NCBI RefSeq assembly: GCF_028288105.1 | Contig: NZ_JAQBOI010000253.1 | Coordinates: 1 to 34,503, forward strand | Direction: 5' to 3' | Length of the DNA: 34,503 nt | Origin: Mucilaginibacter sp. | GTDB taxonomy: Bacteria; Bacteroidota; Bacteroidia; Sphingobacteriales; Sphingobacteriaceae | Shown here: positions 1 to 34,503 of the stretch, piece by piece | Numbering within the stretch: position 1 is the first letter of the stretch | Layout: every line of letters begins with the position of its first letter | The notes under the pieces: generated by a model | Databases searched by the model: none | What the model was told of the DNA's origin: nothing | The model's input: the letters and a program-made list of their open reading frames with translations, nothing else | Program-made: the position numbers and the translations under genes

Positions 1-816
1 AAAAACCTGCATTGTATATTTGTTGATAACGGCTTATTACGCAAGGATGAATACCAATCTGTATTGGATTCGTACCAGCACATGGGCCTTAATATAAAAG
101 GGATTGACGCCAAGCAACGTTTTTACGACGCATTGGCCGGCATAAGCGACCCCGAGAAAAAACGTAAAGCCATTGGTCGTGTATTCATAGAGGTATTTGA
201 CGATGCCGCTCACGAGGTACAGGGTGTAAGCTGGCTTGGCCAGGGTACTATCTACCCGGATGTTATCGAGTCTGTTTCGGTAAAAGGTCCGTCGGCAACT
301 ATAAAATCGCACCATAACGTTGGCGGTTTGCCCGATTTTATGAAACTGAAGGTAGTTGAACCCCTAAACACTTTATTTAAAGATGAAGTACGCAGGGTTG
401 GTAAGGCCTTAGGTATCGACCCGAATATATTAGGCCGTCACCCTTTCCCGGGTCCAGGTTTGGCGATCAGGATATTAGGCGATGTTACACCAGAAAAAGT
501 TGATATATTACAACAGGCAGATGCGATTTATATCAACAATTTGCGCTCTGGTGGTGTTTATGATAAAGTATGGCAGGCAGGCGCCATTTATTTACCGGTA
601 CAATCGGTAGGTGTTATGGGCGATGAGCGTACTTACGAGAACGTAATTTGCCTTCGCGCGGTAGAATCATTAGACGGAATGACAGCAGATTGGTGCCATT
701 TACCTTATGATCTGCTTGCAAAGATCTCTAACGAGATCATTAACAACGTTAAAGGAATTAACCGGGTAGTATATGACATCAGTTCGAAACCACCGGCCAC
801 AATTGAGTGGGAATAA
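1..816 (+). CDS. guaA: GMP synthase (glutamine-hydrolysing), C-terminal part, truncated by window start
   Basis: The reading frame is open from base 1 ([18 protein letters not shown]...), so the gene begins upstream; the ORF-track start at 64 is only the first in-frame start-like codon. What is visible is the second half of the ATP-pyrophosphatase domain and the whole GMP synthase dimerisation domain. [14 protein letters not shown] and the C-terminus [13 protein letters not shown] are hallmark GuaA sequences. GuaA converts XMP to GMP in the cytoplasm using glutamine and ATP, the last step of guanine nucleotide synthesis. The N-terminal glutamine amidotransferase domain and the P-loop lie outside the window. 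The last 44 bp overlap the next gene in another frame, so the two are probably co-transcribed. Identification is secure. Confidence 0.97.
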
Positions 817-2023
817 GTGGTTTATACTTGTTTTAGCGCTGATAATAGGTGCATGTTCGCCTAAAGTACGAACTGCACCCTCATCTACCGTAAAAACAAC
901 AACTGAAAAGCCTGCAGAAAAAGAAGAAGAAAAACCTCCGGTAAAAGCAGCAGAGGTTAAACCATCTGTAATATCATTGATATTGCCTTTAGTGTTAGAT
1001 AATGCTGCAGCGGGAAAAACCTACAGTGCGGCCGATTTAAAAAAGGCCGACATGGGGGTTGAATATTACCAAGGCTTTAAATTAGCCCTTGATTCGTTAA
1101 CCGCTACAGGCGCTAACTACAAATTACAGGTATTTGATAGTAAGGATGATGTTGCGCAGGCCCATAGCCTGGGTATAAACCCGCAGGTAAAAAACAGTGA
1201 GCTGGTAGTGGGCCCTATTTTCCCCGAAGACATTAAGGCCTTTTCGGCTATGCTTACATCGCCGCGCAAACCTCTTATTTCACCTTTGTCACCTGCGGCC
1301 CCTGCAACATTCCGAAACCAGAATTTGGTTACCATGACCCCACCGCTGGAGTATCACGCCATAGGGGCGGCAACCTATATCGCTAAAAGTATAAAACCAA
1401 AAAAGGTATTCATTCTTACCTCGGGTTTTAGCGATGAGAAATTATATACCAGCCCATTTAAACACACTATTGATAGTTTAAGCAAGCGTAAGATATCGGT
1501 AATAACAATAACGGTAGTACGGGGCAACCTAACGCCGTTGGTAGCGCAATTATCCCCAAAAGATCAAAACATATTTCTGGTACCATCAACCAAACAGGCT
1601 TTTCTGATGGTTACGCTGCGTTCGCTGGATACCCTTTCCAAAAAATATCCGGTAACCCTGTTTGGCCACCCCAACTGGGAAAAATTCGCTTTTTTGAAAG
1701 CCGCCCTTTTGCAACGACTGAATACCCACATTACATCAACTGATAAGGTGGATTACAAAAGCGCCGAAACCAACGATTTTTTGCGCAGTTACCGCCATGC
1801 TTACCATACGGAGCCTACCGACTATGCTATAAAGGGATTTGACCAGGGCCTATACTTTGGAAAGATGTTAGCTGAAGGGGAAGATTTTACTAAGCCCGAT
1901 CTGGAAGATTTTACCGGCATACATAACAGCTTTCACTTTATAAAAAAACCGGGATTAGGCTGGATAAATACCCATGTAGATATCCTGAAATATCAAAATT
2001 TTGATCTAATAAAGGCACAATGA
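773..2023 (+). CDS. Lipoprotein with type-1 periplasmic-binding-protein fold (LpoA/Leu-Ile-Val-binding-like)
   Basis: A 416-aa protein with a lipoprotein signal ([13 protein letters not shown], lipobox IGAC), a Lys/Glu/Pro-rich linker of about 30 residues, then a type-1 periplasmic-binding-like domain (about residues 65-400). Segments such as [24 protein letters not shown] and [12 protein letters not shown] resemble the Peripla_BP_6/LpoA-like fold. In Bacteroidota related domains occur in LysM-containing cell-envelope proteins, but no LysM domain is visible here. It is probably anchored in the envelope; its ligand is unknown. The start is uncertain: ATG 773 overlaps guaA by 44 bp, while TTG 803 would give a tighter signal peptide and a 14-bp overlap. 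The stop overlaps the next ATG (ATGA), implying translational coupling. Family is fairly sure, function is not. Confidence 0.8.
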
Positions 2024-3201
2024 AAGCCATAAACCAAATAAAGACGTTTCAGCGCATATTGGGTGAGTTCCCTGCCGATACGCCTTTAAGCAAATTTTTA
2101 CCCGGCTTTTATCGTCAGAACAAACAAATGGGCTCAACCGACAGGCGCGTTGCCGGCAGGTTGATCTATAATTATTTTCGCCTGGGGCGTGCCTTGCCCA
2201 ATCTGCCATCCGAAGAACGTTTGATGGTTGCAGAGTTTCTATGTAACACACAAAGCAACTCCTTTCTGCAGCACTTTAAACCCGACTGGGCCGCCTGTGT
2301 AGGTTTTAGTATCGATGAAAAAATAAATCTTGTAAAAGCTACATATCCGGATTTTAAACTGGAAGATGTTTTTCCCTGGGTGCCGCAGCTTTCGGCTGGT
2401 ATTGATAAAGATGCTTTTCTGAAATCGTTTTTCATCCAGCCCGATCTTTTCATCCGTGTAACTAAAGGCTTTGAAACACAGGTTAAAGCCGAACTTACCA
2501 AAGCGTCTGTTACTTTTAAGGATGAAGGCAATGGCTGCCTCTCGTTACCAAACGGTACGCGCTTAGAAACCATATTTGCCAAACAGCATTGGTTTGAGGT
2601 GCAGGACCTGTCATCCCAGCAAACTGCCAATTACTTTAAGCCTGAAAAATGGGATAGCTGGTGGGACGCCTGCGCGGCATCGGGCGGTAAATCCTTATTG
2701 CTGCACAGCCTGGAGCCGGATATTAAACTGGTGGTATCTGATATCCGTGAATCTATCCTTTCCAATTTAGATGAGCGCTTCCAGCAGGCGGGCTTGCGCA
2801 AATATCAAAAAAAGGTAATGGATTTGACCGAGAACAACGAGCAGCTTTTATATAACTACGAGTTTGACGGAATTATATTGGATGCACCCTGCAGCGGCTC
2901 TGGCACATGGGGCCGAACGCCCGAAATGATCAGCCAGTTCGAGATCCATAAAACCGACTTTTTTAAACGCCTGCAACAAGCCATTGTTCGCAATGTGGCT
3001 AAACACCTTAAACCGGGTAAACCGCTCATTTACATTACCTGCTCGGCCTTTAAAGCCGAAAACGAAGACGCCGTAAACTTCATCACCAAAGAACTGGGTT
3101 TAAAACTGGAAGAAATGAAAGTGCTAACCGGTTATGAGAACAAAGCGGATACCATGTTTGTAGCGAGGATGATAGCACCGGGAGAAGAATCAAGAAATTA
3201 G
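2020..3201 (+). CDS. RsmB/NOL1-type rRNA (cytosine-5) methyltransferase
   Basis: A 393-aa SAM-dependent RNA m5C methyltransferase of the Fmu/RsmB/NOL1/NOP2 family. The N-terminal third is NusB/RsmB-like helical sequence. The catalytic domain shows VQDLSSQ, a motif I DACAASGGKS near residue 216, motif IV DAPCSGSGTWGR (C291) and motif VI YITCS (C341, the expected nucleophile). Motif I has Ser where the family usually has Pro (AAPGGK). It is close to the length of E. coli RsmB (about 430 aa). The target is probably a cytosine in 16S rRNA, but the exact position cannot be read from sequence. It starts with ATGA overlap on the preceding lipoprotein gene. Its last codons and TAG lie in a short direct repeat, so the C-terminal ESRN tail may be repeat-derived. 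Confidence 0.88.
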   Translation: MKAINQIKTFQRILGEFPADTPLSKFLPGFYRQNKQMGSTDRRVAGRLIYNYFRLGRALPNLPSEERLMVAEFLCNTQSNSFLQHFKPDWAACVGFSIDEKINLVKATYPDFKLEDVFPWVPQLSAGIDKDAFLKSFFIQPDLFIRVTKGFETQVKAELTKASVTFKDEGNGCLSLPNGTRLETIFAKQHWFEVQDLSSQQTANYFKPEKWDSWWDACAASGGKSLLLHSLEPDIKLVVSDIRESILSNLDERFQQAGLRKYQKKVMDLTENNEQLLYNYEFDGIILDAPCSGSGTWGRTPEMISQFEIHKTDFFKRLQQAIVRNVAKHLKPGKPLIYITCSAFKAENEDAVNFITKELGLKLEEMKVLTGYENKADTMFVARMIAPGEESRN

Positions 3202-3211
3202 AATCAAGAAA
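3186..3211. repeat. Tandem 12-mer AGAATCAAGAAA straddling the rsmB-like stop codon
   Basis: Two perfect copies of AGAATCAAGAAA separated by TT. The first copy encodes the last residues of the methyltransferase and the junction supplies its TAG. A related sequence in the opposite orientation is at 25082-25104 (AGAGTCAAGAAAGAAGAC on the minus strand), suggesting a dispersed low-complexity repeat family. Confidence 0.55.
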
Positions 3212-3227
3212 CAAGGCTATTCCCGCA

Positions 3228-3260
3228 ATTAACACGAAAGTTAAAAAGTGTTAATCTTTT
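3228..3260 (+). terminator. Possible weak terminator hairpin after the guaA-lipoprotein-methyltransferase operon
   Basis: ATTAACAC pairs with GTGTTAAT across a 12-nt loop, followed by CTTTT. The stem is AT-rich and the T run is short, so termination is uncertain, but the position, just past the operon and before a separately transcribed permease, fits. Confidence 0.35.
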
Positions 3261-3309
3261 CATTACTTGTGTATTAGCAGCTAATTTAGTTTCAACATAA
3301 CCCGTCACT

Positions 3310-5715
3310 ATGCTGCACAACTACTTTACCATTGCCTGGAGAAACATCTGGAAACATAAGCTTTTCTCGCTCATTAATATATTCGGCTTATCTGTTGGTA
3401 TTGCATTTACCTTGCTGATAGCCGCCTATGTATGGCACGAGGTTAACGTAAATGCCGACCTGAAAAACGCCGATAACCAGTACATTATCCAAAGTAAATG
3501 GAAAGACCCGAACATGGGCTATGTGTTAACCGCCCTTGCCCCTATGTCAAAGGCGCTGAAAGAGGAATACCCAAACCTGGTTGCCAATTATTATCACTGG
3601 GATGGTGTAAGCTCTAACGTATCAAAGGGTGATAAGCACTTCCGCGAAAGCTTGCAGGTTGGGGACAGCACATTCATTACTACCTACGGATTTAAGTTGT
3701 TACACGGCGACCCTAAAACGGCCTTAAATGACCCTTTTTCGGCCGTGATAACGCAGGAGATGGCAATTAAATACTTCGGCAAAACCGATGTTGTTGGACA
3801 GTCGGTAACCATCGAAAGTTTCACCGGCACCAAGCACGATTTTATGATAACAGGCGTGCTGGATAAACTCAAGAAGAACTCGGTTACCAATGTTATTGAT
3901 GCCAGCAATAGTACTTTCTTTTTACCGGTTGCCGCTGCGAAGTTCTTAGGGCGAAGTTTAGACGGATGGAATAATACAGCTATTGTTGGCCTGATAGAAC
4001 TAAAGAAAGGTGTTAAGCCCGAAGCTTTGATTGGCCCTATGAAAAGTCTCATCAAACGGAATGCCCCGCCGCAAATAGCGGCTAACCTTACGCCTTACCT
4101 GGTTTCTTTAAAGTCCTTTTATATAAATGATGCCGGCGGTACTATCAAAAGGATGCTTTACACACTGTCGTCAATAGCGTTATTTATTTTGTTGATGGCG
4201 GTTATCAATTTTGTGAACATCTGCATCAGCCGCTCATCGCAACGCATGAAAGAAATGGGCATCCGTAAGGTTTTGGGTGGATTGAGAAAACAACTGATAT
4301 GGCAGTTTTTGACCGAATCGGTTTTAATGGTACTAATTGCAACCTTAATAGCATTGGGTATATACGCGCTGGCAAGGCCATTCTTTGCAGATTTATTAGC
4401 CACCGATATCAGCGGTTTGTTATCTTTCCCCCTATATTTTTATTTGATCCCGGTAGCATTCGCGCTGGTAATAGGTCTGCTGGCAGGCTTATACCCTGCC
4501 TTGGTGTTGTCATCCCTAAAATCGATCGACTCGCTTAAAGGTAAGCTGGACAGGGTGAAAGATAATGTGCTGTTCCGCAAATCGCTTATCGCTTTTCAGT
4601 TTGGTACAGCGGCTGTGGTGCTGATCTGCGCCATCGTTATCTCCAAACAGATCAACCTGTTCTTTAGTAAAAACCTGGGCTATGATAAAGACTATGTAGT
4701 TTACGCCCAGCTGCCGCGCGACTGGAGTAAACCCGGCGTACAAAAAATGGAAGATAAACGGTATCGCCTGGCGCAATTACCGCAGGTAAGTTCCGTAGCT
4801 TTATCATGGGCAATTCCCGATGGTGCCGGTGGCGGCGGGATACAGGCTTACAAAATGTCCGACAACCCAAACCAGGCGTTTGCATCACAAGTATTAACAG
4901 TTGATAACCAATATGCGGTAACCTATGGCATCTCACTTAAGGCCGGTGAATTTTTCAAGTCGCAATACATGCCAAGTGATTCGGCCGAAGTTGTAATTAA
5001 CGAAAAGCACTTAAAAGCATTAGGCTTTAAAACCGCGCACGACGCCATTGGCCAACAGTTCCAGGCACAGGGTATGCCCCCATTAACCATACGAGGCGTA
5101 GTAGCCGATTTTCAATTTGGCTCGATGCAAACCCCCATAACGCCTGTAACTTTTGTTAACGTAAACTGGTCGCCTTTTTATCGCTACTTCTCCATTAAAC
5201 TAAAGCCGGGCAATATAGAAAGCAGTCTGGCAGCCCTGCAAAAGAAATGGGCCGAGGTTTTACCCGGCGCTCCTTTCGAATATGGTTTTATGGATGAGGC
5301 CCTTGCCAAGCTATACAAAACCGAACTGCAGTTGAAAAAAGCATCATACCTGGCAACGGGGCTGGCTATAATTATTGTGCTGTTGGGTGTACTGGGGCTG
5401 ATATCCCTCAGCATCCAGAAGCGCACCAAAGAGATAGGCATCCGCAAGGTGCTGGGTTCATCGGTTAGGGATGTAATGATCCTGTTCCTGAAAGATTTTT
5501 TGGGTACGGTTGTTATTGCCGGGATCATTGCCTGCCCGCTGGCTTACTGGATGATGAGTAAATGGCTCAACGGATATGCCTATAAGATAAGTTTAACGGC
5601 AGTACCCTTCGCGGTAGCTGTAGTGGCGCTGCTTATGATAACAGCAGTGTTAATAAGCCTGCAAACTATAAAGGCAGCGCTGGCAAACCCGGTGAAGAGC
5701 TTGAGGAGCGAGTGA
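3310..5715 (+). CDS. FtsX/MacB-type ABC transporter permease (two FtsX units)
   Basis: An 801-aa inner-membrane protein with the layout of Bacteroidota FtsX-like permeases. It has an N-terminal TM helix (KLFSLINIFGLSVGIAFTLL), a periplasmic MacB core domain, a first FtsX block (about 280-400), another TM after LFRKSLIAFQFGTAAVVLI, a second periplasmic domain and a second FtsX block (about 680-795). Both FtsX blocks carry the coupling-helix signature K-E-(M/I)-GIRKVLG (MKEMGIRKVLGG and TKEIGIRKVLGS). Such permeases work with a LolD/MacB-type ATPase in lipoprotein handling, peptide export or stress mechanotransmission. No ATPase is adjacent. It is monocistronic between a weak terminator and a large hairpin element. 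Family is secure, substrate unknown. Confidence 0.93.
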   Translation: MLHNYFTIAWRNIWKHKLFSLINIFGLSVGIAFTLLIAAYVWHEVNVNADLKNADNQYIIQSKWKDPNMGYVLTALAPMSKALKEEYPNLVANYYHWDGVSSNVSKGDKHFRESLQVGDSTFITTYGFKLLHGDPKTALNDPFSAVITQEMAIKYFGKTDVVGQSVTIESFTGTKHDFMITGVLDKLKKNSVTNVIDASNSTFFLPVAAAKFLGRSLDGWNNTAIVGLIELKKGVKPEALIGPMKSLIKRNAPPQIAANLTPYLVSLKSFYINDAGGTIKRMLYTLSSIALFILLMAVINFVNICISRSSQRMKEMGIRKVLGGLRKQLIWQFLTESVLMVLIATLIALGIYALARPFFADLLATDISGLLSFPLYFYLIPVAFALVIGLLAGLYPALVLSSLKSIDSLKGKLDRVKDNVLFRKSLIAFQFGTAAVVLICAIVISKQINLFFSKNLGYDKDYVVYAQLPRDWSKPGVQKMEDKRYRLAQLPQVSSVALSWAIPDGAGGGGIQAYKMSDNPNQAFASQVLTVDNQYAVTYGISLKAGEFFKSQYMPSDSAEVVINEKHLKALGFKTAHDAIGQQFQAQGMPPLTIRGVVADFQFGSMQTPITPVTFVNVNWSPFYRYFSIKLKPGNIESSLAALQKKWAEVLPGAPFEYGFMDEALAKLYKTELQLKKASYLATGLAIIIVLLGVLGLISLSIQKRTKEIGIRKVLGSSVRDVMILFLKDFLGTVVIAGIIACPLAYWMMSKWLNGYAYKISLTAVPFAVAVVALLMITAVLISLQTIKAALANPVKSLRSE

Positions 5716-5858
5716 GGAAAAGCCCCCCAGCCCCCTGAAGGGGGAGCCTTTGAAGTGCTTAAAAGCATTCCCTTTTTATTAAGTAACCACAATGGATAGC
5801 ATTGAGAATGCTACTCGTTAAATTCAATTCCCCCTTCAGGGGGTTAGGGGGCTTCTCC
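5716..5858. repeat. Composite 143-bp inverted-repeat element (CCCCCTGAAGGGGG family)
   Basis: Left arm 5716-5746 (core AGCCCCCTGAAGGGGGAG) is the near-perfect inverse of right arm 5828-5858 (core TTCCCCCTTCAGGGGG). Each arm contains its own palindrome CCCCCTGAAGGGGG. Inside, AGCATTC (5764-5770) pairs with GAATGCT (5806-5812), so the whole can fold as nested hairpins. It fills the gap between the convergent permease and marC genes exactly; the right arm ends on the marC stop codon. There is no ORF. It is REP/MITE-like and may act as a bidirectional terminator. The element inside leuS has the same architecture. Confidence 0.85.
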
Positions 5859-6427
5859 TACAACCCCGAATTACTTCTGAAAAGCTTTATCGCGATAGCT
5901 AACAAAATAACCCCGAATGCTTTGCGCAGGATATGCAGGCCTGTTTTACCGAACAGTCTTTCCAGCCATTTTACATTTTTAAGTACCAGGTAAACAAATA
6001 TGGTGTTCACTATGATACCCACGATGATGTTTTGGGTTTGATATTGAGATTTTAGGGACAATAAAGTTGTCATGGTACCGGCACCGGCTATCAGCGGGAA
6101 CGCCAGCGGGACTATAGATACAGATTCGGGCATTTCCTCTTTAAAAAAGTTTACACCTAACACCATCTCCAACGCTATAATAAATATCACAATAGAACCC
6201 GCTATAGCGAAAGATGATATATCCAGCCCTATTACGGCCAGCAATTCATCGCCCACAAACAGGAAAGCTATCATCAATATCAATACGGCTATACTTGCTT
6301 TTTCAGATTCGATATGGCCCGCTTTTTGGCGTAATTGAATAATTACAGGTATGGCGCCCAGTATATCAATGATCGCGAACAGGATCATGGTTACTGAAAG
6401 GATCTCTTTAAAGATTAATGGATGCAT
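5858..6427 (-). CDS. MarC family (UPF0056) inner-membrane protein
   Basis: A 189-aa hydrophobic protein with about six TM segments. ILGAIPVIIQLRQ near the N-terminus, the mid-protein PLAFPLIAGAGTMTTLLSL and the C-terminal FGKTGLHILRKAFGVILLAIAIK match the MarC/YchE/YhgN family. The molecular function is not established; E. coli MarC was once linked to antibiotic resistance and that link was later withdrawn. It lies 4 bp downstream of the MFS gene on the same strand, so the two form an operon. Its stop codon touches a large palindromic repeat, which probably ends transcription from both sides. Confidence 0.92.
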   Translation of the reverse strand: MHPLIFKEILSVTMILFAIIDILGAIPVIIQLRQKAGHIESEKASIAVLILMIAFLFVGDELLAVIGLDISSFAIAGSIVIFIIALEMVLGVNFFKEEMPESVSIVPLAFPLIAGAGTMTTLLSLKSQYQTQNIIVGIIVNTIFVYLVLKNVKWLERLFGKTGLHILRKAFGVILLAIAIKLFRSNSGL

Positions 6428-6431
6428 AGGT

Positions 6432-7604
6432 TTAGGGTGTGTTTTCTTTTGAAATTAAACGAATACTAAACAAAAGTGCAATTAAAATATATAAAGATGA
6501 TAAAAAGAATATACTATGTATGGATATAGCAGTAATAAGCCCTGCTGTTACAGGCCCTAAGGTTTGCCCTATTGATGCGTACGCCTGGTTTACACCCATT
6601 ACCTCGCCCCGTTCGTTGCCATCGTTATGGTCGGCTATAATGGCGTTTAACATAGGGTTACGCAAACCGTTAAACAAGCCGTAAATACCTACAGATATAG
6701 CAAACAAGACCAGGCCTGTTGCAAAGCCGGCTAATAGCATCATCCCTAAACAAAACAAGGTTGATATTAACAGTATTACTGCCTGTGATGATATTATTTT
6801 TTTAACAACTGGAACCAGCATTTGCATCAAAATCCCGCTAATACCAAAGCCGCCATAAAAAAGGCCTATCTGGGTGGGGTTCAATTTTAACTCATCTACA
6901 CTAAAGGTTTGGAAGCCTATCAGCATAGTAAACTGTGCCATGGTCAATAAAAACCCCGTGAACACCGCTGTACCAATAACAGGTTTCTTTAACACAGTTA
7001 CGAGCGATGTAAAGCTGAAGTGGTTTTTCTTTATTGGCGATCTGCCGGTTTTATTCTGGTTGGTTTCTTTCAGGAAAAACAAGGTTAACAGCACGCCCAA
7101 AATAGCTATCCCTGCTGCGAAAAAAAATGGAACCTGCATCCCGAATTTACTGAGCAAGCCCCCTATGGCAGGGCCTATTACAAAACCAAACCCAAATGCC
7201 GAACCTAATATCCCAAAGTTTTTTGCCCGCTCTTTTGGTGAGGATATATCTGATACCATAGCCTGGGCTACAGATATATTGCCGCCGGTTAAACCATCTA
7301 ATATCCGCGCGGCAAAAAGCACAAAAATACTGTTGGCTAAGCCAAATATAATAAAGGATGCACAAGTACCTATCAGGCTGATAACCAGCAATGGTTTACG
7401 GCCAAATTTATCAGACAGCGACCCTAAAACCGGCGTGGCAAAAAATTGCGCTATAGAGTACGCTGCGGTAAGTAAACCAATAGTATGCTCGGTAACTCCA
7501 AATTTTTTACCGTACGGATACAGCAAGGGTATAATTATGCCAAAACCCATAGAGTTGATGATGGCAATAAATACAAGTACCCATAGTATCCGGCTCATTT
7601 TCAT
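6432..7604 (-). CDS. MFS drug:proton antiporter (DHA1/TetA-like)
   Basis: A 390-aa major facilitator with about 12 TM helices. The first half has motif A (GSLSDKFGRKPLL) in the loop between TM2 and TM3, an R-containing motif B region (FAARILDGLTGGNISVAQA) and motif C (GSAFGFGFVIGPAIGG), the antiporter signature. It is therefore a likely proton-driven exporter of a small hydrophobic compound in the inner membrane. It resembles TetA(class)/Bmr-like efflux proteins, but tetracycline resistance should not be assumed. The start ATG gives MKMSRILWVLVF; the second Met (third residue) is an equally possible start. It is followed 4 bp later by marC and preceded by a strong terminator, so MFS-marC has its own promoter. 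Confidence 0.9.
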   Translation of the reverse strand: MKMSRILWVLVFIAIINSMGFGIIIPLLYPYGKKFGVTEHTIGLLTAAYSIAQFFATPVLGSLSDKFGRKPLLVISLIGTCASFIIFGLANSIFVLFAARILDGLTGGNISVAQAMVSDISSPKERAKNFGILGSAFGFGFVIGPAIGGLLSKFGMQVPFFFAAGIAILGVLLTLFFLKETNQNKTGRSPIKKNHFSFTSLVTVLKKPVIGTAVFTGFLLTMAQFTMLIGFQTFSVDELKLNPTQIGLFYGGFGISGILMQMLVPVVKKIISSQAVILLISTLFCLGMMLLAGFATGLVLFAISVGIYGLFNGLRNPMLNAIIADHNDGNERGEVMGVNQAYASIGQTLGPVTAGLITAISIHSIFFLSSLYILIALLFSIRLISKENTP

Positions 7605-7620
7605 TCCTTACAAAAGGGTT

Positions 7621-7664
7621 TAAAACAAAAAAGGTTCTGTTTGCACAGAACCTTTTTTGTTTTA
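7621..7664 (-). terminator. Strong hairpin terminator after the amino-acid permease
   Basis: TAAAACAAAAAAGGTTCTGT and its perfect inverse flank a TTGC loop (20-bp stem). On the minus strand the GC part is followed by a T run, so it ends the permease transcript before the MFS-marC operon. It is nearly symmetrical and could also work on the plus strand. Confidence 0.85.
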
Positions 7665-7679
7665 TCATATCAATGTTAC

Positions 7680-9236
7680 CTATTCAACATATTTAGGGTT
7701 AATTGGATCATTTGCAGGTTCAACAACGCCTTTACGAACATGTGAACGTTTTATGCTATAACCAAAGTAGATAATAAAGCCAATAAGCAACCAGCCTATT
7801 AACCTTGCCCAGTTTTCCCAACCTTCGCTGGCTATCATACATAAACAAATAATAGCGCCCAACGGACAAACTACCATATACCATGGCGTTTTAAACGGAC
7901 GAACAAGATCAGGATCTGTTCTGCGTAGAATGAAGATACCTAAACATACCAGTACGAACGCGAACAGCGTACCGATGCTCACCATGTCGCCTACATATTT
8001 ATCAGGAATAAAGCCTGCAAACAGGGAAACAAAAACAAAGAATAACCATTGTGATTTGTAAGGTGTGCGGTGTTTTGGGTGTAATTTTGAAAACACTTTA
8101 GGGATCAAACCATCAGTACTCATGGTGTAAAATACACGGGTTTGGCCCATTAGCATTACCAGGATAACCGAAGAGAAACCTGCAAGGATAGATACCGTTA
8201 CAAATGAAGCCAACCAGCCGTAACCAGGCATTGCTGCCTTGATAGCATAACTTACAGATGCTTCCTTACCTTGTATCAGGAATTCTTTGTAGGATACTAA
8301 ACCTGTTAATACGTGTGAAAATAAGATATAAAGCGCGGTACAAATAACCAGCGATATCAAAATACCTTTTGGCATATCCCTTTGCGGGTTCTTAGCTTCC
8401 TGCGCAGCGGTTGATACCGCGTCAAAACCAATAAATGCAAAGAACACAACACTTGCCCCGCGTAACACGCCAAGCCAACCATGGTTAAATGTATCGGCAT
8501 AATTAACCGTACCCGCACTAACCTTTACAACACCGGCATCAGCAGGGATCATGTAAGGTGTGTGTAAAGCGGGGTTAATAAAGTGCCAGCCAAAGCCAAT
8601 TATCATTAACACAATAGCAACTTTAATTACCACAATGATATTATTCACCGCTGCAGATTCTGCAGTACCGCGGATAAGCAATAGCGTTAGCATTAATAAA
8701 ATAAATATTGCCGGCAGGTTTACAAAACCATGCTGGCCCAGTTCGGCGGCGTACATACCAGTTGTAGTGTTTGATACTTCAAGAGGCGAGTGCGACCACA
8801 TGAACGGTATATGCACGTTAAAGAATGTATGTAGAAATTCGTTAAAATACTGCGACCATCCGATAGATACAGTTGCAGCACCCAAAGCGTATTCCAATAC
8901 TAAATCCCAACCAATTATCCAGGCAATAAACTCGCCCATCGTTGCATAAGAATAAGTATAAGCCGAACCTGCGATAGGTATCATACTGGCAAATTCTGCA
9001 TAGCATAAACCTGCAAGCGCGCAACCTGCGGCTGCAATAAGGAATGAAATAGTTACAGCAGGGCCCGCATGCTCACCCGCTGCGGCTGCGGTACGCACAA
9101 AAATACCCGCTCCAATAATTGCACCAATACCCAGCGCAATAAGCGACCCAACGCCTAATGTTCGTTTTAATGTCTTTTCCGTTTCCGCCGATGCAGCCAT
9201 TAATTGCGCTATCGGTTTCTTGATAAATAACTTCAT
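7680..9236 (-). CDS. APC-superfamily amino-acid permease (cationic amino-acid transporter type)
   Basis: A 518-aa inner-membrane transporter with 12 or more TM helices. Its N-terminal signature is LGVGSLIALGIGAIIGAGIFV, where the GAIIGAGIFV unwound TM1 binds the substrate amine and carboxylate. It continues with YAEFASMIPIAGSAYTYSYA and GFDAVSTAAQEAKNPQRDMP, both typical of the CAT/YfnA branch of the APC family. It probably imports amino acids by proton symport; the substrate (basic, alanine-like or broad) cannot be told. It is transcribed alone, with 227 bp of AT-rich upstream sequence and a strong terminator downstream. Family very sure. Confidence 0.94.
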   Translation of the reverse strand: MKLFIKKPIAQLMAASAETEKTLKRTLGVGSLIALGIGAIIGAGIFVRTAAAAGEHAGPAVTISFLIAAAGCALAGLCYAEFASMIPIAGSAYTYSYATMGEFIAWIIGWDLVLEYALGAATVSIGWSQYFNEFLHTFFNVHIPFMWSHSPLEVSNTTTGMYAAELGQHGFVNLPAIFILLMLTLLLIRGTAESAAVNNIIVVIKVAIVLMIIGFGWHFINPALHTPYMIPADAGVVKVSAGTVNYADTFNHGWLGVLRGASVVFFAFIGFDAVSTAAQEAKNPQRDMPKGILISLVICTALYILFSHVLTGLVSYKEFLIQGKEASVSYAIKAAMPGYGWLASFVTVSILAGFSSVILVMLMGQTRVFYTMSTDGLIPKVFSKLHPKHRTPYKSQWLFFVFVSLFAGFIPDKYVGDMVSIGTLFAFVLVCLGIFILRRTDPDLVRPFKTPWYMVVCPLGAIICLCMIASEGWENWARLIGWLLIGFIIYFGYSIKRSHVRKGVVEPANDPINPKYVE

Positions 9237-9463
9237 TTTAATTTTTTAGTAAGATCAGTAATAGTTAAAATCGTGTTGCCCAAACGTACTTAAATTTATT
9301 GAAAAGTTAAAGAGCGAATGTAACAACACTAAGAGGGGTTTATACAGAATAAAAGTTGCAAAATACGCATACAAGGCATATTTACAATTGATTAAATCTA
9401 TAAAACCAAGCTACTTTATAGGCTTTTTTTTACTCCGGTCTTCGCCCTTAACATGCATCTGCC

Positions 9464-11236
9464 TTAATGATTAGTATCTATCTTGGGTATGGCAAACATC
9501 GCCTCTTTAATAAACTTAACCGGCGCACTGCCATAACTCAAAAACTTTTCGTTGAACTGTTTTAGCTTATATTTATCAGCCTGTTTTTTCTTCCACTCTT
9601 CGTGCAGGGCGTTTATTTCTTTATACCCGGTATAATAGCTGGTGAGTTGTACACTGCTTACACTTACGCGTTTCCATTTATTGTCGGCTTCTGTTTGCTG
9701 TTGAAAGGCCTCTTTAGTAAGCATCTTAATGGCTTGCTCCTTGGTCATGTTACCGGCGTGCACACTATAATCTAATATGGTATTACAAACCGAGCGCAGG
9801 TGCCATTTGTACCACATCAGGCGCATCTCGGGTGCATTATCGCCAAAACCCGCATCCATCATTTCTTGCTCGCTGAATACCGCCCAGCCTTCAACCATAG
9901 CGCCATTACCCAAAACTGACTTTATTAAGCTTGGCGACTGGTTGGCATACACTAATTGTGTATAATGACCGGGTATGGCTTCGTGGATACATAGTATTTG
10001 CAGGGTATAATTATTGTATTCGCGCAAATAGCTCTCTGCTTTCTCGGCCGACCAGCCCGACAGGCTGCCTACATTATAATAGGTGTTGCCGCTTTTATCA
10101 TACGGCCCGGGCGAACTTATAGATGCACCTGCAACACCGGCCATATAGCCGGGCTCTTTACGTACTACTAAAGGTTTTGATGGATCGAGTGTTAGCAGGT
10201 CTTTGCTCTTTATAAAAGCGGTTAGCTTGGGGATTTCCTTTTCAATAGCCGATTGAAAATCGCCAGGGGCAACATGTTTAGCCGATAGTGTATCTATCAA
10301 TTTACCTATAAATTCAAGCGAATCTTTTGGTATAGGCTGCGTGCCAAAATATTTTGGCCAAAGCTGCCGGCTTAACTTTGCCATTTCGCGGTGCACATAT
10401 TTTTTACGCTCTACTGCCGAGTTATAGGTTTGCTGAGCGGTACCCTCGGCCTGTATATCAAATTTAAATTTAGGTTCGTAAAGTTGCTTACCCAACCTAA
10501 AGCTGCGTGGCTTATCATTTTTTAACCCTTTTAAATAGGTGGCAAAACCTTTAATTGCATCGGCAGATATCTTTGCGCGGTCGAGCATCAATTTTTTTTC
10601 AGCTGCAGGGATATTTGTTTCTTTCAATGAATCGGCAAAGTCGGTTTCAATAACACTTACACCACCCAGGTGCTGGTCAATAGCAAGCTCGGTAAGTTCG
10701 GCAACGGGGTTTTTTAATTGCTTTTCCGCTTCTTTATAATAGAGCGGAATGTTTGCCATTTTTTGATAAAAACTGCGCAGGCGTTTGGTAAGCGGGGCAT
10801 AAGGCTCGTTAAGGATAGCAGCAAATGTGCCTATTACGTTATATGACGATGGGTCCCACTCGTATGCTTTTAGTTGTTCATTATGCCATTGCAGGCTTTC
10901 CATCTGGTTTTGCATCATCCGATGGTCCATCTTATTGGCATCATTCAGGCTGTTAACCTCGTAACGGCTCAACGAATCCATCTGTACCTTGGCAAACTTA
11001 ATGGCCTGCTCCCTGGTTTTAGCATTAGGTATCAGCAAAACACTATCGTATTTATGATAGCCTACACTAGTTGCCCAATCCGGGTTATTCTTCCACAGTT
11101 CATCTAAAAAATGGCCTTCATAGGCTGTAAAGGCAACATCGTCTTTTAATGACAGCTCCTGGCTCGATTCGCCTTCCTTTTTACAGGCTGTAAATGCAGC
11201 CACGTAAAGGGCAAGTAATAGTATTTTTTTGATCAC
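9464..11236 (-). CDS. DUF885 family lipoprotein (putative zinc-dependent peptidase-like)
   Basis: A 590-aa protein with a lipoprotein signal (MIKKILLLALYVAAFTAC, lipobox FTAC), so it is envelope-anchored. The body matches DUF885: long helical segments, the N-terminal FLDELWKNNPDWATSVGYHKYD, and the HEAIPGH motif at about residue 418, followed by VEGWAVFSEQEM. HExxxGH with a downstream Glu-rich helix resembles a gluzincin-like zinc site, hence the frequent peptidase label; activity is not proven. It is monocistronic and divergent from the DinB-fold gene, with 92 bp between the two starts. Family sure, function inferred. Confidence 0.9.
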   Translation of the reverse strand: MIKKILLLALYVAAFTACKKEGESSQELSLKDDVAFTAYEGHFLDELWKNNPDWATSVGYHKYDSVLLIPNAKTREQAIKFAKVQMDSLSRYEVNSLNDANKMDHRMMQNQMESLQWHNEQLKAYEWDPSSYNVIGTFAAILNEPYAPLTKRLRSFYQKMANIPLYYKEAEKQLKNPVAELTELAIDQHLGGVSVIETDFADSLKETNIPAAEKKLMLDRAKISADAIKGFATYLKGLKNDKPRSFRLGKQLYEPKFKFDIQAEGTAQQTYNSAVERKKYVHREMAKLSRQLWPKYFGTQPIPKDSLEFIGKLIDTLSAKHVAPGDFQSAIEKEIPKLTAFIKSKDLLTLDPSKPLVVRKEPGYMAGVAGASISSPGPYDKSGNTYYNVGSLSGWSAEKAESYLREYNNYTLQILCIHEAIPGHYTQLVYANQSPSLIKSVLGNGAMVEGWAVFSEQEMMDAGFGDNAPEMRLMWYKWHLRSVCNTILDYSVHAGNMTKEQAIKMLTKEAFQQQTEADNKWKRVSVSSVQLTSYYTGYKEINALHEEWKKKQADKYKLKQFNEKFLSYGSAPVKFIKEAMFAIPKIDTNH

Positions 11237-11328
11237 TATGTTACAGTTTTGCTTTGGTGCATAAACTTAAAACTTTTGAGCCATATAAATCAAACGTGTA
11301 TCTAATTTGTTAAATAAGAAACATTATT

Positions 11329-11805
11329 ATGGATCAACAGCACCAATTGCTAATAAATGAATTAATAAAACTGCTTAATGGCGGCGGCGCACACGCTACT
11401 TTAAAGGATGCCCTTGATGGATTACCGGCAAATTTAAGGGGCGTTAAGCCCAATAACCTGCCCTATAGCATATGGCAACTGGCCGAGCATATTCGTATTG
11501 CACAGTGGGACATGCTGGAATTTAGTAAAGATGGCAATCATCAATCGCCTAACTGGCCTGATGATTACTGGCCAAAAGAAAGCAGCCCGGCAGATGATGC
11601 CGCCTGGAATAAAACCATTGAACAGATCAATACCGACAGGGATGAATTTATAGCGCTGTTAAAAAGCGGCGATATCTACGAGAATATTCCGCATGGCGAT
11701 GGGCAAAGCATATTACGCGAAGCACTTCAAATAGCAGATCATAATGCATATCATACTGCAGAAATAGTTTTATTAAGGAGATTGTTGGGCGCCTGGAAAG
11801 CGTGA
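11329..11805 (+). CDS. DinB superfamily four-helix-bundle protein
   Basis: A 158-aa cytoplasmic protein of the DinB/YfiT-like fold. Expected metal-ligand histidines are seen in WQLAEHIRIAQWDMLEF (end of helix 2) and in the C-terminal ADHNAYHTAEIVLLRRLLGAW; two more of the usual His positions lie in the same helix (H-x3-H). Members include thiol-dependent metalloenzymes such as bacillithiol transferases, but many have no known substrate. The gene faces DUF885 divergently and the alpha/beta hydrolase convergently. Its TGA is followed with zero spacing by a palindromic repeat. Confidence 0.88.
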   Translation: MDQQHQLLINELIKLLNGGGAHATLKDALDGLPANLRGVKPNNLPYSIWQLAEHIRIAQWDMLEFSKDGNHQSPNWPDDYWPKESSPADDAAWNKTIEQINTDRDEFIALLKSGDIYENIPHGDGQSILREALQIADHNAYHTAEIVLLRRLLGAWKA

Positions 11806-11882
11806 AGATGTGCAGATTTCAAATGTGCAGATATGCAGATGATTTCATTTGCACACCTGCAGATCCGCACATTTGCACATCT
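11806..11882. repeat. ATGTGCAGAT-family inverted repeat, copy 1, filling a convergent junction
   Basis: Left half AGATGTGCAGATTTCAAATG and right half ending CATTTGCACATCT are mutual inverses with mismatches. Each half is made of degenerate units of about 10 bp ending in TGCAGAT. It occupies all bases between the DinB stop (11803-11805) and the hydrolase stop (11881-11883). A second copy is at 29798-29902. Confidence 0.85.
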
Positions 11883-13164
11883 ATTTTAATCCCTTTACAA
11901 AGTTCACTATGCTGGTTACCAGTTCGGGCTTTAGGGGCAGGTCTGGTTTACTATAGGTGGCCATATTTTGTTCCTTATCGGCAGGGGCCTCTTTTAATAT
12001 GTGGTTCATGCCGGGGATAATAACAAGGGTGGCATCAGATTTTGCTTTCTTCAATAGTTCGGCATCCGTAACAGGCACCTGTATATCCGTTGTTCCCTGC
12101 AAAATCAATACAGGCATTTTGGCTTTCTTTATCTCTTTTGTAGGCACATACCTAAACCACGACATTAAATAAGGTTGAATATCCGGGCGGGCTATTGGGT
12201 ATAGCTTGGGGTCGATATTATCAGTAAATTTACCTTTACGCAGGCTATCCAGCATGGTTTTAAAGTTATCGGCAATATATTTCGGCTGCGATTTCATTTG
12301 CTCGGTAACAATAAGATCGGCCTGCCTGCCCGCACCGGCAACAGAAATATAGGCATTAGCCGGTTGATCGCGTATAGCTAATACCCCTACAAGCGCGCCT
12401 TCGCTGTGGCCTAAAACTATAACCTTTGAAAAACGCTGATCTTCGCTCAACAGGTTTATCAAACCAACGGCGTCATCAACATAATCTTCAAAACGCAGTT
12501 CTTTTTCTTTGGTAGTGCTAACGCTTTGGCCTACCAGGCGTTTATCGTACCGTAAAGTGGCAATGCCATTTTTCCCCAGATCATTCGCCAGCATTTTGTA
12601 GGTGTTACCATTTAAACCCAGCTTAGCGCCGTTACCGTCCCTATCGGTTGGGCCCGAGCCTGGTATTATTAGTACAACGGGTATTTTACCTGTGGCATTT
12701 GCAGGTGTGGTTAACGTACCCGAAATAGATCCCGAAAACGTTTTAAGCAAAATTGGCGATTCTTTTAATGAAGCGTCAAGTGCTATTGTTTTAGCTTCTT
12801 CTGCATAAGGGCTTAGCAATAGTCCAATTATTTTATTTTGGTTGTTAAGCGATATATTCAGCAGAAAAACGGCCTTGTCAAAAGTTGCCTTATAAACCGC
12901 TAAGGGTTGGTTATACTTTAAAAAATCTGTTTTGTTTAACGCGCCCAACTGCGATTTTAACTGTATCGTAGTAGGTTTAAACTTATCAAGCGGTAAGCTG
13001 GCCTTCATTTCAGCACTAAACATATTAAAAATGCTATCCGGCTGGTTGTTATTATAAAACTGCTTAAATTTATTAGCAACTACTGCATAGTTAGCAGGCT
13101 GATCTTGCGCCTTAAGCTGTGCGGCCAATAATAAAACAAATGCTATAAAGTATATTTTCTTCAT
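11881..13164 (-). CDS. Secreted alpha/beta hydrolase with N-terminal DUF3887-like domain
   Basis: A 427-aa exported protein: signal peptide MKKIYFIAFVLLLAAQLKAQ, then a domain of about 100 residues resembling DUF3887 (KFKQFYNNNQPDSIFNMFSAEMK), then an alpha/beta hydrolase. The catalytic triad can be proposed: S254 in the elbow GHSEGALVG, D360 in LQGTTDIQVP, H388 in GMNHIL. The oxyanion-hole segment is VVLIIPGSGPTDRDGNG. It is probably a periplasmic esterase or peptidase of the DPP-IV/acyl-aminoacyl-peptidase-like branch; substrate unknown. The gene is monocistronic and its TAG sits on the edge of a palindromic repeat. Confidence 0.9.
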   Translation of the reverse strand: MKKIYFIAFVLLLAAQLKAQDQPANYAVVANKFKQFYNNNQPDSIFNMFSAEMKASLPLDKFKPTTIQLKSQLGALNKTDFLKYNQPLAVYKATFDKAVFLLNISLNNQNKIIGLLLSPYAEEAKTIALDASLKESPILLKTFSGSISGTLTTPANATGKIPVVLIIPGSGPTDRDGNGAKLGLNGNTYKMLANDLGKNGIATLRYDKRLVGQSVSTTKEKELRFEDYVDDAVGLINLLSEDQRFSKVIVLGHSEGALVGVLAIRDQPANAYISVAGAGRQADLIVTEQMKSQPKYIADNFKTMLDSLRKGKFTDNIDPKLYPIARPDIQPYLMSWFRYVPTKEIKKAKMPVLILQGTTDIQVPVTDAELLKKAKSDATLVIIPGMNHILKEAPADKEQNMATYSKPDLPLKPELVTSIVNFVKGLK

Positions 13165-13286
13165 GGTATAAATATAAGTCCGTTTGGCGAAATTAATAAA
13201 ATAGAAAGGATTTCACTTTTTATAGTAATAAACTTAAGCAACATTTAATAGTATAATGCGTAAAAAGCGCCATTAGATTTTACCAG

Positions 13287-13314
13287 TTGTAATATTGTTG
13301 TTATATTAACTTTT
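13287..13314 (+). promoter_or_regulatory. Candidate Bacteroidota promoter for the first outer-membrane receptor
   Basis: TTG at 13287-13289, a 17-bp spacer, then TAACTTTT (one mismatch to TAnnTTTG). The predicted start would leave a leader of roughly 35 nt before ATG 13355. Pattern match only. Confidence 0.3.
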
Positions 13315-13354
13315 TTAAAGGAAACACTATAGAGAATTTCTACGAGGTACATTA

Positions 13355-15790
13355 ATGAGGGTTAAATTCGGATGCTTTTTTATAGCTTTCCTTACAAGTT
13401 TATTTAGTTTTTGTTACGCCCAAACGGGCTCTTCTGTAATACGTGGTAATGTTTTAATACAAAATAACCAGGCTGCCGAGGCTGCAACCGTTATTTTATT
13501 AAACCTGCCCGATTCCTCTGTGGTTATGTCCGCACTGGTTAATTATAAAGGTGCATATCAATTTTTGAATGCACCTGCCGGTACTTATACCATTTTAGCA
13601 ACAAGGCTTGGTTACAAAAAAGCTTATTCCCCTACCTATACCGTTAAAACGAATCAAACGCTTATCGTCCCCAATATCCAGTTAACTGCCATTAGCAACG
13701 AGCTAAAAGAGGTGTCCATTGTTGGCAAAACACCTTATGTTGAAGTAAGGCCCGGCAAAATGATCATTAACCCTGCAGCCAGTATTATTGCCGATGGCCA
13801 ATCGGTGCTCGATATTTTAAGACAATCGCCAGGTGTGCGGGTTGATAACGGCGATAACATTAGCGTTAGTGGCAGGCAGGAAGCATTGATACTGATAGAT
13901 GGCAAAGCAACTAACCTATCGGGTGCAGACCTTGCTGCATTACTTAAAAGCACGCAAGGGAGCAATGTCGACCGTATGGAAATTATAACCGGCGGTTCGC
14001 CCAGGTATGACGCTGCTGCAGGCGGTATAGTTAACATTGTAATGAAAAAGGGCAAAAACATTGGCACAAACGGAACCTTCACTGCATCTACAGGGTATGG
14101 TAAATACTACAAGGCCAATACGGGTATCGCATTTAACAACCGTACCGATCATTATAATATTTTTGGCAGCTATAATTTATCGGCCTATAAAACCTTTAAA
14201 AACTTTGATACCGACCGAAAGATAACCTATCAGGGTGTGCAAAGCAGCTATAATACTATGTATAGAAGTGTGTATGAAAACCTTACGAACAATTTCAGGT
14301 TAGGTACCGATTTCTTTCTATCGGCCAGGCAAACCATAGGTTTTTTAGTAAGTGGTAATTTAAACGGCACCGATTACCAGAAAGATAATACCTTAACTAT
14401 TTACAATCAGGGCATAAAAGATTCTACTATTAAAGCGCACTCAGATCTTGACAGGGATATCCACAACTTTAGTTATAATTTAAATTACTCGGGCAAGCTG
14501 GATAGTACCGGTCGCACCCTATCGGCAAACGTAACCTATACTACCAATAACCGCCACTCTGACGAGTACATTACCAATAACTTTTTTAATGGTGCAGGCA
14601 ATATTTACCGCGACCCTCTGCTTTTAGAAAATCTTTCGCCCACAAAAATGAGTAACTTTTCGGCATTGTTAGATTATAGTAGCCCACTGCCAAAAGGCGC
14701 TAAATTTGAAGCAGGTTTAAAATTCAGCAGTACTAAAACAGATAACAACCTAATTTTTGGGCCAAAAGTAGGCAACGTATATACCGTCGATACTATCTTC
14801 AGCAACTATTTCATTTATACGGAGCGCATTGGTGCTGGCTATGTAAATTATAGTGGCAAATTTGGAAAATTGGATTTAAACGCGGGTGTGCGGGGCGAAT
14901 ATACCAGCTCTGATGGCAACTCGGTTACGCAGGGCAATAATACTAAACGCAACTATTTCAACCTCTTCCCAACCATATTGTTAAACTATCATTATAATGA
15001 TAAAAACGATTATGCGTTAACGTTTACGCGGGGTGTATCAAGGCCAATATATGATAAGCTTAATCCATTCCTTTACTTTATCGATCTTTACAACTACCAG
15101 GCGGGTAACGCTTACTTAAGGCCTGTGTATGCAAATACCCTTAGTTTAACGCATACCTACAACCAGGAAATAAATACAAAGCTGTATGCTATATTAGCTA
15201 CAGGCGCATCGTTCCCTTTTTATGCACAGGATGATGCTACCAAAGTTATCCTGAATACCGATGTAAACCTGGGGCGGGTACATACTATCGGCATAAATAT
15301 TACAGCTCCAATTAAATTTAACACCTGGTGGACCAGCAGCTATGATGTAGATGCCTCTTACCAGCGCTATATTGCCGACCCGCAGTATGGCGACTTTGAT
15401 AGAAGCACGGGTGATTTGATCGTTAATACCGTTCAAAGTTTTAACATAAGCAGTGTATTAGGTGCCGAAGTTGCCGGCCATTATGAAACGCCCACACTTT
15501 ACGGCATCAACCAGTTTAAAGCAAATTACTACGTTGAGGCGGGAGTAAGTATGCAGCTATGGAATAAGCTGGGGAAACTGAGCCTTGTTGCGAATGATAT
15601 TTTTAACACCAACCGCGACCGTTCATCTACCAAATACCAAAACCTTGACCGTTATACGGTTGACCGCAGAGAGTACCGGGTGGTAACACTAAGCTTTAGC
15701 TATCGATTTGGCAAAACGTCTGTAAAAGGGGCCGCCCGCCACAGAACAGGCAGCGAAGAGGAACAGAAACGTATGAATGGGGTGAATTAA
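13355..15790 (+). CDS. Outer-membrane TonB-dependent-receptor-like beta-barrel protein (OMP_b-brl_3 type)
   Basis: An 811-aa protein with signal peptide MRVKFGCFFIAFLTSLFSFCYAQ, a carboxypeptidase-regulatory-like beta-sandwich (about 27-115), a plug domain (about 120-235: GQSVLDILRQSPGVRVDNGDNI, SGRQEALILIDGK, EIITGGSPRYDAAAGGIVNI) and a large C-terminal beta-barrel ending FSYRFGKTSVKG plus a short charged tail. No SusD-like gene follows, so it belongs to the non-Sus group common in Bacteroidota. It sits in the outer membrane; the ligand is unknown. Its stop overlaps the convergent KTSC gene by 4 bp. Confidence 0.9.
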   Translation: MRVKFGCFFIAFLTSLFSFCYAQTGSSVIRGNVLIQNNQAAEAATVILLNLPDSSVVMSALVNYKGAYQFLNAPAGTYTILATRLGYKKAYSPTYTVKTNQTLIVPNIQLTAISNELKEVSIVGKTPYVEVRPGKMIINPAASIIADGQSVLDILRQSPGVRVDNGDNISVSGRQEALILIDGKATNLSGADLAALLKSTQGSNVDRMEIITGGSPRYDAAAGGIVNIVMKKGKNIGTNGTFTASTGYGKYYKANTGIAFNNRTDHYNIFGSYNLSAYKTFKNFDTDRKITYQGVQSSYNTMYRSVYENLTNNFRLGTDFFLSARQTIGFLVSGNLNGTDYQKDNTLTIYNQGIKDSTIKAHSDLDRDIHNFSYNLNYSGKLDSTGRTLSANVTYTTNNRHSDEYITNNFFNGAGNIYRDPLLLENLSPTKMSNFSALLDYSSPLPKGAKFEAGLKFSSTKTDNNLIFGPKVGNVYTVDTIFSNYFIYTERIGAGYVNYSGKFGKLDLNAGVRGEYTSSDGNSVTQGNNTKRNYFNLFPTILLNYHYNDKNDYALTFTRGVSRPIYDKLNPFLYFIDLYNYQAGNAYLRPVYANTLSLTHTYNQEINTKLYAILATGASFPFYAQDDATKVILNTDVNLGRVHTIGINITAPIKFNTWWTSSYDVDASYQRYIADPQYGDFDRSTGDLIVNTVQSFNISSVLGAEVAGHYETPTLYGINQFKANYYVEAGVSMQLWNKLGKLSLVANDIFNTNRDRSSTKYQNLDRYTVDRREYRVVTLSFSYRFGKTSVKGAARHRTGSEEEQKRMNGVN

Positions 15791-16026
15791 TCCACTTTCT
15801 CTTCGGGATATTTGCCTTTTATCCGGGTTACAAAAAAGTTGCCTAACGATTCGCTGTTAACAAATTTTTTATAGGCTGCCGGCTTAAAATTAAAATATTG
15901 CCAAACACCGCTATCTTCCTTAAACTCCAGTTCAAGAATGTGTTTTTCAGCATCGTAGCCAATGCTTTGTAAAGCCGATGATTGTACTGCCCGCCTGCGC
16001 ATATAAATATAGCAGGGCAAAGCCAA
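15787..16026 (-). CDS. KTSC domain protein
   Basis: A 79-aa protein consisting almost entirely of a KTSC domain: AVQSSALQSIGYDAEKHILELEFKED, then VWQYFNFKPAAYKKFVNSESLGNFFVTRIKGKYP. KTSC proteins are small beta-rich domains found alone or fused to lysyl-tRNA synthetase-like and DNA/RNA proteins; their role is not settled. The first residues MALPCYIY look atypical, and the internal Met 9 (MRRRAVQSS) would give the usual start of the family, so the true gene may be 8 codons shorter. It lies 15 bp after the DUF1634 stop on the same strand, probably one operon, and overlaps the convergent receptor gene by 4 bp. Confidence 0.85.
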   Translation of the reverse strand: MALPCYIYMRRRAVQSSALQSIGYDAEKHILELEFKEDSGVWQYFNFKPAAYKKFVNSESLGNFFVTRIKGKYPEEKVD

Positions 16027-16041
16027 AATGGTTTTAAAAAA

Positions 16042-16425
16042 TTAACCTGCGTGGCCGCTAAATGCGCTGATAAGAATAATTAGCAAAACAATAATGGTGA
16101 TGCCGGTATATAAATGGTCTTTTTCTATAATAAACCCAATGGCACTAAAAACAACCCTTACAATTGGCGTAGCTATCAACAAAATAATGCCTGCCTGTAT
16201 AATAGCGCGCCCCCTGAAATTTACTATACCATTTATAATGCCCGATGCACTATGCACAAAATCGGGAATCCCCTTAAATTCGTGGTAGTTTGCAGTGCTT
16301 TGCCCGTGGCGGTACAGGTAAATAACACCACCAATAAAAACCACAAGCATAGATACAAAAACACCGGCACGCAGTACCCATCCTATTATAGCCTGTATGT
16401 CTTTATCTTTAAACTTATTTGTCAT
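16042..16425 (-). CDS. DUF1634 membrane protein
   Basis: A 127-aa integral membrane protein with three TM segments (about 13-33, 68-92, 100-123). The N-terminal DIQAIIGWVLRAGVFVSMLVVFIGG and the middle IQAGIILLIATPIVRVVFSAIGF are characteristic of DUF1634. In many genomes this family sits next to a TauE/SafE (TSUP) sulfite or sulfonate exporter gene and is thought to assist it. Here no TSUP gene is in the window; the neighbours are KTSC downstream and the divergent leuS upstream. Function unknown. Confidence 0.88.
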   Translation of the reverse strand: MTNKFKDKDIQAIIGWVLRAGVFVSMLVVFIGGVIYLYRHGQSTANYHEFKGIPDFVHSASGIINGIVNFRGRAIIQAGIILLIATPIVRVVFSAIGFIIEKDHLYTGITIIVLLIILISAFSGHAG

Positions 16426-16579
16426 TGTTTAATTTGGGATTGTTAGGGCATATAAATACCAACAACATTTGCCGAAAATAAGTGTTAAAAAATAGCCTGC
16501 CAACTTTAATGTTAACCTATATAATATATAGACTTTATTGAAACTCCCCTGTAAACGCGGATGTTAAAGCAGTTTTTAC

Positions 16580-16587
16580 TATTTTCG
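16580..16587 (+). promoter_or_regulatory. Candidate -7 box of the leuS promoter
   Basis: TATTTTCG followed by CAACC resembles the Bacteroidota TAnnTTTG box and its usual downstream context. No convincing TTG lies at the right distance upstream. If real, transcription begins near 16592, after the ORF-track start at 16561, so translation must begin at ATG 16612. Confidence 0.4.
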
Positions 16588-16611
16588 CAACCTCATACGG
16601 TAAATAAGCAA

Positions 16612-19464
16612 ATGGACTATCAATTTAAAGATATAGAGCAGAAGTGGCAGAAGTTTTGGGCTGATAATAAAACCTTTAGGGCCGAAAACAAAACCAACAA
16701 ACCAAAATACTATGTGCTGGATATGTTCCCTTACCCATCGGGTGCGGGCTTGCATGTTGGGCATCCGCTGGGTTATATAGCCTCTGATATTTTTGCACGT
16801 TACAAGCGCTTAAAGGGCTTTAACGTATTGCACCCTATGGGTTACGATAGCTTTGGTTTACCTGCCGAGCAATATGCTATACAAACCGGGCAGCATCCAT
16901 CGGTTACTACCGAAGATAATATTGCTACTTACCGCCGCCAGCTTGACCAGATAGGGTTCTCGTTTGATTGGGAAAGGGAGGTGCGCACCAGTTCGCCCAA
17001 TTATTATAAATGGACACAATGGATCTTTATACAACTGTTTAATAGCTGGTATAATAAAGATGCCGATAAGGCCGAAAGCATTGCCAAACTGGTTGAGCAT
17101 TTTGAAACCAAAGGCTCGGCTGGTATAAATGCCGTTTGCGATGAAGAAATTTTAAGCTTTACCGCCGATGAGTGGAAGGCTATGAGCGAATATGAGCATC
17201 AAGCCGAACTATTAAAATATCGTTTAACCTACTTGCGCGAAAGCACTGTTAACTGGTGTGCTGCACTGGGTACCGTATTGGCTAACGACGAAGTGAAAGA
17301 CGGCTTTAGCGAACGTGGTGGTTACCCTGTTGAACAAAAGAAAATGACGCAATGGAGCATGCGCATTACCGCCTATGCCCAGCGTTTATTAGAAGGCCTT
17401 GATACTATTGACTGGCCCGAGCCGCTAAAAGAAATGCAGCGCAACTGGATTGGTAAAAGTGTAGGTGCTTCTGTAAGGTTCCCATTAGCCTCACCTAAAT
17501 CCTCTCCAAAGGAGAGGACCTCAGAAGAAGATAATAACTCCCTCTCCTTTGGAGAGGGCCGGGGTGAGGCTTCCTACATTGAAGTGTTCACCACCCGTGT
17601 TGATACCATTTTTGGTGTGAGTTTCGTGGTTGTTGCGCCAGAGCATGAATTGGTTGCAAGCCTAACCACGCCCGAACAAAAGGCCGATATTGATGCCTAC
17701 ATCGTTCAAACTAAAAAGAAAAGCGAGCTTGACCGTATGGCCGATACAAAAACTGTATCTGGTGCTTTTACCGGCAGTTATGTAACTAACCCGCTTAATG
17801 GTGATAAAATACCGGTTTGGATAGCCGATTACGTTTTGGCAGGATATGGTACCGGTGCTGTTATGGCCGTACCATCAGGCGATCAGCGCGATTATTTATT
17901 CGCGAAGCATTTTAACCTGCCGATAATCCCTATTATCGATATACAAAATATTGAAGTAGAGGCCGACCCAACCAAGGAAGGTAAATACATCAACTCCGAC
18001 TTTATGAACGGCTTGGGCTATAAAGAAGCAACCGCCGCTGTGGTTGCCAAATTAGAAGCTTTGGGCTTGGGTAAGGCAAAAGTGAACTTCAGGATGCGCG
18101 ATGCTATTTTTGGCCGTCAGCGTTACTGGGGCGAGCCGGTACCGGTTTACTTTAAAGGCGGTTTACCTTATTTAATTGGGGAAGAACACCTGCCTTTATT
18201 ACTACCCGAAATTGATAAATACCTGCCAACTGAAACCGGTGAACCTCCATTGGGCCGCGCCACAGACTGGAAACATCCTGAAGGTGAATACGAACTAAGC
18301 ACCATGCCGGGTTGGGCGGGTAGCAGCTGGTACTGGTACCGCTATATGGATGCCCATAACGATAAGGAATTTGCATCGCGCGAAGCGATTGAATACTGGA
18401 AAGATGTTGACCTGTACATTGGCGGCAGCGAGCATGCTACCGGGCACCTTTTGTACAGCCGTTTCTGGAATAAGTTTTTGAAGGATATTGGCAAAGTAGT
18501 TGAGGAAGAGCCTTTCAAAAAGCTGATCAACCAGGGGATGATACAGGGCAGAAGTAATTTTGTATACCGGTTAATTGATGATATGGGCAAGGGTACAAAC
18601 ACTTTTGTTTCTCATGGTTTGATCAAAGATCATAAAACCTCGCCATTACATGTTGATGTAAACATAGTTGAGAACGAAGTTTTAAACCTTAACAAATTCA
18701 AGGAGTTCCGCCCCGAGTTTGCTGATGCTGAATTTATACTGGAGAACGGCAAATACATCTGCGGTGTTGAAGTGGAGAAAATGTCGAAATCTAAATTCAA
18801 CGTTGTTAACCCGGATGAGCTGATTGCCCGTTATGGTGCTGATACACTGCGTATGTACGAGATGTTCTTAGGTCCGCTGGAGCAAAGCAAGCCTTGGAAT
18901 ACCAATGGCATTGAGGGTGTGTTTAAGTTTCTGCGTAAATTTTGGAGGTTATTCCATGATGCGGACTGGAACTTTATTGTAGTTAACGAAGCCCCTACTA
19001 AAGCCGAGTTAAAATCGTTGCACAAGATCATCCGTAAGGTGGAAGAAGATATAGAGCGTTTCTCGTTCAATACATCGGTATCCAGCTTTATGATAGCCGT
19101 TAACGAATTAACCGATCTTAAATGTAATAAACGCGCTATACTGCACGAACTGGTAATTGCACTTGCCCCCTACGCCCCGCATATTTGCGAGGAACTTTGG
19201 GTGTTGCTTGGCAACGACGCAGGCACTATATCAACAGCTGCTTATCCAAAATTTAACCCGGCTTATTTGGTTGAGGATGAATTTAGCTACCCCGTATCTT
19301 TTAACGGTAAAATGAAAACCAACGTTAGCCTATCATTAACAATGGAAGCGGCCGATATTGAAGCGGCCATTTTAGCCAATGCCGATGTACAAAAATACCT
19401 GGATGGTAAAACCCCTAAAAAGGTAATTGTAGTAAAAGGCCGCATTGTTAACATAGTAATCTAA
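16612..19464 (+). CDS. leuS: Leucyl-tRNA synthetase (carries an in-frame palindromic insert)
   Basis: Class I synthetase charging tRNA-Leu with leucine in the cytoplasm. With ATG 16612 ([20 protein letters not shown]) the product is 950 aa; the 17 extra codons of the track start look like leader and overlap the candidate promoter. HVGH (residues 48-51) is the HIGH motif and KMSKS is at about 723. The CP1 editing domain contains [15 protein letters not shown] and [17 protein letters not shown] zinc-ribbon-like and leucine-specific region and the anticodon-binding helices follow. Residues about 293-320 ([20 protein letters not shown] and on) are low-complexity, unlike LeuRS, and are encoded by a palindromic repeat (separate entry). 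They lie just before EVFTTR, at the edge of the editing domain. The frame stays open and all motifs persist, so the enzyme is probably active. A terminator follows. Confidence 0.96.
17488..17570. repeat. Palindromic element inserted in frame within leuS (CCTCTCCAAAGGAGAGG family)
   Basis: Left arm GCCTCACCTAAATCCTCTCC and right arm ending GGAGAGGGCCGGGGTGAGGC are inverse copies. Each arm holds the palindrome CCTCTCCAAAGGAGAGG or its variant CTCTCCTTTGGAGAG, with a spacer of 16 nt. All codons are sense in the leuS frame. Imperfect direct repeats flank it (TTCCCATTA on the left, TTCCTACATT on the right), possibly a degraded target duplication. The design (outer inverse arms, each arm itself palindromic) matches the intergenic element at 5716-5858, although the bases differ. 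Confidence 0.9.
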
Positions 19465-19474
19465 TATAAATACC

Positions 19475-19529
19475 AAAGCCCCTGTACGTTGTGAATCCCC
19501 TGAAGGAGCAGCAATCTACAGGGCTTTTT
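19475..19529 (+). terminator. Terminator after leuS
   Basis: AAAGCCCCTGTA pairs with TACAGGGCTTT (one bulged C), followed by a T run. The 28-nt loop is long and contains CCCCTGAAGGAG, reminiscent of the palindromic core of the 5716-5858 element. It lies 11 bp after the leuS stop. Confidence 0.65.
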
Positions 19530-19651
19530 GTTGCACCTTAGTGTAACATATACATTACTTTACATGTAATTTACACAAAAGCGATACATGCCTGTAACAT
19601 TTTGGGCATTTTCGCCTCCAATTACCTAAAACGCTCTAAATAGTTCTTAAT

Positions 19652-22198
19652 ATGAAACGAATACTTTTACTTATAATAGTTATATGTGCTTCAATATCAG
19701 CCAAAGCCCAGTTTGGGGTTGGCGGTGGCGGTTCGGGCATTGTGGGAAAGATCTCCGGTACTGTGATTGATTCGCTCACCAAAAAACCGGTTGATTATGC
19801 TACGATCAGCTTATTTAAAAGCGGCGCGAAAACCCCTATCAACGGTGTACTTACCGATGAAAAAGGAAATTTCAAGATCGATAATATTCGCTCCGGTAAA
19901 TACAAGATCACCGTATCTTTTATCGGTTATCCAACAAAAACTTACGACCCTGTTGAAACTACCGCTTCGAAACCGGATAATAACATGGGCCAGTTAGTGA
20001 TCGCGCCAAGTGCAAAATCATTGAAAGAAGTACAGGTTGTTGGCCAGCAAGCACTTATCGAAAACAAAATTGATAAGATTGTTTACAATGCCGAAAAAGA
20101 CCTCACAGCAGCCGGTGGTAACGCTACCGACGTGCTACAGAAAGTGCCATTGGTATCGGTAGATATGAACGGTAACGTGGCCCTGCGCGGTGACCAAAAC
20201 GTAAGAGTACTTATCAATGGTAAGCCATCAGGTGCTACATCTGCCAGCCTTAGCGATGTGTTAAAAACCATCCCTGCCGATCAGATCAAAAGCATTGAGG
20301 TGTTAACTTCGCCATCGGCTAAATATGATGCTGAAGGCTCTGGTGGCATTATCAACATCATTACCAAAACCAAAAACGCATCGGGCGTTAGTGGTTCTGT
20401 AAGCGGTGGTGTAGGTACCCGCCAAAATAACGGTAACGTTAACTTTAACTACAACAAAAATCGTTTTAACTTTTCGGCCAATCTGGGTGGTAACCTTACC
20501 TGGCCGCAAACCTCAACATCAATATTCGAGCAAGCGCTTAAAGTTGGAAATTCTGTTCAGAACAATAGCAGCAATACCCATAACGAGATAAAACGCCATG
20601 GTGCACGTGGTTCTTTATCTGCCGGTTATGAGTTTAACGGCTTTAACAGCATTAACAGTACACTTACCTTAAACGATGGCGGTTTTAATGCCGACGGTGG
20701 TGGTAACTATCACTTTGAGGATGGCACACAAGTACTTGATTATATCGGCCGCTCTGTATCACATAATAAGTTTAGCGGTTTTGACTGGAACCTTGATTAT
20801 ACACACAAGTTTAAGAAAGAAGGCCATGAGATAGTAGTATCAGGACAATGGAGCCACAGCATCATAAAATCTGACTACTTAAACTTGTTTGATGCCCGTT
20901 ATGACAGCCAATCAGGTAAAAACAATGGTAAAAACAACGAGTACACTGCCCAGGCAGATTATACCTTGCCTATTAGCAAAACTCTAAAACTTGAGGCTGG
21001 TGGTAAAACCATCCAAAGGCGTATAAACAGTGTTTACGATATCTTTACGGTACAGCCCGATGATATTGCATCAGAAAACCCTGTGGGTGTTAATCCTATT
21101 TTGGATACACAGAACTCAAACCTGTATAACTACAATCAAAATGTTTATGCGGGTTATAGCGTATTTACCATTAACTTGCCAAAAAACTACGCTGTATTAG
21201 CCGGTTTCCGTTACGAGAATACACGAATTACAGGCGACCCGCAAACACCATATGCAGGTGGGGATAATTCACAAACCTTGCAGCCGTTTAAAGCTAATTA
21301 CAATACTTACGTACCAAGTTTAACTTTACAAAAAACATTTGGTTCAAATACGCTTAAATTATCATACAGCAAGCGTATACAGCGCCCAAGCCTGCAAGTG
21401 TTAAATCCATTCATTAACCGTAGCAGCCAGCAAAGCCAATCGGTAGGTAATCCTAACCTGGCTCCGGAAGTATCACAAACGGTTGAGTTAAACTATAACG
21501 CGTTTGTTAAAACTTCAGTTATAAACGTATCAGCTTATTACAAAAACACCCGCGACCTGATAGAAGGCATTGCAACACCAATATCTGATAATGGCATTAT
21601 TGTAAACCGTACTGTTCAAAACAACGTAGCAGCTAACAACTCGCTTGGTGCAAGTTTCTTTGGTTCAATAAATCCAATTAAACCTTTAACTATTCGCGCC
21701 AGTATCAACGTGTTCACCTACAACCCAAGTGTTTACGCGGCGTATGTTGACTTCATTAATCCTGATGCGTTAAAAACCCGCTTTGTAACAACCATGTTTG
21801 GTAGTGCAACACTTAACCTGCCTAAAAACTTTATCATTGAAGCTTTTGGTTTCCAAAACTCGGCACGTAGAACCATACAAGGCAGCAGTCCGTCATTCGG
21901 TATTTATGCTATTGGTATCAAGAAACAATTCCTTGATAAAAAAGCGTCTATCGGCTTCAATACCGTACAACCATTTGCGGTTAACAAATCATTTAACCAA
22001 AATATATCAAGCCCTACGTTTAGCCAAACTTCACGTACACAATTCCCTTTCCAATCTTTCGGTATAACATTTAGCTATAGCTTCGGTAAAATAAGCTTCA
22101 GCAACCCGCAACAGAAGAAAAAGAAAGGCGTTAATAACGACGACCAAATACAAGGCGGCGACCAAACCGGTGGCGCACCACCAGCAGGCGGACGTTAA
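19652..22198 (+). CDS. Outer-membrane TonB-dependent-receptor-like beta-barrel protein (OMP_b-brl_3 type)
   Basis: An 848-aa protein with signal peptide MKRILLLIIVICASISAKAQ and a Gly-rich linker (FGVGGGGSG). A carboxypeptidase-regulatory-like domain follows (ISGTVIDSLTKKPVDYATISL), then a plug (about 145-245: GNATDVLQKVPLVSVDMNGNVALRGDQNVRVLINGKPSG, EVLTSPSAKYDAEGSGGIINI; quoted in parts) and a long beta-barrel. The barrel ends FGITFSYSFGKISF, followed by a tail rich in Lys, Asp, Gly and Pro (QKKKKGVNNDDQ... GGAPPAGG) that would hang in the periplasm. It is the same family as the 13355 gene but divergent in sequence. No SusD, TonB or ECF sigma/anti-sigma gene is adjacent. It has its own terminator. 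Ligand unknown. Confidence 0.9.
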   Translation: MKRILLLIIVICASISAKAQFGVGGGGSGIVGKISGTVIDSLTKKPVDYATISLFKSGAKTPINGVLTDEKGNFKIDNIRSGKYKITVSFIGYPTKTYDPVETTASKPDNNMGQLVIAPSAKSLKEVQVVGQQALIENKIDKIVYNAEKDLTAAGGNATDVLQKVPLVSVDMNGNVALRGDQNVRVLINGKPSGATSASLSDVLKTIPADQIKSIEVLTSPSAKYDAEGSGGIINIITKTKNASGVSGSVSGGVGTRQNNGNVNFNYNKNRFNFSANLGGNLTWPQTSTSIFEQALKVGNSVQNNSSNTHNEIKRHGARGSLSAGYEFNGFNSINSTLTLNDGGFNADGGGNYHFEDGTQVLDYIGRSVSHNKFSGFDWNLDYTHKFKKEGHEIVVSGQWSHSIIKSDYLNLFDARYDSQSGKNNGKNNEYTAQADYTLPISKTLKLEAGGKTIQRRINSVYDIFTVQPDDIASENPVGVNPILDTQNSNLYNYNQNVYAGYSVFTINLPKNYAVLAGFRYENTRITGDPQTPYAGGDNSQTLQPFKANYNTYVPSLTLQKTFGSNTLKLSYSKRIQRPSLQVLNPFINRSSQQSQSVGNPNLAPEVSQTVELNYNAFVKTSVINVSAYYKNTRDLIEGIATPISDNGIIVNRTVQNNVAANNSLGASFFGSINPIKPLTIRASINVFTYNPSVYAAYVDFINPDALKTRFVTTMFGSATLNLPKNFIIEAFGFQNSARRTIQGSSPSFGIYAIGIKKQFLDKKASIGFNTVQPFAVNKSFNQNISSPTFSQTSRTQFPFQSFGITFSYSFGKISFSNPQQKKKKGVNNDDQIQGGDQTGGAPPAGGR

Positions 22199-22216
22199 TA
22201 GCCAGTAATAATTAAT

Positions 22217-22255
22217 AGATAAAAAGCCCCTTCCAATTGAAGGGGCTTTTTATCT
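22217..22255 (+). terminator. Strong terminator after the second outer-membrane receptor
   Basis: AGATAAAAAGCCCCTTC and GAAGGGGCTTTTTATCT form a near-perfect stem around a short loop, with A and T runs on both sides. It sits 18 bp after the stop codon. Confidence 0.9.
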
Positions 22256-22323
22256 ATACGCAACTTTTTATTTAAAACTTCGTACAACTTAATAATAATA
22301 ATTATTAACTAAACCTTATAGCG

Positions 22324-22680
22324 ATGAAGAAAAAAACCATTCTAATTATTACAGCGCTGTTATTTATTTTCAGCGTTAATTATTCTGTAGCTTCCGTAGA
22401 TTTTAAAGGAAAGCAAAAAGATGTTACTTTCCAAAATGCCCAAAAAGAATCGGCTGTATCTTTAGGATCTTATACATATGGCGGAGTAGACTACTATTTT
22501 GAGGGAGACGATTTTGGGAACGTGAGCGGTGTTTATTATCTAAATAATGGAGTACCTCGTTATTTAAAGCATTTTAGTGGCACATGGAGCGCTCCCGTAA
22601 ACGGAGGGGTGGCATTTGTTACTGCTACGGTATATTATGCTAGTGGTATGTATTTCGATGTTTCAGAAGATCTGTTTTAA
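22324..22680 (+). CDS. Small secreted protein of unknown family
   Basis: A 118-aa protein I do not recognise. The first 23 residues (MKKKTILIITALLFIFSVNYSVA) are a clear signal peptide with likely cleavage after SVA. The mature part of about 95 residues is rich in Tyr, Gly and Val with alternating hydrophobic patterns (LGSYTYGGVDYYFEGDDFG, GGVAFVTATVYYASGMYF), suggesting a small beta-sheet domain; it has no Cys and an acidic C-terminus (DVSEDLF). There is no lipobox. It stands alone between two strong terminators, so it is an independent transcription unit. Coding status is supported by the signal peptide and the sharp ORF boundaries; no homologues are known to me. Confidence 0.75.
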   Translation: MKKKTILIITALLFIFSVNYSVASVDFKGKQKDVTFQNAQKESAVSLGSYTYGGVDYYFEGDDFGNVSGVYYLNNGVPRYLKHFSGTWSAPVNGGVAFVTATVYYASGMYFDVSEDLF

Positions 22681-22723
22681 AAAAAAGTCTTCCAATAAAG
22701 CTTTTTAGCCGCTACTCTAATGA

Positions 22724-22756
22724 AAAAGGCCGGTCAATTAACTTGACCGGCCTTTT
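22724..22756. terminator. Bidirectional terminator between the small secreted protein and enolase
   Basis: AAAAGGCCGGTCAA and TTGACCGGCCTTTT form a perfect 14-bp stem with a TTAAC loop. A runs and T runs on the two sides allow it to end both convergent transcripts. Confidence 0.92.
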
Positions 22757-22778
22757 GTATCTCAGATTCAGCTTTCGC

Positions 22779-24080
<1,302 letters not shown>

Positions 24081-24181
24081 TTATTTGTCGAATTTTGAGT
24101 GATATACTATACTAATTTGGTCGGCTAAGTTAAGCGCAAATTCAACAAATCGCAATTGAAATTTTGTATTTGTAATGATTA

Positions 24182-24919
24182 TTAATCATTTGTGGTTGGC
24201 AGATGCTCACGCTCCACAGCATTTTTGCGGTTTATACGATACATTAGCGTCAACATCATATTGTTTTTGGCACTGCTGGTGGTTGCAGTATAGTTACGCT
24301 GATTTATCCAGCCTGCCTGTACTATCCATTTTTTATCAAACTGGTAACCTAATGATGCCGATATTCGGTTACGTTCAAAGTTGGGTGCTTTATTGTTAAA
24401 AAACACCTCATCAAAAATTGACAGGAACCAGGTTTTAGCTACAATTTTTTTATTGTTAAGCGGTACAAACATATTTAGCCTGTAACGAAAGCGGTTGCGG
24501 TAGTCGCCGTTTACCCAACGTTGCTCCACACGGTAACGGTGCTCAAACTTTAGCGGAGTAAGCAACTGGTTAATGGTCATTTGCTCCCATACACGAAATT
24601 CGTTGGTAAGCGGGCCTTTGTCTACGTCAAGATAATCATAAGTATGATAGGTACCGGTCCCCAACAAGGCAACAAAGTTTTTATCAATATCATAGCTTAC
24701 ACCGGCTTTAGCTTCATAGTATTGAAACTGACTGAAACCTGCACCATTTGTGCGTGCCTGGAACTCGGTATAACCGCCCCATTTGTGTGCAGTATCGCCC
24801 GGCATAACAATGGTGACAATTCCCCAGGTACCGGTTTTTGAATCTTGTGCATTAACTTTTGATGAACATATTGTTAACACAATAATTAATAAGGTTAAGT
24901 AAGTAATATTCTTTAACAT
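24182..24919 (-). CDS. DUF2490 family outer-membrane-like protein
   Basis: A 245-aa exported protein: signal peptide MLKNITYLTLLIIVLTICSSKVNAQ, then a beta-rich body of alternating aromatic and charged strands (HKWGGYTEFQARTNG, LKFEHRYRVEQRWVNGDY, RNRFRYRLNMFVPL, SASLGYQFDKKWIVQAGW). This is the DUF2490 pattern, predicted to be a small outer-membrane beta-barrel. Function is unknown. It is upstream of eno on the same strand with a 104-bp gap, so readthrough is possible but the two look functionally unrelated. A good TAnnTTTG promoter box lies 21 bp before its ATG. Confidence 0.87.
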   Translation of the reverse strand: MLKNITYLTLLIIVLTICSSKVNAQDSKTGTWGIVTIVMPGDTAHKWGGYTEFQARTNGAGFSQFQYYEAKAGVSYDIDKNFVALLGTGTYHTYDYLDVDKGPLTNEFRVWEQMTINQLLTPLKFEHRYRVEQRWVNGDYRNRFRYRLNMFVPLNNKKIVAKTWFLSIFDEVFFNNKAPNFERNRISASLGYQFDKKWIVQAGWINQRNYTATTSSAKNNMMLTLMYRINRKNAVEREHLPTTND

Positions 24920-24940
24920 TTGATTAATATTATTTTAATG

Positions 24941-24948
24941 CAAATGTA
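24941..24948 (-). promoter_or_regulatory. TAnnTTTG -7 box upstream of the DUF2490 gene
   Basis: On the minus strand TACATTTG is an exact match to the Bacteroidota -7 consensus TAnnTTTG and lies 21 bp before the ATG at 24919. The -33 region has only a TTA (23-bp spacing) rather than TTG. Confidence 0.45.
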
Positions 24949-25046
24949 TTTCCTGATTGTTACCTGCGTGTTAACTATACAAGTGTTAATGTTATTAATA
25001 TGTTAAGGATTGGCGTTTATGTTAATTTAATGTTAACCGCCTCAAA

Positions 25047-25077
25047 CAAAAAAAGACGCGAAGTATCGCGTCTCTAC
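25047..25077 (-). terminator. Terminator hairpin (AGACGCGA/TCGCGTCT) after the ABC permease
   Basis: AGACGCGA-AGTA-TCGCGTCT is a perfect 8-bp stem. On the minus strand it is followed by seven T, so it should end the ABC exporter transcript. From memory, the sequence GACGCGATACTTCGCGTCTC is a recurrent motif in related genomes, so this may also be a dispersed repeat used as a terminator. Confidence 0.75.
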
Positions 25078-25081
25078 CTAT

Positions 25082-25104
25082 CTTTTGTCTTCTTTCTTGA
25101 CTCT
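25082..25104 (-). repeat. AGA(A/G)TCAAGAAA-type short repeat
   Basis: On the minus strand the sequence reads AGAGTCAAGAAAGAAGACAA, close to the AGAATCAAGAAACAAGG at 3200-3216. It lies between the permease stop and its terminator. Confidence 0.4.
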
Positions 25105-25128
25105 AAAAATCTTGCATCTCTTCTTCCT

Positions 25129-26247
25129 CTACTCCCATTTAAACGTTTTCACGGCAACCGCATAGACCCCTATTCCCCATAGCAGCAGTATAAATAGCTG
25201 ATGCGTAACATCGCCCAGGCCAGCACCTTCGAAGGCTACCTTGCGCATGGCATTGTTTAAGTGTGTTAATGGCAATACGTTACTTACATGCTGCAACCAG
25301 GTTGGGAAAGCCGTTACCGAGAAAAAGGTCCCCGACAGTAAAAACTGCGGCAGCGTAATAATATTTGATAACGGCGGCACCGTACTTTCGTTTTTGGCGA
25401 TGCCTGATATGGTAAAGCCAAAACCCATAAATATGATAAGCCCTATTGTACAAAGCACCAGCATATTCAGCACCGTGACCACACCGTGTATTAATGTAAA
25501 GCCAAACGCGTAATGCCCAATCATAATAATAAACAGCGCACCCAGTAACGAAAACACAATACGGGCAAGGGTTTCGCCCAAAACTATACTGTACCTTTTA
25601 ACCGGGGTGGCAAAAAAGCGTTTAATAACCAGCGTTAACCTCAAGCTAATAAAAACGAATGCTGTTCCAAATACCCCACTGCTTAACAGCGAAAAACCCA
25701 ACTGGCCCGGCAATATAAAATCGATGTACTTGTACTCTCGCCCGGTAACAACGGTTTCTTTAAGATTGACAGCATCTGGTATTTTAATGCCCGAATAAGC
25801 TTTTATCCTGCTTAGCTGTTCTGATTGTAAACGGTAGAATATATTATTCAGGGCCGATTTTAATACCGCTCCCTTATCGCCCGATGCATGGCTGTATTGT
25901 ACGCTCATATCTATCGGCTTCATTGGCACAAAAGGTTTAAGATCGATAATAGCATCTATACTTCCTTTTGCCAGATTCTTGTTCATCTCATCGACAGATT
26001 GATCTTTAATGAGGTGTACAATAGTATTTTTCTGTAAGGCCTTGTAAACCGGATTTAGCGTGTCACATCCTTTGGTTACACCTACATCTATCGACATGCC
26101 CCCACCGCCAATATTGGCAAACACTACAATAAATATCAATGGGAACGCCAAACTAAACACCACCGCCGAGGGGCTTCGTAAAATAGAACGGAAACTGGCT
26201 TTTGCAATAGCCAGGGTGGCACGGGTATTACTATATTTTTGGTTCAT
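25129..26247 (-). CDS. ABC-2 type exporter permease
   Basis: A 372-aa membrane protein with the ABC2_membrane_3 layout: a TM helix near the N-terminus (VVFSLAFPLIFIVVFANIGG), an extracytoplasmic domain of about 130 residues, then five TM helices (about 185-370). The segment NIITLPQFLLSGTFFSVTAFPTWLQHVSNVLPLTHLNNAMR is the usual ABC-2 family signature with the substrate-side loop. It is the membrane partner of the ATPase encoded 73 bp upstream. Such pairs export drugs, lipids or polysaccharide precursors; the substrate here is not evident. A terminator lies about 50 bp after its stop. Confidence 0.92.
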   Translation of the reverse strand: MNQKYSNTRATLAIAKASFRSILRSPSAVVFSLAFPLIFIVVFANIGGGGMSIDVGVTKGCDTLNPVYKALQKNTIVHLIKDQSVDEMNKNLAKGSIDAIIDLKPFVPMKPIDMSVQYSHASGDKGAVLKSALNNIFYRLQSEQLSRIKAYSGIKIPDAVNLKETVVTGREYKYIDFILPGQLGFSLLSSGVFGTAFVFISLRLTLVIKRFFATPVKRYSIVLGETLARIVFSLLGALFIIMIGHYAFGFTLIHGVVTVLNMLVLCTIGLIIFMGFGFTISGIAKNESTVPPLSNIITLPQFLLSGTFFSVTAFPTWLQHVSNVLPLTHLNNAMRKVAFEGAGLGDVTHQLFILLLWGIGVYAVAVKTFKWE

Positions 26248-26285
26248 TAGTTCAATTGTTCATTAGTTTATTGGTGCTTTCAAAA

Positions 26286-26316
26286 GCTGCAAACTGCCTA
26301 CCGGCAACTGCAAACT
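26286..26316. repeat. GCAAACTGC-type repeat between the two ABC exporter genes
   Basis: GCTGCAAACTGCCTACCGGC followed by AACTGCAAACT. It resembles 34298-34318 (GCAAACTGCTTACTGCCAACT). It lies in the 73-bp gap between ATPase and permease; next to it is a duplicated GTTCATTAGTT / TTGTTCATTAGTTT, which overlaps the permease start codon. Confidence 0.5.
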
Positions 26317-26320
26317 CTTT

Positions 26321-27085
26321 CTAACTCTCCCTCCACTCCTTACCGGTAAGGTTAATAAATACGTCTTCCAGATTGGCTCCTTTTGTTTCCTTTTCGCGTT
26401 CAAAACCTGTGGCTACCAGCTGATCAATAAAATGATCGGGAGTATCAATACCGATAATATGGCCACCGTCAACAAAGGCTACACGGTCGCATAATACTTC
26501 GGCTTCGTCCATATAGTGGGTGGTGATAACTACCGTGGTGCCTGCATCGCGTATCTCGCGGATCAAATCCCAAAGGTTACGGCGGGCTTGCGGGTCAAGG
26601 CCGGTTGTAGGCTCGTCCAGGAAAATTATACGGGGGTTATTTATTAAAGTAGTAGCAATAGAGAAGCGCTGCTTTTGCCCGCCCGATAGATCTTTGTATT
26701 TTGCTTTAGCTTTATCAGTTAAGGCTACCTTTTCCAGCATCTCCATTGGGGTTTTATTAACCCCGTATAAGCCGCAAAACAGCACGATCAATTCCGATAG
26801 GTTAAGGTTAGGATAATATCCTGCTGCCTGTAGTTGCACACCAATACGTTTTTTTATACTGTCGGCATCGGTTTCTATATCAAAGCCATCAACCATAATT
26901 TCGCCCGATGTTTTTTCGCGCAGCGTTTCTATAACTTCCAGCGTAGTAGTTTTACCCGCCCCATTCGGGCCAAGCAGCCCGAAGATCTCGCCCTCGTAAA
27001 CTTCAAAACTAATGCCTTTTACAGCCTCAAAATCGCCATAGTTTTTAACCAGATTTTTTACCGTAATAATAGGTTGGTTTGCCAT
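26321..27085 (-). CDS. ABC transporter ATP-binding protein (exporter type)
   Basis: A 254-aa nucleotide-binding subunit. Walker A GLLGPNGAGKTTT (about residues 35-45), Q-loop QLQAAGYYPNLNLSE, signature LSGGQKQRFSIA, Walker B IIFLDEPTTGLD and the switch His in VVITTHYMDEAE are all intact. The C-terminal part (EREKETKGANLEDVFINLTGKEWRES) is typical of DrrA/CcmA-like exporter ATPases. It pairs with the permease just downstream and energises export across the inner membrane. It is downstream of the MutS-like gene on the same strand but separated by 348 bp. Confidence 0.95.
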   Translation of the reverse strand: MANQPIITVKNLVKNYGDFEAVKGISFEVYEGEIFGLLGPNGAGKTTTLEVIETLREKTSGEIMVDGFDIETDADSIKKRIGVQLQAAGYYPNLNLSELIVLFCGLYGVNKTPMEMLEKVALTDKAKAKYKDLSGGQKQRFSIATTLINNPRIIFLDEPTTGLDPQARRNLWDLIREIRDAGTTVVITTHYMDEAEVLCDRVAFVDGGHIIGIDTPDHFIDQLVATGFEREKETKGANLEDVFINLTGKEWRES

Positions 27086-27433
27086 AATGTAAATATGCGG
27101 TGTATTTGTTTAATTATCACATAGCCAAGGTTAAAATCAGATTAAAATTCAATTAGATTTTCGCCCGCAACAAGGCTTGTATGACCAGTTAATTTTAAAA
27201 AATTAAATGGCCCAACAAGCTGATAGCAATAATGACTTTTGTTACGAAGGCAACAATAGCGGTAAGTACAGGTAGTGTGAGTAAAGTTGTCATGATGTTT
27301 AGTTTTAACACCACAAAAATGTACCTAAACCGGGCTTTTTAACAGGGTTTTTAGGTGAATGGATGCAAATTGTCGGTAAATGTATTCTTCTAAGGAATGA
27401 GTATCGGCATTTTGCAGGCTGCGTTTTTACCGG
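27086..27433. other. 348-bp gap between the MutS-like gene and the ABC exporter
   Basis: It holds a tiny hydrophobic ORF on the minus strand (27195-27293), a weak hairpin ACCTAAA/TTTAGGT (27323-27329 with 27350-27356), and otherwise AT-rich sequence where the promoter of the ABC operon should lie. No tRNA or dispersed repeat was seen. Confidence 0.6.
27195..27293 (-). CDS. Candidate 32-aa hydrophobic membrane peptide
   Basis: This ORF is too short for the track. Its translation is MTTLLTLPVLTAIVAFVTKV followed by IIAISLLGHLIF and TAA. Nearly the whole peptide could span the membrane once; a single Lys sits in the middle and there is one His near the end. On the minus strand TACATTTTTG, a near match to the Bacteroidota -7 box, lies about 20 bp before the ATG, which suggests a short leader. 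No strong Shine-Dalgarno site is visible, which is normal in this phylum. It resembles small stress or toxin-like membrane peptides only in general character. It may equally be chance in an AT-rich gap. Confidence 0.4.
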   Translation of the reverse strand: MTTLLTLPVLTAIVAFVTKVIIAISLLGHLIF

Positions 27434-29272
27434 TTATTCGGGATCAACGTTAATACCAATTTGCTTAAGCAGCAACGATGCGTTGAAGGTTTTGCACTCG
27501 CCATGTTTTATTTTATAGTCGAACAGCATTTCGCCGTTTTGCACCTGTATATCAAAATAGTAATTGCGTACGTAGTTAGGGTATTTATCTTCTAAACGGG
27601 CAATCTGCAGATCGTGTGTGGCTACCATTCCTACGCCTTTTTTACTGATGAGTTGTTCAATAACCGCTTTACTGCCCAAGTATTTATCCATGGAGTTGGT
27701 TCCGCGCAGCATCTCGTCAATCAAAAAGAAAACACGGTGCTCATGTTCAACAGCAGCCAGCAGCATTTGCAGGCGGTCAAGTTCGGCCTTAAAGGTTGAT
27801 GTGCTTTCGTTCAGCGAATCTTTTATCCGCATGTAACTTACTATCGTGATAACCGAAACCTCCATACTTGTCGCACATACCGGCGCCCCGCTTAAAGCCA
27901 GCACGGTGTTAATGCCGATGGTACGCAGAAAAGTACTTTTACCGGCCATGTTGCTTCCGGTTATAATGTCAATGTTATAAGCATCTTTCAGGTCGTAATC
28001 GTTATCAACCCTTTTATCGCTGCGGATAAGCGGGTGGGCGATATTTTTGGCCAAAACAGTATAACCTTCGGTATCTGCAATAACAGGATAAACCCATTCC
28101 GGATAGTTTATGGCAGGTACAGAAATGCTTATCAACGCTTCAAACTCGGCAATTACATCAAAGGCTTCTTCCAGGTTTTCGCAGTTGTTACGCTTCCAGT
28201 TCTCAATGGCTATGATCTGCCTGATATCCCACAGTAAAAACACATTGAGAATAACGCCTACAATCACATTAAGGTGGTAGTTAAGCTTATTGATCAGTTC
28301 GGATAGTTCTTTTATCTTTTCGGATGTTTTATCGTCCTTTAATTTTTGGGCCAGGTTATTGGTATAGGCAGCGCCCCACTCCTGCGTTTCTATCTTGTTG
28401 AAAACACCGGCATAGTTGCCCAGCATCTTCCCAATTTTATCGGCTATCATATCGGCCTTTTTAATATAGGTGGCTTTAGAAAATACAATGCCCATATTTA
28501 ACAGCCCAATAAACGTAGCCAGGCTTTTAACCGGCGGGTAAAAATATGCGGCAACAATAACCGCAACTAATATATAAGGCGCAACTTTAGCGTATTTACC
28601 CAACCACTTTTCGCCGCTTAAGTTCAGTGGCAGGTGCAGGTATTTAAACAAATTATTAAGGCGGCTAACATCGCCATCATTACAAAATAAAAGTAAAGTT
28701 TGTAATTCCTTTTTCCATTCGTTTTTAACGGCCAGTTCTTTTATAGCTTCCTGTCGTAATAAAATTGTTGGCTTATCTGATGGCGCATTTAACCAGGCTG
28801 CCAGCTTATTGCTCCCTGTTGATGTTGCCGCGCGGTTGATCAATTGAAACAATGAAGCGTTACCGAATATATCCAGATCAGAACTATAAAAATGTTTCTC
28901 GTTGCTATATTGCTGCCCGTTACTGTACAAGTTTGTATTGCTTTGAAGGCTGTTAATCTCGTTAAGGTTTATCTTTTCCAGATCCAGGTAATAATCGCGT
29001 TGGCGTTCGTACTTGCCCTGGCGGGATACCAGCCATGCAAACCCGGCCAACAAGGCCACAAAAGCAATGGCCATAATGGTAAAATTATCCTGCACAATGG
29101 TAAGGTATACCGAGAAGATCATTAACCCGAAAATGCCCAGCCTTAACAGCGAATACGTGTTGGCCAGTTCTTTATATTTATTTGCCTCTTGCTTTGCCAG
29201 CGCGGCAGCCTCGGTATAGTTGTTTATTATGGCTTGTTCCACAGGTTTTAAAAGGTATTTTTGCAGCTTCAA
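27434..29272 (-). CDS. Membrane-anchored MutS-like ATPase
   Basis: A 612-aa protein whose C-terminal third is a MutS domain V ATPase: P-loop TGSNMAGKSTFLRTIG (about residue 439), Walker B region VFFLIDEMLRGTNSMDKYLGS and the switch sequence VGMVATHDLQIARL. The N-terminal part lacks the mismatch-recognition domain (no Phe-X-Glu motif seen). Instead it has two TM helices at about 42-83, more hydrophobic segments at about 226-265 and one near 333-355. Databases usually call this group MutS-like or DNA mismatch repair protein, but canonical mismatch repair is unlikely for a membrane protein without domain I. Transcribed alone on the minus strand, divergent from rlmH (48 bp between starts). Family sure, function unknown. 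Confidence 0.88.
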   Translation of the reverse strand: MKLQKYLLKPVEQAIINNYTEAAALAKQEANKYKELANTYSLLRLGIFGLMIFSVYLTIVQDNFTIMAIAFVALLAGFAWLVSRQGKYERQRDYYLDLEKINLNEINSLQSNTNLYSNGQQYSNEKHFYSSDLDIFGNASLFQLINRAATSTGSNKLAAWLNAPSDKPTILLRQEAIKELAVKNEWKKELQTLLLFCNDGDVSRLNNLFKYLHLPLNLSGEKWLGKYAKVAPYILVAVIVAAYFYPPVKSLATFIGLLNMGIVFSKATYIKKADMIADKIGKMLGNYAGVFNKIETQEWGAAYTNNLAQKLKDDKTSEKIKELSELINKLNYHLNVIVGVILNVFLLWDIRQIIAIENWKRNNCENLEEAFDVIAEFEALISISVPAINYPEWVYPVIADTEGYTVLAKNIAHPLIRSDKRVDNDYDLKDAYNIDIITGSNMAGKSTFLRTIGINTVLALSGAPVCATSMEVSVITIVSYMRIKDSLNESTSTFKAELDRLQMLLAAVEHEHRVFFLIDEMLRGTNSMDKYLGSKAVIEQLISKKGVGMVATHDLQIARLEDKYPNYVRNYYFDIQVQNGEMLFDYKIKHGECKTFNASLLLKQIGINVDPE

Positions 29273-29320
29273 TGTTACAACAATAAGAGCACATTTCTAC
29301 TTTAATAGTTACAAGCTTAA

Positions 29321-29794
29321 ATGAAAATTACGTTTATTACCGTTGGCAAAACCGAGGATGCCTATTTAAAAGATGGCATTGAAAAATATGTAAAGCGCCT
29401 AAAGCATTATACCAAGCTGGAAATGGTAGATATCCCCGAGTTAAAAAACACCAAGGCCCTAACCGAAGATCAGCAAAAAGCCAAAGAAGCCGAGCTGATC
29501 CTGAAAAAAATAACGGTGCAGGACCACGTAATACTGCTCGACGAAAACGGCATGGAGTTTACCTCGGTACAGTTTGCCAACTACATCAATAAACGTTCGG
29601 TATCGTCATCAGCTAATCTCATTTTTATTGTTGGTGGCCCCTACGGGTTCGACCAATCTGTTTACCAGCGCGCCAACGATAAAATATCCCTAAGCCGTAT
29701 GACCTTTTCGCACCAAATGGTCCGCCTGTTTTTTGTGGAGCAATTGTACCGGGCGTATAGCATTATTAAAGGCGAACCGTATCATCATCAATAG
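29321..29794 (+). CDS. rlmH: 23S rRNA (pseudouridine-1915-N3)-methyltransferase
   Basis: A 157-aa SPOUT-class methyltransferase of normal length. It methylates pseudouridine 1915 in helix 69 of 23S rRNA on the assembled ribosome. Diagnostic segments: MKITFITVGKTEDAYLKDGI at the start, VILLDENGMEFTSVQFA, the SAM-binding knot IFIVGGPYGFDQSVY, and the conserved end SRMTFSHQMVRLFFVEQLYRAYSIIKGEPYHH. No residue looks lost. It is divergent from the MutS-like gene and followed by a palindromic repeat, then a CDF exporter. Confidence 0.97.
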   Translation: MKITFITVGKTEDAYLKDGIEKYVKRLKHYTKLEMVDIPELKNTKALTEDQQKAKEAELILKKITVQDHVILLDENGMEFTSVQFANYINKRSVSSSANLIFIVGGPYGFDQSVYQRANDKISLSRMTFSHQMVRLFFVEQLYRAYSIIKGEPYHHQ

Positions 29795-29797
29795 CCC

Positions 29798-29902
29798 AGA
29801 TGTGCAGATTTTAGATGTGCGGATATGCAAATGAGGTGAAGTTGATTCGTTTCCAATAATGTAATTTATTTGCACATTTGCATATCTGCATATTTGCACA
29901 TC
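29798..29902. repeat. ATGTGCAGAT-family inverted repeat, copy 2, in the leader of the CDF gene
   Basis: Left arm AGATGTGCAGATTTTAGATG and right arm CATATTTGCACATCG are imperfect inverses around an AT-rich centre. The left arm matches copy 1 (11806-11882) almost base for base over its first 14 positions. It begins 4 bp after the rlmH stop and ends 7 bp before the CDF ATG, so it occupies the entire possible 5' leader. Confidence 0.85.
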
Positions 29903-29909
29903 GATTATC

Positions 29910-30824
29910 ATGCACAGTCACGACCACTCCCATCATCACCACGATCATGCACCAAAGATCGACCACCTGAACAGCGCTTTTATATGGGGCATTGTATTAA
30001 ACTCCGCTTTTGTTATTATTGAAGTGATAGCAGGGTTGATAAGTGGCTCTTTATCATTAATAACCGATGCCGGGCATAACCTGAGCGATGTTGCTTCTTT
30101 AGCGCTGGCATTGTTGGCCTTCAAACTGGCCAAGGCCAAATCAAATAAAGATTATACTTACGGCTATAAACGTTCAACCATTATCGTGTCGTTTTTTAAC
30201 GCTATGATATTAATTGTAGCGGTTGGCTTTATTGTTTACGAGGCAATAATGCGCTTTATGCACCCCGAACCAATTGCCGGTAGTACGGTTGCCTGGGTGG
30301 CTTTTGCTGGTATAGCTGTAAATGGCTTTACCGCATGGCTTTTTGTTAAAGATAAAGACACCGACCTTAACGTAAAAGGGGCCTACTTACACATGGCGGT
30401 TGATGCCATTGTATCGCTGGGCGTGGTAATATCCGGAATCATCATTTACTTTACGCACTATGTTTGGATAGATAGCGTGGTAAGTATCATCATAGGTATA
30501 GTGATATTAACCGGCACCTGGAACCTGCTTAAAGATAGCCTGCGACTGGAGATGGACGGCGTTCCAAAAGAGATGGACCTTAAAAAGATAAAAGCCGAAC
30601 TAATGAAAGCCGATGGTGTGGTAGATATTCACCACATGCACGTTTGGGCCCTAAGCACTACCGAGAATGCCCTTACCGCCCACCTTGTTGTTAAGCCCGA
30701 AAACATAGCCCAGTTTGATGATATTAAACACGATCTGCGGCATAGGCTGGAACATTTGTCCATCAGCCACAGCACTTTTGAGCCGGAGTTTAGCAATGAA
30801 AAATGTGAGCAGCCTGATTGTTAA
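29910..30824 (+). CDS. Cation diffusion facilitator (Zn/Co/Cd exporter, CzcD/ZitB-like)
   Basis: A 304-aa inner-membrane metal:proton antiporter. The N-terminus is His-rich (MHSHDHSHHHHDHAP), a metal-sensing or buffering tail. Six TM helices follow, with the transport-site residues seen as LITDAGHNLSDVASL in TM2 and HMAVDAIVSLGVVISG in TM5. The C-terminal cytoplasmic domain (about 215-290) has VVDIHHMHVWALSTTENALTAHLVV and ends in HSTFEPEF, the classic CDF dimerisation fold. It most likely exports zinc or a similar divalent ion. Its start lies 7 bp after a palindromic repeat, with no visible ribosome site. A small membrane protein gene follows within 5 bp. Confidence 0.94.
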   Translation: MHSHDHSHHHHDHAPKIDHLNSAFIWGIVLNSAFVIIEVIAGLISGSLSLITDAGHNLSDVASLALALLAFKLAKAKSNKDYTYGYKRSTIIVSFFNAMILIVAVGFIVYEAIMRFMHPEPIAGSTVAWVAFAGIAVNGFTAWLFVKDKDTDLNVKGAYLHMAVDAIVSLGVVISGIIIYFTHYVWIDSVVSIIIGIVILTGTWNLLKDSLRLEMDGVPKEMDLKKIKAELMKADGVVDIHHMHVWALSTTENALTAHLVVKPENIAQFDDIKHDLRHRLEHLSISHSTFEPEFSNEKCEQPDC

Positions 30825-30828
30825 TACG

Positions 30829-31113
30829 ATGAACAAGAAAAAAATAATAAGCCTCATTTTCATTTTAACATGCGTGCAATTAATCGCATACATTGTTTGG
30901 CCATCTTATATTCTATCCACTAAAAATTTAGAATTGGGGGCAGTAATCATTTGGGCTGTTTTTGGTATAGCAATCGTACTTACTTTGCTTTTTTTGGGTT
31001 TCTTAGCTTGGTATTCAAGACGTGAGGTCGATAAGCAAAATCTTACCCTTGTTATTTGTTTAAGTTTAATTCCAGTATTTTTCGTACTATCAAATTTAAA
31101 TTTGATCAGTTAA
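30829..31113 (+). CDS. Small three-helix membrane protein, unknown
   Basis: A 94-aa protein not assignable to a family. The track ORF begins at 30715 inside the CDF gene, but the plausible start is ATG 30829 (MNKKKIISLIFILTCVQLIA), 4 bp after the CDF stop; ATG 30796 is a less likely alternative. It has three hydrophobic segments: about 6-26, 36-60 and 75-92. A positive N-terminus and a positively charged loop (YSRREVDKQ) orient it with N-in topology. Tight spacing suggests co-expression with the CDF exporter. Base composition is a little more AT-rich than neighbours. Confidence 0.65.
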   Translation: MNKKKIISLIFILTCVQLIAYIVWPSYILSTKNLELGAVIIWAVFGIAIVLTLLFLGFLAWYSRREVDKQNLTLVICLSLIPVFFVLSNLNLIS

Positions 31114-31130
31114 ATTAAATCCATTCGCCC

Positions 31131-31553
31131 ATGAGCACAACAAACAGACGTAAATTTATAGCAACCGCTGCAACTGTTGCCGCAGGCACTATGGTTGCAT
31201 CAGCAATGCCATCAATCGTAAAAACTACTACTATGATAAATAGATATCCAATTGTACACCATGCGCTTTTCTGGTTAAAAAACCCTGATTCGAAAGAAGA
31301 CCGCGATAAACTGGTAGCCGGCGTAAAATCGCTTGGTAAAATAGAGACCGTAAAAGAACTGCACGTTGGCATAGTAGCCAGCACCGAAAAACGCGATGTA
31401 GTTGATAATAGCTGGGGAGTATCCGAAGTAATGTTCTTCGCGGATCTTGCCGGGCAAGCCGCCTATCAAACCCATCCTATCCACCAGGAGTTCATCAAAA
31501 ACCATAGCCACCTTTGGGAAAAGGTTATAGTTTATGATGCGGTGGATGCTTGA
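31131..31553 (+). CDS. Dabb (stress-responsive A/B barrel) family protein with Tat signal
   Basis: A 140-aa protein. The N-terminus [20 protein letters not shown] is a twin-arginine-type signal (NRRKFI), and the following VASAMPSIV could be cleaved. The mature part is a Dabb ferredoxin-like domain: [56 protein letters not shown]. Dabb domains form dimeric beta-barrels and include plant stress proteins and some cyclases; the bacterial secreted forms have no proven role. It lies 17 bp after the small membrane protein and may share its operon. An inverted repeat follows within 11 bp of its stop. Confidence 0.9.
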
Positions 31554-31563
31554 TTAAGTTATT

Positions 31564-31647
31564 CGTCATCCTGAACTTGTTTCAGGATCCCACAGTACAG
31601 GTTGACTACTTAGCGAGAGAGATGCCGAAACAAGTTCGGCATGACGG
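31564..31647. repeat. Inverted repeat (CGTCATCCTGAACTTGTTTC family)
   Basis: Left arm CGTCATCCTGAACTTGTTTC plus AGGATCC (31564-31590) is the imperfect inverse of the right arm GATGCCGAAACAAGTTCGGC plus ATGACGG (31621-31647). A 30-nt centre separates the arms. From memory, very similar sequences are common in many bacterial genomes. It sits in the convergent gap between the Dabb and DUF5606 genes. Confidence 0.85.
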
Positions 31648-31682
31648 CCATTTTTGTAGTCTGACAAATCTTCAAAACAAAC

Positions 31683-31714
31683 AAAGCCCCGATAGATAAC
31701 CTACCGGGGCTTTT
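31683..31714. terminator. Bidirectional terminator between Dabb and DUF5606 genes
   Basis: AAAGCCCCG and CGGGGCTTT form a perfect 9-bp stem around GATAGATAACCTAC-like loop sequence, with a T run after it on plus and on minus. It lies 19 bp from the DUF5606 stop. Confidence 0.88.
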
Positions 31715-31733
31715 ATATTATCAGTAAAATTGC

Positions 31734-32231
31734 TTACGCTTTTTTAGCAGGGGCCTTTTTAGCTTTGGCTTTTGGGGCTTCAGCAGCAGGGGCTTCTTCT
31801 TTTACAGGTTCGGCAGCAGGGGCTTCTTCAGCAACAGGGGCCGCTGGGGCTTCTTCGCTAAACAAAGGCATATCCTTCAGGATATGAAACCAGCTGATTA
31901 TCTTTTTGATATCTGATGAATAAACCTTCTCCTCGTCGTGGTCGGCAGCAACAATGTAAAAAAACTCGCGGAGCTTTTTACCATCATCCTTAACAGCCGG
32001 TACGTTTGCAGCATCTTTCATGCGGCCAAATACATCGGTTAGTTTAATATCATCCTCAAGCCCGAAAATGGTTATCTCGTTCAAGGCCGCCAGTTTTGCG
32101 GTAGATAAATTTGCTATCAGCTTAGTTTTTTGCGCATCAAGGCTTTCTAAAACATAACCTGTTTTGTTTTGCGCAAGCGCTCTCCACAAACCCGGTTTGC
32201 CCGATACCGCAACAATTCCCTGTAAATTCAT
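31734..32231 (-). CDS. DUF5606 protein with Ala/Glu/Pro/Lys-rich tail
   Basis: A 165-aa cytoplasmic protein. The first about 125 residues are a DUF5606 domain (NLQGIVAVSGKPGLWRAL, KTGYVLESLDAQKTKLIA, KLREFFYIVAADHDEEKVY), a family almost confined to Bacteroidota with no known function. From about residue 127 the sequence becomes a low-complexity tail: acidic Ala/Pro/Glu repeats (EEAPAAEPVKEEAPAAE) and then a basic end (KAKAKKAPAKKA) resembling histone H1-like or ribosome-associated tails. The gene begins 3 bp after the cyclophilin stop, a clear operon. The tail could mediate nucleic-acid or ribosome binding; this is inference. Confidence 0.87.
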   Translation of the reverse strand: MNLQGIVAVSGKPGLWRALAQNKTGYVLESLDAQKTKLIANLSTAKLAALNEITIFGLEDDIKLTDVFGRMKDAANVPAVKDDGKKLREFFYIVAADHDEEKVYSSDIKKIISWFHILKDMPLFSEEAPAAPVAEEAPAAEPVKEEAPAAEAPKAKAKKAPAKKA

Positions 32232-32234
32232 ATA

Positions 32235-32672
32235 TTATTCTTCTATTACTTCAATACTTAAAATCTTATCGCCCTGGCGTATCTCGTCAACAACGTCAAC
32301 ATTTTCAACAACCTTACCAAATACGGTATGGTTACGGTCTAAATGAGCGGTATTATCGCGGCTATGGCAGATAAAAAATTGTGAGCTACCTGTGTTACGG
32401 CCAGCATGCGCCATTGAAAGCACACCACGATCGTGGTATTGGTTTTCGCCTGTTAGTTCACAGTCAATACGTGTACCAGAACCACCTGCACCTGTACCTG
32501 TTGGGTCACCACCTTGTACCACAAAATTAGGGATAACACGGTGAAAAGTTACGTTATTGTAAAAACCTGTTTTAGCCAAGTTTAAAAAGTTAGCTACAGT
32601 ATTAGGCGCATCTTTATCGTAAAATTGAACGGTCATGTCACCTTTTTCGGTTTTAATAATTGCTTTGCTCAT
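32235..32672 (-). CDS. Cyclophilin-type peptidyl-prolyl cis-trans isomerase
   Basis: A 145-aa single-domain cyclophilin without a signal peptide, so cytoplasmic (PpiB-like). The active-site segments are present: FHRVIPNFVVQGGDPTGTGAGG with the catalytic Arg, GVLSMAHAGRNTGSSQFFICH, and HTVFGKVVENVDVVDEI. The position usually occupied by the cyclosporin-contact Trp reads His (AHLDRNHTVFG), as in many bacterial members. It catalyses proline isomerisation during folding. It is the first gene of a two-gene operon with DUF5606. Confidence 0.95.
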   Translation of the reverse strand: MSKAIIKTEKGDMTVQFYDKDAPNTVANFLNLAKTGFYNNVTFHRVIPNFVVQGGDPTGTGAGGSGTRIDCELTGENQYHDRGVLSMAHAGRNTGSSQFFICHSRDNTAHLDRNHTVFGKVVENVDVVDEIRQGDKILSIEVIEE

Positions 32673-32815
32673 TGTTTTATTTTTTAAACAGGTGGCAAAG
32701 GTAATAAATTGAGGTGAAAAGGGAAAGTGGTGATTAGAGATTGGTGGTTAGCGGTTTGTCACATTTATAATATACAAAGTGTGTATGATCCAACGTTTAT
32801 CATTCTTTTCAAACT

Positions 32816-32897
32816 TTAGGGCGTTGCCTGCGGCCGGGCTGTACGCTCATACTGCGCAGGCCTTAACCACATTGCCGGTATCCGCTGCCATCCCTAA
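32816..32897. repeat. GC-rich structured element upstream of the last complete gene (possible dispersed repeat)
   Basis: Outer arms TTAGGG (32816-32821) and CCCTAA (32892-32897) enclose a second stem GCCTGCG (32826-32832) with CGCAGGC (32855-32861). It is clearly more GC-rich than the flanking AT-rich intergenic DNA and has no ORF. From memory, sequences containing GGGCGTT...GGGCTGTACGCTC and ...CGGTATCCGCTGCCATCCC recur in related genomes; this could not be checked here. Confidence 0.55.
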
Positions 32898-32953
32898 CGC
32901 GGATTTATTAGATAGCTATTTACTACGGTATAATACCATTTCCAATTAATCGT

Positions 32954-32961
32954 TACATTTG
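32954..32961 (+). promoter_or_regulatory. TAnnTTTG -7 box just upstream of the last complete gene
   Basis: TACATTTG matches the consensus exactly and ends 10 bp before the ATG at 32972. If used, the transcript would have a leader of only a few bases. No TTG is found at the expected -33 distance. Confidence 0.4.
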
Positions 32962-32971
32962 GTAGCATCCA

Positions 32972-34234
32972 ATGAATATTTTAAAACGACACCTTTTAGT
33001 TTTCACCTTTCTGCTTCTACCCCTCGCTATGCGGGCGGCCTCTATCCTTATCCCCATGGATGATGAGCAGAAAGATCATCTAAAATCGTACGGCATTGCT
33101 TTCTGGACGTTGAAGAACGGCGAAACGGTAGATTGGCTGCTCAACTACCGCGGCGGCAGCTTTATGATGAAGTATGATAAAAAACTGGAAGACGAGTGCA
33201 AGATCCGTGGTGTTAGCTACCAGGTTTTACCCGATGCCAAGGTAAACGAAATAATTAACGAGGTTAGCGACCCGTCTGTTAACATGGATATTGTTAAGCT
33301 GGAGAAAGCACCCAAAATGGCGGTGTATTCGCCCAAAAATAAACTACCCTGGGATGATGCCGTTACCCTTGTTTTAAAATATGCTGAGATCCCTTATGAT
33401 GTTATTTACGATGAGGAAGTGATACGCGGCGATCTGCCAAAATACGACTGGCTACACATGCACCATGAGGATTTTACGGGGCAGTTCAGCAAATTTTACG
33501 TTTATCGTTATGCGCAATGGTATAACGATGATGTAAAAGGTCAGCAAGCTATGGCGACTAAACTGGGCTTTAAAAAAGTTTCGCAAATGAAACTGGCAGT
33601 GGTACAGCACATTCGCGATTTTTGCGCCGGTGGTGGCTTCCTGTTTGCCATGTGCAGCGGTACCGATACCTTCGATATTGCCCTGGCAGCTTCCAAGACT
33701 GATATTGTAGAAAGCATGTTTGATGGCGACCCTGCCGACCCGGATGCGCAATCAAAACTTGATTTTACACAAACTTTCGCTTTTCAGAATTTCACGCTCG
33801 ATCAAAACCCAACGTCGCACCAGTTCAGCAATATCGATGTTACATCGATACGGCAGGTAGAACGCAGCCGCGATTTTTTCACCCTGTTTGATTTCTCGGC
33901 CAAATGGGATGTGGTGCCCAGTATGCTTACACAAGATCATGATAAGGTGATAAAAGGCTTTATGGGCCTTACAACCGCTTACAATAAAAGCAAACTTAAA
34001 CCTGGCGTTACCATAATGGGCGAAATGAAAACCGCCAACGAAGCCCGCTACATACACGGCGAATTTGGCAAAGGCCAATGGACTTTCTATGGCGGCCACG
34101 ACCCCGAAGATTATCAGCACGCCGTAGGCGACCCGCCAACTGATCTTAAGCTGCACCCAAATTCGGCAGGGTACCGGTTGATATTAAACAACGTACTGTT
34201 CCCGGCAGCTAAAAAGAAGAAACAGAAAACTTGA
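32972..34234 (+). CDS. Secreted protein with class-I-amidotransferase-like features (often labelled asparagine synthetase B)
   Basis: A 420-aa exported protein: signal peptide MNILKRHLLVFTFLLLPLAMRA, then ASILIPMDDEQKDHLKSYGI. From memory, the family is widespread in Bacteroidota and often carried as asparagine synthetase B, yet no N-terminal catalytic Cys, PP-loop or synthetase domain of AsnB is visible. Instead there is an apparent flavodoxin/GATase-like order: strand KMAVYSPKNKLPWDDAV, then YDWLHMHHEDFTGQF, and an elbow GGGFLFAMCSGTDTFD with C228. H376 in GHDPEDYQH is a possible partner. The end is NSAGYRLILNNVLFPAAKKK. It is preceded by a GC-rich structured element and a promoter-like box; a repeat follows its stop. 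Family recognition moderate; function unknown. Confidence 0.75.
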   Translation: MNILKRHLLVFTFLLLPLAMRAASILIPMDDEQKDHLKSYGIAFWTLKNGETVDWLLNYRGGSFMMKYDKKLEDECKIRGVSYQVLPDAKVNEIINEVSDPSVNMDIVKLEKAPKMAVYSPKNKLPWDDAVTLVLKYAEIPYDVIYDEEVIRGDLPKYDWLHMHHEDFTGQFSKFYVYRYAQWYNDDVKGQQAMATKLGFKKVSQMKLAVVQHIRDFCAGGGFLFAMCSGTDTFDIALAASKTDIVESMFDGDPADPDAQSKLDFTQTFAFQNFTLDQNPTSHQFSNIDVTSIRQVERSRDFFTLFDFSAKWDVVPSMLTQDHDKVIKGFMGLTTAYNKSKLKPGVTIMGEMKTANEARYIHGEFGKGQWTFYGGHDPEDYQHAVGDPPTDLKLHPNSAGYRLILNNVLFPAAKKKKQKT

Positions 34235-34318
34235 TTTCAGTTTGCAGTTATGAGTGGGCAGTTTGCAGTGTTTAACTGCTAACTGAGAACCGCTTCTTGC
34301 AAACTGCTTACTGCCAAC
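34235..34318. repeat. CAGTTTGCAGT-family inverted repeat filling a convergent junction
   Basis: CAGTTTGCAGTT, GCAGTTTGCAGTG, ACTGCTAACTG and GCAAACTGCTTACTGCC are direct and inverted copies of a core CAGTTTGCAGT. The element covers all bases between the upstream stop (34232-34234) and the convergent gene's stop (34319-34321). Related sequence occurs at 26286-26316. Confidence 0.75.
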
Positions 34319-34503
34319 TTAATTATAGAACGTCCACGCTACACCAAACTTTAACATTTTATCCATTTGCGGGTAGCGGTTTACGGTGTAGAAACCATTG
34401 CTAAAAATACCCTGGTTTACATAATCATATTGGATAAAAAGGTTGGTACGCTGTAGGGTAGCTTTAAAAAATACTGTTGCTATAGGGTATGAAGTAAAGG
34501 TAA
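34319..34503 (-). CDS. 3' end of an outer-membrane beta-barrel (porin-like) gene, truncated by window end
   Basis: The ORF is not in the track. On the minus strand the frame is open from the window edge to TAA at 34319-34321, giving 61 residues: TFTSYPIATVFFKATLQRTN, then LFIQYDYVNQGIFSNGFYTV, then NRYPQMDKMLKFGVAWTFYN. Alternating aromatic and polar residues and a terminal aromatic (TFYN) are typical of the last strands of an outer-membrane barrel recognised by BamA. The pattern YPQMDKMLKFGV-W-F resembles the C-terminus of Bacteroidota putative porins (Porin_10 type); the assignment to that family is tentative. Convergent with the secreted protein gene. Confidence 0.65.
   Translation of the reverse strand, partial: TFTSYPIATVFFKATLQRTNLFIQYDYVNQGIFSNGFYTVNRYPQMDKMLKFGVAWTFYN

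Follow-up and report, generated by a model that had tools for sequence, protein, structure and literature searches.

The window analysed here is the whole stretch of 34,503 nucleotides of a Mucilaginibacter sp. contig (NZ_JAQBOI010000253.1, assembly GCF_028288105.1). The gap between two of its genes, which converge on each other, is filled by an inverted-repeat element of a dispersed family that we call F1, while a second element, of a family called F2, lies inside leuS and was used for comparison. Gene boundaries around the F1 element are those of simple ORF calls.

3310–5715, plus strand: 801-aa ABC transporter permease of the ADOP/MacB-FtsX type, upstream neighbour (stop codon 5713–5715)
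5716–5858, no strand: whole F1 doublet, occupying the entire gap between the two convergent genes
5722–5745, plus strand: left F1 arm, GCCCCC-CAG-CCCCC-TGAA-GGGGG-A, beginning 6 nt past the permease stop codon
5731–5744, plus strand: internal palindrome of the left arm, exact match to CCCCCTGAAGGGGG
5746–5828, no strand: spacer of the doublet, with a local stem at 5797–5813
5829–5852, minus strand: right F1 arm, GCCCCC-TAA-CCCCC-TGAA-GGGGG-A, 5 nt off the marC stop codon
5830–5843, minus strand: internal palindrome of the right arm, exact match to CCCCCTGAAGGGGG
5858–6427, minus strand: 189-aa membrane protein of the MarC family, convergent neighbour (stop codon 5858–5860)
17487–17571, plus strand: F2 doublet, in frame within leuS (16561–19464), comparison element

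The element between the permease gene and marC

The original prediction described two inverse arms of about 31 bp, each with an internal palindrome, enclosing a second stem, and all of these parts were recovered. A repeat search returned 5715–5745 and 5829–5859 (31 nt, 90% complementary, 83 nt between them) as the top entry among the inverted repeats of the window, each arm carries CCCCCTGAAGGGGG in its own orientation, and the enclosed stem (TAGCATT-GAG-AATGCTA) is present in a spacer that is not common to other copies. Only the first ~20 nt of this spacer (GCCTTTGAAGTGCTTAAA) are similar to some other F1 copies in the same genome. As in REPINs, doublet and spacer together fold into a long hairpin, with an RNA fold of −76.2 kcal/mol (z −9.1) and a DNA fold of −38.2 (z −6.6), neither of which was equalled in 200 shuffles. 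The element matched no Rfam family at gathering score, and the weak miRNA-type matches look like generic matches to a long hairpin.

The leuS insert was expected to share this architecture, and it likewise consists of two inverted arms with internal palindromes (17487–17517 and 17541–17571, 84% complementary). Its family, F2, is present at ~45 loci in the genome with two types of arms, GCCTCACC-TAAAT-CCTCTCC-AAA-GGAGAGG-AC and GCCTCACC-CCGG-CCCTCTCC-AAA-GGAGAGG-G. When the arm layouts of both families are compared, the same order emerges (a C-rich run, a short linker, a C-rich copy, an A-rich loop and a G-rich complement), so that two dispersed families built on one plan are indeed found. Compensatory change between copies is visible in F2, relatives of which at the leuS and DUF2400-like sites carry a concerted stem change, CTCCCC/GGGGAG for CTCTCC/GGAGAG; the C5/G5 stems of F1 vary too little (49 doublets) to be informative on this point. 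A shared mobiliser of F1 and F2 was also considered from copy numbers and rejected, the correlation of densities being weak and non-significant (rho 0.22, p 0.09).

Other palindromes were observed in the window as well. A third palindromic doublet, CGTCATCCTGAACTTGTTTCAGGATC / GATGCCGAAACAAGTTCGGCATGACG, lies at 31564–31646 and probably represents another dispersed family, and two GTGCAGATATGCAGATG-like inverted repeats are found at 11820–11875 and 29815–29893. A GTGCAGATATGCAGATG-like stretch occurs also in an F1 spacer on contig C54, and in genome G027 (L268) such stretches form a tandem array at the C200 site (described below).

A dispersed family of palindromic arms

A genome-wide search for the arms in the assembly itself (4.8 Mb, 333 contigs, 88.5% complete) showed that the element is not single-copy, with ~13 F1 loci, most of them having two arms. 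The consensus derived from 174 arms reads AAG-CCCCC-YAR-CCCCC-TRAA-GGGGG-AR, and its logo has sharp borders. This pattern was detected in 55 out of 61 Mucilaginibacter genomes (maximum 107 per genome, zero copies in several), and the reversed control pattern gave 0 matches across the same 61. Exact arms were encountered also in Paludibacter, Prevotella, Bacteroidaceae, Porphyromonas, Saprospiraceae, Larkinella and a few others, yet when the phylum was sampled evenly, 2/171 genera had the exact pattern; a phylum-wide family was therefore rejected and F1 is considered patchy outside Mucilaginibacter. In a Flavipsychrobacter MAG (L162, 3371–3956), nine F1 arms stand in a tandem direct array, unlike the usual doublets.

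The unit of the family is the single arm, an imperfect palindrome of 24–27 nt that frequently occurs in head-to-head doublets. On one 2.4-Mb contig, neighbouring arms ≤ 200 nt apart formed 15 head-to-head pairs and 1 direct pair but no tail-to-tail one, compared with 0.26 pairs of any kind expected, i.e., the unit is over-represented as inverted doublets in the way REPIN units are. Both the window copy and F2 had prompted the rule that the arms of one F1 doublet differ in linker type (TAA with CNG), which was discarded after a permutation test (38 mixed doublets vs. 34.7 expected, p 0.30).

Among 19 doublets from three genomes no similarity between spacers was detectable even where the arms were identical (the single exception being a 13-nt start common to one pair). 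This counts against the mobile-repeat reading favoured below, since a unit carrying its spacer along would be expected to have related spacers in recent copies. Terminator-like hairpins are found in several of these 19 spacers. One such hairpin, at the C200 site (AACAAAGCCCAACT...AGTTGGGCTTTGTT in the G020 sequence), lies between the F1 arms in genomes G000 and G020, and it is kept in G027, where a decayed right arm is all that is left of the arms. Two observations bear on whether the doublet is itself a unit, namely the short-spacer in-frame doublets in the DUF2400-like gene and the unrelated spacers elsewhere. In addition, G020, the closest relative examined, has both arms of the window site at the same gene ends but ~1 kb apart (L064, 430–1497), enclosing ORFs of 183 and 111 aa, and thus the doublet is not always closed. 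A literature search by sequence gave no relevant paper among the matches listed. F1 is presumably not an integron attC site, an identity that we considered and set aside in view of the core-site consensus.

Gene ends and protein loops

F1 arms abut stop codons in a fixed orientation. Across 80 named loci, 72 arms point their outer side at a gene 3′ end, and 55 of them include the stop codon or come within 10 nt of it (median 2 nt); of 49 arms turning their inner side towards a 3′ end, none is that close. After excluding stop codons supplied by the arm itself, 42/59 arms were still within 10 nt, where two null models predict 4 or 15 and the maximum in 2000 simulations was 27. For marC, the F1 arm begins 0–5 nt beyond the stop codon in seven species. 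One side observation concerns gmk (L017, G000:C186, contig 3026–3690), which runs into F1 at its 3′ end and has gained an element-encoded C-terminal tail. Since REP ends that supply the stop codon of a flanking ORF have been reported (PMC3733652), abutment is not new in itself.

Orthologous gaps differ in the presence of F1. G000 and G020 have F1 arms at the ftsX-marC junction, where G004 and G009 carry other, palindrome-containing DNA; which palindromes stand at the 3′ end of marC varies across the genus, and the C239 site has F1 in G000 only, among the genomes compared. The comparison with relatives proposed originally thus yielded presence/absence differences, but no clean target duplication was seen.

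A role at transcript ends is suggested by T-runs, which are moderately enriched after the arm hairpin (28% of the cases vs. 7% in the control window). A scan of the window for terminator-like sites speaks against it, having found few (2, with 0.8 ± 0.9 expected). At 5716–5858 the arms probably end both convergent transcripts, the hairpin perhaps terminating transcription in both directions and blocking 3′ exonucleases; a bidirectional transcript end is our best guess for this site, and a probable one judging from sequence. The same T-runs, together with the fixed orientation at gene ends and the near-invariant stems, could be taken to mean that F1 is immobile and was selected by the host as a bidirectional terminator or a binding site for a protein, evolving repeatedly to one sequence. 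We regard this as very improbable given the in-frame copies within coding sequences, the tens of copies against thousands of genes, and the patchy distribution of the exact pattern (2/171 genera, and none in several genomes of the genus).

Palindromes of both families are found in frame inside conserved genes: F2 in leuS, and an F1 doublet in a gene on contig C289 which we take to be a member of the DUF2400/TIGR02757 family. Across 50 genomes, the codon interval concerned in the DUF2400-like gene is 30 to 150 nt long, always a multiple of 3, and a simple pattern match scored 22 of these intervals as F1, 11 as a GTCATCCTGAGC-type palindrome, 1 as F2-like and 16 as unclassified, the latter including native loops of ~30 nt as well as some arms that are single or decayed. 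This gene (L273–L302, L419–L438) appears as an insertion hot spot at a single interval, with palindrome families varying by species. Besides doublets of F2, a comparable hot spot in leuS (L309–L338) contains relatives of F2 with altered stems, repeats of other kinds, and short 33-nt loops taken as native. No target duplication, as would mark a MITE, was seen by eye at either site. At both sites one protein loop is thus filled in frame by different palindrome families depending on the species, and this swap is what we find most interesting in the data.

The swap invites a reading in which family-unspecific replacement or copying exchanges unconstrained DNA for interchangeable palindromes, flush on both sides. 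The flush abutment of arms against stop codons is in line with it, as are the differing palindromes at the marC 3′ end, the unrelated spacers, and, in leuS as in the DUF2400-like gene, the varied families found at a single codon interval instead of a native loop of ~30–33 nt. Nevertheless, ordinary insertion combined with selection and deletion of neutral DNA could lead to an identical outcome, intermediates were not observed, and we hold such turnover to be unlikely. A bolder version, in which the unrelated palindrome families of Mucilaginibacter would be interchangeable cargo of one Y1-independent process that rewrites gene gaps and protein loops such as that of LeuRS, is speculative, though we would place it no lower.

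Mobilisation and comparison with known systems

REP-type repeats are generally held to depend on RAYTs (REP-associated Y1 tyrosine transposases), and mobilisation by such an enzyme had been proposed for this element. The layout of the doublet hairpin is that of REPINs (PMC3116915), and a classical RAYT-driven REPIN would also fit the gene content. The genome has one genuine RAYT on contig C92 (NF047646, 104 bits vs. a cut-off of 80), as well as two IS200-like Y1 genes, and RAYTs are frequent across the genus. However, the RAYT genes of the genus (L093–L122) have their own REP-type palindromes on the flanks, GCGCTCGTTTGTAACGAGCGC, AGTCCGGATTTATAATCCGGACT and TTCAAGCGTCCACGCTTGAA among them. None of 30 RAYT genes had an F1 or F2 arm within 1.5 kb, and near 60 further ones we found a single F1 doublet plus two F2-like arms, each > 1 kb away, so these 90 neighbourhoods (about 312 kb) show no F1 enrichment, nor does any RAYT in the loci examined appear as a cognate of F1, flanked by F1 itself. 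F1 density was not correlated with RAYT density (rho 0.02, p 0.87). Moreover, genome G082 (99% complete) contains 32 F1 arms and no detectable match to PF01797 or NF047646, and G031 and G035 are likewise without a detectable Y1 gene. Tags were rare at arm ends (GTAG 5/134, CGTC 0/134) and neither forms a consensus. Based on the flanks of the RAYTs, the absent density link and G082, we consider mobilisation by a RAYT unlikely, and the original prediction is not supported on this point, although a Y1 enzyme since lost may possibly have mobilised F1 in the past. No gene mobilising F1 was found. Around the IS200-like Y1 gene at L031 (1296–1977), CCGTCCCTTNAAAGGGACGG and CCGTTGG-type hairpins were observed on both sides.

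F1 has the doublet properties of a REPIN and lacks its RAYT and the tags. We favour, with a probability of roughly two in three, the reading that F1 is a REPIN-like dispersed repeat which spread by a route probably other than the resident RAYT, is tolerated at gene ends and in loops, and probably has a transcript-end role at the site studied here. Its copies, two imperfect palindromic units of ~27 nt in head-to-head inversion around a variable spacer, would have spread as small non-autonomous mobile DNA forming a hairpin when single-stranded, with the resident RAYT probably not being the mobiliser, and they would last where they are harmless, i.e., at gene ends and in loose protein loops. With F1 abundant in a genome where no Y1 gene is detectable, it becomes possible to test what moves a REP-type repeat. 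The loops of LeuRS and of the DUF2400-like protein offer a natural series for how repeats turn into protein sequence, and stop-codon abutment, being simple to quantify, can serve as a signature in searches of other phyla.

Four known systems come close. The repeats of the Bacteroidetes TnpA-REP subclass 2.6 (PMC6006769) share the phylum and the atypical secondary structure with ours, but they flank their own transposase gene, something not seen for F1 or F2 at the loci examined. REPINs, or REP doublets, of Pseudomonas and E. coli (PMC3116915) are likewise short palindromic units in inverted-doublet hairpins, mostly intergenic and with tens to ~100 copies per genome; F1 departs from them in that no RAYT of its own is linked to it, the spacers of different copies are unrelated, and a GTAG foot is not a consensus. 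GTAG-/CGTC-tagged REPs (PMC3733652) agree with F1 in the palindromic unit of 20–40 nt near or overlapping gene ends, in some copies lying inside ORFs, and in ends that are close to coding regions or give the flanking ORF its stop codon, while F1 has neither tag as a consensus. Rickettsia palindromic elements (PMC2229807), beside which our repeats are set by description, are palindromes of ~100–150 bp lying in frame in conserved genes, as F1 does in the DUF2400-like gene and F2 in leuS, and gmk is touched in both systems; Mucilaginibacter belongs to another phylum, however, and several of its palindrome families interchange at one codon interval.

Follow-up and report, generated by a model that had tools for sequence, protein, structure and literature searches.

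A conserved exported protein of Mucilaginibacter with a predicted class I GATase-like fold and an invariant elbow cysteine

The plus-strand open reading frame 32972..34234 of Mucilaginibacter, lying in a window that is one entire contig of 34,503 nt, encodes a 420-residue protein. With a probability of about 0.52, we read it as an exported enzyme of class I GATase-like fold, a cysteine-dependent hydrolase or amidase with C228, H376 and D377 or E379 at its active site, whose evolution is tied to DUF4159 and to envelopes bearing the type IX secretion system (T9SS); the catalysis, the triad, the periplasmic location and the substrate class are what we infer within this reading. The protein belongs to a family that is usually single-copy, exported, at least 54% identical phylum-wide and near-invariant at 99 columns, a conservation like that of housekeeping enzymes, and yet has neither a Pfam or NCBIfam model nor a solved relative by sequence. 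This is probably an enzyme of the cell envelope that has gone unrecognised. Few exported proteins of the class I GATase-like clan are known to retain an intact Cys elbow, and the literature search found no paper on the family and none on DUF4159.

Gene and domain organization

The presence and coordinates of the ORF were confirmed. Comparison with five congeners, in which dS is near saturation, returns a dN/dS of ~0.03-0.06, indicative of strong purifying selection; 32972..34234 is therefore a real, conserved gene, and it occurs as a single copy in its own genome. All the features described below lie on the plus strand. By its sequence, MNILKRHLLVFTFLLLPLAMRA|ASIL, the N-terminus looks like a Sec/SPI signal peptide (residues ~1-22, 32972..33037) with a cleavage site judged by eye at ~MRA|AS, a model helix at residues 3-19 and no lipobox Cys. 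It is followed by an α/β extension (residues 23-110, 33038..33301) that has no family match and contains the invariant motif N58-Y59-x-G61-G62, and then by the GATase-like domain (residues 111-416, 33302..34219), delineated from the AlphaFold2 model and Foldseek. This domain contains the HMHHEDFTGQ loop (residues 162-171, 33455..33484), the putative nucleophile elbow GGGFLFAMCSG with C228 (residues 220-230, 33629..33661) and the GHDPE motif with H376 (residues 375-379, 34094..34108). The earlier note had described a secreted protein with a signal peptide and had placed the two latter motifs; the Sec/SPI-type N-terminus agrees with the former, and the motif numbering is exact. Although the C-terminal tail FPAAKKKKQKT (residues 410-420, 34199..34231) is poorly ordered in the model, with low confidence, K419-T420 are invariant and, of 95 homologues derived from ORFs, 94 stop exactly at T420, which suggests that the C-terminus is recognised. 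The tail is not known to correspond to any sorting signal.

Neither the 420-residue protein nor a single one of 47 homologues matches a Pfam or NCBIfam model above noise, searches of the PDB by sequence (phmmer and a profile search) return no significant match for the family, and viral structures, phages and plasmids searched for it yielded nothing useful. Elsewhere in the window, the ORF at 773-2023 (416 residues), also devoid of any Pfam match, adjoins a partial GMP synthase.

Predicted fold and candidate active site

The AlphaFold2 model, computed with 47 homologues, has a mean pLDDT of 89 and a pTM of 0.88. Strand 223-227, C228 and helix 230-239 form a predicted strand-turn-helix nucleophile elbow, while GGHDPE stands just past strand 368-373 and the HHEDFTGQ loop past strand 160-163. 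Foldseek searches of the PDB, run with the full model and then with residues 111-420 alone, are dominated for both queries by class I GATase-like folds among the 50 matches listed. The best solved match is STM3548 (E 2.9e-7), and others include STM1381, lin1909, the GH42 middle domain, the CTP- and GMP-synthase glutaminases, TrpG and SpuA, together with ThuA-like proteins and the ThuA-like levan-binding protein Bt1761. The probability is ~1.0 for all the top matches from STM3548 to TrpG, and the TM-score over the target is 0.63-0.65 for lin1909, the GH42 middle domain, the CTP-synthase glutaminase, the GMP-synthase GATase subunit and TrpG (0.65 for the latter); whole-domain TM-scores are modest, at 0.35-0.65, and sequence identities to the fold matches are ~10%. 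Profile-profile comparison by hhalign with ThuA, DUF4159, PF07090 and PF00117 returns no significant match. Given these low identities and the lack of a significant profile-profile relation, membership of the class I GATase-like superfamily is, as judged from the predicted model, at the fold level only.

The class I triad GATases (PF00117: TrpG, the GuaA subunit, the CTP-synthase glutaminase) share with the family the flavodoxin-like fold (TM over target at most 0.65), a Cys at a strand-turn-helix elbow and, beyond a late strand, a His and then an acid. In contrast, the family is exported, possesses an extra N-terminal domain, and is devoid of a synthase partner, none being seen in the neighbourhoods examined. 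Its elbow reads AMCSATD and not GxCxG, its His-acid motif is H-D-P-E whereas the classical triad spacing is H-x-E, a long insertion separates the Cys from the His, and no PF00117 sequence match is reported. The hydrolytic class I GATase relatives of the Peptidase C26 or PuuD-type gamma-glutamyl hydrolases (lin1909, SpuA) match in fold (3fij, 7d4r/7d53) but not in sequence, and the family differs from them by its export, extra domain and tail. The GATase1_like proteins PF07090 (STM3548, STM1381) provide the best Foldseek matches, 2gk3 and 3soz; however, the sampled members lack the Cys elbow (HMNGGWLSF), are called cytoplasmic and have no sequence similarity to the family. ThuA-like proteins (PF06283) adopt the same fold (1t0b and 4jqs were matched), and the elbow region GGGFVGVHAASDTE resembles GGGFLFAMCSATDSF, but ThuA has a His at the nucleophile place, PF06283 returns no match and the profile-profile score is not significant. 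Lastly, the DUF4159 proteins (PF13709), which we take to belong to the GATase clan, are also exported and exhibit GGFLHIDDNYG at the elbow place, but they comprise ~220 residues with an Asp at the elbow, and their profile-profile similarity to the family is not significant.

Among 118 non-identical homologues, 54-90% identical to the window protein, C228 is present in all 118. It is the sole invariant Cys of the three in the protein (C76 is found in 91/118 and C218 in 35/118) and in 10 homologues the mature part contains no other. H376, D377 and P378 are likewise retained in 118/118 each, E379 in 117/118, and residues H162, H164, H165, E166, D167, F168, G170 and Q171 of the HMHHEDFTGQ loop in 118/118. 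Since conservation reaches 98% or more in 99 of the 420 columns, that of any single residue would be weak evidence alone, and it is its combination with the elbow position that counts. At this position ThuA members carry a His and DUF4159 proteins an Asp; because non-catalytic relatives of the fold lost the Cys, its strict retention argues for catalysis. The amidotransferase fold proposed in the earlier note is thus borne out by a confident model and its Foldseek matches, and the two outcomes it had named as adverse, a variable C228 and a fold unrelated to class I GATases, were not what we found: C228, like H376, is invariant, and the matches are mostly class I GATase-like. Its DJ-1 comparison fared less well, as DJ-1/PfpI is absent among the 50 listed PDB matches, the likeness being to GATase, ThuA and C26-type folds.

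If we assume that the protein is an enzyme, it would be exported, most likely to the periplasm, where the elbow residue C228 would attack as nucleophile while H376, together with D377 or E379, would serve as general base. The HHEDFTGQ loop, which occupies the place of the GATase oxyanion/substrate loop, may shape the pocket. The bond cleaved would be of the amide or glutamyl type, in an envelope molecule, and the enzyme would share a process with the exported DUF4159 protein in bacteria that possess the type IX secretion machinery. A free periplasmic glutaminase would have no obvious acceptor, which counts against this hydrolase reading.

Other readings of the fold and of the name

The GATase fold is also found in non-catalytic binding domains, which would qualify the new activity suggested in the earlier note. 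The main rival, possible though we consider it doubtful, is an exported protein of ThuA-like type that binds or scaffolds without catalysis: its fold would engage a glycan or another protein, and C228 would be structural. ThuA-like proteins, the GH42 middle domain and Bt1761 are indeed among the Foldseek matches, and precedents are available: Bt1761 (8aa2) is a levan-binding SGBP whose C-terminal domain is ThuA-like (PMC7618045), and PelA contains a ThuA-like domain proposed to bind carbohydrate or to act as a bridge (PMC12022489). In the family studied here, invariant residues are spread widely along the protein, down to the disordered C-terminal KT, as for a scaffold with multiple partners. 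However, the relatives in question have dropped the elbow Cys, whereas the family keeps it in 118/118 together with the His and the acid after the matching strand.

An improbable reading is that of a DJ-1/PfpI-like redox-sensitive or stress protein of the envelope, with C228 oxidisable or forming a disulfide. The superfamily fold is the same, the single invariant Cys belongs to an exported protein, and the distribution is nested within T9SS carriers; moreover, parts of the T9SS track are known to be linked by disulfides (PMC12635249). The known disulfide partners in the text consulted are GldK, SprF and PorG, without the family protein. Besides the absence of any DJ-1/PfpI structure among the listed matches, the DJ-1_PfpI model returns no Pfam match with family members, and the Cys sits at an elbow, where it is typically buried.

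That the product is asparagine synthetase B (AsnB, a class II GATase joined to Asn_synthase), the common name quoted in the earlier note, which had itself doubted it, is hardly conceivable, this quoted name being its sole support. The protein starts with MNILKRH and a signal peptide and not with a catalytic MCGI..., the PP-loop SGGxDS and the N-terminal MC are both absent, and Pfam searches with 47 family members return neither Asn_synthase (PF00733) nor GATase_7. A true AsnB is encoded elsewhere in the same genome, with 614 residues, an MCGIFG start and SSGIDSS. Judged by these defining sequence features, the AsnB identity is refuted. NCBIfam assigns no name to the family, for which 'asparagine synthetase B' is apparently a wrong name; one Bacteroidetes paper names an 'asparagine synthetase B' without identifying the gene (PMC9478572).

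Distribution and gene neighbourhoods

The family is found in 59 of 60 relatives. Of 297 genomes sampled across the phylum, 209 have it, 216 have DUF4159 and 229 have the T9SS translocon SprA. All 209 family-bearing genomes possess both DUF4159 and SprA, while the family occurs in none of the 81 genomes devoid of DUF4159 and in none of the 68 devoid of SprA. With 20 SprA genomes lacking the family, its distribution is nested within the SprA carriers. Seven genomes have DUF4159 without the family; their DUF4159 matches are comparatively weak (E from 8.6e-57 to 3.6e-4) and may represent the second DUF4159 subfamily. Joint absence recurs across several genome families (f1 with G061, f15, f22, most of f25, f31, f37, and f43 with G282), which speaks against one single accident of phylogeny. 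Phylogeny does account for part of the T9SS nesting, though, since many of the SprA-less genomes belong to one family (f37). Overall, co-distribution suggests a functional link of the family to DUF4159 and the T9SS, and the nesting within both sets of carriers makes the role testable by gene removal. More speculatively, and rather unlikely in this full form, an ancestral phylum-wide envelope Cys enzyme would partner DUF4159 in an as yet unrecognised step of outer-membrane or type IX secretion biology. It might, for instance, trim or modify an exported substrate or a polymer of the envelope, its invariant ...KKxxKT tail serving for docking or as a signal for processing.

A role as a gliding-motility gene was considered and rejected: the gliding lipoprotein GldB, found in 73 of the 297 genomes, hardly occurs beyond the window's class, to which ~157 of the genomes with the family do not belong.

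In the window's class, the gene is often located after accA-dnaB, dnaB being the upstream neighbour in 30 of 78 loci, and convergent Porin_10, PNP or LpxK genes are common (~33/78). At 34319-34501 of the window, the contig end cuts off a convergent gene; by analogy with relatives, what remains is probably the 3' part of a gene for a Porin_10 outer-membrane protein. In other classes, most of the family-bearing loci sampled have a secreted TPR protein directly or nearly directly upstream; it comprises ~610 residues in the three examples L238:7704-9524, L242:5732-7582 and L231:3987-5960. An assignment of this neighbour as PorW was rejected, the PorW/SprE model matching only far below its cut-off. 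DUF4159 lies within ~10-13 kb of the family gene in three genomes, and the intervening genes are housekeeping genes (GlyA, TatC, RpiB and a glycosylase, named by eye) instead of a MoxR/BatA-type cluster. The neighbourhoods, in which a single functional operon was sought, give no operon-level function.

DUF4159 neighbourhoods contain rsmE, named by eye, in only 7 of 16 cases. The Mucilaginibacter genome itself encodes two DUF4159 proteins (G000:C32:6512-7175 and G000:C63:369-965), the first of which follows an RsmE-like gene. Two copies of the family gene are present in G018, G023, G029, G033 and G037, in tandem at G018:C15:260637-263251 and at G037:C19:4808-7362. The copy at G328:C53:3634-4885 is broken over three overlapping frames, owing to assembly frameshifts or as a pseudogene. 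Finally, a family member at 65% identity is found at L099:10001-11266, in a metagenome-assembled genome (MAG) labelled Alphaproteobacteria; this contig is probably misbinned.
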